From contig NZ_BDCO01000002.1 of the NCBI RefSeq assembly GCF_001613545.1, forward strand, positions 310,001 to 374,000: a stretch of DNA of 64,000 nucleotides, read 5' to 3'. Position numbers and translations under genes: made by a program. This document shows, piece after piece, positions 1 through 64,000 of the stretch. The stretch comes from Terrimicrobium sacchariphilum. Lineage in GTDB: Bacteria > Verrucomicrobiota > Verrucomicrobiia > Chthoniobacterales > Terrimicrobiaceae. Under the pieces are notes generated by a model. The model was not told where the DNA came from and ran no database searches. It saw only the letters and a list, made by a program, of their open reading frames with translations. How positions within the stretch are numbered: position 1 is the first letter of the stretch; each line of letters begins with the position of its first letter.

Positions 1-1405
<1,405 letters not shown>

Positions 1406-1418
1406 AACTAATAGCGAC

Positions 1419-1443
1419 TTACTTGGTAGTTATTTGAAAGTAA
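1419..1443. promoter_or_regulatory. Inverted repeat, candidate Rrf2 operator 1
   Basis: TTACTT at 1419-1424 and AAGTAA at 1438-1443 form a perfect 6-bp dyad with a 13-bp spacer, 14 bases upstream of the outer-membrane protein start. It covers the best -10 candidate of that gene, a layout expected for repression. Binding by the neighbouring Rrf2 protein is inferred. Confidence 0.4.
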
Positions 1444-1460
1444 ATAGGACTTTTTGACAA
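1432..1460 (-). promoter_or_regulatory. Candidate sigma-70-type promoter of the outer-membrane protein/metY operon
   Basis: On the reverse strand TTGTCA (1455-1460) is followed after 17 bases by TCAAAT (1432-1437). Five of six bases match the -35 consensus and four of six the -10. The start of transcription would fall about 20 bases before the ATG at 1405. The -10 is inside the dyad at 1419-1443. Confidence 0.4.
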
Positions 1461-1495
1461 TGCAGTCGGAGCTTGATCATTATTCCTTTGGATAT

Positions 1496-1516
1496 AAGAT
1501 ACTTAAGAAATATCTT
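1496..1516. promoter_or_regulatory. Inverted repeat, candidate Rrf2 operator 2
   Basis: AAGATA (1496-1501) and TATCTT (1511-1516) form a perfect 6-bp dyad with a 9-bp spacer in the shared control region of the outer-membrane protein gene and the divergent Rrf2 gene. It is 57 bases before the regulator start, so autoregulation is possible. Confidence 0.35.
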
Positions 1517-1573
1517 CAGGAGCCGTTGACGGCAGGAATTTCACGGACATAGTAGAAAATTCCCTGCCCGCCT

Positions 1574-2014
1574 GTGAGAATTTCCAACAAGACCGACTAC
1601 GCGCTGAGAGCTCTTTTCGCCTTGGTGGCCTCGCCAGGAGATACGGCGGTTTCCGCTCGCGAGATTGCCGAGAAGAGTAAGATTCCCCGCAAGTTTCTTG
1701 AGCAGATCATGCGCGAGCTCAAGGAGCAGGGTGTCGTACAGAGCATTCCAGGCAAACATGGCGGATACCGCCTCGCCCGCCCGGCGGCAGAAATCTCCAT
1801 TGGCGAGGTGGTTCGAAATTTCGATGGCCTTCATGGGCCGGCCCCTTGTGCGTGCCTGGACTGTAGCGCCGAGACCTGCCCCCACGAGAGCGCATGCCAT
1901 TTTCGCTGGCTGTTTGTCGATATTCGGGACTACGCCGCCCGGTTGCTGGACGGGGCGACCCTCGAGTCCGTCTATCGAAAGTCTGTTTCGGATCGAAGCA
2001 ACGAGATGCCTTAA
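1574..2014 (+). CDS. Rrf2-family transcriptional regulator
   Basis: 146 residues from a GTG start; the opening MRISNKTDYALRALFALV is the family's usual N-terminus. A winged helix-turn-helix covers about residues 10-70 (SAREIAEKSKIPRKFLEQ, then IPGKHGGYRLAR). The C-terminal half holds five cysteines at 92, 94, 97, 102 and 108 in a CxCxxC-x4-C-x5-C pattern. This exceeds the three cysteines of classic IscR, so an Fe-S or thiol sensor is plausible. It diverges from the outer-membrane protein/metY operon, and two dyads lie between them, suggesting control by sulfur or redox state. Its last 4 bases overlap the convergent AraC gene. Confidence 0.85.
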   Translation: MRISNKTDYALRALFALVASPGDTAVSAREIAEKSKIPRKFLEQIMRELKEQGVVQSIPGKHGGYRLARPAAEISIGEVVRNFDGLHGPAPCACLDCSAETCPHESACHFRWLFVDIRDYAARLLDGATLESVYRKSVSDRSNEMP

Positions 2015-2880
2015 CCGGCCTTTCGATCTGCGGAAGGAGCTTTCCCCCAGAAGCTTTTGTAGGCCCGGGTGAAATCCCCGGAGTGGGCGTACCCGAGGTG
2101 GAGGGCGATTTCTTTAACCGAAAGAACGGGATTTCGCAGTCCTTGCCGGGCGGCCCGCATGCGAATGGCCAGAGCGGCTTCACGCACGGACATTCCTTTG
2201 TGTTTCTCGAATAACCTTTGCAAGGAAGAGGGCGCCATCTGGAGATAGTCGGAGAGAGCCCTTACGGGACGGAGTTCCCCGGGATGATCGGTCAGCCAGC
2301 GCCATGCCAGCCGGAATCGGGAACCCTCCCCGGTTTCCAGCATGAGAGCTCGGGCCAGCAGGATGTCCATGCGTGTGCGAATCGTCCCGAGAGCCTGTGC
2401 AGCCAGATCTCCACCCAGCGTCGCCTCGGAACGCGTCTCACGATGTAACTGGCGCAAGGTGGCGAGCGCAACGGGCGGAAGGGAAATGGCGCTCCAGCCT
2501 TGCGGGGTCCTTTCCAAGCCCGGAATGGCAGGCGCATCCCGCCAGATCCAGCTGAGGATTTTGCAGCGATCACTGGCGCGGCCGCTCCACCCGTAGGCGC
2601 ATTCCGGGGAAATCAGCACCACTGAGCCGGTGCCAATAGTGGTTTTCGCATTCTCCAGTTGCAGGCAGACCGTGCCAGCCAGGACCGCCTGGTAGGTCCA
2701 CCCGTCATGCCGGGCGAGGGGAATCGGATGCCGTCCATACTCCCGCCATCCCCAGGAAAGATAGTCCAACCCTGCGGCCACGGTGGCCTCGCTCGACCAA
2801 CGAGGGCGGCCAGCTGGCGGGGGGTAGATGGCTTTGATCGTCATGACGTGCGAAGTAGCAATATCAGTCACCATAATCAT
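2011..2880 (-). CDS. AraC-family transcriptional regulator
   Basis: 289 residues. The N-terminal 160 residues look like a cupin-type ligand-binding domain (WTYQAVLAGTVCLQLENAKTT is cupin-like). The C-terminal 100 residues carry the two helix-turn-helix units of AraC proteins: RALSDYLQMAPSSLQRLFEKHKG, then VKEIALHLGYAHSGDFTRAYKSFWGKAPS. It diverges from the uxaE-type epimerase gene, with 58 bases between the starts, which makes it the likely regulator of hexuronate use. A later start at MTIKAIYPP is possible, because the first two methionines (MIM) have no obvious ribosome-binding site. Confidence 0.88.
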   Translation of the reverse strand: MIMVTDIATSHVMTIKAIYPPPAGRPRWSSEATVAAGLDYLSWGWREYGRHPIPLARHDGWTYQAVLAGTVCLQLENAKTTIGTGSVVLISPECAYGWSGRASDRCKILSWIWRDAPAIPGLERTPQGWSAISLPPVALATLRQLHRETRSEATLGGDLAAQALGTIRTRMDILLARALMLETGEGSRFRLAWRWLTDHPGELRPVRALSDYLQMAPSSLQRLFEKHKGMSVREAALAIRMRAARQGLRNPVLSVKEIALHLGYAHSGDFTRAYKSFWGKAPSADRKAG

Positions 2881-2938
2881 AATGCTATCTCGATTTATTT
2901 CCCCTCCCGGCGGCCCGGCTCGATAGTTTCACCATCGT

Positions 2939-4168
2939 ATGCAAAAAGCCTCCCCGCTCTCCCTGACGAAGTCCTTTGGTTTTGGCGACCGCCTCGGCGT
3001 TGCGACGCCCGGCCATCTGGCCGCTGCCCTTGGGTATGACTTCGCCCCGATCTTCGCCCAGCAATCGATCCGAGAAATGGCGCGCACGCAGCGCACTCCG
3101 ACCGAGGTGATGACCGCGGCCGAGACGGCGCTGAAAGCCGCTGGGTTCAATGGTGTGTGGGGTGCGGATGCTGATCATCTCAAGACCCCCGAGGATGTGC
3201 AGGTCACCGCTGCCGCCGGGTTCACCTTTTTCACGATCGATCCATCCTCCTACGTGAACAACCGCGCCGACACGATGTCGGCAAGCCAACTGGAGCCACT
3301 CGCCGCGCAGATCGAGCGCGAGGACATCTTTCATCCGTCCGATTACCTGGGGAAGACCTTCGAGTTCGGTTCGCAATCCCTAACCTTCTCGCCTGAAACG
3401 CTCACCCGTACGGCGGTAAAATACGGTCGTGCCATCGCGCACAGCGCCAACATGGCGGCGGAGATTCGCTCTCATCGCGCTGATGCCGACATCGAGATAT
3501 CGGTCGACGAGACGGACTTTGCCACTACGCCGCACGAGCATCTCTTCGTCGGCCTGGAGCTGAAGCGCCGCGGCGTCGCCGTGACTGGACTCGCTCCACG
3601 TTTCGTGGGCGATTTCGAGAAGGGTATTGACTACAAGGGCGACCTTGCCGAGTTCGAGCGTCAGCTCGTCCTGCATCGCCAGATCGCGGAGCTGTGCGGC
3701 CCCTACAAGATCAGCATCCACAGCGGCTCGGATAAATTCACCGTCTATCCCATCATCGGCCGCGTCTGCGGCGATCTACTGCACGTGAAGACCGCTGGCA
3801 CGAGCTATCTCGAGGCCCTGCGTGCCGTGCTGCGGGTTGATCCCCAGCTTTTCGCGGAGATCGCGGAGTACTCACACACCCGCTTCGCCACCGACCGTGC
3901 CAGCTATCACATCTCGACCACCGATGCCGAGGTGCAGGCGCTGGAGGGTTCCGCCCAGCAGGATTGGGAGGAGCTTTATCTCGATCTGCGTCCCGGGCGG
4001 CAGTTGCTGCACGTGACGTTTGGCTCCGTGCTCACCGTGGGCCGTCGCCCGGACGGGCAGACCTTCCGCGAGGGCATCCTCGACCGGCTGACCAAAAACG
4101 CCGCCCTTCACGAGGAACTGCTCGAGCGGCACTTCCGCAAGCACCTCTCGCTGCTCTGCCAGGGATAA
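2939..4168 (+). CDS. uxaE: Tagaturonate epimerase (UxaE-type)
   Basis: 409 residues, soluble. FGFGDRLGVATPGHL near the N-terminus and CGPYKISIHSGSDKFTVYPIIGR in the second half are features I associate with UxaE, the D-tagaturonate 3/4-epimerase that gives D-fructuronate in galacturonate breakdown. Histidines and acidic residues in DADHLKTPED, SVDETDF and HVKTAGTSYLEAL could bind metal. It is shorter than the Thermotoga enzyme as I remember it. It sits between two AraC genes, one divergent and one convergent. No other uronate gene (uxaC, uxaB, uxuA, kdgK) is in the window, so it would work with enzymes encoded elsewhere. Confidence 0.75.
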   Translation: MQKASPLSLTKSFGFGDRLGVATPGHLAAALGYDFAPIFAQQSIREMARTQRTPTEVMTAAETALKAAGFNGVWGADADHLKTPEDVQVTAAAGFTFFTIDPSSYVNNRADTMSASQLEPLAAQIEREDIFHPSDYLGKTFEFGSQSLTFSPETLTRTAVKYGRAIAHSANMAAEIRSHRADADIEISVDETDFATTPHEHLFVGLELKRRGVAVTGLAPRFVGDFEKGIDYKGDLAEFERQLVLHRQIAELCGPYKISIHSGSDKFTVYPIIGRVCGDLLHVKTAGTSYLEALRAVLRVDPQLFAEIAEYSHTRFATDRASYHISTTDAEVQALEGSAQQDWEELYLDLRPGRQLLHVTFGSVLTVGRRPDGQTFREGILDRLTKNAALHEELLERHFRKHLSLLCQG

Positions 4169-4169
4169 G

Positions 4170-5021
4170 TCAGGCCGCACCAGAGACGCTCGCCGACCGC
4201 AGCGAGCGTCGATAGGCGGCAGGTGTGGCATTCAGCCGCTGCGCGAATGCCTTGGAAAAGTGGAAGCGGTCGGAAAATCCCAGGCTCTCCGCGATGTCCT
4301 CGATGCTTCGCTCCGTACAGGTCAGCATCTCGGCGGATGAGGCAATGCGGCGATCCATCACGTATTGCGTGGGCGTCACTCCCAGCGCACCGCGAAACAT
4401 GCGGATGAAGTGACTCGTGCTCATCCCGCACCGTCGCGCCAGCTCTTCATTGCGGATCGGCTTGGCGAGATGATCGGCGATGAAGTCGAGGGCGGGCTTG
4501 AATCGCCCCGATCCGGCGGCCCAGGCAAAGCAGCCTCGACCCTCGGGGTATTCCTCCAGAGCTGTTGCCATGGCTGAGTAAGCGATGGCGTAAGCGTGGG
4601 CCAGTGCAATCCAGAGAGGGTTATCCTGAATGAGGGCATCCTCCCACCGGGAGCAGGTCTGCAGGAGCTGGCCCGTGAGCGGCAGCGACAAGGGGCGCTG
4701 AAAATGGGCACGATGAATCCCGGAGGGGAAATTCTGGAACTCAAAGTGAATGTAACTCTGCATCGTTGGCGTGGTGACACCGGTCGAGAAACGCAGCCAG
4801 GCGGGAATAAGATACAGCGTTCCGGGTCTCAATGGAATGCGCCCATCGCCCATGTCGATGAATCCTCCGCGATCTTTATTTACATAGAGCCGCCAATAAG
4901 GAGAGCAGAGGTCAAGGCTCCAGTCGTCCCCAATGCATGTTCGTCGTGTTACGAGGACTTTCAGGGTGAGATTGCGGAAAAAGGCCTCGGCCTCGGTCGA
5001 GGGAGGTGAGCCGATGTCCAT
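4170..5021 (-). CDS. AraC-family transcriptional regulator
   Basis: 283 residues. A cupin-like N-terminal domain (GDGRIPLRPGTLYLIPAWLRFSTG, residues about 57-80) is followed by two helix-turn-helix units: NEELARRCGMSTSHFIRMFRGALGVTPTQYV, then IEDIAESLGFSDRFHFSKAFAQRLNATPAAYR. The family binds sugars or their derivatives and activates nearby genes. Its start faces the GHL6 glycosidase gene across about 70 bases, so that gene is the probable target. Its stop lies just after that of the convergent uxaE gene. Confidence 0.88.
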   Translation of the reverse strand: MDIGSPPSTEAEAFFRNLTLKVLVTRRTCIGDDWSLDLCSPYWRLYVNKDRGGFIDMGDGRIPLRPGTLYLIPAWLRFSTGVTTPTMQSYIHFEFQNFPSGIHRAHFQRPLSLPLTGQLLQTCSRWEDALIQDNPLWIALAHAYAIAYSAMATALEEYPEGRGCFAWAAGSGRFKPALDFIADHLAKPIRNEELARRCGMSTSHFIRMFRGALGVTPTQYVMDRRIASSAEMLTCTERSIEDIAESLGFSDRFHFSKAFAQRLNATPAAYRRSLRSASVSGAA

Positions 5022-5092
5022 GGCGTGAATTTACATATCGTTGCCAGCTTTAGCCATACCATTCCCGCGGAGGTTTGCGCTACGTTTACCCC

Positions 5093-7024
5093 ATGAGTTC
5101 TTCGACCTTCCCCTCGAGGGCGCGCCAGGTTCACCTCGATTTTCATACCAGTCCGTTTATTCCCGCCGTGGGCGCGGCGTTTGACCCGGAGGAGTTCGGC
5201 AGGGTGATCGAGGAGGCTCGCGTGGACAGCATGACCCTTTTTGCCAAATGCCACCACGGTCATCTCTATTATGACACGGAGCATGCCGCGCGGCATCCCA
5301 GCATGGGCGAGGGGCTGCTGGAAAAGCAGGTCGAAGTCTTGCATCGCCGCGATATCAAGTGCCCGATCTACATCAGCGTCCAGTGCGACGAGTACGCCGC
5401 CAACACCCACCCGGAGTGGCGCGCGGTCAATCCCGATGGCAGCCTGGTCGGCCAGAAACCACTCGGCAATGATTCGTTCAACTGGCGGATTCTCGATATG
5501 TCGAGCCCCTACCTCGAGTACCTTGAGGCGCAGACCGAGGAGGTCATGAAGAAATTTGCCCCGGTCGACGGCCTGTTTTTTGACATGTGCTGGGACCAGG
5601 TGAGCGTATCCAAGTGGGCCATCGCGGGCATGCAGCGAGAGAATCTCGACCCGACGAATCCCGACGACCGTGCTCTCTATGCCAACCGTGTGACGCAACG
5701 CTACATGGAGCGCCTGACCGCCGTGGCGGCGAAGTACCAGAAAGATGTTCCGATCTGGTTCAACAGCCGCCCGATTTCCGACGCAAGCAAGGAGCGGAGG
5801 TTCCTCCGTCACATTGAGATCGAGGCGCTCCCGAGCGGCCAGTGGGGATACTCCTATTTTCCGGTCTGGGTGCGTTATGCCAAGGCGCTCGGCCTCCCCA
5901 TGATCGGAATGACCGGGCGATTTCACAAGAGCTGGGCGGACTTTGGCGGCCTGCGTACTACGGCCTCGCTCATGTATGATTGCGTGCAGGCTCTCGCTCA
6001 TGGCGGCGGGTGCAGCGTGGGCGATCAGCTTCATCCCTCGGGCGCCATCGACCGCGGCGTCTATGATGTGATCGGTCAGGTTTACCGGCATGTGGAAAAA
6101 TGCGAGCCATGGTGCCGCGATGTCGTGGCGACGAGCGAAATCGCCGTCCTGCTCAGCACTCCCGTCTCCGAGCGCAATGGCAACCAGTGTTTTGATGGAA
6201 TCACCAAGGCGCTCAGCCAGCTGCGCTACCAGTTTGTCTTCGTCGATCCTGAGGCGGATTGGTCCTCCTACGCGGTTGTGATCCTGCCGGAGTCGCTGAT
6301 CGTGACCCAGGAACTCGAGAAACGCCTCTCGGCCTACAAGGCGGCTGGCGGCAAGGTGATCCGGGATTGCACACCGGGTGAGGAGTCGCCTTTCTCCGCC
6401 GTCTACCTGCGGTTCGATACCGACAAGCGCGGTTCGCTGGCCGACACGCTCCATGTCTTTTATGAGCGTGGCAACCGGCTCGTTCCGCAGGAGGGAGACG
6501 ACGTGCTCGCGCGTATCGTCGAGCCATACTTCGAGCGCGGCTGGGAGAAATTTTCCTCGCACGCGCAAACGCCGAACGTGCCGGAGACCTCCCCTTACGC
6601 CGCCGCCGTGGTGCGGGGCAATGAGGCGATCTTCGCCCTGCCGGTCTTCCGTGCCTACGCGCTGCATGGCAATCTCCCATGCCGTCAGCTCGTCGCTGCG
6701 GCTTTGGAGAGACTATTGCCTGCTCCTGCCGTACGCGTGAAGGGACCGAGCTATGTGGAGGCTACCGTCGGCACGCGAGGCAAGGAAACGATCCTGCATT
6801 TCCTGAGCTACATCCCGCAGAAGCGCGCCGCCACCCAGGAGATGGTGGAAGACGCCGCCGCCGCGCGCAATCTCGAGGTCGATGTCAAGGTCGATGGCCC
6901 CGTTGCCAGCGTGAGGCGGATTTTTGACGGTGGGGATATTTCCTTCACCGAGGAAAACGGGCGGGTGAGGTTTACCCTCGACTGGCTCGAGGGGCACGAA
7001 GTGGTCGTTATTTGCGGTCGATAG
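5093..7024 (+). CDS. GHL6-type glycoside hydrolase
   Basis: About 643 residues from the ATG at 5093; a TTG at 5075 is also in frame, but GGAGG sits too close to it and too far from the ATG, so the start is uncertain. The TIM-barrel part includes HLDFHTSPFIPAVG, a FAKCHHGHLYY strand, HPEWRAVNPDGS, DGLFFDMCWDQ and IEIEALPSGQWGYSYF. This resembles the putative glycosidase family GHL6. The C-terminal half (from about residue 350, EIAVLLSTPVSERNG) resembles the Rossmann-like trimerisation domain of GH42 beta-galactosidases. No signal peptide is seen, so it probably acts on imported oligosaccharides. Substrate unknown; a divergent AraC gene probably controls it. Confidence 0.72.
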   Translation: MSSSTFPSRARQVHLDFHTSPFIPAVGAAFDPEEFGRVIEEARVDSMTLFAKCHHGHLYYDTEHAARHPSMGEGLLEKQVEVLHRRDIKCPIYISVQCDEYAANTHPEWRAVNPDGSLVGQKPLGNDSFNWRILDMSSPYLEYLEAQTEEVMKKFAPVDGLFFDMCWDQVSVSKWAIAGMQRENLDPTNPDDRALYANRVTQRYMERLTAVAAKYQKDVPIWFNSRPISDASKERRFLRHIEIEALPSGQWGYSYFPVWVRYAKALGLPMIGMTGRFHKSWADFGGLRTTASLMYDCVQALAHGGGCSVGDQLHPSGAIDRGVYDVIGQVYRHVEKCEPWCRDVVATSEIAVLLSTPVSERNGNQCFDGITKALSQLRYQFVFVDPEADWSSYAVVILPESLIVTQELEKRLSAYKAAGGKVIRDCTPGEESPFSAVYLRFDTDKRGSLADTLHVFYERGNRLVPQEGDDVLARIVEPYFERGWEKFSSHAQTPNVPETSPYAAAVVRGNEAIFALPVFRAYALHGNLPCRQLVAAALERLLPAPAVRVKGPSYVEATVGTRGKETILHFLSYIPQKRAATQEMVEDAAAARNLEVDVKVDGPVASVRRIFDGGDISFTEENGRVRFTLDWLEGHEVVVICGR

Positions 7025-9980
7025 GGCCGGAGGAAGTGCGGAGCGCCTCGTAGAGAATCTCCACGGGGTGCAACGCACGGCGTCCCGTGCCATCGCGAAT
7101 CTGATGGCGGCATGAGGTGCCTGCTGCCGCGACGAGAATGTCCGGCGGCAGCGACCGCACCGCAGGGAAAAGCACCAGTTCGCCGATCTGCATGGAGATG
7201 TCGTAATGCTCGGCCTCGTAGCCGAACGACCCCGCCATGCCGCAGCAGCCGGATGGGATCACTTTCACCACATAGCCCTGCGGCAGTTGCAGGGCGCGTA
7301 TGACCGGATCGAGCGAGGAGAGCGCCTTCTGAAAACAGTGCCCATGCAGGCGGATATCTCGCTTCTCCGTACGAAACGCCTCCGGCCCGATATGCCCGGC
7401 CTCAGCTTCTCGCGCGAGGAATTCCTCGACGAGATAGGTGTGCTTTGCCAGCGCCCTGGCCTGCTCGCGTTCCGTGTCATCGACGAGGTCGATATACTCA
7501 TCGCGAAAGCTCAGGATCGCCGAGGGCTCGATGCCTACCAGCGGAGTCTCCGCGGAGATCAAGGGAGCCAGACGGCGAATGTTTTGCCGGGCGATTTCCC
7601 GCGCTTCGCGCAGGAAGCCTTTCGACAATCGCGAGCGCCCGCTCTCCACGTGATCCGGGATCACCACCTCGTATCCCAAAGCTTCGAGAAGCCGTATAGC
7701 CTTCTGCCCGATCGAGGCGTCGTTGTATTCCGTGAATTCGTCGCAGAAGAAGTAGACGCGCCGTTTCCTCGGCGGCTTCGCGCGCTTGCGATTCCAGCGA
7801 GACAGCGGAGTTGTCTCCAGGAGAGGAATGCTGCGCTCCGGATGGAATCCGATGAGGCGATTGACCGCCCGGCGCAGGGTGGGATTGCTGAAGATAGCAT
7901 TCCACGTCTGCGGTGCGAAAGAGGCAATACGACTGGCGGAGGCAAATCGCGCCACCACCCGGGAGCGAAGCGGCGCGCCATGTGCATCATGATGGTGCTG
8001 GAGAAACTCGGCTTTCAGCTTGGCCATGTCGACGTTGGCGGGGCATTCCGATTTGCACGCCTTGCACGACAGGCAAAGCTCCATCACCTCGCGGACCTCC
8101 TCATTGTCGAAGGGCTTGAGCGCGTCCCGGGGATGCAGCAAGGCTTCACGCAGCACATTGGCGCGGCCGCGAGTGGAGTGTTTTTCCGACCGGGTGGCCA
8201 TGTAGCTCGGGCACATGGCTCCGCCTGCGAGTGGTCCCTTGCGGCATTCTCCGGAGCCATTGCATTGTTCGGCGGCTCGCACGACGCCGAGAGCCGAGGA
8301 AAAGTCAAAGACGGTTTCGTATTCCGGCGTGGGATGATCTGGCGAGTGCCGCAACGAAGTGTCCATCGGCGGCGTGTCGATGATCTTGCCTGGATTCAGG
8401 ATGCCGAGGGGATCAAAGACCGCCTTGGTCCGGCGCATGAACTCATAGCATTCCTCTCCAACCATGAAAGGAATGAACTCCCCGCGCAACCGCCCGTCGC
8501 CGTGCTCGCCGCTGAGCGAGCCGTGGTATTTCTTCACCAGCGCGGCGATGTCCTCCGCCACGCTGCGAAACATCCGCTGGCCCTCCGGTGTCTTCAGGTC
8601 AAAGAGCGGACGGGTATGAATCTCACCCGTTCCCGCATGGGCATAGTAGACGCAGGCGATGCGGTATTTTTCCCGCATGATGGCGTCAAACTCCGCGATA
8701 TACGCCGGCAGATCTCGCACATCGACAGCCGTGTCCTCGACCACTTCGCGAGGCTTGGCATCGCCCGGAATGTTGCTGATCAGCGCCTGTCCGGCCCGGC
8801 GCAATTCCCACACGCGGGCCTGGTCGCTGCCTTGCAGCACCGGATAGTGATAACCCAGTCCGGCCATTTTTAGGGAAGCAGTCAATTCTCGCAATGATGC
8901 CGCTGTGGCCTCCGCCGTATCGTGACGTATGTCGATGGCGAGCACCGCTCCCGGGTCGCCTTCGACAAAAAAGCGATTCTTCGCGTGCTCGATGTGGCGT
9001 TTCGTTGCCTCGAGAAGGTGGCGGTCGATCAGCTCGACGGCATATGGATGATGCGGGAGCGCCAGAGTCACTGCGCGCAACGCCTCGTCCACGCTGGAGA
9101 AATGCGCGCATAGCAGCGCGCTGTGAGGAGGCGGCAGCGGGCTGCACTCCAGCTCAAACTCGACACCGACAAACAGCGTGCCCTCCGACCCCGCCAGCAG
9201 GCGGCACAGGTTGAACGGCTTGTCGCTTGAGGGATCGAACACCCGCGCGTCCATCAGCAGGTCGAGCGCGTAGCCGGTATTGCGCCGGGGAATTGACGTT
9301 TTTGGAAAATTCCTGCGGATCGTCTCCCGGTTCTCTGCCGGGGAAAGCAGGTCGCGGCAATGGCGGTAAATCCGCGCCTCCAGCGAGCTTTCCGGCCCCG
9401 CGCATTTGGCGTGAAATTCCCCCTCGCTCAGCGGACCGAATCGTACCGGCGAGCCATCGCTAAGAAATCCGCGAGCGGAAACCAGATGATCGCGCGTCGA
9501 CCCGTAGACGATGGAATTTGATCCGCACGAGTTGTTGCCCACCATGCCGCCAATCATGGCTCGGTTAGCCGTCGACGTTTCCGGGCCGAAGAAAATGCCG
9601 TAAGGCTGGAGAAAGGCGTTCAATTCGTTACGCACCACGCCCGGTTGCACCCGCACCCGGCGTTTCGCAGGATCCACCGCTACGACCTGGTTGAGATGCC
9701 TGCCGAGATCGACGACCAGTCCCGATCCCACCACCTGTCCCGCGATGGAGGTTCCCGCTGTGCGCGGGATGAAGCCCAATCCGTTCCGGGCGCAGAAGAG
9801 CACGACCTTACGCACGTCGATCTCACTCCTGGGAAAGGCAACCGCCAGGGGTGTCTCCCGGTACTCGGATGCATCAGTCGCATAAAGCGTCCGCACGAGA
9901 TCGCCGCTTTCCAATGAGCCGTCCAATTGCGCAGCCAATCCAGTCAGGTCGGGCTTGGCGGCGGCAGCAGAGTGGGACAT
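7008..9980 (-). CDS. FAD- and Fe-S-binding D-2-hydroxyacid dehydrogenase (YdiJ-like)
   Basis: 990 residues. An FAD-binding type-4 domain occupies about residues 40-270 (PRTAGTSIAGQVVGSG; MVGNNSCGSNS), with the FAD-oxidase C-terminal domain to about 540 (YYAHAGTGEIHTRP, SGEHGDGRLRGEF). Two cysteine clusters for 4Fe-4S centres follow near 571 (CNGSGEC...MCPSY) and 635 (CLSCKACKSECP). A CCG domain ends the protein (GCCGMAGSFGYEAEHY near 910). Fused architecture and length match E. coli YdiJ, which oxidises D-2-hydroxyglutarate; D-lactate is the other common substrate. The 3' end overlaps the convergent glycosidase gene by 17 bases. Confidence 0.88.
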   Translation of the reverse strand: MSHSAAAAKPDLTGLAAQLDGSLESGDLVRTLYATDASEYRETPLAVAFPRSEIDVRKVVLFCARNGLGFIPRTAGTSIAGQVVGSGLVVDLGRHLNQVVAVDPAKRRVRVQPGVVRNELNAFLQPYGIFFGPETSTANRAMIGGMVGNNSCGSNSIVYGSTRDHLVSARGFLSDGSPVRFGPLSEGEFHAKCAGPESSLEARIYRHCRDLLSPAENRETIRRNFPKTSIPRRNTGYALDLLMDARVFDPSSDKPFNLCRLLAGSEGTLFVGVEFELECSPLPPPHSALLCAHFSSVDEALRAVTLALPHHPYAVELIDRHLLEATKRHIEHAKNRFFVEGDPGAVLAIDIRHDTAEATAASLRELTASLKMAGLGYHYPVLQGSDQARVWELRRAGQALISNIPGDAKPREVVEDTAVDVRDLPAYIAEFDAIMREKYRIACVYYAHAGTGEIHTRPLFDLKTPEGQRMFRSVAEDIAALVKKYHGSLSGEHGDGRLRGEFIPFMVGEECYEFMRRTKAVFDPLGILNPGKIIDTPPMDTSLRHSPDHPTPEYETVFDFSSALGVVRAAEQCNGSGECRKGPLAGGAMCPSYMATRSEKHSTRGRANVLREALLHPRDALKPFDNEEVREVMELCLSCKACKSECPANVDMAKLKAEFLQHHHDAHGAPLRSRVVARFASASRIASFAPQTWNAIFSNPTLRRAVNRLIGFHPERSIPLLETTPLSRWNRKRAKPPRKRRVYFFCDEFTEYNDASIGQKAIRLLEALGYEVVIPDHVESGRSRLSKGFLREAREIARQNIRRLAPLISAETPLVGIEPSAILSFRDEYIDLVDDTEREQARALAKHTYLVEEFLAREAEAGHIGPEAFRTEKRDIRLHGHCFQKALSSLDPVIRALQLPQGYVVKVIPSGCCGMAGSFGYEAEHYDISMQIGELVLFPAVRSLPPDILVAAAGTSCRHQIRDGTGRRALHPVEILYEALRTSSGPIDRK

Positions 9981-10055
9981 GGGAGTTTCGATATTTTCTC
10001 CAAAACGCCTCGCCGCGCCAAGTGTCCATTCGCCGCTCCGAGGGAAACAACGTGG

Positions 10056-10877
10056 CTAACCCATCGCGGAGGGCGAAAATTCTCCAGTGCGAAATTCCAC
10101 GGGACTCCGCCCCGTAAATTTCCGAAAGGCTGCGCTGAAGGCGCTATGATTCGAGTAGCCCACCTCCAGAGCCACATCGATCACCGAGCGAACGTGTCGT
10201 CGGTCCATCAGGAGTTGCATCGCCTTGGTCAGTCGGGCCTGCTGGATGTAGCGCTCTGGCGAAAGGGCGAGTTCCGAACGAAAGTAACGCCGTAGGGTGC
10301 GCTCGCTTACCCCGGCATGGCGCGCCAGCGACGCGGGAGAGGCGGTCTCCAGAGTTTGCAACAACTGATCCACTGCCTTGCTGAGTGCCGCCGAGCGCGG
10401 CCGGGGCAGAGAAGGTTGCGCCGGATTTTTCAGAGCCTGGACACAGGTGTAGTGCAGCAGGGTAAAAAGACTTTGCCTGACGGCCGATGGCACTTTCCTG
10501 GTAGCAGTTCCAGCCATCAGGAGCTCTCTCAAAAGCGATCCAGCGGGGAGAACATGTAGAGACTCTACCGGTGTGCGAAACTTTGCCGCTGGAAAAAAGA
10601 GCGTATAGGCCGGAGCTTCGCCAATGGTCGTTGCATGCCGCACCCCGGCAGGAATCCAGGCTGCTTGAAGCGCAGAGACCACGTGCAATGCGTCGGCAGT
10701 TTCGACCATCACCACACCAGCCTGGGGAGAGAGTAGTTGGTGCTTGGTATGCCGATGAAAGGCATAGCGATGCCGCACCATTTCATCGGAGTATCCGAAC
10801 GCTTCAATGAGCGATCGCTCGATGCCAAACTTCGAAATCGCCTTCTCCGTTTCCTTTGCGCTCAAGTGCTTCGTCAC
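10056..10877 (-). CDS. AraC-family transcriptional regulator
   Basis: 273 residues. The N-terminal half is a cupin sensor (HRHTKHQLLSPQAGVVMVETADALHVV, then AWIPAGVRHATTI). The C-terminal half has two helix-turn-helix units: SPASLARHAGVSERTLRRYFRSELALSPERYIQQ and VIDVALEVGYSNHSAFSAAFRKFTGRSPVEFR. This cupin/AraC layout is common in regulators of exporters and detoxifying enzymes. It diverges from the methyltransferase gene at 10968, with 90 bases between starts, so that gene is the best target candidate. Confidence 0.88.
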   Translation of the reverse strand: MTKHLSAKETEKAISKFGIERSLIEAFGYSDEMVRHRYAFHRHTKHQLLSPQAGVVMVETADALHVVSALQAAWIPAGVRHATTIGEAPAYTLFFPAAKFRTPVESLHVLPAGSLLRELLMAGTATRKVPSAVRQSLFTLLHYTCVQALKNPAQPSLPRPRSAALSKAVDQLLQTLETASPASLARHAGVSERTLRRYFRSELALSPERYIQQARLTKAMQLLMDRRHVRSVIDVALEVGYSNHSAFSAAFRKFTGRSPVEFRTGEFSPSAMG

Positions 10878-10967
10878 GGGTCCAATCTCTCATCACATGG
10901 CCGTATCTCAATAAAGATTGTCCGGATAACGTGAGACGGTCAGGAAAGAACCAGTCAGATTTCCGGT

Positions 10968-11735
10968 ATGAATTCCGACACCCATCAGGCCGAGATCATT
11001 CGGCAGTTTACCTTGCAGGCTGTCCCCTTCGCACGGCATCAGGCACATTCCGCGCTGGAGTCCTTCGACTTTATCCGGGACATCGCACGGCTGGACGGTA
11101 CCCAGTACGTTCTCGACGCGGGCTGCGGTCCGGGGCTGGTCTGCTGTGCTCTCGCTCCGCATTGCCGCGAAATCACAGGCGTCGATGTCACGAAGGCCAT
11201 GATTGATGAGGCCGGACGGCGGGCTGAAGAAGCCGGTTTGGAAAATACTCGCTTCGTCGAAGGCGACATGGCTGCCCTGCCCTTTGCGGACGAAACCTTT
11301 GACGTGGCCGTGAGCCGCTACGTGTTCCATCACCTGGAGAATCCGCTCGTCGTATTGCGCGAAATGGCACGCGTTACCCGCCCGGGCGGACGCATCGTCA
11401 TTTGCGATGCTTCACCCGCCGCCGCATGTCGGGAAAACTATGACCGCTTCGAAAAACTGCGCGACGCGTCGCACACCTCAGCCCTGACCCTGGAGGAATT
11501 CGTCGCCCTCGGCGAAGCGGTCGATCTGGGCGAAGCCTCCATTCGCCGCTTTGGTTTGCCCATGGAGCTTGATTCGTTGATTGATTCGTCCTTCCCCTCG
11601 GGGGAACGTGATGAACTCCGCGCCATCATCCGCGGGGATATTGGCCGCAATGCCTGTGGCTTCTCTGCTCGCGAGGTGGGAGAAAGGCTGTGTATTACCT
11701 TCCCGATCACCGTGGCAGGTTGGACGAGGAAATAG
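10968..11735 (+). CDS. Class I SAM-dependent methyltransferase
   Basis: 255 residues, soluble. The SAM-binding motif I is VLDAGCGPGLVC, followed by ITGVDVTKAMIDEA, VEGDMAALPFADETFDVAVSRYVFHHLENP and the motif III region EMARVTRPGGRIVICDASP. These are the marks of the UbiE/Methyltransf_11 group acting on small molecules or quinones. Target is unknown. Its 3' end overlaps the end of the convergent PEP-CTERM gene by 29 bases, and it diverges from an AraC gene. Confidence 0.85.
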   Translation: MNSDTHQAEIIRQFTLQAVPFARHQAHSALESFDFIRDIARLDGTQYVLDAGCGPGLVCCALAPHCREITGVDVTKAMIDEAGRRAEEAGLENTRFVEGDMAALPFADETFDVAVSRYVFHHLENPLVVLREMARVTRPGGRIVICDASPAAACRENYDRFEKLRDASHTSALTLEEFVALGEAVDLGEASIRRFGLPMELDSLIDSSFPSGERDELRAIIRGDIGRNACGFSAREVGERLCITFPITVAGWTRK

Positions 11736-12480
11736 CCTCCGGGGGAGTGGGCTGTCTGCGGCGTCTCAAAAGGATCACGCTGACAGAGATTGCTGCTGCT
11801 ATTGCGCCGAGACCGAGGGCCGGAGGCTCCGGCACCGACACGACAAAATTGCGGAAGTCCGTCGTACCATCACCGGTGCGATCCACGACAAACCCGACGC
11901 CGGTGATCGTTCCGGCTAAGTCGGCTTCCGCCAATGCTCCGATCACCGGGCCTCCGGAACCGCCGGCATTGACTGTCATCAGGCGCCAGTTCTCCCTGGC
12001 TGCATTGAACGCCATTTCAAATGTGGTGAACGTTGCCGGGGGGATTCCGAGATTGACGGTTGAGACATACCATTGCCCGTCATCGATCTGTACGGCGAAA
12101 TAGTTAAGCGTGTTGGCACCGAAGTGATCGGAAACCATGTCGATGGAAAACTTCAGCGGGCCGGTCGCGAGACTGATCGCGGAGAAGTCGGCATTCATCG
12201 TGCGGTTGGTAAAGTAGGCCTCGGCCCCGCTCGTGGCCCAGGACCATATCGCCCACTCCGGAACGGTGATGCCCAGATTATTGGTAAAAAGTCGCCATTG
12301 ATTGGCCCCCTGAATATCTCCGGCCCAGTGTATGAGGGAGATATTCTGGTCCGAGGTCACGCCCTCGGCCACGGGAGGCTGGAAGTTTTCCGAGTACAGG
12401 ATGGTATCGGCAAGAGCCGTTGACGATACGAGGAGCCAGGCGATCGCTGCGCATGCAGCAAAGCAAGCAGGAGTTTTCAT
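11707..12480 (-). CDS. PEP-CTERM sorting domain protein
   Basis: 257 residues. It has a signal peptide (MKTPACFAACAAIAWLLVSSTALA), a beta-rich middle with no recognised enzyme motif, and the tail VSVPEPPALGLGAIAAAISV then VSVILLRRRRQ. That is the VPEP motif, hydrophobic span and basic end cut by exosortase. In the middle are FVVDRTGDGTTDFRNFVV and SAISLATGPLKFSIDMVS, which suggest a jelly-roll fold. The protein should be exported and processed by exosortase, encoded elsewhere. It overlaps the methyltransferase 3' end. Confidence 0.87.
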   Translation of the reverse strand: MKTPACFAACAAIAWLLVSSTALADTILYSENFQPPVAEGVTSDQNISLIHWAGDIQGANQWRLFTNNLGITVPEWAIWSWATSGAEAYFTNRTMNADFSAISLATGPLKFSIDMVSDHFGANTLNYFAVQIDDGQWYVSTVNLGIPPATFTTFEMAFNAARENWRLMTVNAGGSGGPVIGALAEADLAGTITGVGFVVDRTGDGTTDFRNFVVSVPEPPALGLGAIAAAISVSVILLRRRRQPTPPEAISSSNLPR

Positions 12481-12571
12481 GGGAGGAGAAGGGGCTAACC
12501 AAGTTCCGATTAGCTCTTCTCAACCGGTTGTCAATGAATCTCGCCGGGTGACGATCATCCTGGAAGGGGAG

Positions 12572-13633
12572 TCAGGTCTGAGCTGCGCCTTCGCAAATGT
12601 CTTTCGCCAGATCCCTCACCGCATCCTCGCTCGTTGCCCACGAGCACATGAATCGCGCTCCGCCGCCGATGAAGATATAATAGCTCCAGCCCCGGCGCTT
12701 AAGATGATCGTGCACGCGTTGGGGGAGGCGGAGAAAAACCGCGTTGGCTTCGACGGGGAAGAGGCGCTCAACATCGGGGGCATCCTTGATCAGGTCGACC
12801 AGCAGCGCGGCGCAATGGTTGGCATGGGAAGAACCCTCCAGCCAGCTCCCATCGGGCAGCATCTTCACCCATGGCGCGGCCATGAATCGCATCTTCGAAG
12901 CCAGCTGGCCCGCTTGTTTGCAACGGTAGTCAAACTCCTCCGCCAGGGTGCGATTGAAAAACACCACCGCTTCACTGAGGCCGAGGCCGGTCTTGGTTCC
13001 GCCAAAGCAAAGAACATCCACGCCGACCTGCCACGTGAGCTGCGCGGGATTTACCCCGAGCGCGGCGATGGCATTGGCAAAGCGCGTGCCGTCCATGTGG
13101 ACCTTGAGGCCGTGACTGTGGGCCAGCGCCGTGAGCTCGCGGATTTCCTCCGGGCGATAAAGTGTGCCGAGCTCCGTGGGCGCCGAGAGCGACAGGACGT
13201 GGGGGCGAGGGTAGTGGATGTCTCGCCGCTTCATGATCAGGTGATCCACGGTGTCGAGCGAGAGCTTGCCATTCGGACCGCCTGCGAGCAGCAGCTTCGT
13301 CCCGTTGGAAAAGAACTCCGGGGCGCCGCATTCGTCCGTTTCGACGTGCGCCGTCTCATGGCAGATCACACTATGGTAGGACTGGCAGAGCGAGGCCAGC
13401 GCGAGGGAGTTGGCCGCCGTTCCGTTGAAAACAAAGAAGACTTCGCAATCGATTTCAAAAACCTCGCGAAACGCATCGGCGGCCGCCTCGGTGTACTTGT
13501 CGTCGCCATAGGAGGGAAGAAACCCTTCATTGGCCTCCGCCATAGCAGCCCAGGCTTTCGGGCTGATTCCCGACGTGTTGTCGCTGGCAAAATCCCATCG
13601 CCGCTCGTTCACGGCTGTCACTACAGAGCGCAT
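12572..13633 (-). CDS. ltaE: Low-specificity L-threonine aldolase
   Basis: 353 residues. The N-terminal DFASDNTSGISPKAW fits the SDN motif of PLP-dependent threonine aldolases, followed by FNGTAANSLALASL and a histidine-rich pocket (ICHETAHVETDECGAPEF). HMDGTRFANAI and CFGGTKTGLG supply the PLP aspartate region and the Schiff-base lysine. The enzyme splits threonine or allo-threonine to glycine and acetaldehyde. It lies between the PEP-CTERM gene and the broken AraC gene on the same strand, with about 100 bases on either side, so it may have its own promoter. Confidence 0.88.
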   Translation of the reverse strand: MRSVVTAVNERRWDFASDNTSGISPKAWAAMAEANEGFLPSYGDDKYTEAAADAFREVFEIDCEVFFVFNGTAANSLALASLCQSYHSVICHETAHVETDECGAPEFFSNGTKLLLAGGPNGKLSLDTVDHLIMKRRDIHYPRPHVLSLSAPTELGTLYRPEEIRELTALAHSHGLKVHMDGTRFANAIAALGVNPAQLTWQVGVDVLCFGGTKTGLGLSEAVVFFNRTLAEEFDYRCKQAGQLASKMRFMAAPWVKMLPDGSWLEGSSHANHCAALLVDLIKDAPDVERLFPVEANAVFLRLPQRVHDHLKRRGWSYYIFIGGGARFMCSWATSEDAVRDLAKDICEGAAQT

Positions 13634-13732
13634 GTCTCCTCCAGTATCGTCGAGAATCCTGATGGAGGCACGTGCAATCGCGTTCTCCCTCGGGAAGGAA
13701 TGGCTTCGCGGGGGAAAATCCCAGTGGCCGGG

Positions 13733-14133
13733 TTATCCTTTCGATGATTTGCGATAGGACTTCGGAGAAAGTCCGGTGACTTTTTTGAAAATGCGTGAGA
13801 AGTAATAGGCGTCTCCGTAACCGGTGCGCGCAGCGATCTCCTGAACGGAGAGGCTGGTCATGTCGAGTAGCGCACAGGCTCGACTGATGCGCACGCGGAT
13901 CAGATGGTCGATCGGGAGTGCCCCGTGTGCTGAAGGAACAGGCTCGTGAAATGCGAGGTCGAGAGTCCAAACCGGGAAGCGAGGCCGGGCGCCGTGAGCG
14001 GCTGGTCAAAATGCGCGAGCAGGAACAAAACGGCCTCCTCCCTCTTCCCGGGGTATCCATCGCCCTGGAGCAACTGGCAGCTTTGTTCCGTCGATGAGAC
14101 TTTTCTGCATTTATCGAACGATCTCGTACGCAA
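13733..14133 (-). pseudogene. AraC-family regulator remnant, truncated and frameshifted
   Basis: The reverse strand carries only the DNA-binding half of an AraC protein. The first helix-turn-helix (APGLASRFGLSTSHFTSLFLQHTG) runs from about 14060 into a stop at 13900. One frame over, the expected continuation follows at once: LIRVRISRACALLDM, VQEIAARTGYGDAYYFSRIF and KKVTGLSPKSYRKSSKG, ending at a TAA at 13733-13735. Inserting one C in the CACTCCCGATC stretch near 13918 would restore the frame. The usual 150-residue N-terminal sensor is missing, because upstream sequence belongs to the glycosidase gene. So it is a decayed gene unless the shift is a sequencing error, and even then it would be short. 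Confidence 0.75.
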
Positions 14134-16903
14134 GGGCCGTACCGGATGGGGTGATGGTTGCGGCCGTAAATTTCAGGACGTCTTTCTCCTGCATGCATTC
14201 CACAGGAAAAAGGCGGCGCCCTGCGGGGTCGATCGCCCACACGCTCCATGGCTTGTCCGTCGCCGGGAGGGAGACAGAGATTTTCGCCGTGCCGCGCCGG
14301 ATCAAATACGGCATGACGCCGAACTTTTGCAGCACCGTGCGATGCTTGTCGGTAAAGGTCGTCCCGGAGGGCAGGACATCGGTGAGATGGAGTACCGCGA
14401 GCCGATTGGTCGAGGCGAGAGGTCGATCGTCCGCCGACACGACGTAGACCGCGCTGAAGGAATCATCGCTCTCCACAGTCACGCGTCGGCCCTGCTGGGT
14501 CTGGCCAGAAGGAAGGACGAAACACTCTGCGTAGTCCGTCACCAGGCGGGCGAAACCCCTGGTCGGCGATACGGCGATTTGTTTCGTGGAACTCTCGATC
14601 GTTCCATCTGCGGCCTGGGCGGGCAGGAGATTGTCTTGCGTGAGCGCCTGCGCAAGATCCGGCTCGAGGCTGAAGACCGGGAGTGAAAGCGCACTCGGCT
14701 TTGGGATGCGGGTGATGAACGCTTCGATGCCGGCTCGTTGCGCGATTGTGGGAAGGTCCGGGGAGGTGATCGGGACCGAACCGATTCGCGTGATTAGTCC
14801 GAGCCGGGAAAATGCCTCCGGGATCTTGGGCGTATCAGCCCTCTTCCCCTCAAGCATGAGCGTAGGATCGACGAGGTAGCTCAGTGCCCCTTTTGCAGGA
14901 GTGATTCCGCCGTGCAGGAAGAGGGTGGCCGCGATGCGATCCGTCAGCATTCCGATGGGATCGGAAACGATGCTGAACAGGAATCCACTCCCCTCGACTG
15001 GCTTGGGGGTGAACAGGGCGGACGAGTCTTGCGAGGAATAGTCGAAACAATAAATCGCGTCCCAATCCTGCAACCCGGCATAGGCGGGCATCAGGAGTCC
15101 GGCTTCTGCGCGCGCGGCGTTGGGCCAGCAGAAGTTATACTCGGTGATCGTGTAGGGTTTGCCAAAGATGCGCGACGGCATCAGCTCCCGGGGCAGCCAC
15201 AGGCCCGATACGATGGCGCTGTTTTGATTTACCCCGACGTTCGGACCGAGGGGCACCGGATGATTCCAGTATTCGTGATTGTCAACGAAGTCGTACTGGT
15301 CCCGCACGTAAACCTGCGCTTCCTTGTTGATGTTGTTATCGCTGGTAACGAGGCATTGCACGCCGATCTCGCGGAGGTAAGCTTCCATGCGGGCATCCGA
15401 GTGTTTTTTGATGTCGACCAGGAAGCGATTGAAGAGCGCATCCTGCGATTGGCCGCTTGTGGCGGACATCGGCTGCTTTGCGAGCCACTCGGAGAAAGAC
15501 TTGTCATACAAGGCGATGAACTCGGGTTTGCGCCGCGAGATGCCGCCGAAGAAGATCGAGTCTTCATTGATCATGCACACGCTGACCAGCGCCGGGTCTT
15601 CCGCCCAGGTCAGGCCGGTGTATGGATTGCGATGCGTCATCAGGGCATGCGCGAATTTTTTCCAGGCGGTGAAGGCGTTCTCGGAAACCGGGACAAGAAG
15701 CTTGAAGAGTGTATTTAGCGGGTATCTCAGCGCATAGCCGAGGTCTGGTATTTCCTCGATGGGGAATCCGCGGAAGGTATACAGGTCGATCGTGAGATAT
15801 ATACCGCGCTTTTTTAGCGCAGCGAAAAGATACTCCAGGCGATCGAGTCGATCCGGGTTGAGGTCATACGATGATCCATTTTTGTCCACCAGCAGGCCAT
15901 CATAATGATGCAGCCGTACAGTGTTGTATCCCGCTCTCGCGAGGCGGTCGGCAAGCTGGTCGGCTTGCTCCGGCGTGAGCAGGAGGGAATCGAAGCACAG
16001 GTTTACACCCCAGAAGCGCGCGCGTTGTCCGGTCTCCGAAAAGACGAATTGTCCCGATGGGGAAACCGCCACCCGCCCCGATTTTCCCGCTGGAGCAGAG
16101 AGGAGTCGTGAGCGATCAAAAACGCTGCCGGGCTCGACTTCCACGCTCCCTTGGAAAGGCGACCAGTCAGGTCCCGCCTCGATCTTTGCCGTCGGGAAGG
16201 GGTCGGGCGCCTTGTCAAAGTGGGTGATGCGAAACTGCAGCGCACTGTCCGTGATCGCGCCCGAGCGCGGAAAGAAGGAAATCCGCATGCTAAACGAGCT
16301 GCCGCCAAATTGCCGGTCGTCGTGCAGCGAGACGCGTAGATCTTTTCCCTCGATCACCACGGTGCCGCCGGGGGAGGGAATGGTCACCTGTGTCACACCG
16401 GAGACATCATATAAGTTTCCCTTTCCATCGTAGCTCGCGGGCAGGGTGAAGCTTTCCCGTTCTCCAGAACGCAGCTCAAACAGAACCGGCTGACCTGCTC
16501 CCGAGCCAAGCGGAATGGTTGCAGAGACACAGAGGGTATCGGTTGAGATCCCGTCCGCCAGACGTACCTGCCATGAGAGATCGATGCCGTCGTCTGCGGT
16601 GACTGTCTGCTCGACGCTGGACGGTGCGGACGAGGGGGGTATCTCCCAGCTCGCGGAGAATGCGATGCGGCTGGCCGAGATCTCCGGCGACCCGGCGCGA
16701 AGTGTGAGCTTCTGGTTGGAGGTATACGTCGACCATCCCTGCCCGTAGTGGGCGAGGGCGAAGCGGAGTCCCCCGATGGAGACGCGGCCATCTGGCGAGA
16801 CTTCTGCTCCCCCTGCCGTGGCTGGGAGAGTGGCTGGCTGCGCAGAGACGACGGCGACGGTGGCGGCGAGCATCCCGCAGAAGGAAATGAACAAGCGAAC
16901 CAT
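14111..16903 (-). CDS. Secreted clan GH-A (GH5-like) glycoside hydrolase
   Basis: 930 residues from the ATG at 16903, chosen because it begins a signal peptide (MVRLFISFCGMLAATVAVVSAQ). A beta-rich domain fills about residues 25-270. A TIM barrel follows: GQRARFWGVNLCFDS, YNTVRLHHYDGLLVDKNG, RGIYLTIDLYTFRG, with the acid/base candidate glutamate in VCMINEDSIFF (Asn-Glu pair) and the nucleophile candidate in YTITEYNFCWPN. These two glutamates fit clan GH-A hydrolases. The C-terminal 250 residues look like another beta domain. Last long gene of a leftward operon with a carbohydrate-binding protein 19 bases upstream. Substrate unknown; a plant or algal polysaccharide is a fair guess. Confidence 0.78.
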   Translation of the reverse strand: MVRLFISFCGMLAATVAVVSAQPATLPATAGGAEVSPDGRVSIGGLRFALAHYGQGWSTYTSNQKLTLRAGSPEISASRIAFSASWEIPPSSAPSSVEQTVTADDGIDLSWQVRLADGISTDTLCVSATIPLGSGAGQPVLFELRSGERESFTLPASYDGKGNLYDVSGVTQVTIPSPGGTVVIEGKDLRVSLHDDRQFGGSSFSMRISFFPRSGAITDSALQFRITHFDKAPDPFPTAKIEAGPDWSPFQGSVEVEPGSVFDRSRLLSAPAGKSGRVAVSPSGQFVFSETGQRARFWGVNLCFDSLLLTPEQADQLADRLARAGYNTVRLHHYDGLLVDKNGSSYDLNPDRLDRLEYLFAALKKRGIYLTIDLYTFRGFPIEEIPDLGYALRYPLNTLFKLLVPVSENAFTAWKKFAHALMTHRNPYTGLTWAEDPALVSVCMINEDSIFFGGISRRKPEFIALYDKSFSEWLAKQPMSATSGQSQDALFNRFLVDIKKHSDARMEAYLREIGVQCLVTSDNNINKEAQVYVRDQYDFVDNHEYWNHPVPLGPNVGVNQNSAIVSGLWLPRELMPSRIFGKPYTITEYNFCWPNAARAEAGLLMPAYAGLQDWDAIYCFDYSSQDSSALFTPKPVEGSGFLFSIVSDPIGMLTDRIAATLFLHGGITPAKGALSYLVDPTLMLEGKRADTPKIPEAFSRLGLITRIGSVPITSPDLPTIAQRAGIEAFITRIPKPSALSLPVFSLEPDLAQALTQDNLLPAQAADGTIESSTKQIAVSPTRGFARLVTDYAECFVLPSGQTQQGRRVTVESDDSFSAVYVVSADDRPLASTNRLAVLHLTDVLPSGTTFTDKHRTVLQKFGVMPYLIRRGTAKISVSLPATDKPWSVWAIDPAGRRLFPVECMQEKDVLKFTAATITPSGTALAYEIVR

Positions 16904-16922
16904 GGAGGTGGGGATCTGGGTT

Positions 16923-17441
16923 TTAGCGTTCCGTCGTAAGGGATAGGTCGGAAAACCAGTATTGCGCCGGGCCCGCACCAAGGTCGCCAATGTCAAAGCG
17001 AAGTGCTCCCGGCCAGGCAGCTGCAGGAATGTCAAATTGAACCTCCTGCCATTCCCCGTTCAGGTCGACGGTTTCCTTCCATAGGACATCCCAATTTCCG
17101 CCCATCACGCGGAGCGATACGGAGATCTTACCTTCGCCCTTGGCGCGGAAGGACAGTTTGAGTCCCACATCCTGTGGAGCATGAAAGATCGACTGGATCA
17201 GTTTCACGTCATAGGTGTGCGCCGTGGCCGACGGCACGGTGATATGAACTGCTGGGGAACCGTTCCCGCCATCCTCCACGACAGCCGTTGCTCCCGATGA
17301 AGCCGGGGCCTCGAGTTCCCATCCCGCCAGCTTGGAAAGAAACCGGCCATTTTTGAGTAGCTCGGTTTGTGCGTGTGCAGACGACAGGGAGACCACGAGG
17401 CCGAGAGCGGCTGTGAGCAGGAGGGCAGACGATGTTTTCAT
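16923..17441 (-). CDS. Secreted carbohydrate-binding-module-like protein
   Basis: 172 residues from an ATG at 17441, chosen for its signal peptide (MKTSSALLLTAALGLVVSLSSAHAQ). The mature protein begins TELLKNGRFLSKLAGWELE and includes WDVLWKETVDLNGEWQEVQF, DIGDLGAGPAQYWFSDLSL, the pattern of CBM4/9-type jelly-roll modules. It has no catalytic domain. It lies 11 bases after the pseudopilin gene and 19 before the GH-A glycosidase gene, so it probably helps bind the same glycan. Sugar specificity cannot be read from the sequence. Confidence 0.72.
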   Translation of the reverse strand: MKTSSALLLTAALGLVVSLSSAHAQTELLKNGRFLSKLAGWELEAPASSGATAVVEDGGNGSPAVHITVPSATAHTYDVKLIQSIFHAPQDVGLKLSFRAKGEGKISVSLRVMGGNWDVLWKETVDLNGEWQEVQFDIPAAAWPGALRFDIGDLGAGPAQYWFSDLSLTTER

Positions 17442-17452
17442 AATGGTCAGAA

Positions 17453-18118
17453 TCAGCGGTTCGGGATGGGCCAGTAGAATGTGCTGGCAGAGTAGGCGTA
17501 GGCTTCGAGATCCGAACCCTTCACCCACCGAGCAGAGCCGTCCACGTTTACGACGCACATGCCGGAGAGGGGCCGAGATACTCCGGGATCAGCGTGGCCA
17601 TAGGAGCGACCAGCACCTGATGTCGCCATGCATCCCCAGAGAGGCAGGGAGTTTGGCGCCGTGCTGGTACGAGCGAGATTGGGCTTGTTCGATCCGGTGA
17701 GCGTACCGGAAAAATCTCCCGCGTAGTTGAAATACTGGTAGGTAATGTAGCTTTTGGCGTAGTCTGGCGAGGTGAGTTGAGGATTGCGCACTTTGTTAAG
17801 CTCTCCCTGGCAAAACATGATGGTGTTGCGCTCACCGAGGTAGGGTTTCAGCGTTTGCGCATATGTGCTCTCGGGGAAATAATTCGGTCCCCAGTAGCCG
17901 TTATTCACTGCGGGGAAGAGACCGTTGTTCTCCGCGGCGTAGGTAATGCACCCCGTCTGGATCTGACGCAGGCGATTCAGGCATTTTGTCTTGGAGCTCG
18001 ACGAAAATGCCTTTTGCAGCGCGGGCATCGCCAGGGCGGACAAAAGCACGATGATGCCAATCGTCACCAGCAACTCGATGAGCGTAAATGCGGGATGCCT
18101 GGAGGGGAGCCTGGTCAT
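17453..18118 (-). CDS. Type II secretion-type pseudopilin
   Basis: 221 residues from an ATG at 18118. MTRLPSRHPAFTLIELLVTIGIIVLLSALAMPAL is a class III signal: a short basic leader, cleavage before Phe, Glu at +5 and a long hydrophobic helix. KCLNRLRQIQTGCITYAAENNGLFP and the late VNVDGSARWVKGSD place it with the large verrucomicrobial/planctomycetal prepilin-like family; the strict H-X9-DG spacing is not kept here (17 residues between His and Asp-Gly). Such proteins are usually orphan pseudopilins not tied to a core secretion operon. It is the third gene of the PEP-CTERM/glycosidase operon. Confidence 0.85.
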   Translation of the reverse strand: MTRLPSRHPAFTLIELLVTIGIIVLLSALAMPALQKAFSSSSKTKCLNRLRQIQTGCITYAAENNGLFPAVNNGYWGPNYFPESTYAQTLKPYLGERNTIMFCQGELNKVRNPQLTSPDYAKSYITYQYFNYAGDFSGTLTGSNKPNLARTSTAPNSLPLWGCMATSGAGRSYGHADPGVSRPLSGMCVVNVDGSARWVKGSDLEAYAYSASTFYWPIPNR

Positions 18119-18140
18119 GGGTGTTCCGGGTGGGGTCAGT

Positions 18141-19532
18141 TCATGAAGGAAGGGTAATCGCCTCGCCGACGAACGTCGATTCAGGACGTTCTGAAACAGG
18201 CAGATAGGCGCCGCGAGTGCGTAGCCGGGAACGGAGGACATCGGTATCTACCTCGTGCACGTTGCCGCCAGAGAGTGCGAGCGCGGCGGCGATCCCGGCA
18301 GCTTCTCCCATCGCGAGGCAGACGGGCATCACGCGGATGCTTCCATGGACGATTCGTTCGCACGAGATGGACCGCCCGGCCATGAGGACATTATCGAGAT
18401 CGCGAGGGACCAGACACCGGTAGGGGATACCATGCGACTCGCCCGGTCCGTATTGAGTGAACCGCTTTTCCACATCCACCTTGCTCTTGTGTCGTGCCTC
18501 CTCCTTGGTGAAGTGCAAGTCGATGAAGTAGGCATTGCGGCAGATTTCGTCATCGAAACCGCGGCGATCCAGATAATCGGAGAGCATCAGCGTATAGTCG
18601 CCAATGATGCGTCGGGTTTCGCGAATGCCCACCACCGATCCCGTGCTGATCAGCAGGGCGTTGCCAAATGCCTTGGGAACGAACTCCGCCAGCGCACGCC
18701 GGAAAGCCTCTGCCATGCGTCGCCCTTGGGTGAGCGCCCGCGAGACCACCCAGGGGTCAGTATTGTCGATTTCCCACAGGTGGCCGGCATTGAAGCCCAC
18801 TGTGCGTGGCCCCACCAATGTGTCACAAAGGTGCGTATCGGGGATCTCGGGATAACGTCCGGAAGCGACGATGGCATGGATCGGGCTATTGGGATTGTTG
18901 GGATGCAGAATCGGCCCGTTGCGATAGGCGTACTCGTCGACATTGGTAAGGACGAAACAGTGGGTGGCTGGCTGAAGATCGCCTGCCGCATCGCCCTTTT
19001 GAAATTCCGCTCCGGCGAGAGCCGCGAGGTCGCCATCTCCCGTGCAATCAATATAGATGCCAGCCCGCAACGCGGTGAGACCTGCCTTGTTGCTGATCAG
19101 CAAGGTCGATACCAGACGATCCTCGCTCTTTTCCACGACGGACAGGACGGTATGAAACAGGACGGTCACGCCCGCTTCCTCGACCTTCTGGTCATAGACG
19201 CGCTTAAGCTTCTCGGCGTCGATCGGCACCCAATCGAGGGCGGATGGCGGAATATGCGGGATTCCTTCCTTGGAGGCCTCAAAGATCTCCTCTGCCAGTC
19301 CGCGATAGATGATCTTTTCCTTGTCGGAAAATGGGCACCAGCTCGGTACGAGCGCGCTTGTTCCCGATCCGCCGAGCGCACCCGTTCCCTCGATCAAAAG
19401 AGTTCTGGCTCCCTCGCGCGCTGCCGCGATTGCTGCCGCACATCCCGCTGGACCTCCGCCGACAACGATAACCTCCCAGGAATCGTCGAGGGGAATCGAG
19501 CTGGAGGAGAACCGGTGGAAGGAATTACCCAT
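18141..19532 (-). CDS. FAD-dependent oxidoreductase (FAD_oxidored family)
   Basis: 463 residues from ATG 19532; a longer upstream extension is not supported. WEVIVVGGGPAGCAAAIAAAREGARTLLIEG is a classic N-terminal FAD-binding fold, with YIDCTGDGDLAALAGAEFQKGD and DLDNVLMAGRSISCERI, the latter two typical of the FAD_oxidored family. These enzymes often occur in sugar-use clusters of Planctomycetes and Verrucomicrobia, but their reaction is mostly unproven. No signal peptide is clear. It lies 19 bases after the PEP-CTERM gene and 22 before the pseudopilin, so it is part of the same operon. Confidence 0.82.
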   Translation of the reverse strand: MGNSFHRFSSSSIPLDDSWEVIVVGGGPAGCAAAIAAAREGARTLLIEGTGALGGSGTSALVPSWCPFSDKEKIIYRGLAEEIFEASKEGIPHIPPSALDWVPIDAEKLKRVYDQKVEEAGVTVLFHTVLSVVEKSEDRLVSTLLISNKAGLTALRAGIYIDCTGDGDLAALAGAEFQKGDAAGDLQPATHCFVLTNVDEYAYRNGPILHPNNPNSPIHAIVASGRYPEIPDTHLCDTLVGPRTVGFNAGHLWEIDNTDPWVVSRALTQGRRMAEAFRRALAEFVPKAFGNALLISTGSVVGIRETRRIIGDYTLMLSDYLDRRGFDDEICRNAYFIDLHFTKEEARHKSKVDVEKRFTQYGPGESHGIPYRCLVPRDLDNVLMAGRSISCERIVHGSIRVMPVCLAMGEAAGIAAALALSGGNVHEVDTDVLRSRLRTRGAYLPVSERPESTFVGEAITLPS

Positions 19533-19551
19533 TGAAAAATATGACGAGCTG

Positions 19552-20529
19552 TTAGCGGAGGGAGCGACGACGAGCGGAGATCCCGCGCAGAACGAGAAAT
19601 GAGATCCCGGCAATAACCAGAGACACGCTTGAGGGCTCCGGTACCGGAATGACATCGGAGAGCGAAGTGCCCACACGCATTTCGTCGAAGTAAACCGTCT
19701 GGGAGACCTGTGCATTGCCAATGGCAAACTGGATACCGCCGCCCGTCTGGAGTGTGTAGGTGCCCGATGTGACGGATGACGAAACTGCGCTGAAGATGGT
19801 GTTGCCACCCGAGGCGCCGACAGTCGCCGCAGCGAGCGCGGCGGTCGTTACGCCTCCATGGGAGTTGAAGTAGTTGTACTGATCGAGCGTCATTACGTAA
19901 GTCGTCCCCAGCCCGGGGCTGCCCGCCGACAAGCTCGTGCCGGTATTCGTAAAGATGCCAACCACGAGATAAGTGGTATTCAGGCTGAGCGATCCGGCGG
20001 TGGTGGCCGGCGAGCTGCTGTTCACCTGAGAGGCATTCAATCCATAGGCATTGCCTGGGACTGTCGAGGATGACGTATCCCCGTAGCTCTGGAAAAATGC
20101 GGTTGCACCTGACGCATTCTGCGACGTGTTTATACGCAAGCCGCTGCTTGATGCTGTTGTGATGCCGGAGGCAATGTTGAGCAGGAAGCTCGTGTATACC
20201 GTTCCCGTCACGCTCGGTCCGTTGTAATTGTAGGTCAGGCCCGCCGCCACGCCCGCATTGTCCGCATACATCGCCGATCCGGCGCTCACCGGCATGGACC
20301 CAAAGGTCAGGCCATTGGCACTTGCATAATAGTCATTGGATTGCCCGATGCCGCCCACCGTCCCGCTCACTCCGTAGGCGCTGGACCCGACAGGCTTGCC
20401 TGCCAGCTGTTGCCCGGCCGCATAGCCGGTAAATCCTTCATATGCTAACAGCGTCGCGTGTGCGGTTATGCTGGGTGCGAGTCCGGCGACGACTGCGGCC
20501 AGGAGGAGTTGAGAAATGGCGGTTTTCAT
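19552..20529 (-). CDS. PEP-CTERM sorting domain protein, head of glycan operon
   Basis: 325 residues from the ATG at 20529 (MKTAISQLLLAAVVAGLAPSITAHA is the signal peptide). LLAYEGFTGYAAGQQL starts the mature part; LNTTYLVVGIFTNTGTSL and YFDEMRVGTSLSDVIPVPEP mark a jelly-roll type shared with the protein at 41322-42278. The tail PVPEPSSVSLVIAGISFLVL then RGISARRR is an exosortase sorting signal. It is the first gene of a five-gene leftward operon ending in the GH-A glycosidase and faces an AraC gene. It may be an exported surface or matrix protein that handles the glycan, which is inference. Confidence 0.85.
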   Translation of the reverse strand: MKTAISQLLLAAVVAGLAPSITAHATLLAYEGFTGYAAGQQLAGKPVGSSAYGVSGTVGGIGQSNDYYASANGLTFGSMPVSAGSAMYADNAGVAAGLTYNYNGPSVTGTVYTSFLLNIASGITTASSSGLRINTSQNASGATAFFQSYGDTSSSTVPGNAYGLNASQVNSSSPATTAGSLSLNTTYLVVGIFTNTGTSLSAGSPGLGTTYVMTLDQYNYFNSHGGVTTAALAAATVGASGGNTIFSAVSSSVTSGTYTLQTGGGIQFAIGNAQVSQTVYFDEMRVGTSLSDVIPVPEPSSVSLVIAGISFLVLRGISARRRSLR

Positions 20530-20654
20530 CGTTTTAAGGTGAGGGGATGGAGTGGGACCTTCAGGTTGGTTCTTGGAAAAACGTAACCAGCTGCCAGGCA
20601 ACGGGCCATAATTTGCGGTTGCCGGATTTGTCCGAAAAGTTTCATGATCTGAAC

Positions 20655-21518
20655 ATGGCGCGCATCCAGGAAAATCCCATCGGTCCACTGGAGGATTGGG
20701 AGAACCTTCGCACGGAGCTTGTCTGGGCTTATCAGGGGGAGGTCACCCAGTATGCGAACTGTCGCTACCCTGCGTTTCCTTTTGCTGCGTGGCTCTTGTT
20801 GAAGGGATCGGTCACGCTGTCGTTTTCCCACCATATGGAGAAGTACAAGGCCGGACGCTGGATCTTTCCCCGGGCGGAGGAGGGATGGCAGGAGTTCAGT
20901 CACGATGCGGAAGTCCTATCGATTCGCTTCATTGCCCAATGGCCCACCGGCGATCCACTCTTTGACCGGTCAAATACCATTAGTGTCGATGCCGGGCGGA
21001 TTCCCCGGTTTACCCAGAGTTCAAAACGTCTCGTGCGGGTCGTGCGCCGGCAGTTTCCCGGCATCACCGATCTACTGCGGTATGCGCCAGGCACCCCGGA
21101 GCGGCACTTCGAGTTTCATCTCGAGTTCTCCCGCTGGTTGCTTGCGTACACCCGGGCGATGCGGGAGATAGGCCTCCCGCCGCATGTCGTGGGCCAGCTC
21201 GACGATCGGGTACGTGCCGCGCTCGATTTCATGGAGAGCAACAATCTTCGGCGGCCGCCCAATGAACGGCAGCTTGCCCAGCATGTGGGCGTCAGCGTGA
21301 CGCATCTGAACCGCCTTTTCTCCCAGGATCTCGGCAAGACTCCCATCCGTTACTGGGAGGACAAGCGGATTCAAGCGGCCCGCTACTCGATCGAGGAAAG
21401 CTCGAAGAGTCTCAAATCCATTGCCTATGACATGGGTTTTGCCTCCCTTTCTCATTTCTCCTCCTGGGTCAGGCGGAAACTGGGGAAATCTCCTCGTGCC
21501 CTTAGGGCCCTTCGCTAA
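20655..21518 (+). CDS. AraC-family transcriptional regulator
   Basis: 287 residues from ATG 20655, which gives the usual length; an in-frame ATG at 20547 would leave only 17 bases to the divergent gene. The N-terminal domain (YPAFPFAAWLLLKGSVTLSF, RWIFPRAEEGWQEFSHDAEVLSIRF) looks cupin-like. The C-terminus has NERQLAQHVGVSVTHLNRLFSQDLGKTPIRYW and LKSIAYDMGFASLSHFSSWVRRKLGKSPRALR, both AraC helix-turn-helix units. As the divergent neighbour it is the natural activator of the PEP-CTERM/FAD/pseudopilin/CBM/GH operon. Confidence 0.87.
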   Translation: MARIQENPIGPLEDWENLRTELVWAYQGEVTQYANCRYPAFPFAAWLLLKGSVTLSFSHHMEKYKAGRWIFPRAEEGWQEFSHDAEVLSIRFIAQWPTGDPLFDRSNTISVDAGRIPRFTQSSKRLVRVVRRQFPGITDLLRYAPGTPERHFEFHLEFSRWLLAYTRAMREIGLPPHVVGQLDDRVRAALDFMESNNLRRPPNERQLAQHVGVSVTHLNRLFSQDLGKTPIRYWEDKRIQAARYSIEESSKSLKSIAYDMGFASLSHFSSWVRRKLGKSPRALRALR

Positions 21519-21702
21519 CGAGTGATGGATTTACGCGCCTGATGTATTAGGGTGTTTGATTGGTGAGGTAGAGCGAGGTTGGTTTAGTGAGCGGTGGATT
21601 GGAGTGCCGGGCTTTGCTGTTGACGACTGAGAGGTTGGGCGACTATGGAACAGGGGCCCCTGGAGTTTTCCTGGCAATTTACCCTTTCGTATTACCTCTC
21701 CG

Positions 21703-22836
21703 ATGGCAGCCACACTTCCCCCGCGTCCAGCCAATCTCAATGGTGAGCCTGTGGTCTGGAGCAAGGGACCTCCGCCGAAAGTGCTTGGCGTTTCTATTTC
21801 CGGCCTGCCGGGATGGCGTGAGAAGCTTTTCTGGAGACTTCAGATCTGCGGGTGGAGCGTCGCGGCCGTCCTGTCCACCTTCTTCGTCGCTCTCGGTCCA
21901 TTTCATATTGAGCATGCCTTGCTGCTGGCGCTGACTCGCAATGTCTTTGGATTTACCGCCACCCTGGGGATGCGCTGCGTTTTTCGTGCGCTGCGACGGC
22001 GGTCCAGTAGCGTTTGGATATGGGCGCTTGTCGTGCTGCCTCTGAGTGCGCTGGCGTCCTTTTTTGACGGCCTCATGATGCTCTTTGTGGCACGCCAGCT
22101 CGGGGTGGATTTTGCTTCGGTTTCGCTGGGTCGGCTCGTGGCAGCGAGCACATTTATGAGGTGGGTGCTGTATTTGCTTTGGAGCATTCTTTATTTCGGG
22201 ATCAATTACTGGATTGAGGTCCAGCACGAGCAACTGCGCATCGCCCGGCGGGACGCCGAGAACCGCACGAATGAACTTCGCCTGCTCCGCGCTCAGGTGA
22301 ATCCACATTTTCTCTTTAACGCGCTGACCTCCATTCAGGCAGTGGCGGGCGATCGTCAGAGAGCAGAGCCCCTTATTCAGGCCTTCGGCGATTACCTGAG
22401 GTTCTCCCTCGAGGGACGCCGGGATATGTTGCCCCTCGGCGTGGAGTTGGAGGCGCTGGAGAATTACCTGCAAGTCGAAAAGGTGCGGTTTGATAGCAGG
22501 CTCGAGTATGTCATCGATGCTTCTCCGGCAGCGCGCAAGGTGAGCGTCCCGATCGCGCTGGTGCAGCCGCTGGTGGAGAACGCGATGAAATTTGCGCAGA
22601 AGTCCGGCATCTGGCCTCTGCGCGTAGCCATCCGTGCCTCACTGGAGGGCGATCGTCTCCATGTCACCGTGGCAAATACCGGGTATTGGGTAGAGTTCGA
22701 CGAGTCCTCTTCCACGGGTATCGGACTAGATAACCTGCGGCGACGGCTGAATTTACTCTTTGGCGCTGAGGCGGAGCTTGACGTCGCGGCCGTGGGAGAT
22801 CAGGTGATAGCTTCTGTTATTGTTCCGGCCTCCTAG
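21703..22836 (+). CDS. LytS/YehU-type sensor histidine kinase
   Basis: 377 residues. The N-terminal 180 residues contain several hydrophobic segments (WSVAAVLSTFFVALGPF, IWALVVLPLSALASFFDGLM, WVLYLLWSILYFGINYW), so it is a membrane protein. The His_kinase domain begins LRLLRAQVNPHFLFNALTSIQ: the phosphoacceptor histidine is in NPHFLFN, typical of the LytS class. The GHKL ATPase follows, with PLVENAMKFAQKSG and GIGLDNLRRRLNLLFG. It stops one base before the LytTR response regulator gene, so they form a two-component pair. The signal is unknown. Confidence 0.88.
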   Translation: MAATLPPRPANLNGEPVVWSKGPPPKVLGVSISGLPGWREKLFWRLQICGWSVAAVLSTFFVALGPFHIEHALLLALTRNVFGFTATLGMRCVFRALRRRSSSVWIWALVVLPLSALASFFDGLMMLFVARQLGVDFASVSLGRLVAASTFMRWVLYLLWSILYFGINYWIEVQHEQLRIARRDAENRTNELRLLRAQVNPHFLFNALTSIQAVAGDRQRAEPLIQAFGDYLRFSLEGRRDMLPLGVELEALENYLQVEKVRFDSRLEYVIDASPAARKVSVPIALVQPLVENAMKFAQKSGIWPLRVAIRASLEGDRLHVTVANTGYWVEFDESSSTGIGLDNLRRRLNLLFGAEAELDVAAVGDQVIASVIVPAS

Positions 22837-22837
22837 T

Positions 22838-23578
22838 ATGAACCGATCCCTTTCCGCGCTGCTGGTCGATGATGAACCGCTCGCCCGGCTTCACTTGCGG
22901 CGTTTGCTGGAGGAGCACGGAGGAGTCACGATCGCCGGGGAGGCCGGTTGTGTGACGGAGGCTGCGACCCTCGCCAAGAGCTGTCGTCCCGACCTGATCT
23001 TTCTTGATATCGACCTGCCTCCGCATACCGGGTTTGACCTTTTGCCGGCACTGGACTCCCCGCAAAAAATCGTGTTTGTCACAGCTTTTGACGAGTTCGC
23101 CGTTCGGGCGTTTGAGATCAACTCTCTCGATTATCTTCTCAAGCCGGTGAGTGCGGCGAGGCTCAGGGAAACCCTGCGTCGTTGTGAACTGGCGCCTTCT
23201 TCGGTGATGTCTCCGCCGTCCTGCGTGCAGAGACTTTTGATCGACGATCAAGTGGTCCTGCGGGATCGGCAGCACATGAAGCTGGCTCCCGTCCGGCAGA
23301 TCACCGCCATCAAGGCGGAAGGAACCTACACCCGGGTTTTTCTGGCGGAAGGCGATTCGCTGATCGTGCTAAAGCCAATCGGCGAATGGGAGTTTTGCCT
23401 GCCTGCTCCTCCGTTTATGCGTCTCGATCGCTCTCTGATCATCAACTGTGAGGCGGTGACGGATCTTCACGTTTACGGCAGGGATGATATGAGAGTGACA
23501 CTCAAAGGTGTTACGGAAGTCTTTGTCCTCGGTCGAACGGCTTCAAGCCGACTCCGAAGCACCATGGCAGGCAGGTGA
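22838..23578 (+). CDS. LytTR-family response regulator
   Basis: 246 residues from ATG 22838. The receiver domain has the acidic pair in LLVDDEPLARLHL, the phosphoacceptor in DLIFLDIDLPPHTGFDLL and the lysine in YLLKPVSAARLRE. A C-terminal LytTR DNA-binding domain follows from about residue 150 (ITAIKAEGTYTRVFL, PFMRLDRSLIINCEAV). LytTR proteins bind two ~9-bp direct repeats about 12 bp apart, and just such an element lies 17 bases after this gene. Phosphorylation by the kinase at 21703 is inferred from the pairing. Confidence 0.88.
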   Translation: MNRSLSALLVDDEPLARLHLRRLLEEHGGVTIAGEAGCVTEAATLAKSCRPDLIFLDIDLPPHTGFDLLPALDSPQKIVFVTAFDEFAVRAFEINSLDYLLKPVSAARLRETLRRCELAPSSVMSPPSCVQRLLIDDQVVLRDRQHMKLAPVRQITAIKAEGTYTRVFLAEGDSLIVLKPIGEWEFCLPAPPFMRLDRSLIINCEAVTDLHVYGRDDMRVTLKGVTEVFVLGRTASSRLRSTMAGR

Positions 23579-23594
23579 GTTTCTGACTTCGCGC

Positions 23595-23628
23595 CCGATT
23601 CGTTAAATATTCGGGCCGGTTCGTTAAA
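23595..23628 (+). promoter_or_regulatory. Tandem direct repeat, candidate LytTR binding site
   Basis: CCGATTCGTTAAA at 23595-23607 and CCGGTTCGTTAAA at 23616-23628 differ by one base. The core TTCGTTAAA is repeated with 21 bp start to start, leaving 12 bp between cores. This is the spacing and GTT core of known LytTR sites. It lies between the response regulator gene and the repeat-rich PEP-CTERM gene that starts at 23691. Confidence 0.6.
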
Positions 23629-23690
23629 CGGCGCTTTTCATGATGAGCCCGTAAAAATAAGGCACTCGGCCTAAACCATATTACGCCGAC

Positions 23691-25736
23691 ATGAAGAATC
23701 GCCGACAGAAAAGCAGGGTGCGCAAAGGAATTGCATGGGGAGCTGGCAGATTCGCCGCCCCGTGCCTGGCGCTCATGGTAATGACCGGCGCGAGCCATGC
23801 GGCGACAAGCACCTGGGTGGGTAGCGGAGATAATAGCAACTGGATGAACCCCCAAAACTGGTCGGGCGGTTCCGCTCCGGTAGCCGGGAATTCTTTGCTG
23901 TTCACCGGCAATCTGCGCACCGATCCGGTGAACAATTTTACTGGAGGAACTTCCTTCGCAGGCATCACGTTTGGCGCATCAGCGTCGGCTTCCTTCACCA
24001 TCAGTGGAAACGGAATTTTTCTCACGGGCGATGTCGTCAACAACAGCTCGCTTTCGCAGTCGATAGCAGCGCTGTCCGGCGCAGGCTTTACCCTTAACGG
24101 GGGCGACCGCACATTTAGTGCCGCTGCTGGCGACCTGGCCATTCAGTCGAAAGTCAATACGAATGGCAATCTCCTGACCGCGAACGCCTCCACCGGCAAG
24201 ACGCTTACGCTGAATGGCATCATCAGCGGGGCGGGCGGACTCACCAAGTCTGGCGAGGGTACGACAGTGCTGGGAGGGGTCAATACATTCACGGGTGCGA
24301 CCACTCTGAATGGCGGTTCCCTGGGGCTGAACTCCACCGCGGCCCTTCAGTCCACCTCGGGGATCACGTTTGCCTCGGGAGCGACCTCGACCTTGTATGC
24401 GATGCAATCGGGTATCACCATCGATCGAAATATCACCCAGTCGGGGACGGCGATCTATCAGGTGGATTCCGGGAATACGCTGACGCTGAGCGGTGCGATT
24501 TCTGGGGCCGGCAACTTTCAAACGCTCGGTTCAGGCACCGTAGCTCTCACCGGCAGCAATTCGTACACTGGTTCGACTCTCATCTCCGGGAGCACCTTGG
24601 CTATCAATACGGCGACTGCGGTGCAGTCCACTTCCCGAGTTATCTTTGGAACGGGCACTGCCGCGACCTTGTATGCAACCCAGAGCATGGCTCTTGATCG
24701 CATCATGGATCAGACCGGCCGCGGAAACTACCAGGTGGACTCAGGCAATACGCTCACGCTTAATGGACTCGTCACAGGCGTCGGCCAGTTTCAGAAATTT
24801 GGCCTTGGCACCGTGGTGCTTAACGCTGCTAACGACTACAGCGGCAAGACGGTTGTCAATGCAGGCACGCTACGGCTTGGGACCTCGGGTTCCATTGCTT
24901 CCACAAATATCGACGTCCTGGGTGGTACGTTTGACATGAATGGCAAGAACCACACGATGGGCGGCACACTCACACTCGGTAGCGGCTCCACGAGCGGATC
25001 GCTTTCCTCCAGTGGCAGCGCCAGCACTCTTTCGGTGGGTACTTCCATCCTGGTGCAATCCGGCTCGATCTCGGTGAATCTCGCTGGTGCCGCAGTCCTT
25101 ACCAAGACCACCACCGGGACGGTGGTTCTCTCGGGCACCAACTCCTACACCGGTCAGACGTCCGTGAATGCGGGTACACTGGTCGTTAACGGGTACAATG
25201 CGGTGAGCAACGTCGTGGTCGCCAGCGGAGGTACTTTGAAAGGCTCCGGGAGTGTGGGCGATGTCCAGTTGCAATCCGGTGCGGTCGCACGGGCGGGAAG
25301 CGATATGGGTATCCTAAGTACCAAGAATCTCACCATGCAGGCTGGTTCGACCTTGGGGGTGAACATAGGAGGTGCCACCTCGGGCACGGGATACAGCGCG
25401 TTCGCGGTTCTTGGAGGCGTGACTTTGGACGGCAATCTCGACGTGGCCATCACCTTCACCCCTGCCTATGGCGATATCTTCTTTGTTATCGTTAATGACG
25501 GCAGCGATGCGGTGTCGGGCACCTTTGCTGGCCTGGCCAATGGCAGCTTGTTTCTCGTGGGTGGCCAGCAGTTCAAGATCAGCTATGTCGCGGATAGCGG
25601 GATGAACTCTCTCTCGGGAGGCAACGACGTCGCCATCATGGCGGTTCCGGAACCCGCCCCGATCGCGCTGATGCTGTTTGCCTTTGGAGGTGCCTTTTGG
25701 CTCATGCGATGCCGTCTCCCGCGTCCAAACAATTAG
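23691..25736 (+). CDS. Autotransporter-repeat PEP-CTERM protein
   Basis: 681 residues. The signal peptide is long (MKNRRQKSRVRKGIAWGAGR then FAAPCLALMVMTGASHAA). The body is made of repeats such as GSGTVALTGSNSYTGSTLISG and SGTNSYTGQTSVNAGTLVVNG, the passenger-associated transport repeat or beta-strand repeat. The tail VPEPAPIALMLFAFGGAFWLM then RCRLPRPNN is a PEP-CTERM sorting signal. There is no autotransporter barrel, so surface placement must rely on exosortase or another route. Two ~92-residue tandem units lie at 24312-24863. A LytTR-type element lies about 60 bases upstream. Likely an extracellular adhesin or matrix protein. Confidence 0.85.
   Translation: MKNRRQKSRVRKGIAWGAGRFAAPCLALMVMTGASHAATSTWVGSGDNSNWMNPQNWSGGSAPVAGNSLLFTGNLRTDPVNNFTGGTSFAGITFGASASASFTISGNGIFLTGDVVNNSSLSQSIAALSGAGFTLNGGDRTFSAAAGDLAIQSKVNTNGNLLTANASTGKTLTLNGIISGAGGLTKSGEGTTVLGGVNTFTGATTLNGGSLGLNSTAALQSTSGITFASGATSTLYAMQSGITIDRNITQSGTAIYQVDSGNTLTLSGAISGAGNFQTLGSGTVALTGSNSYTGSTLISGSTLAINTATAVQSTSRVIFGTGTAATLYATQSMALDRIMDQTGRGNYQVDSGNTLTLNGLVTGVGQFQKFGLGTVVLNAANDYSGKTVVNAGTLRLGTSGSIASTNIDVLGGTFDMNGKNHTMGGTLTLGSGSTSGSLSSSGSASTLSVGTSILVQSGSISVNLAGAAVLTKTTTGTVVLSGTNSYTGQTSVNAGTLVVNGYNAVSNVVVASGGTLKGSGSVGDVQLQSGAVARAGSDMGILSTKNLTMQAGSTLGVNIGGATSGTGYSAFAVLGGVTLDGNLDVAITFTPAYGDIFFVIVNDGSDAVSGTFAGLANGSLFLVGGQQFKISYVADSGMNSLSGGNDVAIMAVPEPAPIALMLFAFGGAFWLMRCRLPRPNN
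24312..24863 (+). repeat. Two tandem ~276-bp repeats in the PEP-CTERM gene
   Basis: The first unit starts near GSLGLNSTAALQST, the second 276 bp later at GSTLAINTATAVQST. Both contain a QVDSGNTLTL core and end in a GTVxLxxxNxYxG strand. They are similar but diverged, so old duplication rather than recent slippage. Confidence 0.6.
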
Positions 25737-25845
25737 CATTGTGCAAAGCGGCCGGGTCCATGCCTTTGGGCGCGGCTCGCTATGCCGACGGGATCTTGAG
25801 GACTCGTGGTCCTCGCGCACTCTAGCCCTTGCGCCCAAATCTCCG

Positions 25846-27390
25846 ATGACAGCCACCATCCACAGGTTGAAGGTCGTCATAACGGATTGTTCCGCGGGGC
25901 TCAATATCTCGCTCATGCTCTTGGTGGCCGGTATTGCCATCGTGGGCTTCCTTCCTGCATTCGAAGCGGTGCGGACTCAGGACGAGTTGAGCCCGCCGTT
26001 TGCGGCCTTGAGCAGTGAGCCGTCGAGAGTATTTGGAAAGGATGGAGCAGGGCACCCGTTGAAACCCTGGGTTGCCATCACAGGTACCATTCTGGCGACG
26101 CTCCTCGGGGTGGCCCTCACTGTCGGATCTGCCTGCAAAGCTAAAGCAGACGTCGAGAAGCATCGACGGGCTTGTGCAGAAATCGAAAGCCTTGCTCGCT
26201 CCCACGCTCAGGAGCTTGGCGTGACCGTGGAGAAGCTGGCGCGGGCGGAAGCCGTAAAGTCTGATTTCCTGTCCATCATGAGCCATGAACTGAGGACTCC
26301 GCTTAATACCATTATCGGTTACACGCAACTCCTCCTTGAAGAGCCTCCTTCCTCCCAGCTGCGGAGGGAGTACCTGGAGGCGATCCTCTCTGGAGGAGAT
26401 GCCTTGCGCGGCGTGATCCATGAAGTTCTCGATTTTTCTTCCGTTGACCGAGGCTCGATCAACATTCAGCAGGAGCCTGTCGATATCCGTCAACTTGTTC
26501 GCAAAGTCCTGCTCGCCATGCGTCCGCCCCATCTTTGCGAGCGGCTGGTAGCCGAGATCGACGAGTCCCTGCCGGCTCGCATTCTGACCGATGAAAACAA
26601 ACTCCGGCAGGTCATCCTCAATCTCGTGGCCAATGCCTTGAAATTTGCTCCCACGGGACAGGTGACGGTCCGATGCGGGATGGAGAAGGATGGGCAGCGG
26701 CTGGCCGTCAAGGTTATCGATGACGGCATTGGAATGGCGGAGGCGCAGATCCATCGACTTTTCGAACCCTTTCTCCAGACTGAGCCAGCCACGAGGAGGC
26801 GATCCTCCGGCGTCGGTTTGGGGCTTGCGATTTGCCAGAGATTTATCGAGGCCATGGGAGGTTCCATCACTGCAAAGAGCCAGCCCGGCAAAGGGACTCA
26901 CATTTCATTCTGGCTGCCCCTCAGGCCTGCTGCGGTGGATGAGAGTGCAGGTCATGAGATAGGACTCACACCCGATGGTCTTGGGTCACTACGGTGCCTT
27001 GTCGTGGATGACAATCAGGTGAACCGAAAGCTGATGGTTACACTCCTCGCCCGGCTGGGTATGAAACCGTTGTCGGCCGGTAGCGGCGAGGAGTGCCTCG
27101 CGGTGTTTCGACAGGTCCGTCTTGACGTCATATTTATGGATTTGGACATGCCGGAAATGGACGGCTTCGACACCACTCTGGAGATTCGGCGTATGGAGAC
27201 CTCCCGGGGCATTTCCCCTGTCCCCGTCATCGCCCTGACTGCCGATGTCTTGGAGGGAGTGCGCCAGCGCTGCGCGCAGACAGGAATGAATGGATTTCTG
27301 GCCAAGCCGATCAGAGCGCACGAACTCACCGCCGTCTTGCACTCCCTGCCAGGCAATTGCCAGGCAGGGTCTGGTCCTCTGGGGAGCTGA
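25846..27390 (+). CDS. Hybrid sensor histidine kinase with receiver domain
   Basis: 514 residues from ATG 25846; upstream in-frame sequence overlaps the end of the previous gene and lacks a signal. Two hydrophobic spans (GLNISLMLLVAGIAIVGFLPAF and AITGTILATLLGVALTVG) bracket a short outside loop, so sensing domain is small. A helix leads to LSIMSHELRTPLNTIIG, the H box of HisKA. The ATPase has NLVANALKFAP, DDGIGM and GVGLGLAICQRF. The receiver has LVVDDNQVNR, DVIFMDLDMPEMDGFD and a lysine in GFLAKPIRAH. No DNA-binding output domain; partner proteins are not visible. A terminator-like hairpin follows. Confidence 0.85.
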   Translation: MTATIHRLKVVITDCSAGLNISLMLLVAGIAIVGFLPAFEAVRTQDELSPPFAALSSEPSRVFGKDGAGHPLKPWVAITGTILATLLGVALTVGSACKAKADVEKHRRACAEIESLARSHAQELGVTVEKLARAEAVKSDFLSIMSHELRTPLNTIIGYTQLLLEEPPSSQLRREYLEAILSGGDALRGVIHEVLDFSSVDRGSINIQQEPVDIRQLVRKVLLAMRPPHLCERLVAEIDESLPARILTDENKLRQVILNLVANALKFAPTGQVTVRCGMEKDGQRLAVKVIDDGIGMAEAQIHRLFEPFLQTEPATRRRSSGVGLGLAICQRFIEAMGGSITAKSQPGKGTHISFWLPLRPAAVDESAGHEIGLTPDGLGSLRCLVVDDNQVNRKLMVTLLARLGMKPLSAGSGEECLAVFRQVRLDVIFMDLDMPEMDGFDTTLEIRRMETSRGISPVPVIALTADVLEGVRQRCAQTGMNGFLAKPIRAHELTAVLHSLPGNCQAGSGPLGS

Positions 27391-27393
27391 GCG

Positions 27394-27433
27394 GCATTCG
27401 CCCTTACCAGGCTAAACGAATGCGCCCTTTTTT
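27394..27433 (+). terminator. Candidate intrinsic terminator after the hybrid kinase
   Basis: GCATTCG (27394-27400) and CGAATGC (27417-27423) form a perfect 7-bp stem with a 16-base loop, followed after GCCC by TTTTTT at 27428-27433. The long loop and 4-base offset weaken it. Confidence 0.5.
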
Positions 27434-27698
27434 GCCGCTGGCAAAGCAGCGGTAGCGTTGAGAGCGCATCGGTTTGCAGGACGCCTTGGAATCCAGGCGG
27501 CAACAGGTTTTCCACGCGCTGCACCGAGCGGCTGGTTTCTCGGTGGAAGATGGTGTCGGCTCCAGCCGGTGCTGCACCAAAAAAAACCGAGCCGCGAGCC
27601 GCGCGGGCGTTAGGGGGCAACCGGGTGCTGCGCACCTGTGCGGCCATCAAACCAAACAACGAGACAAATTGCGGATCTTTAGTTTTGAAGTGTCCCAT
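27420..27698 (-). mobile_element. Possible IS66-like transposase remnant
   Basis: The reverse strand reads FHRETSRSVQRVENLL then PPGFQGVLQTDALSTLP and RQKRAHSFSLVRANAAQLPR. This order resembles the catalytic region of IS66 transposases: YHWETSR, an LLP-GF-G-LQTD block, then a region where the family has GCWAHxRR, here ANAAQ. The aspartate in LQTD is retained; the rest of the transposase is missing upstream. I could not check it against a database, so this is tentative. Confidence 0.35.
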
Positions 27699-27745
27699 CC
27701 GCGGAGTCAGGTCAAACTTCGCCGTAGCCCGTTTTTGAAGAGGGT

Positions 27746-28666
27746 CTATTTGGGAACTGCGATCCGCGTGCTTTCTGGCTCGTCGTAAACCACGCTTGCC
27801 CTCGACGGATCGATTGAAAATTCTTTTTGATCTCCGTCATTCAGCGATATGTCTGCAAAAGAAAGCAACTGCACGTTGGTTGGGAAATCTGAAATTATTC
27901 CTGGAGAAATGGCGTAATATTTCAACTCAATCCTCTCGGGAACAAATAGCTTTGTAGAAGTCTGAACTGTGACTTGATGCTCTTTCAAGACGATCAGCTC
28001 GGAAACTAGTTTTCCTTCGGTGTTGAAGCTCTTCCATCCGATTGGTGTCAAGTTGTGTTGGGAATCGAGGAAGACAGTATACTTGACAGGGAAGTCGATG
28101 AAACGATCTCGACCTCCTTCGATGTCAAAAGCAATGACGTTTTTCCCTTCAATGCTTTCTATGTGAACATTTGAAATCTTGCTTTTTATCGACTCCCAAT
28201 TAATCCCGTTTAGAATCAAGGTCTGGGGCGAGAGCCATATTTTATCTCCCTCAGCACCGAATAGAAATTCGTATATGGAAAAAAGATGCGGAACATTTCT
28301 AATTTCGGGTGGAAGTTGGAAACCTTGCGATTCTTTTCTCACGTGGAGAAGTTTTTCGTCAGAAAGCAATTTATAGGAGTTTGCACCGTCGAATGCATAT
28401 TCTCTCTCGATCCGTAACTGCCCGCTTTCAGGGTCAAATTCCCTGTATGAGAAAATAAACTTATCCAGGCACTCCGACATTGAAACGCGAGCCACCAAAG
28501 ACCGCTTGCTGCCCAAAAAACTGTCGGCGGTAAAAGTCACCGCCTTAATTGCAGATAAATTTTGCTTTATCGACTGGACGATGAATTCAGGAGTCACCTC
28601 CTCCTCGGAAAGGAGGCGATGCGAGGAAAGAAACAGCAGACTAATGACGACGACACTAAACTTCAT
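27746..28666 (-). CDS. Secreted protein of unknown function
   Basis: 306 residues with a signal peptide (MKFSVVVISLLFLSSHRLLS). A strong ribosome-binding site, GGAGG, lies 7 bases upstream of the ATG at 28666, inside the end of the preceding reading frame. The sequence resembles a beta-strand lipoprotein-localisation-type fold (VKYTVFLDSQHNLTPIGWKSF near residue 200), but I do not recognise a family. There is no cysteine lipobox. It is visibly richer in A and T than neighbours (many AAA, ATT, GAA codons) and lies in the decayed mobile island, which suggests acquisition by transfer. Function unknown. Confidence 0.6.
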   Translation of the reverse strand: MKFSVVVISLLFLSSHRLLSEEEVTPEFIVQSIKQNLSAIKAVTFTADSFLGSKRSLVARVSMSECLDKFIFSYREFDPESGQLRIEREYAFDGANSYKLLSDEKLLHVRKESQGFQLPPEIRNVPHLFSIYEFLFGAEGDKIWLSPQTLILNGINWESIKSKISNVHIESIEGKNVIAFDIEGGRDRFIDFPVKYTVFLDSQHNLTPIGWKSFNTEGKLVSELIVLKEHQVTVQTSTKLFVPERIELKYYAISPGIISDFPTNVQLLSFADISLNDGDQKEFSIDPSRASVVYDEPESTRIAVPK

Positions 28667-28964
28667 TGCATTCCTCCAAATTCAATAGAACGACTTGCTC
28701 AGAAGCCTGAGCAGATGCAGCCTGGACATCATTATCCGGGCAAGGCACTGTTTGACCTCCCATGCATGGCTGCCCAGATGGCCAGCTTGAAGGAATGTGC
28801 ATCTCAGCACAACCTTTACTCCCCACACGGAAGATTCCTTTAGAATCGCTGGTGCCTGCGGCGTTTGAATGCACAGCACTGCCGGGCAGGCTTGGTGAGA
28901 AGTTTTTCAAGTATGTATTAGTCACACCATTAACTCCATTTGTATTCGTTGCTTCGCAGCTCAC
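28656..28964 (-). CDS. Small unknown reading frame coupled to the secreted protein
   Basis: 102 codons from GTG 28964; the frame stays open another ~30 codons upstream without a good start. It encodes TYLKNFSPSLPGSAVHSNAA, a cysteine-bearing middle (GCAEMHIP, PCMGGQTVPCP) and ends NLEECNEV. Its last codons contain the GGAGG of the downstream gene, whose ATG it overlaps by 11 bases, so translation may be coupled. It follows the integrase remnant and may be the 3' part of an interrupted gene. No family recognised. Confidence 0.35.
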   Translation of the reverse strand: MSCEATNTNGVNGVTNTYLKNFSPSLPGSAVHSNAAGTSDSKGIFRVGSKGCAEMHIPSSWPSGQPCMGGQTVPCPDNDVQAASAQASEQVVLLNLEECNEV

Positions 28965-28979
28965 CTGTTGAGGCGCCGA

Positions 28980-29561
28980 AGAACAATTCGTTGACGTTTT
29001 ATTGAATGTGGCAAGCGCGGCATTCGCTTGAAATAAATACCGGAATTCGCCAGGAACTCAATGAGGTTCGCCGCCTCTCCGGTTGATCGGTGTCCCGACC
29101 GGGACTGCTCTGTGGAAGGAATCTCAAGATGTCCTTTCTTCTCTTTTCGACGTTTTAGGGTGTCGGAAGGGTTGTCGATCAGAACCCGCAGTTCGTTTTC
29201 GCGTAACCAAAGACCTGCTTCCGCGTCTCTATCTCGATATTCCAGCTCCGGGCCGAGAGATTGTTGCCGATTTGAGATGATTGAAGGAATTGGGCTTGAG
29301 CTCTCCGTGGCGGGAGGCGAGCCAGCGGGTGGCAAGCTCTTTGAGTGTGAGCGTTTGAAATCGCTGCTTCCTGTCAGCTTCGCGACACTGTCCTGAAAGT
29401 CTCGCAGCCGTCGTTTGGCGATGGCCTTATGCCTTGGTCCGGAGACTGCGTCGAAACTGCTTGCTGCCGCGTTTTACCAAGAGATAGTACATACCGTCGG
29501 TGGACCGGTACAAATCCGGCCCCACCTTGGTCAGATACTTCACATGTCCATCATCATCCAT
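28980..29561 (-). pseudogene. Tyrosine recombinase (phage-type integrase) remnant
   Basis: Reading the reverse strand from ATG 29561 gives KVGPDLYRSTDGMYYLLVKR then GSKQFRRSLRTKA and a stop. One frame over it continues IAKRRLRDFQDSVAKL. A third frame near 29350 gives LTLKELATRWLASRHGELKP, the core-binding domain. Later, EAANLIEFLANSG matches the start of the catalytic domain (usually EFLAYSGMR). At least three frameshifts and several stops break it, and the C-terminal HxLRH and tyrosine blocks are not visible. The order of pieces is right for a phage integrase. It begins 90 bases from tRNA-Arg. Confidence 0.7.
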
Positions 29562-29580
29562 ATTTTCAGCCTTGGGATGA

Positions 29581-29607
29581 CAAAAACGGGTTACATCCCG
29601 GTTTTTG
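29581..29607. terminator. Candidate bidirectional terminator hairpin
   Basis: CAAAAACGGG, a TTACAT loop and CCCGGTTTTTG form a CGGG/CCCG stem flanked by A and T runs, so it could act in both directions. It lies between the integrase remnant start and the tRNA gene. Confidence 0.4.
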
Positions 29608-29650
29608 CCCTCTCGGGAAATGGATGTAAGTATTTGTCCTGAAGTATATT

Positions 29651-29722
29651 GCTCCTATAGTTCAACGGATAGAACGGAGGTTTCCTAAACCTTAAATCTG
29701 GGTTCGATTCCCGGTGGGAGCA
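29651..29722 (+). tRNA. tRNA-Arg (anticodon CCU)
   Basis: A 72-base cloverleaf. The acceptor arms GCTCCTA and TGGGAGC pair with one G-U, with discriminator A at 29722. The D arm is GTTC/GAAC, the anticodon stem GAGGT/ACCTT with loop TTCCTAA (anticodon CCT), and the T arm CTGGG-TTCGATT-CCCGG. No CCA is encoded. This is the minor AGG arginine tRNA, a common attachment site for integrating elements; an integrase remnant lies just upstream. Confidence 0.95.
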
Positions 29723-29946
29723 CTTGTCCTGCGGCAAAAGGGCTCTCGAGATTGCTCGGATGACGTCTGTCCCTGAAGGCTTGGAATTCCCTCTGCGACG
29801 CCGGGAGGATCGATCGCCGTGTTGACCCTGCACCCCGCATCGGGCACCACGCGATACTGCCAGGAAGGAGGGTTCCCTGTTCGCTGGCTTCTTTCCAGTC
29901 GACCAGCGCTAGAATGGCGGTTTTTGCTTCCGTGCCCCCCTTCGAC

Positions 29947-30720
29947 TCAGGGTTGAAAGGCTCGCCAGCGTCCAGATTTTACTCCCGGCACCTTGTAGAT
30001 TTCCTCTCCCTTGCAGGACTCCACGTGGCCGTCGGCGAAGAGTAAGTTCATTCGATTGCCATGGTAGTAGGAGCCATCCGGCAGCTTGGGGACATTGCTC
30101 TCCGACAACCATCCATGGGTCCACGCGTACGGTACCTTGCATTGAGCGTTGTCCTTGTGGAAATACTCGCTCAGCAGCACGGTCCTGGCCGGGCGCTCGA
30201 TCTGGTTCGGGCGGAGTGACATTGTTTCGCTATCTTCGGAGAATACTCCGTAGCCCGGGTTGTCCTCCTTCTGGCTTGAGGCAGTATAGGATCTCGCATC
30301 CGGGCGTTTGCGTTGATCTTCCGGACACCGCAGGACCTTCATCGGTTTCGAGGAGTTTTCCAGCCCCAGATACGAGGCGAGATGCCTGTCCCATACACTG
30401 CCGGGAGGGTACGCCTGGTTGTCTGCGACATATTGGGAAAAAGCGATGCCGAGCTGATGCATGTTCGACTGGCATACCGCCGAGCGCATCATTTTCTTCC
30501 CCTTGGTGGTGGCCGCCATGGTGAAAACGGCGAGCGCGCTGATCAAGCTGACGGCGGCGAGCAGTTCCACCATCGTAAAACCGGAGACGAGTTTCCTCCG
30601 GTGCGACGCCGGATTAGCCGATGAGGATTCTTCTTTCCCGAAATCACCGTCATCGGGGATTCGAGCAGGCGTCGGGGAATTATGACGCGGTATTTTGATG
30701 TTCTGTCGTGGGGCGTTCAT
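29947..30720 (-). CDS. H-X9-DG type pseudopilin
   Basis: 257 residues from ATG 30720. An unusually long leader of about 47 residues (proline- and acid-rich, ending HRRKLVSG) precedes FTMVELLAAVSLISALAVFT, the class III pilin signal. VCQSNMHQLGIAFSQYVADNQ follows. YYHGNRMNLLFADGHVESC contains the H-X9-DG motif of prepilin-like proteins. There is no secretion operon nearby. The methionine start is preceded by a hairpin rather than a ribosome-binding site, so translation may be controlled or the start is wrong. Function unknown; likely an exported orphan pseudopilin. Confidence 0.82.
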   Translation of the reverse strand: MNAPRQNIKIPRHNSPTPARIPDDGDFGKEESSSANPASHRRKLVSGFTMVELLAAVSLISALAVFTMAATTKGKKMMRSAVCQSNMHQLGIAFSQYVADNQAYPPGSVWDRHLASYLGLENSSKPMKVLRCPEDQRKRPDARSYTASSQKEDNPGYGVFSEDSETMSLRPNQIERPARTVLLSEYFHKDNAQCKVPYAWTHGWLSESNVPKLPDGSYYHGNRMNLLFADGHVESCKGEEIYKVPGVKSGRWRAFQP

Positions 30721-30724
30721 GGGT

Positions 30725-30739
30725 GACAGCTTTGCTGTC
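30725..30739 (-). promoter_or_regulatory. Hairpin just upstream of the pseudopilin start
   Basis: GACAGC (30725-30730), TTT, GCTGTC (30734-30739) is a perfect 6-bp stem with a 3-base loop, 4 bases before the ATG, where a ribosome-binding site should lie. It might limit translation. Confidence 0.3.
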
Positions 30740-31064
30740 GGGGGTGGAACATTCCAAATTGCCAGGATCGCCGCGTCGAGCAGAAATGTTCCTGGTTGCA
30801 CAAGATATTGTGGTTATCCGATTGCGCACCCCGAGTGGTGCCATCCGCCAAGATTTTCTGATTTTCATCCCTGCAAGGGCAGTAACGCAGCGCCGAATGA
30901 CCTGAAAGCAGGTTTAATGGCGTATTTTGACCATTTCAAAAATCAGTTTTTCAGCGGAATTGGCGCATTTTGTTCAAAATATACCATTTTAAAGAAAAAC
31001 TTATAGTTTGCTTGACTCTGAGCAATATTTTGAGGCATATACAACATCTCGTGCAGGCGATGGT
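30740..31064. other. Control region between pseudopilin and nrdD
   Basis: No gene is seen. The right half (about 30900-31030) is clearly AT-rich with runs such as TTTTCAGCGG and AAAATATACC, as expected for a promoter. I could not find a convincing NrdR box or FNR site, and no clear -35/-10 pair. Confidence 0.4.
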
Positions 31065-32816
31065 ATGAACACACAAGATGTAGTGCCCCCCAGATCTTTA
31101 ACCACAGTCGATCCTGTAGCCTCCATGCGGGAGTATCTTGACCGCAGTGACTGGCGGGTTAATGCAAATGCCAACCAAGGGTTTTCCCTCGGTGGCTTGG
31201 TTTTGAATGTTGCAGGCAAGCTGACGGCCAATTATTGGCTGGATCACGTCTATCCGCCGGACATTGGGCGAGCTCATCGCCGCGGAGATATTCATATCCA
31301 CGACCTCGACATGCTCTCGGGCTATTGCGCGGGGTGGTCGCTGCGAGCCCTGCTGGCGGAAGGTTTCAATGGCGTGGCCAACAAGGTGGAGTCCAGCCCG
31401 CCGAAGCATCTGCGCACCGCTCTGGGCCAGATGGTGAATTTCCTCGGGACTCTGCAAAATGAATGGGCTGGCGCCCAGGCGTTCAGCTCGGTCGACACCT
31501 ATCTCGCGCCGTTCGTTCGCTGTGACAATCTCGATGACGACACGGTCCGCCAGAACCTCCAGGAGTTTGTCTTCAATCTCAACGTCCCGTCTCGCTGGGG
31601 GACTCAGACGCCCTTTACAAACCTCACCTTTGACTGGGTATGCCCGGAGGATCTGCGTGATCAGCACCCATTGATTGGCGGTAAACCGGCGGATTTCGTC
31701 TACGGCGATCTTGCCAAGGAGATGCACATGATCAATCGCGCCTTCCTGCAGGTGATGGCGACGGGCGATTCTCTCCAGCGTGTTTTCACCTTTCCTATTC
31801 CGACGTACAACATCACGTCCGATTTTCCTTGGGAGAGTGAGACGGCGGATTTGCTCTGGGAGGTGACAGCCAAGTACGGCCTGCCGTATTTTCAGAATTT
31901 CCTTAACTCGGATCTCTCACCGGGCATGGTTCGCTCGATGTGCTGCCGGCTGCAACTCGATCTGAGGGAGTTGCTCAAACGCGGCAATGGTCTTTTCGGT
32001 TCTGCCGAGCAGACCGGGTCCATCGGCGTGGTCACGATCAACATGGCACGGTTGGGCTATCTCCATCCCGGCGACGAGAAGAAGCTCTTTGCTTCCATCG
32101 ATGCGCTCGTGGATCTCGCTCGTGAGAGCCTCGAGATCAAGCGCCGCGTCGTGCAAGAGCAGATGGACAAGGGGCTGTATCCCTACACCCGGCGCTATCT
32201 CGGCACGCTGCGGAACCACTTTTCGACCATTGGCATTAATGGCGTGAACGAGTGCATACGCAATTTCACCCGCGATGCCGAGAGCATTGCGACTCCCGAG
32301 GGCAAGGCTCTGGCCATTCGCATCATGGATCACCTCCGGGACAAACTGACCGAGTGCCAGCAAAAGACCGGTCACTTGTACAATCTCGAGGCCACACCGG
32401 CGGAGGGGACCACCTATCGTTTTGCCCGTGTCGATGCGGCCAACCATCCCGGCATCATCCAGGCCGGAACTCCGGACGCTCCATACTACACGAATTCCAC
32501 CCAGCTCCCGGTCTACTCTACCGAGGACCCCTTCGAGGCGCTTGATCACCAGGAGGAACTTCAGGCGAAATACACGGGAGGCACTGTCTTTCACATGTAT
32601 CTCGGCGAGCGGGTTTCCACTCCTCGAGCCTGCCGCGAACTCGTGAAGCGGGTCTTGACGAACTACCGCATCCCCTATCTCACCATCACGCCTACCTTCT
32701 CGATCTGCCCGACACACGGGTACATCGCGGGTGAGCACAAATTCTGCCCGACCTGCGACGCCGAACGCCTCGCCGCCAAGCGCGCACGCTCCCGAATCTC
32801 TCTATCCACACCATGA
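31065..32816 (+). CDS. nrdD: Anaerobic ribonucleoside-triphosphate reductase, catalytic chain
   Basis: 583 residues from ATG 31065 (AGG lies about 9 bases before); a TTG at 31008 is less likely. The N-terminal ATP-cone of many NrdD proteins is absent. LSGYCAGWSLRALLAEGFNG, NLNVPSRWGTQTPFTN, FPIPTYNIT and INGVNECIRNF are typical class III reductase blocks. The C-terminus has the zinc site FSICPTHGYIAGEHKFCPTC. The chain then stops, 20 residues later, before the glycyl-radical segment. That segment is encoded by the next gene, which overlaps by ATGA. The enzyme makes deoxynucleotides without oxygen. Confidence 0.9.
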   Translation: MNTQDVVPPRSLTTVDPVASMREYLDRSDWRVNANANQGFSLGGLVLNVAGKLTANYWLDHVYPPDIGRAHRRGDIHIHDLDMLSGYCAGWSLRALLAEGFNGVANKVESSPPKHLRTALGQMVNFLGTLQNEWAGAQAFSSVDTYLAPFVRCDNLDDDTVRQNLQEFVFNLNVPSRWGTQTPFTNLTFDWVCPEDLRDQHPLIGGKPADFVYGDLAKEMHMINRAFLQVMATGDSLQRVFTFPIPTYNITSDFPWESETADLLWEVTAKYGLPYFQNFLNSDLSPGMVRSMCCRLQLDLRELLKRGNGLFGSAEQTGSIGVVTINMARLGYLHPGDEKKLFASIDALVDLARESLEIKRRVVQEQMDKGLYPYTRRYLGTLRNHFSTIGINGVNECIRNFTRDAESIATPEGKALAIRIMDHLRDKLTECQQKTGHLYNLEATPAEGTTYRFARVDAANHPGIIQAGTPDAPYYTNSTQLPVYSTEDPFEALDHQEELQAKYTGGTVFHMYLGERVSTPRACRELVKRVLTNYRIPYLTITPTFSICPTHGYIAGEHKFCPTCDAERLAAKRARSRISLSTP

Positions 32817-32992
32817 ACAGCAACATCCAACTCGAAGATCACGAACGTCAGCCGTGTGAAATCTGGACTCGTGTGATGGGGTATCACCGCCCTGTCTCCC
32901 AGTTTAACATCGGCAAACAGAGTGAGTTCCGCGAACGCAGGCTCTTCCAGGAGCCAGCACAAACACATGAAACCCTTAAGCACGCCGCCTAA
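32813..32992 (+). CDS. NrdD glycyl-radical domain, separate small protein
   Basis: 59 residues. EIWTRVMGYHRPVSQFNIGK matches the C-terminal glycyl-radical block of class III reductases (RVxGYxRPV), so Gly23 would carry the radical. It starts at an ATG sharing ATGA with the nrdD stop, so the two chains are translated together, and it ends inside nrdG (26-base overlap). The protein lacks all other NrdD domains and would have to dock onto the main chain. The intergenic junction has no sign of a nonsense mutation in an otherwise continuous frame, so the split looks built-in rather than an accident. Confidence 0.82.
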   Translation: MNSNIQLEDHERQPCEIWTRVMGYHRPVSQFNIGKQSEFRERRLFQEPAQTHETLKHAA

Positions 32993-33701
32993 TGTAGAAA
33001 CCCTCCGCGTCGGCGGGATCGTTCCTTTCTCGACCGTCGACTATCCCGGCTGGCTCAGCGCCGTTGTATTTTGTCAGGGCTGTCCCTGGCGCTGCCGCTA
33101 CTGCCACAATGCCCACCTCCGCCGCTTCCGTAGCGGTGCCGTCCCTTGGGACCACGTGGTGGAATTCATGGACAAACGCCGTGGCCGTCTCGAGGCCATT
33201 GTCTTTAGCGGTGGCGAACCCACTGCTCAGCCCGGCATCGAAAACGCCTGCCGCACTGCCCGCGCACTGGGCTTCCGAGTCGGCCTTCATACGGCCGGAG
33301 CCTACCCCGAGCAACTGCGCCGTCTGATCCCGCTCATCGACTGGGTCGGTCTTGACGTCAAGGCACCCTTCGATGCTCGCTATGATGCGGTCACCGGACG
33401 CAAAAACAGCTGGAAACCGGCTCGTCAGTCTCTGGACATTATCCTGTCCGCCGGCGTCCCTTATCAACTCCGTACGACGGTCCATCGCGCTCTACTCGAC
33501 CAGGAAGCGCTCGACGACATCAGCTCCACACTGGCACAGATCGGCACCCAGCCGACTCGCTGGCAGACCTTCCGCCCGCAGGGGTGCAAGGATGAGGAGC
33601 TTGTGAACTGGGCCGGCGAACAGGCCGGTGAAGATTCTCCGGAGGAGACTCTGGACGAGCATCATCACGAACACCACGAAGAGCCCGAGCTGGTGGAATA
33701 A
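32967..33701 (+). CDS. nrdG: Anaerobic ribonucleotide reductase activating protein
   Basis: 244 residues from ATG 32967. FCQGCPWRCRYCHNAHL contains the radical-SAM cysteine triad CPWRCRYC; GGIVPFSTVDYPGWLSAVVF precedes it and VFSGGEPTAQPG is the GGEP SAM motif. It should load the glycyl radical onto the NrdD small chain. The C-terminus ends in a histidine/glutamate-rich tail (EHHHEHHEEPELVE). It overlaps the small NrdD gene, completing an nrdD-small chain-nrdG operon. Confidence 0.9.
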   Translation: MKPLSTPPNVETLRVGGIVPFSTVDYPGWLSAVVFCQGCPWRCRYCHNAHLRRFRSGAVPWDHVVEFMDKRRGRLEAIVFSGGEPTAQPGIENACRTARALGFRVGLHTAGAYPEQLRRLIPLIDWVGLDVKAPFDARYDAVTGRKNSWKPARQSLDIILSAGVPYQLRTTVHRALLDQEALDDISSTLAQIGTQPTRWQTFRPQGCKDEELVNWAGEQAGEDSPEETLDEHHHEHHEEPELVE

Positions 33702-33725
33702 TCCGGCCCCGGCAGCGACAGCGAA

Positions 33726-34340
33726 CTAATCCTTCGCGTTGCTGATCACGCTCAGAAAACGAACCGGTGGTCCATGGACGGCCACCGGTCCGTGGGCGAT
33801 CATTCCGTCAAAATACAGGCTGTCGCCAGGATTCAGGCGATAGACCTCCTCGCCGTGCCGGTAATCCATGGCTCCCTCGAGCATGAAGAGGAATTCCTGC
33901 CCGGGATGTCGGAAGATGTTTTGCTTTGGGTCGATGGTCTCCGCCTCGATCGTCATCAAATGCGGCTCGAAATCTTTTCCAAACGGCAGGTCAAAAGCCA
34001 GTGACTCGTACGCATGGCCAATTTTTGACCCTCGCCCGGCGATGGTCCTCCGCGATTCCCTGGTGACCAGCACTGCGCGCGGGACCCCGTTGTCCTCGGA
34101 GAAAAGGTCTCCCGGCGCGACGCCCAATGCGGCAGCTACCCGCGTGAGGGTGGAGACCGGTGAGGATACCTTCCCATTCTCGATCCGGGAGAGCTGTCCT
34201 TTGGTCAGCCTGCACTGGGCGGCCATCTGGTCCAGGGTCACATTGCGCGATTCGCGCAATGCCCGTATACGGCGTCCGATGCGCTGTTCCCAGCTCTCTT
34301 CCTCGGGACTTCTTACGACTTGGGACGAGGTGCTGCTCAA
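33726..34340 (-). CDS. XRE-family regulator with C-terminal cupin
   Basis: 204 residues from a TTG start at 34340. Residues about 20-80 are an XRE helix-turn-helix (IRALRESRNVTLDQMAAQC then RLTKGQLSRIENGKVSSPVS). The C-terminal cupin has HPGQEFLFMLEGAMDYRHG and LNPGDSLYFDGMIAHGPV, keeping metal-site-like residues. The SutR/PuuR-type layout regulates amino acid or polyamine genes. It diverges from the methyltransferase at 34438 and converges on nrdG; the target is unknown. Confidence 0.85.
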   Translation of the reverse strand: MSSTSSQVVRSPEEESWEQRIGRRIRALRESRNVTLDQMAAQCRLTKGQLSRIENGKVSSPVSTLTRVAAALGVAPGDLFSEDNGVPRAVLVTRESRRTIAGRGSKIGHAYESLAFDLPFGKDFEPHLMTIEAETIDPKQNIFRHPGQEFLFMLEGAMDYRHGEEVYRLNPGDSLYFDGMIAHGPVAVHGPPVRFLSVISNAKD

Positions 34341-34437
34341 GATGCTGCACGGTCTACCTCGTGACGGGCGGCAGGGCGAGAACGAAACACACCGCCCGGC
34401 TTGACCAGCCGCCCGGAACCGAGCAACGTTCCCTCCC

Positions 34438-35208
34438 TTGAGCTCGTTTCACCATCTTGACTGGGATCTTACGTTTTTGGCCGATAACCCGACGGTACGG
34501 TCCAAGCGGTTCGGTATCCCGAAGGAAGCCAAGCAGGTCAGATACCCGATCCGCTTGCTGCGGTATTGGTTTGGCTATCACCTGCTGCGCGAGGAGGCGG
34601 AGCAGTCCCCCGGCACGCTGGATGTCGCCGAGATCGGAGTCCATACCGGGCAGATGCTCGAGTTTCTCAACTCCGTACCCAAACCGCCGCAGTTCGCCAG
34701 TTGGACTGCTGTCGACGCAGTGATGCTCACGGAAAAGCTCCGCAAGGCGGGCTACACCGACTTCTTTGAGGCCAACCTCGAGGCGCCCGATTTCGATCTT
34801 CCGCGGGATTACGATGTCGCCGTCCTTCTGCACATTCTTGAGCATCTCCATGATCCTGAGACGGCTTTGGTCAAGGTGGCTCAGCGCATCCGCCCCGGAG
34901 GATCGCTCATCGGCGGTTTCCCCGTCGTACCGCACCTCTTCGCCGCCACCCGCGAAAAGCAGGTTCGCAAGACAGCGGCTCCCATGGGGCATGTCAGTGT
35001 CTTTTCTCCGACTCGCGTCCGCCACATGGCGAAAAAAGCCGGGCTGGAAGTCGAGTTTATGTCCGGCGCGTTTTTTCTCCGTAGCAAGGGAAGCTCACTG
35101 GAGAATTCCGAGGCTTGGGCGCGATTCAACCTCATCTGGGGTGGAGCCTTCCCCGGCTGGCCCGGTGAGATTTACTGGAAGATGCGCAAGCCCCGAACGG
35201 CTGCCTGA
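34438..35208 (+). CDS. Class I SAM-dependent methyltransferase
   Basis: 256 residues from a TTG at 34438; no ATG is in reach and no strong ribosome-binding site is seen. SAM motif I is LDVAEIGVHTGQML, slightly off the classic glycine pattern, with WTAVDAVMLTEKLRKAGY and DYDVAVLLHILEHLHDP, RPGGSLIGGFPVVP. It ends FPGWPGEIYWKMRKPRTAA. It could act on a lipid or glycan. It is divergent from the XRE/cupin regulator. Function not known. Confidence 0.75.
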   Translation: MSSFHHLDWDLTFLADNPTVRSKRFGIPKEAKQVRYPIRLLRYWFGYHLLREEAEQSPGTLDVAEIGVHTGQMLEFLNSVPKPPQFASWTAVDAVMLTEKLRKAGYTDFFEANLEAPDFDLPRDYDVAVLLHILEHLHDPETALVKVAQRIRPGGSLIGGFPVVPHLFAATREKQVRKTAAPMGHVSVFSPTRVRHMAKKAGLEVEFMSGAFFLRSKGSSLENSEAWARFNLIWGGAFPGWPGEIYWKMRKPRTAA

Positions 35209-35214
35209 CAGTTT

Positions 35215-35703
35215 CTAGCTGTTGGATTTGCGCTGTTGATCGCGAATTGCTTCCAGTTCCAGCACTGCGTGCAAATCCCGGGGGCGCCCCATGGCGCGCT
35301 TGGCTTGGATGAGAGCATCGATCGACAGGACATGCATGGACTGGCCGTCGATTTCCAGTATTTCGCTTGAACCGAGGCAAGCCTTGTAATCGCCGACGCC
35401 TTTGACCTCTCCGAGGCAATCAAGCTGCCCCCAGTCTGTAGTGAGATAGAGGTATTTCAGCCCTCCGCTCATCGCCTGATCCCTCGTGAAGGGAAGCTTG
35501 GCCGGAGTCATTCGATGTACCGGATGAAGTTTATCCAGTGCGGTGTGGATGCGCACGAGGTTCTCGGCATCAAGAGCGCAAACGACATCGACATCGCGGG
35601 TCATCAGGGCGCTGCCATGCATGATGACGCTCAACCCGCCGACAATGACGAATCGTACGTCATGGGCTGCCAGTCTACTGCTGAGGCGGGTGAGTTCTTG
35701 CAC
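35215..35703 (-). CDS. Nucleotidyltransferase-fold protein (MNT/AbiEii-like)
   Basis: 162 residues. RFVIVGGLSVIMHGSALMTRDVDVV holds the nucleotidyltransferase GG-(x)9-D-x-D signature, as in minimal nucleotidyltransferases and AbiEii-type toxins. DWGQLDCLGEVKGVGDY may add a third acidic residue. It overlaps the small upstream gene by 29 bases, which suggests one operon. Proteins with this fold often have a partner in toxin-antitoxin systems, but the partner here is not a recognised antitoxin. Activity is not established. Confidence 0.65.
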   Translation of the reverse strand: MQELTRLSSRLAAHDVRFVIVGGLSVIMHGSALMTRDVDVVCALDAENLVRIHTALDKLHPVHRMTPAKLPFTRDQAMSGGLKYLYLTTDWGQLDCLGEVKGVGDYKACLGSSEILEIDGQSMHVLSIDALIQAKRAMGRPRDLHAVLELEAIRDQQRKSNS

Positions 35704-35911
35704 GTGAGCGGGCGAGTGCGGCTTGAAGCTCCAGGGCTTCGTTCAGGATGCGGTCATTTTGGCGCAGGCGCTCCTCCGGGGTGAGGGCGAGATTGGCTTC
35801 GAGCAGCGAGAGGTCGATGCCGTAGGCCTCGGCTCGTTCGCGGGCGGTGAGGCCGTCATCGGTACGCCAGAAGCGTTCCAGCTCGGGTGGAAGCGTTTCC
35901 GATGAGTCCAT
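35675..35911 (-). CDS. Small protein of unknown function paired with the nucleotidyltransferase
   Basis: 78 residues, mostly helical by eye and highly charged (LERFWRTDDGLTARERAEAYG, LTPEERLRQNDRILNEALELQ). I recognise no domain. The gene overlaps the start of the nucleotidyltransferase gene, so the two are probably translated together. It may be an antitoxin-like partner; nothing in the sequence proves it. Confidence 0.55.
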   Translation of the reverse strand: MDSSETLPPELERFWRTDDGLTARERAEAYGIDLSLLEANLALTPEERLRQNDRILNEALELQAALARSRARTHPPQQ

Positions 35912-36119
35912 TCCCGCAGAGTATCCTTTCCAAGCGGTCGGTGCAATCCCGGCCCGCCTCAGCCCGCGCCGCCCAAAAAAGCTGGGTGAATCCGGAGCGG
36001 ATTGCTAGCGTCGCCCGGATTGGGGGATGGGTATGCTGCTTCGATATCCGAGCTGTTCCGCTGCCCGCGCGCAATTTCCACTTGCAGGCGGGCGACCCCG
36101 CCGCCACTTTGCCCCGCCC

Positions 36120-37256
36120 GTGATTCGTCTCCTCCTCGCATTTTTCGCACTGATGCTTCCACTCCAAGCCGAGTGGAATGTTGTGATGTGCGATAATCGA
36201 CGGTACGTCTCGGTCCAGGACGTCGCGACGTTTTACCGGATGAATCAACCGGTGAATCAGGGCGATAAATTCCGCATTTCCGCCCCCGGGCGAAGCATTG
36301 AAGGTCAGGCGAACAGTCGCGAGGTGCTGATCAACGGGGTGAAGTACGTGCTTTGCTTCCCCATCTTCAGTCGTGGCGGCCAGATCCTTATCTCCGCCAT
36401 GGATGTCGTGAAGATCATCGAGCCGATCATGCGGCCGCAGAAAATCCAGAATGCCACCGCCGTGCGCACTGTGATCCTCGATGCAGGGCACGGCGGGCAC
36501 GACAGCGGCGCTCGTGGCCCATACGGATCGGAAAAGGATGCCACCCTCGATGTCGTCCTGAGAGCCAGGAAACTCCTGCAGGACAACGGATATCAGGTTC
36601 GCTGCACGCGTGTCACAGACACCTTCATTCCGCTCGAGGATCGTGCAAGCTTCGCCAGCAAGCAGCTCAACGCCATCTTTGTCAGCGTCCACTTCAACAA
36701 GAGCAACACGGGCGGGGGAACGGGCATCGAGACCTACTGCCTTGCCCCTCGCGGGGTGCCATCGATGGATGAGGAAAGCCTGAGCTATTCCGACTTTAAG
36801 CAATATCCGGGTCATGGACGCGACCCGGAGAATATCGCCCTCGCCACCACCGTGCATGCCGCCATGGTACGCTCGCTCGGACTCACCGATCGCGGGGTGA
36901 AGCGAGCCAGATTCCTGGTGATCAAGAATATCACCGTCCCAGGCATCCTCATCGAGGGCGGTTTCATGAGCGGGTCGCCCGATGCCCGCATGATCGATAC
37001 GGCGGACTACCGGCAGAAAATCGCCCAATGCATTCTCGAGGGAGTGAACCGGTACAAGCAGGCCGTGGCCGGGCAGACTGTCTATCAGACGCCTTCGGCG
37101 ATCGTTTCCGCGACGGACCCGACCTCTGTGCCCAATATCGACAAGGTCGGGGCCACGCCGACACCGACCCCTCCGCCCGTCGGGTCCAAGACCTCCATCG
37201 ATTCCTCGGTCGTCCAGGCGCAGGAATCCCTGCAGATTACAAAGCCGGGAAATTAA
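36120..37256 (+). CDS. N-acetylmuramoyl-L-alanine amidase
   Basis: 378 residues from GTG 36120, chosen because MIRLLLAFFALMLPLQA is a signal peptide; an ATG at 36027 is also possible. The Amidase_3 domain starts TVILDAGHGGHDSGARG, with the zinc histidine and then the glutamate EKDATLDVVLRA, NAIFVSVHFNKSNTGGGTGIE and the last catalytic glutamate in GILIEGGFMSG. It cuts the amide between N-acetylmuramic acid and the stem peptide in the periplasm. The proline- and threonine-rich tail (PTPTPPPVGS) is likely flexible. The next gene is murI, so cell-wall genes cluster here. Confidence 0.87.
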   Translation: MIRLLLAFFALMLPLQAEWNVVMCDNRRYVSVQDVATFYRMNQPVNQGDKFRISAPGRSIEGQANSREVLINGVKYVLCFPIFSRGGQILISAMDVVKIIEPIMRPQKIQNATAVRTVILDAGHGGHDSGARGPYGSEKDATLDVVLRARKLLQDNGYQVRCTRVTDTFIPLEDRASFASKQLNAIFVSVHFNKSNTGGGTGIETYCLAPRGVPSMDEESLSYSDFKQYPGHGRDPENIALATTVHAAMVRSLGLTDRGVKRARFLVIKNITVPGILIEGGFMSGSPDARMIDTADYRQKIAQCILEGVNRYKQAVAGQTVYQTPSAIVSATDPTSVPNIDKVGATPTPTPPPVGSKTSIDSSVVQAQESLQITKPGN

Positions 37257-37284
37257 AGTTGGCCTCGGTGTCAGGCTGGATAGC

Positions 37285-38127
37285 GTGTATCGGATGGATA
37301 TTGAAGACTCGCGCGACCCGCGCCGCGACCCCATTGGGGTGTTCGACTCAGGCATCGGTGGCCTGACCGTGGCAGCCGCGCTGAAGACCCTGCTTCCCTC
37401 GGAGACGATTTTTTACATAGGGGACACGGCACGAGTGCCTTACGGCGGAAAGAGCCGCAAGACCATCGAGCGATATGGGGTCGAGATCGGCGGATTGCTC
37501 CTGGCGGAACAGGCGAAGATCATCGTGGTGGCCTGCAACACCGCCTCGGCACTTGCCGTGCCGCGCATGACAGACGTTTTCAAGGTGCCGATCCAGGGAG
37601 TAATCACGCCCGGAGCTGCGGCCGCGGTCGCTGCAACGAAGTCCGGTCGCATCGGGGTCATTGGCACGCGGGCGACGGTTTCCAGCGGAGCCTATGGCAA
37701 GGCCATTCATGCCATCGATCCCAAGGTTCGCGTCTTTAGCGAAGCCTGCCCGCTGCTGGTCCCGCTCATCGAGGAGGCAATGTTTGAGGACCCCATTACC
37801 GATCAGGTCCTGGAACGTTATCTCGCTCCATTGCTCGCGCAGGATATCGATACCCTCGTCCTGGGGTGTACGCATTATCCCCTCGCTCGCGAGGCTATCG
37901 GACGGGCAGCCGGGCCGGGAGTGACCTTGGTCGACTCCGCGGAGAATTGTGCGCTCGCCGTGAAGACGCTCCTGGAAGAGCGGCAGCTCGGCGCGCCTGA
38001 TGATCAGTTGGGCCGCCTCGACGTGGCGCTCACCGACTCCACAGAAGGTTTCCTCCGCACGGCTCAGGATGCGTTGGAGCTTGAGATCGGCGACGTGCAG
38101 CTCCGGACCGTCCAGGCCTCGGAGTAA
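37285..38127 (+). CDS. murI: Glutamate racemase
   Basis: 280 residues. GVFDSGIGGLTVAAAL and YIGDTARVPYGGKS open the family fold. The two catalytic cysteines are in VACNTASALAV and LVLGCTHYPLA. It makes D-glutamate for peptidoglycan in the cytoplasm. The start may be GTG 37285 or ATG 37294. It follows the amidase by 28 bases and is followed closely by the convergent DUF1810 gene. Confidence 0.93.
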   Translation: MYRMDIEDSRDPRRDPIGVFDSGIGGLTVAAALKTLLPSETIFYIGDTARVPYGGKSRKTIERYGVEIGGLLLAEQAKIIVVACNTASALAVPRMTDVFKVPIQGVITPGAAAAVAATKSGRIGVIGTRATVSSGAYGKAIHAIDPKVRVFSEACPLLVPLIEEAMFEDPITDQVLERYLAPLLAQDIDTLVLGCTHYPLAREAIGRAAGPGVTLVDSAENCALAVKTLLEERQLGAPDDQLGRLDVALTDSTEGFLRTAQDALELEIGDVQLRTVQASE

Positions 38128-38571
38128 TCAACTCGCTCGCAGGGTGTAGGCGCAGCGGGTATAGCCTTGCGTCTCCGTACGGGTGAGCACGTCTTCGCAA
38201 GCCTCTTGCAAGGCCCGGTCCTGGGCCGCCCTGGCGAAAAGCGTCATGGACGAGACGAGCTTCATCGCATCAGTTCGCCCGCCCATCAGATTCTCCGGCG
38301 AGGCGCCGGCTGCCAGATGTCGCTGTACGACAGCCGTGATTTCGATCAGTCGGGCGCAGAGGACGGGATGTTCGGCATATTCCCGGGCTTCCCTCAGGTC
38401 GCGTATTCCGTAGTTTTGCGCCATCGGGGATGTCCCCAGTCCTTTGAGCTGGGGAAAGATATACCAGATCCAGTGGCTGACTTTGCGCTCGGCATGGAGC
38501 TCGGCAAGGGCATCGGCATAGCCGTTCGACGGGCTGTTCTGGGCTTCGAGGAATCGGGCGATGGTCGGCAT
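38128..38571 (-). CDS. DUF1810 family protein
   Basis: 147 residues from ATG 38571. RKVSHWIWYIFPQLKGLG, MAQNYGIRDLREAREYAEHPVL and MKLVSSMTLFARAA are typical of the DUF1810 (YbhB-unrelated, calpastatin-like) family of unknown role. It is a small soluble protein. It diverges from the LysM gene, whose ATG lies 74 bases beyond, and converges on murI. A longer upstream start would enter that gene. Confidence 0.82.
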   Translation of the reverse strand: MPTIARFLEAQNSPSNGYADALAELHAERKVSHWIWYIFPQLKGLGTSPMAQNYGIRDLREAREYAEHPVLCARLIEITAVVQRHLAAGASPENLMGGRTDAMKLVSSMTLFARAAQDRALQEACEDVLTRTETQGYTRCAYTLRAS

Positions 38572-38644
38572 GGTTTGCGAGTGGAGAGAGGGGAAATCGC
38601 AACTCCCGAGTTGCACTTTCCCGGAAATCTTCACATTCCAAGGT

Positions 38645-40249
38645 ATGGTTCGCCACTTTTTATCGGCTGTGTTCCTGGTGCTGGCCGGGTCGCTCGCCTG
38701 CGCACAGGTCCCACAGGCCCCTGCCAAGCCGCTGACTCGCAATGTCGAGCCGGGTCTGGAGCAGGCCGTGAAGTGGCGCTGGATGCCCGTACCTTCCGAT
38801 GGCTCGGCCTGGGGCGAGACACCTCCGGCCGCACCTCGTCCTGTTGCGACACCGATCCAGGACATGTCGACACCGACACCCCAATCGACCTACGAGGTGA
38901 AAAAAGGCGATGTCCTGGTCGTGATCGCCCGGCGATTCGGGCTCTCGGCCATCCATCTGAAGAAGTTCAACAATCTCGACACCGACATGATCCGCATCGG
39001 TCAGGTGCTGAACATCCCAACTCCTGAGCAAGCCCGGGCGATTGCTCCTCTGCCGGCGGATATCCAAAAAGCCAACGCCGCGAAGAAGGAGAAAAAGGAT
39101 CCCGCCACAGAACAAAGGGATACGCTTATCCTGCAAATCTTCCTCGACCGTGAAGGTTTCTCAGCGGGACCCATTGACGGCAAACCCGACGCCACGCTCG
39201 CCCGAGTGTCTGAGTTGTACCAGGCCAATCATTCCGACGCCTCCACGCCCGAGGCTCTCTTGCAAAAGGCCAAGTCGGTTGTGGGTAACGACATTTTTGG
39301 CCAGTACACGCTGCGCCCCGAGGATTATGAGTTCATCGTCACGCCCAAGGCCCAGCGCGTCGAAGCTGCCGCTCCCATCGGTACGAAACCCCGTAGCACC
39401 ATCGCCTACGAGGCTCTGATTTCCGCGCCCATGCTGGCCTATCGGGGGCCGTGGGAATTCGTGGCAGAGCGCTTCCACTGCGATGAGGTTTTCCTGCGTA
39501 GCATCAATCCCGAGATCCAGACTGTGCCGCAGGCTGGCACGACATTTCGCGTCCCGCGTGTGATGCCCTTTGCCATCGAGGGCGCGTTGCGCCAGCCGCT
39601 CCAACCTGAGCCCAATAGCGCCCATCCCGTCACCGCCGCGATCGAGGATCTTTCTCTGCTCAAGATCCGCCGCGGAGAGGAACTCGTCGCTGTCGTACCG
39701 GTGACCTCCGCCCGCCCGGGCCTGCGTGGCCGCGGCACATGGACGATCCTCAACGCCATACCCCGTCCCCGGCTGGAAACCCGCCAGGAGCCAATGGCGG
39801 CCGCGACTCCCGCTCCCCGGCTTTTTGGCGCGTCTGAGGCAAATCCCGAGCCTGCTCCGACTCCGTTGCAGGAACCACAGTATCTCGCAGCCGGTCCCAA
39901 CAACCCCGCCGGAATCATCTGGATTAATCTCGCCAAGTCCGACAGCACCGAGCCGCTGCCCTACGGTCTCCACGGCACCAGCATTCCTGATCAGGTGAGG
40001 CAATACGACAGCATCGGCGGCTTTCGCATGGCCAACTGGAACATCGCCCGTGTCGCCCGGCTCCTTCCCGTTGGCACGTCGCTCGTCTGGACCCAGGCCG
40101 TCCCCGTTCCCGTTGCTCCAGCCAATGGCTCCGGCACTGTCCCCGTCGCCCCGGCGCAGATCGTGACTCCCGCCGACCGGGCGGCTCAGGATGCTTTCGT
40201 TGTCCCGGAACCCTCCCCGGCCTCGACCAATACCCCGCCTACGCTTTAG
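38645..40249 (+). CDS. LysM/L,D-transpeptidase-like protein lacking the catalytic cysteine
   Basis: 534 residues from ATG 38645 with a signal peptide (MVRHFLSAVFLVLAGSLACA). A LysM domain covers about 82-125 (YEVKKGDVLVVIARRFGLS). A peptidoglycan-binding-like block lies near 155-195 (LQIFLDREGFSAGPIDGKPD) and a degenerate LysM near 255-315. The YkuD domain follows: YGLHGTSIP keeps the active-site histidine (His443). The cysteine motif reads SIGGFRMANW where SxGCxRMxN is expected, so Gly459 (GGC) replaces Cys (TGC). It cannot use the usual thiol mechanism and is perhaps only a cell-wall-binding protein. Confidence 0.8.
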   Translation: MVRHFLSAVFLVLAGSLACAQVPQAPAKPLTRNVEPGLEQAVKWRWMPVPSDGSAWGETPPAAPRPVATPIQDMSTPTPQSTYEVKKGDVLVVIARRFGLSAIHLKKFNNLDTDMIRIGQVLNIPTPEQARAIAPLPADIQKANAAKKEKKDPATEQRDTLILQIFLDREGFSAGPIDGKPDATLARVSELYQANHSDASTPEALLQKAKSVVGNDIFGQYTLRPEDYEFIVTPKAQRVEAAAPIGTKPRSTIAYEALISAPMLAYRGPWEFVAERFHCDEVFLRSINPEIQTVPQAGTTFRVPRVMPFAIEGALRQPLQPEPNSAHPVTAAIEDLSLLKIRRGEELVAVVPVTSARPGLRGRGTWTILNAIPRPRLETRQEPMAAATPAPRLFGASEANPEPAPTPLQEPQYLAAGPNNPAGIIWINLAKSDSTEPLPYGLHGTSIPDQVRQYDSIGGFRMANWNIARVARLLPVGTSLVWTQAVPVPVAPANGSGTVPVAPAQIVTPADRAAQDAFVVPEPSPASTNTPPTL

Positions 40250-40794
40250 GGCGCGGGCGAATTCGGGAGCACCTGCCCGCCCAGCAGTTGGCGAAACGGA
40301 CTGATGGGCGACTGGGATTGCCGGGCTGCGTAGGTGAGCAGCTCTTGCAAGGAGCGAAATTGCGTCAAGGGTCCCTCAAAGTGAAATGAAGGCGAGACTT
40401 GCAGTGGATTGTCTGAGGTGAAGCGCAACGTGCCCTTGTCCTTCGTGAGATACACGAGGGTGATGGTGTCGCGGGGGAATTCCAGATGCGCACCGGGTGC
40501 GAAATCGCCCGGGGGAGATTCCACGATCAGTACGCCGCCCCGGAAGAATGGCCGCGCTCCCTTGAAGCTCACGATCTCCGAGTACTTCATGTAGAGAAAG
40601 ACCGTCCCGTTCAGCGACCCCTTTGCACGGAAACTCAGGTGCCGGAAGGCGTAGATATAGTCGGCCTGCTCAGCCAGCGCGGAGCCGGACATCAGCGACG
40701 TTGGCTTCGCCTCTGATGGCAAGACGCCCAGGCACAGCCCTGCGGAGAAGAGGGCAAGGATCGCCCAGGCACGAGAGCCGCGTAGAGATTGCAT
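40246..40794 (-). CDS. Secreted protein of unknown function, paralogue of 42259-42996
   Basis: 182 residues with a signal peptide (MQSLRGSRAWAILALFSAGLCLGVLPSEA). Its middle (EFPRDTITLVYLTKDKGTLRF, GPLTQFRSLQELLTYAARQ) matches that of the protein at 42259 (EFPDNLATLLFLKNESGLL, LPQFHSLKELLICAA), so they are paralogues. No family recognised. The 3' end meets the LysM gene end. No metal or catalytic site seen. Confidence 0.6.
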   Translation of the reverse strand: MQSLRGSRAWAILALFSAGLCLGVLPSEAKPTSLMSGSALAEQADYIYAFRHLSFRAKGSLNGTVFLYMKYSEIVSFKGARPFFRGGVLIVESPPGDFAPGAHLEFPRDTITLVYLTKDKGTLRFTSDNPLQVSPSFHFEGPLTQFRSLQELLTYAARQSQSPISPFRQLLGGQVLPNSPAP

Positions 40795-40801
40795 GTCCTT
40801 G

Positions 40802-41170
40802 CTATTGCGGAGTCAATACGACCCCATGAGGCACATAGCTTACTTTCATATTGAGCTGGCTGGCGATCACATTCAGCACCTGTGCCATCGAGGCACTGTG
40901 CACTTCCAGCGAGAGCCTCGGCTCAAACGGAGCCTCGGACTTGAGCTTGAGAATCAGATCGACACCTCGGCCGCTCGGGTCGGACTCCGAGGACAGCTTG
41001 CGAAGATCACTTAGCGCACTCCGGAGCGTTACGTTTTGCACCTTGAACTCCGGGATGATGATGGAGTTTGCCTCCGCAGCTCTCATGGCTGCTTTGGGAT
41101 CAGTCTGGCATCGCGCCGCTGGCGGATGCAGGAAAAACAGAACTGCGGCGGCGACGATCGGCAATCTCAT
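40802..41170 (-). CDS. Small secreted STN-like (secretin/TonB short N-domain) protein
   Basis: 122 residues with a signal peptide (MRLPIVAAAVLFFLHPPAARC). The mature part holds FKVQNVTLRSALSDLRKLS then SLEVHSASMAQVLNVIASQLNMKVSYVPHGVVLTP, the STN fold of secretins and TonB-dependent transducers (two beta-alpha-beta units). It is too short to be a secretin itself. It is 7 bases upstream of the gene at 40246, on the same strand, so the two may be cotranscribed. The partner is unknown. Confidence 0.6.
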   Translation of the reverse strand: MRLPIVAAAVLFFLHPPAARCQTDPKAAMRAAEANSIIIPEFKVQNVTLRSALSDLRKLSSESDPSGRGVDLILKLKSEAPFEPRLSLEVHSASMAQVLNVIASQLNMKVSYVPHGVVLTPQ

Positions 41171-41321
41171 GGCTGAGGAATAGTGGCATGCTACGTTGCG
41201 GGAAAGCGTGATGGGAGCCTTATTCGCGGCGTAAGCGGCCGATCCTCATCCAAAGAACCCTGCCGCTCAGGAAAAAATTCGCAACCTTGGTCAGGTGGGG
41301 TAGATTTACGTACTAATCCCC

Positions 41322-42278
41322 ATGAACGCATATCCCCTGCATGCCCTTGGTATGTCCGCGTTTCTCTTTGCGGCATCCGCAGTGCCTTCCCAGGCGGCCC
41401 TGCTGGTTTACGAAGGCTTCAACTATACGACCGGCTCGACCTTGAACACCATCACGCCCAACGCGAGCACGGTCGGCCTCAACAAGACCACTGCTTACGC
41501 CGGCAATGGAGTCGCGAATTATACTGTGCAATCCGGGCTGGCGTTCGGTCCACTTACGACCTCGGGAGGCTCGATTTCCGCCACCGGTCCGACAGCCGTG
41601 GGCGCTGCCAAGCTCTCACTGAATTCTTATGTGGGCACGCTCTGGTCGAGCTATCTGGTCAACTTTTCCAGCTTCTCGAGCGTTGATAGAGGTGATGGAG
41701 CTCTGAGCCGCGTTTCCAATGATACTTCAAACAACGGGGAGCGATTCAACTCCTACGCCGATTCCCGGACTCCAAGCGGATCGCCGACATCGAATCTCGG
41801 TATTTCGTACAACGCAGCGAGCAATATCACGGTCGGCTCGACGGGGCTTGAACTGAACACCACGTATATTCTCATTTCCAGGTTTACGAACGTCGGTTCG
41901 AGTATTCCCGCTGGCACAGGCACCGGCACCCTCTATGCGCTGACCCTGAGCCAGTTCAATAGTTTCCTTTCCGCGGGAGGCACGGAGTCTTATCTCGATT
42001 CGGCGACTATTGGTACAGGTGCGTCCAATGTTACCGGCCGTGTCTCAAACACGAATAATAACAACACACCGACCACATATTGGTTCCAGTCCACCAACTA
42101 CGCTCAGTTCGTCAATGTGAACGATAGCGTGACCTTCGACGAGCTTCGCTACGGCAGCACACTGACCGATGTCGTTCCCGTCCCGGAGCCACAGACGCTG
42201 GGACTCGCCGCTCTAGGCATGGCGGTAGCTTTCCTTTCCCTTCGCAAAAATCGCGTTCCTACAAGGGCGGCTGTTTAG
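41322..42278 (+). CDS. PEP-CTERM sorting domain protein, paralogue of 19552-20529
   Basis: 318 residues with a signal peptide (MNAYPLHALGMSAFLFAASAVPSQAA). Shared with the protein at 19552: LLVYEGFNYTTGSTLN, LNTTYILISRFTNVGSSIPAG, LTLSQFNSFLSAGG, VTFDELRYGSTLTDVVPVPEP. It ends in the sorting signal PVPEPQTLGLAALGMAVAF then LSLRKNR. It has no associated glycosidase, so it stands apart from the operon that carries its relative. The 3' end overlaps the next convergent gene by 20 bases. Likely exported and cut by exosortase. Confidence 0.83.
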   Translation: MNAYPLHALGMSAFLFAASAVPSQAALLVYEGFNYTTGSTLNTITPNASTVGLNKTTAYAGNGVANYTVQSGLAFGPLTTSGGSISATGPTAVGAAKLSLNSYVGTLWSSYLVNFSSFSSVDRGDGALSRVSNDTSNNGERFNSYADSRTPSGSPTSNLGISYNAASNITVGSTGLELNTTYILISRFTNVGSSIPAGTGTGTLYALTLSQFNSFLSAGGTESYLDSATIGTGASNVTGRVSNTNNNNTPTTYWFQSTNYAQFVNVNDSVTFDELRYGSTLTDVVPVPEPQTLGLAALGMAVAFLSLRKNRVPTRAAV

Positions 42279-42996
42279 CGAAGTGTTCCGTATTCTCGAT
42301 CAGGTGTTCGAAGGATTTTCGCAAATCGGGCGACATGGTGTCTTGTCCCCGCTCCAGCGCAGCTTCAGCAAGCTCGTAGGCGTCGGGATCTTTGTCGCTG
42401 GATAGCGTGGAGAGAGCAAAGTACGCCGTTCTGAGATCACTTGACTGGCTCTTGGCCACGAGGAAGTCGCGAAGCTCTTGATCTTCGAAGCCGGTCATCA
42501 GGTCGAAAAATGCATAGCAGTTGTCTGGTTGTGTATTGGCTGCGCAAATCAGCAGCTCCTTGAGGGAGTGAAACTGGGGAAGCGGGTCCTTGTATTCGAA
42601 GACTGGGCAAAACTGCCAGTCGCCGTCCGGAGGCGGTTGAAGCAATCCCGATTCATTTTTCAAGAAGAGCAACGTCGCCAAGTTGTCAGGAAACTCGCGC
42701 GAGAATCCGCTGGGTATCCTTTCCGTCATGTCGGGCATAGTCAGGATAATCGTTCCCGTTTTTGGAAATCTCTCAGCCCCTTTGAGTGACTGGAGCTCAC
42801 AATACTCCACCAGGAAAACCGTCTTTCCCGGGGCGGATTCGCGAGCCGTCCATTTTTTCCATCGGGCGACGCAGACGACATCGGAGTTGTCCCACATCCA
42901 TTTTCCCGTTTGCGTTTGGAATGAGCGCCCGTGATTCGCCGCGATGGTCGAAAAGACAATCAGGAAGATGAGGATGGAGATATTCCTCATATCCAA
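42259..42996 (-). CDS. Secreted protein of unknown function, paralogue of 40246-40794
   Basis: 245 residues with a signal peptide (MDMRNISILIFLIVFSTIAANHG). The region VEYCELQSLKGAERFPKTG, EFPDNLATLLFLKNESGLL, LPQFHSLKELLICAA aligns with the protein at 40246. It has an extra C-terminal helical part (RTAYFALSTLSSDKDPDAYEL, LAEAALERGQDTMSPDLRK). No catalytic motif is visible. A perfect 8-bp inverted repeat lies upstream. Confidence 0.58.
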   Translation of the reverse strand: MDMRNISILIFLIVFSTIAANHGRSFQTQTGKWMWDNSDVVCVARWKKWTARESAPGKTVFLVEYCELQSLKGAERFPKTGTIILTMPDMTERIPSGFSREFPDNLATLLFLKNESGLLQPPPDGDWQFCPVFEYKDPLPQFHSLKELLICAANTQPDNCYAFFDLMTGFEDQELRDFLVAKSQSSDLRTAYFALSTLSSDKDPDAYELAEAALERGQDTMSPDLRKSFEHLIENTEHFAKQPPL

Positions 42997-43023
42997 GCGT
43001 TAGCAGAACTTGAGGCAACAGGA

Positions 43024-43057
43024 TAGATGCAAAATGCTCTCTTTCTCGTTGCATCTA
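43024..43057. promoter_or_regulatory. Inverted repeat upstream of 42996
   Basis: TAGATGCA (43024-43031) and TGCATCTA (43050-43057) are a perfect 8-bp dyad with an 18-bp spacer, starting 28 bases upstream of the secreted protein's start. It may be an operator or an mRNA hairpin; no T-run follows, so it is not a terminator. Confidence 0.35.
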
Positions 43058-43130
43058 CCCCGGACACTGGAACCCAATTCTTCGCGGGATGCAGAATTGC
43101 CCGCTATGCTTTGTTACTTGGTAATACGCT

Positions 43131-44534
43131 TCAGGTAACTCTAGCAGGTACGCTGCCAAAGAGGGCGATCAGCCCTTCTGGCATGGTCGGGTGCGTGAAG
43201 ATCGTATCTCGGAGTGTTGTGAAAGGCAGTCCTGCTTGCATGACGATTTGCACAGGAGCCAGCAGATCTCCGGCACCTGTGCCAAAGGCGGTGAAGCCGA
43301 GGATGCGGTCGCCTTCCGGCTCTACCAGCGCTTTCATAAAGCCCCGTGTTTCGCCGAGAGTTCGCGTGCGCAATGCCGCTGCCATTGGCACCTTGGCCAG
43401 TCGATAGGATGCTCCGCGTGCTTTTGCTTCCTTCTCGCTCAGGCCCACTCGTGCGAGCTCCGGATCGGTAAACATACAGTACGGCACCTGCCGCCCGGTG
43501 GTCGTGCGATTGCCGCCTGCCCAGTTGTCCCGCACGATGCGAAAGTCATCGTACCCGATGTGGGTAAAGTACGGGCTGCCTGCGCAGTCTCCCACGGCCC
43601 ATATATCGGGCGCGGTGGTCTCCAGGCGCTCATTCACCTTCACATGTCCGCGCTCTGTCACGTCCACGCCGGCCACCTCCAGGCCGATGCCCTCGGTATT
43701 TGGCAGCCGACCGGTTGCCGCCAGCAGGTGGGTGCCGTGGATCGTAATCTTCTTTCCGCTGTGCTCCGCATACACGGTCACCGCCTGGCCCGAGCGACCT
43801 TCCACATTCGTTACGTGGGTGCCCGTCAGGACTTCGATCCCCTCGTCGAGGAACAATCCATGCAGCGCTTCCGTCACGTCGTCGTCTTCCGAGTGCACCA
43901 GGCGTTCGTTCCGTTCCAACACTGTCACCCGGCTGCCGAACCGCCGCATCGCCTGCGACAGCTCGAGTCCGATGTATCCACCCCCCAGCACGATGAGATG
44001 TTTCGGGATGGAGTCGAGCTCCAGGGCCTCGATGTGGGTGAGGGGTGATGCCTCCGCCAGCCCCGGCGTGTCGTCCACCCGCGCCCGTGTTCCCGTATTG
44101 ATTACCACCTGTTTTCCGAGAAGTTGACGAGTGTCCCCTTCAGGCGTCTTAACCTCGATCGCTTTGGGACCGATGAATCGCCCTGTTCCGAGAATTAACT
44201 CCGCGCCGCTCTTCTGAAAGTTTTCCAGATGCATGTCGAGCAAACCGGACACCATCTTGCGCTTCCTCTCACGCACGGCTTCCATGGCGATTTCCCAGTC
44301 CGGCGCGCGAATGCCGAATTCCGCCGCCCGGTGAAAATATGAGGCTACCTTGGCGCTATGTATGATGTTCTTGCTTGGCAGACACGCAATGTTCGGACAC
44401 GACCCGCCGATATATTGGCGCTCGATCACCGCTGCGCGTCGGCCTTGCTTCGCCGCCGTCCAGGCCAGGTATTTCCCAGCCTCGCCGCTTCCGAGCACGA
44501 CGAGGTCGTACTCCTCCCGAGAGGAAATGCTCAC
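43131..44534 (-). CDS. Pyridine nucleotide-disulfide oxidoreductase
   Basis: 467 residues. LVVLGSGEAGKYLAWTAAKQG opens the FAD fold; GGSCPNIACLPSK carries the redox pair CxxxxC; LIVLGGGYIGLELSQAMRRFG is the NADH fold; APDIWAVGDCAGSP is the second FAD motif. The C-terminal dimer domain has FTHPTMPEGLIALF with the catalytic histidine. It resembles dihydrolipoamide dehydrogenase, mercuric reductase and the plant/bacterial thiol reductases, but no lipoyl or mercury genes lie near. The substrate is uncertain. It lies 29 bases downstream of the alcohol dehydrogenase gene on the same strand. Confidence 0.85.
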   Translation of the reverse strand: MSISSREEYDLVVLGSGEAGKYLAWTAAKQGRRAAVIERQYIGGSCPNIACLPSKNIIHSAKVASYFHRAAEFGIRAPDWEIAMEAVRERKRKMVSGLLDMHLENFQKSGAELILGTGRFIGPKAIEVKTPEGDTRQLLGKQVVINTGTRARVDDTPGLAEASPLTHIEALELDSIPKHLIVLGGGYIGLELSQAMRRFGSRVTVLERNERLVHSEDDDVTEALHGLFLDEGIEVLTGTHVTNVEGRSGQAVTVYAEHSGKKITIHGTHLLAATGRLPNTEGIGLEVAGVDVTERGHVKVNERLETTAPDIWAVGDCAGSPYFTHIGYDDFRIVRDNWAGGNRTTTGRQVPYCMFTDPELARVGLSEKEAKARGASYRLAKVPMAAALRTRTLGETRGFMKALVEPEGDRILGFTAFGTGAGDLLAPVQIVMQAGLPFTTLRDTIFTHPTMPEGLIALFGSVPARVT

Positions 44535-44563
44535 TTTTTGAAAATGGGGATCGATGGTCGGCC

Positions 44564-45583
44564 TTACGCAGCCAGATCGTTTTCCAGCACGATGCGATAC
44601 CGTGCCTTGCCCGAGCGAAGATGCTCGAGGGCATCGTTCACTTTCGACATCGGGAAGAGCTCCGTCACCGGGGCCACGCCATGCCGCGCGCTGAAGTCGA
44701 GCATGTAATCCAATGCGGACGGGCTGCCCGTCGGGGAACCGGTGATCGACTTCTGCCCAAAGATGAGGCCGAGCGCCGGGACCTGCATCGGCTCCAGCAC
44801 AGCGCCCACCACATGGAGGCGTCCCAGGGGAGCCAGCGTGTTGAGCAGCCCGGGGATATCCTGCGGTACGTTGATCGTGGAGATGATCAGGTCCAGGCTG
44901 CCGGCCAGCTTCTTCAGCGCATCGGGCTTCTTCGTGTTATGCACGAAATGCGCTCCCATTTGCTTAGCCTCGGCTTCCTTGCTGTCGCTGGTGGTGAAGG
45001 CATGCACTTCGCAGCCCCATTTGTTGGCAAATTGCAGCGCCATGTGGCCGAGGCCGCCGATGCCGATCACTCCCACGCGGGACGTCGGCGAAACACCATA
45101 CGCGAGCAGGGGCGTGAAAACTGTCACGCCGCCGCAGAGGAGGGGGCCGGTCTTTTCAAAGCTCAGCGCCTCGGGTAGCGGTCGCGCCCAGAGCCACTGC
45201 ACGCGCACCCGGTCGGCGAATCCTCCATGCCGTCCCACGATCGTACCCTGCGATGTCGCGCAAAGATTATGATGGCCCGAGATACACTGCGGGCAGGACA
45301 GACAGCTATAGGCCGACCAGCCCACGCCGACGCGCTGGCCGATCTTCAGGCCCTTCGCCTGCTCTCCCAGCGCCACGACCGTTCCGGTCACTTCGTGCCC
45401 GGGCACGAAGGGATATCCTGTCATGCCCCAGTCATTGTCGAGCATCGAGAGGTCCGAGTGGCAGATGCCGCAATGCGAGACCTGGATTTCGACTTCCTCC
45501 GGTCCCAGATCACCTGGATCATAACTATAGGGCTCCAGGGTTCCTTTGGCGTTCGTGGCGGCGTAGGCGTGGATCTGACTCAT
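44564..45583 (-). CDS. Zinc-dependent NAD(P) alcohol dehydrogenase (YahK/cinnamyl-type)
   Basis: 339 residues. The catalytic zinc residues are in SHCGICHSDL and YPFVPGHEVTG; the structural zinc has CLSCPQCISGHHNLC. The Rossmann motif is VGVIGIGGLGHMALQFA. The family reduces aldehydes with NADPH. It is divergent from a TetR gene with a palindrome between them, so aldehyde or solvent response is plausible. It and the downstream disulfide oxidoreductase may form one transcript. Confidence 0.88.
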   Translation of the reverse strand: MSQIHAYAATNAKGTLEPYSYDPGDLGPEEVEIQVSHCGICHSDLSMLDNDWGMTGYPFVPGHEVTGTVVALGEQAKGLKIGQRVGVGWSAYSCLSCPQCISGHHNLCATSQGTIVGRHGGFADRVRVQWLWARPLPEALSFEKTGPLLCGGVTVFTPLLAYGVSPTSRVGVIGIGGLGHMALQFANKWGCEVHAFTTSDSKEAEAKQMGAHFVHNTKKPDALKKLAGSLDLIISTINVPQDIPGLLNTLAPLGRLHVVGAVLEPMQVPALGLIFGQKSITGSPTGSPSALDYMLDFSARHGVAPVTELFPMSKVNDALEHLRSGKARYRIVLENDLAA

Positions 45584-45701
45584 GATGTGTGTGCGGTTGC
45601 TTTCCGTGGGTTTTCGAAAGAAAGTGGAAACGTGCGAAATCTTCCTGCGATGGCTGGTCTCTCTTTTGGCTTTTTAAATTTCAGCCAACCGTTAGATAAA
45701 T

Positions 45702-45720
45702 AAGAGAACACTGTTCTCTT
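45702..45720. promoter_or_regulatory. TetR-type palindromic operator
   Basis: AAGAGAACA (45702-45710), C, TGTTCTCTT (45712-45720) is a perfect 9-bp dyad with a single-base centre. It starts 119 bases upstream of the alcohol dehydrogenase and ends 8 bases before the tetR ATG at 45729, so the regulator would block its own start and possibly the dehydrogenase promoter. Confidence 0.65.
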
Positions 45721-45728
45721 GTCAAATC

Positions 45729-46424
45729 ATGGCCGCGAAAAAAATCCCCGCATTCAGCCGAGCTCGCACCCCGGAGCAAATCGAGTCCCGGCAATCCGCC
45801 ATCCTCGCGGCCGCCTATGACCTGCTGAAAGAAAAGGGTCTGGAGAATGTCAGCCTCGGCGACATCGCCACCCGGGCGGGTACGGTAAAGTCCAATCTCT
45901 ATCGCTACTTTGAGTCGCGGGAGCACATCTATCTGCTCGTCCTCCAGCGCCATGGCGTCCAATGGGCTGCCGATGTGCAGGCCGCGCTCCACCGGCTGCG
46001 GGGCCGGGGCACGCCCGCGCGTGTGGCCCGCGCCGTCACCGCGACGTTTCTCAAGCATGGCGACTACTCGCGAATGGTCGGTGTCTTCAATCCCGTCCTG
46101 GAGCATGCGCTCACGCCCGCCCTCGTGCTCAATTTTCGCATCGGATTTCTTGCACGGCGCAAACTTCTCGCTGCTGCCATGGCGCATGCTCTGCCCGCCC
46201 TGTCGGAGGAGGCTGCCTTAGAGCTGACGATTCCCATCTTCGCCCACGTCGGCGGCATCTGGCCGCTTTGCCAGATCTCTGCCGATACGAGACAGCTTCT
46301 TTCCGCCCCGGAACACGCGCATCTCGTCATTGATTTCGAGACGGAAATGAGCCGGTTCCTGCAAACCCTCATCACCGGGGCGCTATCTACGGACAGTCGC
46401 CCCTCCAAGGCTCCCAAAGGATAA
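45729..46424 (+). CDS. TetR-family transcriptional regulator
   Basis: 231 residues. AILAAAYDLLKEKGLENVSL then GDIATRAGTVKSNLYRYFESRE is the TetR helix-turn-helix near residues 25-70. The C-terminal ligand domain is helical. A perfect palindrome lies 8 bases before the start. It diverges from the zinc alcohol dehydrogenase, so it probably represses that gene and itself until an alcohol, aldehyde or similar inducer binds. Confidence 0.88.
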   Translation: MAAKKIPAFSRARTPEQIESRQSAILAAAYDLLKEKGLENVSLGDIATRAGTVKSNLYRYFESREHIYLLVLQRHGVQWAADVQAALHRLRGRGTPARVARAVTATFLKHGDYSRMVGVFNPVLEHALTPALVLNFRIGFLARRKLLAAAMAHALPALSEEAALELTIPIFAHVGGIWPLCQISADTRQLLSAPEHAHLVIDFETEMSRFLQTLITGALSTDSRPSKAPKG

Positions 46425-46464
46425 GCTAATACGATTAGCTGCCTGCTTAAGCCAGTGAGCGCTT

Positions 46465-46809
46465 CTACGCGTTGCGCGTGAAATTGTTGAACAGAGTGAG
46501 CCCGATCAGCACGGCTCCGGCTCCCATGGACAGAAACGAAAGCATCCTGCTGAGAAGCGAATGCCTGGGCGCATCCGGAGGGATGAATTTGTAGCTCGAT
46601 CCGATCCAAAGCCGGTCGCCGAGGAGCGAGGCCAGGCCAGCGCCGATCAAGGCGGCTCCGCCCATCGCGGGAAAAAGGAGGTCCGGGACGAGCAAGGACA
46701 GATTGTGCCGACGCCCGGTGCTGGCAACGCCGATTACGGCTCCGACCAGGAGGCCGAGGAGATACTGCAAGCTCCAGGCGAGCCAGTCGGCTTGGCGGTT
46801 TTCCTCCAT
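46465..46809 (-). CDS. Small membrane protein of unknown function
   Basis: 114 residues from ATG 46809 (MEENRQADWLAWSLQYLLGLL). Three hydrophobic segments are visible: YLLGLLVGAVIGVAS, FPAMGGAALIGAGLASLLG and MLSFLSMGAGAVLIGLTLF. No family is recognised. It follows the ridA gene by 77 bases on the same strand. Confidence 0.55.
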   Translation of the reverse strand: MEENRQADWLAWSLQYLLGLLVGAVIGVASTGRRHNLSLLVPDLLFPAMGGAALIGAGLASLLGDRLWIGSSYKFIPPDAPRHSLLSRMLSFLSMGAGAVLIGLTLFNNFTRNA

Positions 46810-46886
46810 GAAGACGGAGAAAGGAAACGGAATCGCGGTTGCCGCGAAGGGCAGTGGTGTTGAAAAAGCCCTTCGCGAATTCGCTT

Positions 46887-47276
46887 CTAGGAGTTCAGGA
46901 CGGCGACGCACTCGATCTCGACGTCGAAGCCGAGGAGCTGCGCGCCGACCGTGGCGCGGGCGGGTTTGGACTCGCCGAAGTGCTTGCCGTAGACCTCGTT
47001 CATTTCCTTGAAGGTCTCCGGATTCAGCTCGGAGAGGTAGACGCGGCAGCTCACGACATCGGCGAGCGTCGCGCCCGCCTGGGCGAGGACGTTGCGGATG
47101 TTGGTGATGACGATCTCGGTTTGTTCCGCGATCGTGCCGCGCTGGATCTTCCCGGCGGCGGCGTCAAATGGCACCATGCCGGAAACGAAGACGAATTTCC
47201 CCTCTCCGACAACACCGAGAGAGTAGGGACCAAGGGCGGGTGGCGAACCTGCGAAGGCTGCGATGGGTGATTTCAT
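46887..47276 (-). CDS. ridA: RidA/YjgF family enamine/imine deaminase
   Basis: 129 residues. GPYSLGVVGEGKFVFVSGM, EIVITNIRNVLAQAGATLADVV and CRVYLSELNPETFKEMNEVYG then FGESKPARATVGAQLLG are the family pattern; the arginine in PARATV binds the substrate carboxylate and the C-terminal glutamate in DVEIECVAVL is retained. It hydrolyses reactive enamine or imine intermediates from PLP enzymes. It overlaps the upstream pseudouridine synthase gene by 4 bases (ATGA). Confidence 0.92.
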   Translation of the reverse strand: MKSPIAAFAGSPPALGPYSLGVVGEGKFVFVSGMVPFDAAAGKIQRGTIAEQTEIVITNIRNVLAQAGATLADVVSCRVYLSELNPETFKEMNEVYGKHFGESKPARATVGAQLLGFDVEIECVAVLNS

Positions 47277-47980
47277 TTAGCCTTCTTTTTACCGCTTCCC
47301 GAGAGCAAGGCAACTTCGCTGGCCTTGAGCAAACGCCATTCTCCGCATTTCAGGCGGCCCATCTCGACGGGGCCGATGCGGACGCGCATGAGGCGCTTCA
47401 CCTCATAGCCCATCTGGTAAAACATCAGGCGGATCTGGCGCTTGAGTCCCTGGCGGAGAATGACTTTGAGGTGCGTCGGGGCGATCACGTGTAGACCCTC
47501 GACCTTGGCGCGGCCCTCCTCGGTCTGAAAACCGCGGAGAAACTTGGGCTTCAGGGTGGAGTCGAAGGGCTTGTCGATCAGCACCTCGTACTCCTTGTCC
47601 ACCTCATGGGCGGGGTGGGTCAGGCGTTGGGACAGGTTGCCGTCGTTCGTGAGCAGGATGAGACCTTCACTGTCCTTGTCGAGGCGGCCGACATGGAAAA
47701 GCCGACCAAAGTGGCCCGGGATCAGGTCGAAGATGGTCTTGCGGCCACGCTCATCGGACCGCGTGCAGACGTAGCCGCGCGGTTTGTGAAGCAGGAGATA
47801 GACTTGGGGGGCGGATCGGGCGGTCTTACCAGCGACGCGAACGTCGTCCTCTGGACTTACGGTCGTGGCAAGCTCGCGGACGAAGTGCCCGTTGATCGAG
47901 ACCTTGCCATCGAGAATAAGCGCTTCGCAGGCTCGCCGGGAACCATAGCCCGCGGCGGCCAGAAAGCGGTTGAGTCGCAT
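47273..47980 (-). CDS. rluB: rRNA pseudouridine synthase (RsuA/RluB family)
   Basis: 235 residues. An S4 RNA-binding domain (MRLNRFLAAAGYGSRRACEALI) is followed by the synthase domain with VGRLDKDSEGLILLTNDG, containing the catalytic aspartate (GRLDxxxxGLLLLT motif), and LHVIAPTHLKVILRQGLKRQIRLMF. It modifies uridine in ribosomal RNA; which target (16S or 23S) cannot be read safely. It follows the small basic protein by 6 bases, so they probably share a transcript. Confidence 0.88.
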   Translation of the reverse strand: MRLNRFLAAAGYGSRRACEALILDGKVSINGHFVRELATTVSPEDDVRVAGKTARSAPQVYLLLHKPRGYVCTRSDERGRKTIFDLIPGHFGRLFHVGRLDKDSEGLILLTNDGNLSQRLTHPAHEVDKEYEVLIDKPFDSTLKPKFLRGFQTEEGRAKVEGLHVIAPTHLKVILRQGLKRQIRLMFYQMGYEVKRLMRVRIGPVEMGRLKCGEWRLLKASEVALLSGSGKKKAK

Positions 47981-47986
47981 TGCGAC

Positions 47987-48142
47987 CTATTCTTCAGGCT
48001 TGGTCTTGGGCAGACCGATCACGCGCTGGCCTTCGGTGAACTGGCCGCGCTTTTTGAGGAGCTCGACACGCTCAAAGCGCTTGAGCACACTGCGCTTGGC
48101 TTTGATAGCGCCTTGGCCCTTAAGGCTGGGATGTTGACTCAT
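47987..48142 (-). CDS. Small basic protein of Chlamydiae/Verrucomicrobia type
   Basis: 51 residues from ATG 48142: MSQHPSLKGQGAIKAKRSVL, then KRFERVELLKKRGQFTEGQR and VIGLPKTKPEE. It matches the short, lysine- and arginine-rich protein reported from Chlamydiae and Verrucomicrobia (TIGR04137 from memory), of unknown function and perhaps ribosome-linked. It lies 6 bases upstream of the rRNA pseudouridine synthase, in line with a role in RNA. Too short for some gene finders and a good marker for the phylum. Confidence 0.85.
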   Translation of the reverse strand: MSQHPSLKGQGAIKAKRSVLKRFERVELLKKRGQFTEGQRVIGLPKTKPEE

Positions 48143-48244
48143 AGGGCGGGAAAGTTTCGTCGGAAATCCACGAAAAGCAACCGAAAACCGCACGTTGGCG
48201 CGATTTAAGCCGAAACGTTCGTGGATTCCCTTGATTATGAACGA

Positions 48245-48784
48245 CTAGACGAGGCCGAGTTTCATGCGGCCTTCCTCGCTGATCATGGATTGATTCCATG
48301 CCGGATCCCACACGAGCTCGACTTCGGCGTCTTCGATGCCGTCGAGAGCGAGAATCTTGTAGCGGGCGTCCGACGCGATGGCGGGACCCATGCCGCAGCC
48401 GGGAGCGGTGAGGGTCATCTTGACCAGCACGGAGGCGCCGCCGGATTCCTTTTTGGTCACCTGACAGTCGTAAATCAGGCCCAGGTCGACGACGTTGACG
48501 GGGATTTCCGGGTCAAAGACGGTCTTGAGCTGGTTCCAGACGGCCTCCTCGAGCGGGCCGCTGATGGCGACTTTCTCGCTGCCTTCCTTGGTGGGATCAA
48601 GGCCGAGGGCGTCGGCGTCCTTGTACTCGATGCGGGCGAGGCCGCCGGGCGTGGCTACAGTGTAGGTGCCGCCGAGGGACTGGGTGATGATGACATTCAT
48701 CCCCGCGGGCAGCACGATCGGGTGGCCGCTGGGGATCTGGATCGCGTCGCAATCGCGTGACAGGGTGATTTCTCGGTGGTCCAT
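48245..48784 (-). CDS. sufT: Fe-S cluster assembly factor SufT
   Basis: 179 residues. The N-terminal half has IPSGHPIVLPAGMNVIITQSLG; the C-terminal half is a DUF59/MIP18 domain with VFDPEIPVNVVDLGLIYDCQV and MTLTAPGCGMGPAIASDARY. The conserved cysteine is in APGCGMG. It helps mature Fe-S proteins. It follows the NifU-type scaffold by 2 bases, forming a three-gene operon with it and the rhodanese. Confidence 0.88.
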   Translation of the reverse strand: MDHREITLSRDCDAIQIPSGHPIVLPAGMNVIITQSLGGTYTVATPGGLARIEYKDADALGLDPTKEGSEKVAISGPLEEAVWNQLKTVFDPEIPVNVVDLGLIYDCQVTKKESGGASVLVKMTLTAPGCGMGPAIASDARYKILALDGIEDAEVELVWDPAWNQSMISEEGRMKLGLV

Positions 48785-48786
48785 GG

Positions 48787-49254
48787 CTATTTCTTGAAAG
48801 TGATTTTCAGCCCGCTGGCTTTTTCCTGCAGGCTGTCGATGAGGGTGGGAGCCTGCTGGGGAGCAGGCGCGGCCGGTTTGGATTCCCCGGCCAAGGCGTC
48901 CTTGAGCGCGCCCTCGACGAGCTGGGCGCAGTGAATCTTCATGGGCGGGAGCGGCCCGAGCGGAGCGGAAAGGTCCTCACCGGAGAGCGAAAGCGCCTCG
49001 GTGGGCGTCTTGCCGCGGATCAACTCCGTCGCCACGCTGGCGACCGCAATGGCCGTCTGGCAGCCGAAGGTCTGGAAAGTCGCCTTGTCGATGACCTTGC
49101 GACCGTTCTCCTCCTTGAACTTCACCCACATGCGCAGCATGTCGCCGCAGCCTTCACTGCCGACCGTGCCCACAGCATCGGCCTCGGACATTTCTCCGAC
49201 GTTTTGCGGGTTGCGGAGGGCTTCCTGGATTTTGGCTTCGAGATCGTCGCTCAT
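48787..49254 (-). CDS. NifU/IscU-type iron-sulfur scaffold
   Basis: 155 residues. The scaffold cysteines are in GSEGCGDMLRMWV, FQTFGCQTAIAVASVATELI and MKIHCAQLVEGALKDAL, the three-cysteine pattern of NifU_N/IscU. A proline/alanine-rich tail follows (PAAPAPQQAPTLIDSL). It builds Fe-S clusters and hands them to apo-proteins. It shares ATGA with the upstream rhodanese and is followed closely by sufT. Confidence 0.88.
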   Translation of the reverse strand: MSDDLEAKIQEALRNPQNVGEMSEADAVGTVGSEGCGDMLRMWVKFKEENGRKVIDKATFQTFGCQTAIAVASVATELIRGKTPTEALSLSGEDLSAPLGPLPPMKIHCAQLVEGALKDALAGESKPAAPAPQQAPTLIDSLQEKASGLKITFKK

Positions 49255-49784
49255 TCGAGAGTGTAGCGGGGAAGGGTTGAGTCCACCTCGAGGCTCCAGG
49301 CGTCGATACCGCCGCGGAGGCCCTTGACGGTGGTGAGGCCGTGACCGGCGAAATACGTGGTGGCGTCGAGCACCTTGCTGCCCTGGTGGTCAATCAGGAT
49401 AACCTGCCGTCCGGTGGCGGCGGTGCCGAGGACCTCCTGCATGGTTTCCTGGGTGAACTTGCTGGAGCCCGGGATGTGCACGGCGTCAAACTCCTCCTGC
49501 GTACGGATGTCGATGAAGTCTGCTTCCCCCGCTGCGAGGGTTTTCGCGGCGTCGGAGGGTTCGACGAGGAGCTTTTTGTCCTCTTCCCACGCGAGGCGTA
49601 CGTTTTCCAGCACCTGCTCAGGATCGAGACCGCCATTGCGCTCGCAAACCTGCGCCAGGGTCTCGTCGGGACGGAAGCCGCAACTCTGGCAGCCGCCGAT
49701 GTGGTAGTGCCGGAAGAGAGCCCGTTGAGCCCCGGGGAACTCCATCAGGAGCTCCTGCATCGTCATGTCGGATTGCACTGCCAT
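49251..49784 (-). CDS. Rhodanese-fold protein without catalytic cysteine
   Basis: 177 residues. The N-terminal ~60 residues (MTMQELLMEFPGAQRALFRH, GGCQSCGFRPDETLAQVCERN) resemble a DUF1858/ScdA_N-like helical domain. The rhodanese domain follows (ADFIDIRTQEEFDAVHIPGS, TVKGLRGGIDAWS). At the active-site loop VILIDHQGSKV, Asp132 stands where family members have cysteine (VxxCxxGxRS), so sulfurtransferase activity is unlikely. It starts the rhodanese/scaffold/SufT operon and might bind sulfur carriers or act as a scaffold. Confidence 0.8.
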   Translation of the reverse strand: MAVQSDMTMQELLMEFPGAQRALFRHYHIGGCQSCGFRPDETLAQVCERNGGLDPEQVLENVRLAWEEDKKLLVEPSDAAKTLAAGEADFIDIRTQEEFDAVHIPGSSKFTQETMQEVLGTAATGRQVILIDHQGSKVLDATTYFAGHGLTTVKGLRGGIDAWSLEVDSTLPRYTLE

Positions 49785-49882
49785 CCCAACAGCCTAGGCG
49801 GTTCGGCGGTGATTTCAACACGCGAGGACAAAGAACTCGCAATCGGACTAGCGCCCGCCCGACATCCCGCTATGCTGCCGCG

Positions 49883-50524
49883 ATGAAGTTTCGAGCGTTG
49901 GGCGAGGCCCGATGGATTTTGGGCATTCTGGGCGTGTGCTGGATCGCGACGGTCCTGCTCTTTCCCATTCTGTCCATCGTGGTGGCGCTGATGTTCCTGT
50001 TTTCAGTCTATTTCTTTCGCGACCCCGAGCGTCAGCCGCCTGCGGACCTGCAACTGGTCGTCGCCCCGGCGGACGGCCTGGTCGTGCAAGTGGAGGAACT
50101 CGATGAAACCGAGCACCTGAATACCAAGGTGAAGCGCATCGGCATTTTCCTTTCCGTTTTCGACGTTCACGTGAACCGCAGCCCGATCGAGGGTGAAATC
50201 ATTCACTCTCAGGGAGCCAAGGGTCGTTTCGTAGATGCACGTAACCCCGCTTCATCCCAGCTCAATGCCCGCCGCACCTGGGTCATCGCCGGGGCGCAGG
50301 GCACTGTCATTGTGAGGCAGATCACGGGCGCGATTGCCCGCCGCATCTGCCCGTGGAAAGCGGTCGGCGATCACCTTGAACGCGGGGAGCGTTTCGGTAT
50401 GATCCGCTTCGGCTCCCGTACGGAAGTCGATCTGCCACTGGAAGCGGAAATCCTTGTGAAGAAGGGTGACCGGGTGAAGGGCGGCGAGACGGCGGTGGCC
50501 AGGTTGATCCACAAAGCCAAATGA
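49883..50524 (+). CDS. psd: Phosphatidylserine decarboxylase
   Basis: 213 residues, short form. Two N-terminal hydrophobic segments (WILGILGVCWIATVLLFPIL and ALMFLFSVYFFRDP) anchor it in the membrane. PADGLVVQVEELDETEH and SVFDVHVNRSPIEGEI are family blocks. The self-cleavage site is in IRFGSRTEVDLPL, where the GS gives the pyruvoyl group. It makes phosphatidylethanolamine. It shares 4 bases with pssA, the enzyme before it in the pathway. Confidence 0.92.
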   Translation: MKFRALGEARWILGILGVCWIATVLLFPILSIVVALMFLFSVYFFRDPERQPPADLQLVVAPADGLVVQVEELDETEHLNTKVKRIGIFLSVFDVHVNRSPIEGEIIHSQGAKGRFVDARNPASSQLNARRTWVIAGAQGTVIVRQITGAIARRICPWKAVGDHLERGERFGMIRFGSRTEVDLPLEAEILVKKGDRVKGGETAVARLIHKAK

Positions 50525-51351
50525 CATCGCCCCGGGAGCCCAAGGTGTACCTCCTGCCGAACCTGATGACGGCAGGAAACCTGTTTTGCGGATTTGCCGC
50601 CGTCCTCCGGCTCATCGAGGCGGCTCTCATTCTCGACAATGGCGGCTCCGTCGTGGCCCAGTACCACCAGGCGATCCTCTTTATTCTCGGCGCTTGCGTC
50701 TTTGACCTTCTCGACGGTCGGCTGGCCCGCCTCGGCGGCAGCGAGAGCGCCTTTGGCCGGGAGTTTGATTCCATCGCGGACATTGTCTCCTTCGGCGTCG
50801 CCCCGGCGCTCATGGTGTACCAGATGGTGCTCCGCGATTTTGAGGGCAACATCGGCTGGCTCATCGCCTTCGTTTACCTGCTCTGCGGCGCGCTGCGCCT
50901 CGCGCGGTTCAACTGCTATGCCCAGGCCAAGCAGCCGAACGATCCGCCCTCCGACGAGTTCGTCGGTTTCCCGATTCCCGCCGCCGCCGGGCTGATTGCC
51001 TCGCTCACGCTTTTCATGCTCTGGCTCCAGGAGGGTGAGCGCACCATCGGTCAGTGGAAGTACGCCCTCGCCGCGCTCATGCTCTTCCTGTCGTTCATGA
51101 TGTTCAGCCATGTGCGCTACCCGAGCTTCAAGGGTCTCGGCTGGCGGTCGCAGCGCTCCATCCCGCGCTTCCTCCTCATCATCGTGATCATCGTCTTCAG
51201 CGCGGTGAACTACCAGTGGATGCCCGCGCTGATGTTCGTCCTGTTTCTCATCTACGGTTTTGTGCGTCCCTTCATCTCGAAAGCGTGGCGCCGCGAGATC
51301 GAGGAGGACGAGGGTGATCATCCGGAGATCACCCCGGGCAACGGGAAGTAA
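50521..51351 (+). CDS. pssA: CDP-diacylglycerol-serine O-phosphatidyltransferase
   Basis: 276 residues. The CDP-alcohol phosphotransferase motif is DLLDGRLARLGGSESAFGRE then FDSIADIVSFGVAP, i.e. D-G-x2-A-R-x8-G-x3-D-x3-D. About seven membrane segments follow. It makes phosphatidylserine from CDP-diacylglycerol and serine; psd upstream then decarboxylates it. The 4-base overlap suggests coupled translation. It ends 3 bases before the convergent TamA-like gene. Confidence 0.93.
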   Translation: MTSPREPKVYLLPNLMTAGNLFCGFAAVLRLIEAALILDNGGSVVAQYHQAILFILGACVFDLLDGRLARLGGSESAFGREFDSIADIVSFGVAPALMVYQMVLRDFEGNIGWLIAFVYLLCGALRLARFNCYAQAKQPNDPPSDEFVGFPIPAAAGLIASLTLFMLWLQEGERTIGQWKYALAALMLFLSFMMFSHVRYPSFKGLGWRSQRSIPRFLLIIVIIVFSAVNYQWMPALMFVLFLIYGFVRPFISKAWRREIEEDEGDHPEITPGNGK

Positions 51352-51354
51352 CCC

Positions 51355-53454
51355 CTAAAACGCGACGCCGATCGCGAAATTCCACGCGCCCTGCGCCTCG
51401 CCATCACGAGGCGAGGGATTCAGGCCGTAGTCGAGGCGGATCGAGCCGATGGGCAGATTGTACCGCAGCCCAGCGCCGATCGCGTAGCGCATGTCCTCCA
51501 GGCCGAAATTTGCCGCGTCCGAAATCACGTTGCCTGCATCGGTAAAGACCGCTCCGAACAAATCGCCGATAATCGGGAAGGTGTATTCCAGGTTGAAGAC
51601 CGTGAACGCCTCGCCGCCAAGCGGGTATCCATTTTTGTCGCGAGGACCCAGGGTGTATTCCGAGAAGCTTCGCACCGTGGTCGCGCCGCCGTTGAAAAAT
51701 CGCTCGTCGATCGGCAACGGCTCATCCGTGAGCGAGGAAATGATGCCGCCTCGCGCTCCGATGGCGAGCGACGATCGCGCCGTGATCGGCAGGTAGTAGG
51801 AGAACCGAGCCACTCCGCGGATATAAGCCACGCTGCCGAGACCATCCGGCGCGAAATCCACCGCCGAGGTCAAAATGTACCCGCGAGTCGGAAGGGCCTT
51901 GTTGTTGCGGTAGTCCAGCGTCTGGGTCATGCCGATGGCAAAGAGCGGGTAGCTTTCGCGCCCGACCAGACTCTCCGGCGTGATGAGGATGTTGGTCGTG
52001 CGATTGTACTCCGCGAGGATGAAGGCCGAGACGTTCCAGTGATCGGTGATGTCCTTTTGGATCGAGGGGCGGAAGCCAAGCTCGTTCTTGGTGAAACCCC
52101 GCATGTCCCGCGTGATGCCGTAGGCGCGCACCTCCAGCTCGTAGTCGGTCTCGAGGAACCACGGATCGGAATATTTGATCTGCCCGTTGTACCCGCGCTG
52201 GTTGATTTCCGCATCGATGGTCAGCGGGCGCCCGGTGCCGAAGAGATTGCGATCGGCATAGCTGAGGCTCACGATGCCGCCATCGTAGGTGGCATAACCA
52301 ACGCCGATGCCAAACTCGCGCGGCTTCGCCTCATCCACCGCCACATCGAGCCGGAGCTGGTTGCCATTTACGGGAGTCGGGGTGATGCGGACATTGCGGA
52401 AAAGCCCCGTGTCGATCAGCTCTCGGAACCCGCGATCCACCCGCGCCGGGTCATATGTCTGGCCGCTCAGGCTGGCGAGGCGGCGCTGAATAAAGGCGGT
52501 CTTCACCCCGCTGTTGCCCGTCACCGCAACGCCATCGAAGAAATATTTGATGCCCGGCTGGAGCTGGATCGTGATGGGGACCACGCCGTCCTTGGCTTCC
52601 ATCGGGTCGCCATTGGCCCGTACCGTCGCGGTGAAATACCCGCGCTGGCGGTAGTAATCCTCCAGCGCACGTTCCGCCGCGAGGAGGCGACCGGGAGTGA
52701 AGATATTCTTCGTCTGCTCGGCCACGGCCGCCAGGAGGTCCTCGCGGGGAAAAACGAGCGGTCCCTCAAACTTGATCGCGCCAAACCGGTACTGGGTGCC
52801 CTCGGTGATCTTGAGGGAAATGTTCGCGACCGTCCCGTCCTCGCTGAAGGTCGGGTCCGGGTCGGAAACCTCCGCATCGAGATAACCCTCCGAGGCATAG
52901 AGCCGACGAACCAGATCGGCCCCGGCGCGGACATCGACATCCACGTACGGCAGGCGCAGAACATCGCGGATGCGCGGGAAGCGTTCGCGGGTGGGGCCGA
53001 GGAGATATTTCTCAATTGTCTCGGAGTCGTAGGCAGTATTGCCTGTCACTGTGATCTCACCCAGTCGCACGAGCGAACCTTGATCAACGCTGAGGCGAAG
53101 CTGCCAGGGTCCGGTGATGGTGGCGGTCACCTCGGCGTCGGCGTAGCCATTCTTCCGATAAAACGACTCAAGGAAAAATCCCGCATCGTAGGCATTGGGT
53201 TCATCCAGGCCGTATTTTTCAATTTCCCGCACCTGGCGGTCGATGCCTTCGCGCAAGCGCCGTTCGGGAAAGGCTGTCGCGCCGACAAACTCCACCTGCA
53301 GCCGTCCATTCACGCGGGGGCGGGATTCCTGCAAGGGCGGCAATTCGTCCGGCGCGGTCGGGTGCTCGCGCTCCGGTGGCGCATCAGTTTGCGCCCTCGT
53401 CAATCCGGCGCCTCCCAGCAGGACGCTCAGCAACAGGGAAAGCGGCTTCTTCAT
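51355..53454 (-). CDS. BamA/TamA-family outer-membrane protein
   Basis: 699 residues with a signal peptide (MKKPLSLLLSVLLGGAGLTRA). Several POTRA domains fill about 45-350 (LVRLGEITVTGNTAYDSETI, IKYFFDGVAVTGNSGVKTAF). The 16-strand barrel follows, ending in SIRLDYGLNPSPRDGEAQGA then WNFAIGVAF. It inserts or exports outer-membrane proteins. TamB follows upstream with a 4-base overlap, which favours a TamA role over BamA, but copy number elsewhere is unknown. Confidence 0.88.
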   Translation of the reverse strand: MKKPLSLLLSVLLGGAGLTRAQTDAPPEREHPTAPDELPPLQESRPRVNGRLQVEFVGATAFPERRLREGIDRQVREIEKYGLDEPNAYDAGFFLESFYRKNGYADAEVTATITGPWQLRLSVDQGSLVRLGEITVTGNTAYDSETIEKYLLGPTRERFPRIRDVLRLPYVDVDVRAGADLVRRLYASEGYLDAEVSDPDPTFSEDGTVANISLKITEGTQYRFGAIKFEGPLVFPREDLLAAVAEQTKNIFTPGRLLAAERALEDYYRQRGYFTATVRANGDPMEAKDGVVPITIQLQPGIKYFFDGVAVTGNSGVKTAFIQRRLASLSGQTYDPARVDRGFRELIDTGLFRNVRITPTPVNGNQLRLDVAVDEAKPREFGIGVGYATYDGGIVSLSYADRNLFGTGRPLTIDAEINQRGYNGQIKYSDPWFLETDYELEVRAYGITRDMRGFTKNELGFRPSIQKDITDHWNVSAFILAEYNRTTNILITPESLVGRESYPLFAIGMTQTLDYRNNKALPTRGYILTSAVDFAPDGLGSVAYIRGVARFSYYLPITARSSLAIGARGGIISSLTDEPLPIDERFFNGGATTVRSFSEYTLGPRDKNGYPLGGEAFTVFNLEYTFPIIGDLFGAVFTDAGNVISDAANFGLEDMRYAIGAGLRYNLPIGSIRLDYGLNPSPRDGEAQGAWNFAIGVAF

Positions 53455-56400
53455 TTGAATCGCAGCAGGTATTTCACCTGCCCCCGGAAGTTACCGCCGA
53501 CATCGACGCCGCCGACGAGTGCGAATTGGTCGCTCAAGGGAATGCGCAATCCCGCGCCCTGCTTGCCAGTTTTGGGATCGGTCATGCCAACGTCGAACTG
53601 GATGCGGCTGAGAAAGGTGTCATTGGCGGGCGGACTGTTGCGGCGGAAAATGCTGTTGTAGGCTTTTTGGAAGAGCAGGATGGCGGCGCGACCGGCCACG
53701 GCATTCGGGTCGCTGGTCAGCTCACGCGTGGTCATGCCCGTGGCGATGAGCGAGACGATCTCGGATTGCGGCAGCGGCGGGTCGCTGGTGAAGATCGCAT
53801 TGGGCGCCGTGATGGGTCCCTGCACCATGACCCGCACATCATAGTCGCGGATGGCTGAGGTGCCGCGAATGTCGAGCTGCGGGACGAATGGATGCTCGGG
53901 CCGGAAAAAGACGGCGCTGTTGCCGATATCGAGCCGGCTGAAAGGAAGCGAGGCGACCAACTGATCGATGCGCACCACGCCGTCGGCCCACGGTCGCAGG
54001 CCCGTGCCGCCGATTCGCAGATCGATCGAGATCTTGCCATTGGCGAGATTGCCCTGAACCAGGAACGGATCAGCCGTCCGGACTCGGACATCGAATGTCC
54101 AATCCCGGAGCGGTGGCTGCGGAAAGCTCACGATGGCAGGCTCTTCCGGCGGTTGCGGAGCAGGGCGTCCGGGGAGGCCGATGGGGAGGATGTCGATATT
54201 TCGGAAGAACCGGCTGCGGGTGATATTTACGTCGCCGGTGACCCTCCCGGCGTTGAGCGGACCCGCCACGCGGAGATTGCTCGTGATGCGTGCCGTGACG
54301 TCGTCATTTTGCATCACGAGGGCGTTCACCGTGCCGATGCGCAGATCGAATGTCGGGTTATTGAGAGGAGCAAAGACCACGTTGCCTCCGGCGTTGAAGG
54401 AACCGCCTGCGATTCCTCCCCGGCAGCGCGTAATCGTCACGCGGTCTCCGGCGAAATTCAGGAGGAACGATGCATCATTCACGGGCGGCAGGCTCGGGTC
54501 GGTGAAGCGAAGGGTTGAGAGATCGGCCGCCACGCTGCCGGAGAGATTTGGTTGAGCAAAAGTGCCGTCGATACGGACATTGGCTTCCGCCGTTCCGCGG
54601 CTCTGGCGAATCGCCGGGACGAGTGCGCTCAAGACCGTCAGCGAGGATCGCGGCAGAGAAACGGCCAGTTGAATCGGCGTGGCCGGATCGATCGTGTTTT
54701 CCCGGCGGATCTTCACCAGATCGAGCGGCACGTCGCCCGTGATGCGCAGCGGCTGGATCAGGGGCTGGCGCAGCTCTCCGGTCAGGCCCAGGCGGTCGTT
54801 GCGCACGGTCGCGTTGAGATCGAGATTTGCCGGGGCGAGGTCGGGCGTGGATTGGGATCGCACCCCGGTGGCGCGAAGGGCGAGGTTTGCCTCCAGGTCG
54901 TCGATGGTTCCTCGCCCGGTGATGGTCATATTGACAATTCCCCGTACCGGAGGCGGGTTCTGGCCGAGCTGGGTGAGGAGGCGTTGGAGATCGAGATTGT
55001 CGGTGCGCAGGTTCAGCGCGACCGGCTGATCATTCGGGATGAGCAGATCCTGATTCTGGATGTTCGCAAGGTCGAGCGGCAGGGAAAGGGCGCCGGACAA
55101 TACGGTGAGCTGCTGCTGGCGGACGACGAGATTGGTAACGCTTAATACCTTGTCGCGCCAGGCGAGGGCGAACTGTGCCGAGGCCAGGCTGCTGGAGACG
55201 CGGAAATTGGGGAGGCTGATCGTCTCCGGCGTGTAGGTGGCATTGAACCTCGCGGCGAGGTTGCGCTGATCCGCATAGACGCCGTTGGTCAGCTCCAGCG
55301 AGGCCTGGCCGGAATGCGCCGTTTTGGTTCCATTCCCCTGCCATTGGACTGCCAGCGCCCCACCAAGCTCCGGGGCATCCGGACCGAGCAACGGGCGAAA
55401 GACCGCGAGGTTCCGCAGGGCGATGTCGAGGCGTCCATGATAGGCGAAGGGATCAGTCAGATCCGCCTCGCCCTCCGCGCTGAGCGAGTTGCGATCATCC
55501 ACCACGAGCGAGAGCTGGCTGATGGTGGCGTGGTTTTGCTGGACGGCGATCTTTGCATCCAGCGAGCGGACGGGTACCCCCTGCGCCCGGATCTCCCGCC
55601 CCTCGATCGTGAGATCGCCGGAGTAAACGCCCTGGGTGATCTGCGCCTGACCATCGGCCTTCACCCGGCCCGCCAGTTCCGTGCCGCTCTCCGGTGCCAC
55701 GAAGGCATTCAGCTGGGGTGCGTCGATGTGGAATTTCGCGCTGCCCGGTTGTGCCGTCCAGGATGCGAGGTCGTCGGGCAACAGATACTCGCCCTCCAGC
55801 GCGACGCGATTGCCGGATTTCTCGATCGTAAGCTGCGTGAGTCGCACCGCCGCACCATCGGTTTTGGCCGCGAGAGCAATCTGGTCCGTGGAATAATCGC
55901 CGATCTTCGTCGCCGCCACGCCGCCCTCGAGATTCGCCTTCGATCCGGCAAAGACGGGTCCCTCGGCCTGCAAATCCTTCTCCACGGTGAAAGTGAAATG
56001 ACTGCCCATCGCCTCGATGTCGCCGGCGGTTACGCGATCCGAATCCAGTACGCCCGTGATCTTCGCGAGGTGGCGGTCGAGAGCGAACTCGGCGTTCAGC
56101 TTTGCGGTACCGGAGACCGGCGCCGAATCTGACCAGAGCGCGGCAAGGTCGGGTAAACTGGCATCCAGCACGCCCTGCGCCTTGGTCTCGATGAAGCCAT
56201 CCAGCCTGGCGGGAAGAGCCGTCTCGGCATTGAGGCGAATCGTGTTTCCCGCGCGAGCCTCGACGTTTGCGGCAACCTTGGCGCGCGCGTTGCCCAACTC
56301 CGCGGCGACAGTGACATTGCCTGCCTGAATGGCGTCGGCGGTGACTCCGGTAAGAGCCACGTCCACTTTGCCGGTCCAGCTGTCGGGCTTCTCGGGCAGG

Positions 56401-57326
56401 CCATCGAAAGCGATATGCACGGTCGGTATTTCCGCCTCAATGGGAAGGGCGAGATTCAGATAGGCGCTGAGGACGTGCAGCGATAGCCCGGTCACATCCA
56501 GTCGGAGGGCGAGCTTGTTCGTGTCGTTGAGATCGTCGACTTTGGCCGAAAGCTTGGTTCGCCCTTGGAACAAGGTGCCCTCAAAGCCCAGCTTGAGCTG
56601 GTTGTCGTCGAGCCGGGAGGCGTCAAGATTCAGCACATCGACGGCGATTTCGGGTCCGATGATGAGGTTTCGCAGGAAAAGATTCCGGTCGTGAAAAGTC
56701 GTCTCCGCCGAAATATCCGTCCACCGGCGCACGCCGGGAATATTCAGTGTCTTGATCGCAAATGTCCCGGCGCGGTCAGGCAGCAAGGTGAAGGTGAAGC
56801 CCCCCAGCTCCGTGTCGCCGCCGGGGGCGTGCGAGACGAAGTTGACGTTCTCGATGCGCAGGATTTCCGGGAACAGGGCGGGGAACTTGAAGCGCTGCGG
56901 CTTCTCCTCCTTCTCTGGCGGAAGCGGTTCGCCGGGCGTGAGGCCGATGAAGGCATCTTTGATCTCCACCGTCTTGAGCAAGGCCGGGAGTCCTTTGCGG
57001 AAAAGCCCCCACAGGCTGTATTGCAGACGGATCGTGCCGATTTCGAGCTGATCGATCGGGCCCGGTTCCGTCGGTACGGCCTTGAGCCGGGTGACATAAA
57101 GGCTGGTAAAAATCGACCCGCCGATGTCGTAGGTCAGATCGAGATGCTGCTGCTTGGCGGCGCGAACGATGAAATACCGCGATCCCTCAAAAATCAGCGG
57201 GCGGTGAAAGATCGCCAGCAGCAGGAACAGGGCGAGCAGCACGACCAGCACCCGGCGCAGCCAGCGGCGGCGCGGCTTGCGAGCGGGTGTTTTGGTGGAG
57301 TCGGGTGCTGGCGTTTCGTCGGACAC
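53451..57326 (-). CDS. tamB: TamB-like translocation and assembly module protein
   Basis: 1291 residues. A membrane anchor lies near residues 20-45 (RRVLVVLLALFLLLAIFHRP). The long middle is repetitive beta-taco sequence with AsmA-like segments. The C-terminal DUF490 region (PNAIFTSDPPLPQSEIVSLI, ATGMTTRELTS, FQKAYNSIFRRNSPPANDTF, FRGQVKYLLRFK) is the TamB signature. It moves lipids or proteins across the periplasm with TamA; its stop overlaps the next gene's start, so they form an operon. Confidence 0.88.
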   Translation of the reverse strand: MSDETPAPDSTKTPARKPRRRWLRRVLVVLLALFLLLAIFHRPLIFEGSRYFIVRAAKQQHLDLTYDIGGSIFTSLYVTRLKAVPTEPGPIDQLEIGTIRLQYSLWGLFRKGLPALLKTVEIKDAFIGLTPGEPLPPEKEEKPQRFKFPALFPEILRIENVNFVSHAPGGDTELGGFTFTLLPDRAGTFAIKTLNIPGVRRWTDISAETTFHDRNLFLRNLIIGPEIAVDVLNLDASRLDDNQLKLGFEGTLFQGRTKLSAKVDDLNDTNKLALRLDVTGLSLHVLSAYLNLALPIEAEIPTVHIAFDGLPEKPDSWTGKVDVALTGVTADAIQAGNVTVAAELGNARAKVAANVEARAGNTIRLNAETALPARLDGFIETKAQGVLDASLPDLAALWSDSAPVSGTAKLNAEFALDRHLAKITGVLDSDRVTAGDIEAMGSHFTFTVEKDLQAEGPVFAGSKANLEGGVAATKIGDYSTDQIALAAKTDGAAVRLTQLTIEKSGNRVALEGEYLLPDDLASWTAQPGSAKFHIDAPQLNAFVAPESGTELAGRVKADGQAQITQGVYSGDLTIEGREIRAQGVPVRSLDAKIAVQQNHATISQLSLVVDDRNSLSAEGEADLTDPFAYHGRLDIALRNLAVFRPLLGPDAPELGGALAVQWQGNGTKTAHSGQASLELTNGVYADQRNLAARFNATYTPETISLPNFRVSSSLASAQFALAWRDKVLSVTNLVVRQQQLTVLSGALSLPLDLANIQNQDLLIPNDQPVALNLRTDNLDLQRLLTQLGQNPPPVRGIVNMTITGRGTIDDLEANLALRATGVRSQSTPDLAPANLDLNATVRNDRLGLTGELRQPLIQPLRITGDVPLDLVKIRRENTIDPATPIQLAVSLPRSSLTVLSALVPAIRQSRGTAEANVRIDGTFAQPNLSGSVAADLSTLRFTDPSLPPVNDASFLLNFAGDRVTITRCRGGIAGGSFNAGGNVVFAPLNNPTFDLRIGTVNALVMQNDDVTARITSNLRVAGPLNAGRVTGDVNITRSRFFRNIDILPIGLPGRPAPQPPEEPAIVSFPQPPLRDWTFDVRVRTADPFLVQGNLANGKISIDLRIGGTGLRPWADGVVRIDQLVASLPFSRLDIGNSAVFFRPEHPFVPQLDIRGTSAIRDYDVRVMVQGPITAPNAIFTSDPPLPQSEIVSLIATGMTTRELTSDPNAVAGRAAILLFQKAYNSIFRRNSPPANDTFLSRIQFDVGMTDPKTGKQGAGLRIPLSDQFALVGGVDVGGNFRGQVKYLLRFK

Positions 57327-57442
57327 GCTAGGCGGGCTGGGCCGGGTGGCGTTTCTTTTCGGGAATCATCGGGTGCGTGCCAGCATGAGCGGTGCTCCGG
57401 TTTTTCCCCATCGGGGTGTTTCCGCAGGGAGCGGTCAGGCGG

Positions 57443-58096
57443 CTAACCTCGCAGGGCTTCGATTTCCGCGGCGGCATCGGATGCCTTGAAGACCGCCGTC
57501 CCTGCCACGAAGATATCCGCTCCGGCCTCGCGTGCGATCTTGGCGGTAGCGGTGTTGATGCCGCCGTCGACCTCGATATGGAAATCTGCCAGCCCCTTGG
57601 CGCGCCATTCTGCAGCCGCCTGGACTTTCTCGATGGTCTCGGGAATGAACGGCTGGCCGCCGAAGCCGGGGTTCACCGTCATGACGAGCAGGATGTCGAA
57701 TTGTCCGATAAACGGCTCCACTTTCTCCAGAGGGGTCGGTGGGCTGATGGCCAGCCCGGCGAGACAGCCGGCGGCGCGGATGCGGGAAAGAGTCTGCGCC
57801 ACGTCATGATCGGCCTCTACATGCACACTCACGGAATCCGCCAGAGGCGTGTACCGGTCGAGGTAGTGGTCCGGGCGCGAGATCATGAGATGGACGTCGA
57901 TGTGCTTGTCCGTATGGCGGGTGGCTGCCTCGACGAAAGCCGAACCGAAGGAGATGTTGTCGACGAAGTGGCCATCCATCACGTCGCAATGAATCCAGTC
58001 ACCGCCCGCCTCGGAGATGCGGGCGACTTCCTCGCCGAGGCGGGAAAAATCGGAGGCCAGAATCGAAGGTGCAATGATCGGGGTGCGGTCAGCCAT
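57443..58096 (-). CDS. rpe: Ribulose-phosphate 3-epimerase
   Basis: 217 residues. IIAPSILASDFSRLGEEVAR, GGDWIHCDVMDGHFVDNISFG and VMTVNPGFGGQPFIPETIEK and FHIEVDGGINTATAKIA are the family signatures with the metal-binding histidines and aspartates. It converts ribulose-5-phosphate to xylulose-5-phosphate in the pentose pathway. Its start is 22 bases from the divergent tadA start. Confidence 0.94.
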   Translation of the reverse strand: MADRTPIIAPSILASDFSRLGEEVARISEAGGDWIHCDVMDGHFVDNISFGSAFVEAATRHTDKHIDVHLMISRPDHYLDRYTPLADSVSVHVEADHDVAQTLSRIRAAGCLAGLAISPPTPLEKVEPFIGQFDILLVMTVNPGFGGQPFIPETIEKVQAAAEWRAKGLADFHIEVDGGINTATAKIAREAGADIFVAGTAVFKASDAAAEIEALRG

Positions 58097-58118
58097 GGGG
58101 ATGTGATACTGTGCCGCG

Positions 58119-58613
58119 ATGGATTTCGCCAGCGATGAGTTTTACATGGGGGAGGCCCTGCGCCTCGCCCGCAAGGCTTTTGCCGCCGAGGAGGTGCCGA
58201 TCGGGGCCGTGATTGTGCGCGAGGGGCAGATCATTGCCCGCGCCTGGAATCAGGTGGAAATGCTGAAGGACGCAACCGCTCACGCCGAGATGCTGGCCAT
58301 TACCCAGGCCGAGAGCGTGGTCGACGACTGGCGGCTCAATGATTGCGATCTCTACGTAACCAAGGAGCCGTGCCCGATGTGCGCCGGGGCGTTGGTTCAT
58401 GCCCGTCTGCGCCGGGTGATCTTTGGCTGCATCGATGGGAAAAGCGGCGGAGGGGGAGGGCTTTTCAACATCCTCCAGCATCCGCAGCTCAACCATCGCT
58501 GCGAGGTCCAGAGCGGAGTGCGCGGCGACGAATGCGCCGGAATTCTCCGCGAGTTTTTCCAAATGCGGCGCGCTGCCGCAGAGCAACGGGCCGGGGAAAA
58601 CTCCGAAGCCTGA
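58119..58613 (+). CDS. tadA: tRNA-specific adenosine deaminase
   Basis: 164 residues. TAHAEMLAI holds the zinc histidine and proton-shuttle glutamate; EPCPMCAGALVHARL has the two zinc cysteines. It edits A34 to inosine in tRNA-Arg(ACG), making codons CGN readable. It diverges from rpe and ends 122 bases before the convergent permease. Confidence 0.93.
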   Translation: MDFASDEFYMGEALRLARKAFAAEEVPIGAVIVREGQIIARAWNQVEMLKDATAHAEMLAITQAESVVDDWRLNDCDLYVTKEPCPMCAGALVHARLRRVIFGCIDGKSGGGGGLFNILQHPQLNHRCEVQSGVRGDECAGILREFFQMRRAAAEQRAGENSEA

Positions 58614-58686
58614 CCAGCCGTTGGCCGTGGTCGTCGCGATGAGGGACAACCACGGCGATTCGGGCCGCGAAATTTCAGCCACTGGA

Positions 58687-58712
58687 GAGGGGAGCGTCAG
58701 CGACGTCCCCTC
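58687..58712. terminator. Strong hairpin between convergent tadA and permease genes
   Basis: GAGGGGA (58687-58693) pairs with TCCCCTC (58706-58712), with an inner CGTC/GACG stem around AGC and a one-base bulge. No T-run follows in either direction, so it is at best an unusual terminator or an mRNA-end hairpin. Confidence 0.4.
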
Positions 58713-58735
58713 CCGGGTGTGGTGATGAGAGTGAC

Positions 58736-60277
58736 TTATGCGGCAGGTTCCGCCGGTTCTACGACCGGGGACTTGCCTTTATTCATCGCAAATTCCTCCT
58801 CCGGCGAGAGGATCAGCTTATGCCGGCCGATGAAGGCGAAGTAGGCGAGTCCCGCCAGATACCAGGCCAGCGCAGCATAGACGCCTTTTACATAGGAAGG
58901 GTCCTGCAATTGATAGTAGAGCGTGCACATCGCGATCACGATGGTCGCCACGGCTCCAGGGATGCCGAGCGGACTGCGATACGGACGCTCGATATGCGGC
59001 ATCTTGATGCGCAGCAGGATAAAAGACAGGCCCTGGAAGGCGTATGAAAGCATCGCGCCAAAGACCGCCATGTTTAGCAGTGTGCCGCCGATGAGTGCTC
59101 CGCCAGCAGTTTCGCCAGCCGTAAACCAGATCGTGAGCAGCACAGCCAAACCGATGCCTGCTCCCGTGAACATCGCGACATGCGGGGTATGGCGCTTACC
59201 GTGAGTCACAGACAGGAAGGGAAGATAATATCCCGCGCGAGAGAGCGAGTAAATCTGGCGACCGAAGGCGAAGATGATCGTATGAAAGCTCGCGATCAGG
59301 CCGATCACCGCAAACAGGGCCAGCAGCTTGGCGATGCCTGCGCCGTATAAGGTGCGGAACCCATCGAGCAGCGGCTCCGCCGAGGTCGACAGGGAAAACG
59401 CGCCCTGCATCTGTCCCGGCGCAGTACCACCGATCGAGGCATTGAGCACCATGACCATTACAGCCGAGAAGATGAGTGTGAACATTCCTAGGATCAGGCC
59501 TTTGGGCATGTCCTTCTTGGGATCGTGAGATTCTTCCGCGGCGAGCGGGAGTTCCTCGATGGCGAGAAAAAGCCACACGGCAAAAGGCAGCGCGGCCAGC
59601 GCTCCACCGATTCCCTTGGGCAGGAATGATCCGCCGCCATTCGGAAGCTCGACAAAATTGCCATCCGGTCCGACCCCTATGTTCAGTGCCCAGCGGGTGA
59701 AGTCCGCATGCGGGATGGCGCTGATCCAGAAGATAACCAGCACGCCGAGAGCCATGAGCGTCACCGTCACCGAGAACTTGAAGGAAAGCTCCACTCCCCA
59801 GTAGTTCAGGGCCACAAAAACGATGTAGGCGCCGATCCACCAGAGCGGTTGCGCCGCCGATGGTGTCCCGAATATACTACTCATGTAGGACCCGATGAAG
59901 AATACGATGACCGCCGGAGTCATGATGTACTCGATACTCTCGGCCAGTCCCGTAATGAATCCGCCCCAAGGTCCCATTGCACTGCGCGCGAAGGAATAAG
60001 CGCCCCCCGTGTGAGGCAGAGCCGGGGACATTTCCGCCAGGCTGAAAATCAACCCGAGGTACATGATGGCGATCAGGATGGCGGCAATGAAAAGGCCGCC
60101 CCAACCTCCCTGGCCAATGCCAAAATTCCAACCTGAGAAGTGTCCCGAAATGACCGCTCCCACTCCCAGCGCCCACAGAGACCAGACCCGTGCGTGTCGT
60201 CTCAGTTTGCGTTTTTCAAAATACGAACTGTCCGCCTTCTTGTAGGTGACCCCTCCAACAGTTTGTTTGTCGCTCAT
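58736..60277 (-). CDS. APC-family permease, probably ethanolamine
   Basis: 513 residues from ATG 60277; upstream codons to 60304 are not supported. About 12 membrane segments. LWALGVGAVISGHFSGWNFG, LAEMSPALPHTGGAYSFARS and GLAESIEYIMTPAVIVFFIG are amino-acid/polyamine/organocation permease features. The family's ethanolamine transporters share the GHFSGWNFG block. It lies 419 bases from eutB, divergent, so ethanolamine uptake fits. Other amines cannot be ruled out. Confidence 0.82.
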   Translation of the reverse strand: MSDKQTVGGVTYKKADSSYFEKRKLRRHARVWSLWALGVGAVISGHFSGWNFGIGQGGWGGLFIAAILIAIMYLGLIFSLAEMSPALPHTGGAYSFARSAMGPWGGFITGLAESIEYIMTPAVIVFFIGSYMSSIFGTPSAAQPLWWIGAYIVFVALNYWGVELSFKFSVTVTLMALGVLVIFWISAIPHADFTRWALNIGVGPDGNFVELPNGGGSFLPKGIGGALAALPFAVWLFLAIEELPLAAEESHDPKKDMPKGLILGMFTLIFSAVMVMVLNASIGGTAPGQMQGAFSLSTSAEPLLDGFRTLYGAGIAKLLALFAVIGLIASFHTIIFAFGRQIYSLSRAGYYLPFLSVTHGKRHTPHVAMFTGAGIGLAVLLTIWFTAGETAGGALIGGTLLNMAVFGAMLSYAFQGLSFILLRIKMPHIERPYRSPLGIPGAVATIVIAMCTLYYQLQDPSYVKGVYAALAWYLAGLAYFAFIGRHKLILSPEEEFAMNKGKSPVVEPAEPAA

Positions 60278-60696
60278 GATTTTCTCCGCGAGGCGCGGCA
60301 GCATAAAGCGTGCCGTGGGGTATCTGCGAAAATCCTGAAACCTATGGCATGGTCTATGCTATTGGTTTTCGATTATTAGCTATTAGGATTTAATTGCGGG
60401 AAAAATCCTCTTACTCATGGGTGTCAACTTATTGGAGTGTAAGGGGATGAAGTCCTGCGGAGCCTTGAGTTCACTGGAGGGATGGGCGGGCGTCCCGCTG
60501 AGGGCAGGGCGGCGAATTTGAAGCGACGGAAAATCCGGTGAAGAAAAATCCTGCTGTGCAGAATTGCACATTACCGATGAGCGGCGTGAAAAGGAACTTC
60601 TTCGCGTTCGTTTTCGCGCAGGGATTTTTGAGTAAGGAAAAGTGAAACAACACACTCGTTCGCGGTGGCACGATAGGTGCTCGCTTCAAGAACCCG
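60278..60696. other. Divergent control region of permease and eutBC
   Basis: 419 bases without a gene. The left third is AT-rich (GATTATTAGCTATTAGGATT) and likely holds the permease promoter. A sigma-54-like element lies at its right end next to eutB. A short GCAT-N5-ATGC dyad is visible near 60348. No regulator binding site could be assigned. Confidence 0.4.
60666..60681 (+). promoter_or_regulatory. Sigma-54-type promoter-like element for eutBC
   Basis: TGGCACG then 4 bases then GTGCT fits the -24/-12 consensus TGGCACG-N4-TTGCW except for one T to G change. It ends 15 bases before the eutB ATG, so the transcript leader would be very short. No sigma-54 activator is in the window. Confidence 0.3.
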
Positions 60697-62100
60697 ATGG
60701 CCTATCATTTGCAGCTTGGGAATTCGTCGTGGTCGTTTCGCGATCTTAAGACGTTGATAGCCAAGGCGACCCCGTTGCGATCTGGTGATCAACTGGCGGG
60801 AGTTGCGGCCCAGTCGATGGAGGAGCGTGTTGCTGCGCAGATGCGGCTCGCGGAGCTTCCGCTTCAGACCTTGCTCGATGAGCCGCTCATCCCGCCGGAG
60901 GAGGACGAGGTGACCCGGTTGATCCTGGAGACGCATGATGCGGAGGCATTCCGCCTCGTGTCCCATTTCAGCGTGGGCGAGTTCCGCGAATGGTTGCTCG
61001 ATTACGAAACCGATAGCGATACGCTTGCCCGAGTCGCGCCCGGCATCACTCCGGAGATGGCGGCTGCGGTTTCCAAGGTGATGAGCAATCAGGACCTCAT
61101 CCTCGCCGCGAGCAAGATGCAGGTCGTCACCAGGTTTCGAAACACCGTGGGCCTGCCGGGGCGGCTCAGCGTGCGGCTTCAGCCGAATCACCCGACGGAT
61201 GATCCGCAGGGAATCGCGGCATCGATTCTGGACGGCCTGCTTTATGGGTGCGGCGATGCCGTCATCGGAATCAATCCCGCCACCGACAATCCCGCAGCTT
61301 GCGCATCGCTCATGCGGCTGATGGATCGCATCATCCAGGAATACGAGATTCCCACGCAAAGCTGCGTGCTCACGCATGTCACGACGACCATGCAATGCAT
61401 GGAGCGCGGCGAGCCGGTCGATCTGGTTTTTCAATCCATCGCGGGAACCGAGGGCGCGAATGCCAGCTTCGGCGTCACATTGAATCTTTTGCGCGAAGCT
61501 CGCGAGATGGCGCTCACCCTGGGGCGTGGGACGGTTGGCGACAACGTGATGTATTTTGAAACCGGCCAGGGTTCCGCACTCTCCGCCAATGCGCATCACA
61601 ATGTCGACCAGCAAACCCTGGAGGCGCGGGCTTATGCGGTGGCGCGGGAATTCCAGCCGCTGCTGGTCAATACGGTCGTCGGATTCATCGGTCCGGAATA
61701 CCTCTACGATGGCAAGCAGATCATTCGCGCCGGGCTGGAGGATCACTTCTGCGGCAAGCTGCTCGGCGTGCCGATGGGCTGCGACATTTGCTACACGAAC
61801 CACGCCGAGGCCGACCAGGACGACATGGATGTGCTGCTCACGCTGCTCGGGGTGGCCGGATGCAACTTCATCATGGGGGTGCCCGGCGCGGACGACATCA
61901 TGCTGAACTATCAATCCACCTCCTTTCACGACAGCCACTATCTCCGGCAGGTGCTCGGCAAGAAGCCTGCGCCGGAGTTTGACGCTTGGCTAAAGAAGAT
62001 GCAGATCTTCAGCGAGGAAAACCGGCTTCGCCAGATCGCCTCATCCCACGCTTTGCTGCAAGCCCCGGAAGCCGCCCTGCCTGCCCATGGGAACTGCTGA
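60697..62100 (+). CDS. eutB: Ethanolamine ammonia-lyase large subunit
   Basis: 467 residues. FRDLKTLIAKATPLRSGDQLA and GVAAQSMEERVAAQ open it; RLQPNHPTDDPQGIAASILD, YGCGDAVIGINPATDNPAAC, PTQSCVLTHVTT and FETGQGSALSANAHHNVDQQ are core blocks. IRAGLEDHFCGKLLGVPMGC, CDICYTNHAEADQDDM and GADDIMLNYQSTSFHDSHY complete it. The enzyme uses adenosylcobalamin to split ethanolamine into acetaldehyde and ammonia. eutC overlaps by 14 bases. No ribosome-binding site is clear. Confidence 0.95.
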   Translation: MAYHLQLGNSSWSFRDLKTLIAKATPLRSGDQLAGVAAQSMEERVAAQMRLAELPLQTLLDEPLIPPEEDEVTRLILETHDAEAFRLVSHFSVGEFREWLLDYETDSDTLARVAPGITPEMAAAVSKVMSNQDLILAASKMQVVTRFRNTVGLPGRLSVRLQPNHPTDDPQGIAASILDGLLYGCGDAVIGINPATDNPAACASLMRLMDRIIQEYEIPTQSCVLTHVTTTMQCMERGEPVDLVFQSIAGTEGANASFGVTLNLLREAREMALTLGRGTVGDNVMYFETGQGSALSANAHHNVDQQTLEARAYAVAREFQPLLVNTVVGFIGPEYLYDGKQIIRAGLEDHFCGKLLGVPMGCDICYTNHAEADQDDMDVLLTLLGVAGCNFIMGVPGADDIMLNYQSTSFHDSHYLRQVLGKKPAPEFDAWLKKMQIFSEENRLRQIASSHALLQAPEAALPAHGNC

Positions 62101-62854
62101 TCCCTGGCCGCATTTGCGGACGCATACTGCAGCACGAATCGCCCTCGGTCGCGCGGGCGCCAGCCTGCCTACTGCGCCATTGCTCGATTTCAAGCTGGCC
62201 CACGCGCGGGCGAAGGATGCGGTGCTGACGCACTTCGACCCGGAGTTGCTTGCCGCGCAGCTTCGCCCACTGGATCCCGGCCTCCTGATCGTGGAGAGCG
62301 AGGCGCAGGATCGCGCGACCTATCTGCAGCGTCCGGATTACGGACGGCGGCTTTCCGCGGAATCCGCTACAATGCTTTCTGCGCGTGCGGCGATGCCCGG
62401 GCCGGACCTTGCGATCCTTGTTTCCGACGGACTCTCCACCACGGCGGTGATGACGCAGGCGCTGCCGGTGCTGACGGCCCTGCTGCCACTGTTCCGCGAG
62501 GCAGGCTGGATGCTCGCACCGCTGCTCGTGGTGAAACACGGTCGCGTGGCGATTCAGGATCAGGCGGGGGCTTTGCTCCATGCGCAGCTGAGCTTGATCC
62601 TGCTCGGCGAGCGCCCGGGGCTCGGGTCGCCCGATAGCCTTGGCGCGTACTTCACCTACAATCCCGTGCCGGGTCGAAGCGATGCCGAACGCAACTGCGT
62701 CTCCAACATCCGTCCACAGGGACTCGATCCCGCGCTGGCGGCGCGGAAACTCTTTCATCTCCTCAGCGCCAGTCGTCACCTGAAGCTCAGCGGCGTGAAT
62801 CTCAAGGACGACGAACCCCTCCTGGGAGGAGGCGTCGTTTCGGAAATCGCGTAG
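62087..62854 (+). CDS. eutC: Ethanolamine ammonia-lyase small subunit
   Basis: 255 residues. RTHTAARIALGRAGASLPT starts the fold; LLIVESEAQDRATYLQRPDYGRRLS, LVVKHGRVAIQDQAGALLHA and LILLGERPGLGSPDSLGAYF then NCVSNIRPQGLDP are the family blocks that form the cobalamin-binding part with EutB. It pairs with the upstream gene. No reactivase gene (eutA) follows; the next gene is a convergent LysR regulator. Confidence 0.93.
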   Translation: MGTADPWPHLRTHTAARIALGRAGASLPTAPLLDFKLAHARAKDAVLTHFDPELLAAQLRPLDPGLLIVESEAQDRATYLQRPDYGRRLSAESATMLSARAAMPGPDLAILVSDGLSTTAVMTQALPVLTALLPLFREAGWMLAPLLVVKHGRVAIQDQAGALLHAQLSLILLGERPGLGSPDSLGAYFTYNPVPGRSDAERNCVSNIRPQGLDPALAARKLFHLLSASRHLKLSGVNLKDDEPLLGGGVVSEIA

Positions 62855-62856
62855 CG

Positions 62857-63735
62857 TCAGGACAAAGCCGACAGGAAAATCTGCCGCAATCCGACCGGGT
62901 CCGGTCCGAGGGGCAGGATGGCGGAGAACGGGCGGCGAATTTCCAACCCCTTGATATTGGCGATGTCGAGCGAGGCGGTCGCGAGCTCCTGAGTGATGGC
63001 GATTCTGGAGACGCAGCCGACCCCGAGACCGGCCTCCACCGCGCGTTTGATTGCCTCGGTGCTGGGCAGTTCCTGCACGATGCGGCGCTTGCGCGGGTCG
63101 AGTCCCACGGCGTTCAGCGCGCTCTCGATATAGCGGCGCGTACCGGACCCGTGCTCGCGGGAGATGATGGGGTATTTCAGCAACTCCGAGGGAGGGACCG
63201 CTTTTGGGCGAGCCAGCGGATGGCCGACAGGGACGATGAAAACCAGCAGATCATCAAAGAAGCGCCGCACCCGCAGGTCGCGCCGGCTGCAGGGACCCTC
63301 AATAAGCCCCAGGTCGATACGCTGGCCGAGCAGGTGCGAGATCACGGCATCCGTGTTCCCTTCAACAACCTCGATCTCGACTTCGGGATGGCGCATTTTG
63401 AAGGAGGTAAGCACGTTGGGCAGATAATATTGCGTCACCGTCGTGCTGGCCCCGAGGCGCAGGCGACCGCGCAGAAGGCTGTCGTCCTTGCGGATTTTTG
63501 CCATCACCTCATCCTCCATCCAGGCTACCTGACGGGCGTGCTCCAGGAGAACGACGCCAGCCTCGGTCAACGCGACGCCCGAGCGGGAGCGTGTGAGCAG
63601 CGTGGCTTGATAAGTTTCCTCCAGCATCTTGATATGCCGGGTCACGGCGGGCTGGGAGATGTTCAGCACCCGCGCTGCCGCGCTAATGCTCTGATGTTCA
63701 GCCACCCGCGAAAAAACTTCCAGCCGGTAATCCAT
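62857..63735 (-). CDS. LysR-family transcriptional regulator
   Basis: 292 residues. The N-terminal helix-turn-helix is RVAEHQSISAAARVLNISQ then PAVTRHIKMLEETYQATLLT. The rest is a substrate-binding domain (LGASTTVTQYYLPNVLTSFK, HPEVEIEVVEGNT). It resembles CysL/YeiE. Its start faces a YeiH-type transporter gene with a T-N11-A dyad between them, the classic arrangement in which the regulator controls the transporter. Confidence 0.9.
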   Translation of the reverse strand: MDYRLEVFSRVAEHQSISAAARVLNISQPAVTRHIKMLEETYQATLLTRSRSGVALTEAGVVLLEHARQVAWMEDEVMAKIRKDDSLLRGRLRLGASTTVTQYYLPNVLTSFKMRHPEVEIEVVEGNTDAVISHLLGQRIDLGLIEGPCSRRDLRVRRFFDDLLVFIVPVGHPLARPKAVPPSELLKYPIISREHGSGTRRYIESALNAVGLDPRKRRIVQELPSTEAIKRAVEAGLGVGCVSRIAITQELATASLDIANIKGLEIRRPFSAILPLGPDPVGLRQIFLSALS

Positions 63736-63750
63736 GAATAATCAACAGCT

Positions 63751-63767
63751 CATAACATCAAGTTATG
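63751..63767. promoter_or_regulatory. LysR-type T-N11-A dyad between LysR and YeiH genes
   Basis: CATAAC (63751-63756), ATCAA, GTTATG (63762-63767) is a perfect 6-bp dyad with a 5-bp spacer; ATAAC-N5-GTTAT within it fits T-N11-A. It lies 15 bases upstream of the lysR start and 56 bases upstream of the transporter start. Confidence 0.55.
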
Positions 63768-63822
63768 GTAAATTCAAAAGCGATATTACCTGTGATTATG
63801 GGATTTTCCGTATCAAGGAAGC

Positions 63823-64000
63823 GTGAAATTTCGATGTCCTCATTTCCGGACAGGGCTGGCGCTCACGGCGTTGATCGCGGTGCTGGCTTTCAACCTGGCG
63901 CATCTACCGGGGCTGGAGCACGTGGGGGCGCTTTCGCTGGCTCTATTGATTGGCATCGCAGCGCGGGCCTTCCTCCATGTGCCGGAGCATCAATCGGTGG
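63823..64000 (+). CDS. YeiH-family putative sulfate exporter (partial, N-terminal part)
   Basis: The window's right edge cuts the gene after about 59 codons from GTG 63823, with AAGGA just upstream. It encodes FRTGLALTALIAVLAFNLAH, LPGLEHVGALSLALLIGIAA, RAFLHVPEHQSV, which matches the start of the YeiH (UPF0324) membrane family. Family members are thought to export sulfate or related anions. It diverges from the LysR gene. Confidence 0.8.
   Translation, partial: MKFRCPHFRTGLALTALIAVLAFNLAHLPGLEHVGALSLALLIGIAARAFLHVPEHQSV

Follow-up and report, generated by a model that had tools for sequence, protein, structure and literature searches.

Regulators with a LytTR DNA-binding domain in general recognise direct repeats of 9-11 nt with spacers of 11-13 nt, for which a common consensus is absent (PMC4847170). 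The YpdA/YpdB and BtsS/BtsR systems of E. coli consist, like the system described here, of a kinase and a LytTR regulator with a direct repeat and a single main target (PMC4847170, PMC5552118). Their targets are transporters and their signal is pyruvate, whereas the targets here are exported proteins, and the YpdB site, two copies of GGCATTTCAT, has a half-site sequence unlike the present one. AgrA of Staphylococcus aureus (PMC4227749) likewise has a LytTR domain and a site adjoining the core promoter, and the conserved LytTR motif FhRhHRS is kept in the regulator described here as FMRLDRS, with D for H; AgrA differs in serving peptide quorum sensing and in its half-site sequence. AlgZ/AlgR of Pseudomonas aeruginosa (PMC4064291) also has a LytTR regulator, and the AlgR half-site consensus, CCGTTCGTC, is closely like the core CCGATTCGTC of the element family reported below. 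This system controls genes for a surface polymer (alginate) and for pili, which are surface-related like the targets here. However, AlgR sites need not be direct repeats with a 12-bp separation, and they are spread over many promoters, whereas here one or two 21-bp repeats stand beside the system's own genes. The present half-site ends in TTAAA, unlike CCGTTCGTC; the likeness to AlgR is one between sites.

Two-component control of PEP-CTERM genes through an upstream cis-element has been described for PrsK/PrsR of Proteobacteria (PMC1569441), the only PEP-CTERM regulators that our literature search found described. PrsR is a sigma-54 NtrC-like activator for many PEP-CTERM genes, whereas the regulator considered here is of the LytTR type and would serve a single target through a local site. 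The PrsK/PrsR-type motif was present at 99 of 167 proteobacterial PEP-CTERM genes and was not found in the phylum considered here (PMC1569441). The search, which lay largely outside subscription papers, found no pairing of LytTR with PEP-CTERM and barely a mention of LytTR alongside Verrucomicrobi-.

The kinase-regulator pair, the repeat and its predicted target gene

The window analysed here is a stretch of 64,000 nucleotides (contig positions 310,001 to 374,000) from the genome of Terrimicrobium sacchariphilum, of the phylum Verrucomicrobiota. Its relevant features are the following.

21703..22836, + strand: membrane histidine kinase, 377 aa; PF06580 (His_kinase), 78.2 bits
22838..23578, + strand: LytTR response regulator, 246 aa; Response_reg PF00072, 67 bits, and LytTR PF04397, 44.7 bits
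23595..23607, + strand: distal half-site CCGATTCGTTAAA, read from the sequence
23616..23628, + strand: proximal half-site CCGGTTCGTTAAA, read from the sequence, 21 bp from the distal half-site
23629..23690, + strand: region presumed to hold the core promoter and the 5' leader of the target gene, from sequence and inference
23691..25736, + strand: target, an exported PATR-repeat protein, 681 aa; PATR PF12951 in four stretches
25644..25733, + strand: PEP-CTERM-type exosortase signal at the C-terminus (VPEP, then helix and basic tail); TIGR02595, 15.9 bits (borderline), and pattern

The stop codon of the kinase lies 1 nt ahead of the ATG of the regulator, and the regulator exceeds the cut-off for both PF00072 and PF04397. 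The domain search found LytTR in it but no sigma-54 domain, and its best NCBIfam relative is BtsR, at a score far under the BtsR cut-off. An earlier note on this DNA had placed a kinase and a LytTR regulator ahead of a direct repeat, which is borne out by the Pfam domains and the coordinates. Its term "LytS-type" for the kinase is valid in a broad sense only, since PF06580 is matched and no other Pfam domain is reported in the protein.

The half-sites CCGATTCGTTAAA and CCGGTTCGTTAAA are 13 bp long, differ at one position and stand as a direct repeat whose copies start 21 bp apart; the positions and the spacing given in the earlier note (23595 and 23616) were reproduced. The TTCGTTAAA cores begin at 23599 and 23620, and the format of 9-nt cores with a 12-nt spacer agrees with that of LytTR sites. 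In total the element spans 34 bp between the LytTR regulator stop and the PATR-repeat gene, with 17 nt from the stop codon of the regulator to its start and 62 nt from its end to the next ATG. The pattern TTCGTTAAA-N12-TTCGTTAAA has one match in the window, even at three mismatches, and none in 100 dinucleotide shuffles. Its exact form has a single match in the whole 4.75-Mb genome (three contigs), the one before this PEP-CTERM gene. At three mismatches the genome scan yielded three further matches, which is the number also obtained with a reversed control pattern; one of these precedes the nearest paralogous LytTR operon and the remaining two have no evident regulatory setting.

Between the element and the ATG of the target we recognised neither a sigma-70 promoter consensus nor a terminator or terminator-like structure, and TAAAAAT within 23629..23690 is a possible -10. 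An unrecognised sigma-70 promoter is not unusual for LytTR-activated promoters, since promoters activated by AgrA have suboptimal spacers (PMC4227749).

At the C-terminus of the target, VPEP, a hydrophobic helix and a basic tail are evident by eye, while the TIGR02595 score of 15.9 bits is borderline against the cut-off of 16.0 and the target is not among the matches reported in the PF07589 scan of the genome. The description of the target as an autotransporter-repeat protein stands as regards the PATR repeats, and its exosortase signal is borderline. An exosortase is encoded in the same genome (PF09721, E 1.5e-44), together with about 100 PEP-CTERM genes. Only the target gene was matched by the relaxed element pattern among these, and the three-mismatch scan confirmed that the element is missing before the other PEP-CTERM genes of the window; such genome-wide statements on the element and PEP-CTERM genes rest on pattern and family searches. 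A global PEP-CTERM regulon was considered and rejected, as the relaxed pattern found this site, the site of the paralogue and two further matches against about 100 PEP-CTERM genes. As judged from these searches the wiring is local, to one gene and not to the other roughly 100.

Another PEP-CTERM gene of the window (19552-20688, - strand) and an AraC-type regulator (20547-21518, + strand) are transcribed in divergent directions, and this different type of regulator may serve that gene. About 110 bp past the target, and on its strand, lies the gene of a hybrid histidine kinase (25847-27390; HisKA, HATPase_c and receiver domains), which may be co-transcribed with the target gene.

Spacing and half-sites at LytTR loci

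Repeats of 12-base words were scored at each spacing from 13 to 40 bp, free of any assumption on the half-site, in the 300 bp upstream of the kinase and the 300 bp downstream of the regulator at 47 LytTR loci of the order. At a spacing of 21 bp, 25, 20 and 10 of the loci had at least 10, 11 and 12 of 12 matches, respectively, compared with at most 6, 3 and 1 loci at any other spacing; some of the 47 loci are orthologous, and the 25 positives are not 25 independent cases. The other 22 loci fall under 10/12 at 21 bp and have no detectable element. The view that 21 bp is the LytTR spacing is upheld in that it is the sole enriched repeat spacing around LytTR genes. At phylum distance, 21-bp repeats counted without regard to the half-site give a weak signal, at 4 of 13 loci.

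The common half-site core is CCGATTCGT followed by variants, of which the TTCGTTAAA of the window is one; the core resembles the AlgR consensus CCGTTCGTC. In a Mantel test on 18 non-orthologous systems, half-site similarity was correlated with LytTR-domain identity (r 0.46, p 2e-4) and weakly with receiver-domain identity (r 0.17, p 0.05). The half-site thus tracks the LytTR domain more than the receiver, as predicted for a cognate binding site. A further repeat, GAAGTCGGAAGT, also with 21-bp spacing, occurs near several LytTR genes on both strands (L051 6092-6123, L056 5134-5165, L048 1158-1600) and does not match the CCGATTCGT core.

These results bear on whether the repeat in the window could be a chance or non-regulatory sequence, or the remnant of another element. 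It is short, has two copies and occurs once in the genome, as such a sequence might; however, it is not reproduced in shuffles, it has no terminator-like structure, and its spacing and core are found again at LytTR loci across many genera, as no other spacing is. We regard this explanation as extremely improbable, and in practice refuted by the spacing test and the co-variation of half-site and LytTR domain. A LytTR binding site ahead of a PEP-CTERM gene is much the best reading of the sequence data, because of the sole enriched 21-bp spacing, the co-variation and the recurrence of the arrangement, and the proposal of two-component control of a PEP-CTERM protein through a LytTR repeat gains support from the same three observations.

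The genome has six LytTR genes, five of which, that of the window among them, have a 21-bp direct repeat ahead of an exported-protein gene. At the nearest paralogue, L048, whose regulator is 50% identical, CCGTTTCGTGAAA/CGGTTTCGTGAAG precedes a small lipoprotein gene and is kept in both other genomes of the genus. At L049, CCCGATTCGCGGA/CCCGATTCACGGA lies 29 bp past the regulator stop, precedes an outer-membrane-like protein, and is kept in both other species of the genus and in another family. The repeat GATTCATCGAG/GCTTGGTCGAG of L050, at +52 from a 1381-aa exported protein, is weak (7/12) and conserved in three species, and GCATTCGTC/GCGATTCGTC of L052 (8/12) stands right after the regulator, ahead of a 2232-aa autotransporter with PATR repeats. 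For the sixth gene, L051, elements of the CCGGATTCATGGAG type stand ahead of PEP-CTERM genes at its relatives from both other species. No orthologue of the window system was found elsewhere in the genus: the comparison with its two further genomes gave paralogues only, and an orthologous regulator-target pair in the genus was rejected on that ground.

A 50%-identical paralogue in the same genome raises the question of whether the element is bound mainly by another LytTR regulator, notably L048 (site TTTCGTGAAR), whose half-site is like that of the window and whose site is picked up by the one-mismatch relaxed pattern. We consider this improbable, since the half-site tracks the adjacent regulator and each paralogue's own site is kept in sister species.

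Recurrence of the arrangement and its predicted targets

The best relative outside the order, in the same class (G255; regulator 50% identical), has a layout that matches the window: the regulator, GTCGTTTCGTTGAA/CCGGTTTCATGGAA and a PEP-CTERM protein at +51. Another genome of the class (G308) has two elements, at +41 and +42, ahead of two PEP-CTERM genes. In a genome from another family of the order (G101), exact CGATTCGT-N13-CGATTCGT is found twice in 6.3 Mb, both sites flanking one LytTR pair and preceding the genes for a PATR/PA14 protein and a PEP-CTERM protein. A relative with 51% identity (G071) has an FGE-sulfatase-like exported protein without PEP-CTERM immediately past the regulator. 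Of the exact order-wide matches, 7 of 11 are at LytTR loci and 4 of 11 on contigs without a regulator in view. Conservation of the exact element sequence across the order was rejected, none being found. The comparison with relatives thus gave a divided answer: the exact TTCGTTAAA repeat is private to this genome, while the order kinase, regulator, repeat and PEP-CTERM gene recurs in other families and in another order.

Some further arrangements were met in these searches. A multi-copy cassette in G001 (L062-L066) consists of a kinase, a LytTR regulator, a small protein, a protein of ~950 aa and a ~290-aa protein ending DLPPGF, with clear 21-bp repeats (TCCGCTCGTCAC) in two copies only. Two genomes of another family have TTCGTTAAA-N12-TTCGTAAAA in common (L093 and L094, in G091 and G092), and a relative of the regulator is absent within 1.5 kb. 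Perfect 21-bp repeats of CCGGATTCATCGAG stand beside a LytTR pair ahead of genes for cellulose-type LPMO with CBM2 (L119 7971-8003, L080 356-388), and may help in tracing how polysaccharide breakdown is controlled.

Taken in the CCGATTCGT orientation, the element mostly ends 41-63 bp ahead of the start codon of an exported protein, and this distance holds for targets that follow the regulator, are divergent from the kinase or lie on the opposite strand past the regulator. Elements upstream of the kinase were also considered as autoregulatory, an interpretation that was mostly dropped because in the CCGATTCGT orientation they face a divergent gene for an exported protein, at the same distance as elsewhere. 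The position bears further on a reading in which the LytTR site serves for repression, or slows read-through from the kinase-regulator operon, and does not serve for activation. The sign of control is unreadable from sequence, a sigma-70 promoter is unrecognised between the element and the ATG, and AlgR, the nearest known analogue, can repress as well as activate (PMC4064291). Read-through would not, however, explain why the start codon lies at a near-constant 41-63 bp whether the target is divergent, convergent or downstream, and we hold repression or braking to be unlikely, although less so than binding by another regulator.

PEP-CTERM proteins make up about 12 of 26 distinct element-target pairs, with orthologues collapsed by hand (binomial p about 4e-13 against a background of 2.5%, which was estimated from this genome, with its 4.75 Mb and about 100 PEP-CTERM genes), and several of them have PATR repeats or an FGE-sulfatase domain. 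The remaining targets include a PATR/PA14 protein, an autotransporter, an LPMO with CBM2, a multicopper oxidase, a lipoprotein and outer-membrane-like proteins. A PEP-CTERM gene lies within 1.5 kb of 4 of 36 LytTR loci; this range is too narrow, as target genes are often longer, and the count was redone with flanks of about 6 kb, giving 19 of 55 LytTR loci compared with 3 of 34 OmpR-type loci (p = 0.006), the latter coming partly from other genomes. From these predicted pairs, the targets of the family are exported proteins in general, about half of them PEP-CTERM. The suggestion of a signalling route for surface proteins in this phylum is supported in that the arrangement recurs, and has to be narrowed in that the window system has one local target and no orthologue in the genus, and in that the targets are broader than PEP-CTERM proteins.

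Proposed mechanism and significance

The genes, the element, its fixed spacing and recurrence, its position before exported-protein genes and its co-variation with the LytTR domain can be read directly from the genomes. On this basis we consider it highly probable that the sensor and LytTR regulator act through the 21-bp repeat on the PATR PEP-CTERM gene, most likely as activators, and within a family of local modules. The PF06580 sensor kinase would phosphorylate the adjoining LytTR regulator, and the phosphorylated regulator would occupy both CCGRTTCGTTAAA half-sites head to tail, 21 bp or about two helical turns apart. Once bound, the regulator would control, and most likely activate, the promoter of the PATR PEP-CTERM gene, which begins about 60 bp downstream, from a position that covers the -35 region or lies right ahead of it. 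In this scheme we infer the binding of the cognate regulator, its dependence on phosphorylation, activation over repression and the position of the promoter. In the family, which is that of Verrucomicrobiota-like genomes, each LytTR pair would have its own half-site variant and one or two neighbouring exported-protein genes. The predicted system belongs to a family of LytTR systems with local wiring to exported proteins, and is not a global PEP-CTERM regulator.

LytTR two-component systems and direct-repeat sites are already known; what is new is the target class and a locally wired, co-varying family of sites. Verrucomicrobium spinosum has 65 PEP-CTERM proteins, and our literature search found nothing on how any PEP-CTERM gene is switched on in this phylum. 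We give roughly even chances to a wider interpretation, that insulated LytTR modules extend across the lineage, with a private sensor and half-site for each one or two exported proteins (PEP-CTERM, PATR, autotransporter, LPMO) and with the site re-tuned together with the regulator after duplication, which would be the first described regulatory route to exosortase substrates in the phylum. If this is true, there would in effect be one sensor per surface protein. A cis-element whose spacing and position are fixed and which co-varies with the regulator may allow LytTR targets to be predicted across these genomes, and the paralogues may provide a natural set for decoding LytTR recognition, for which a common consensus is so far unreported.
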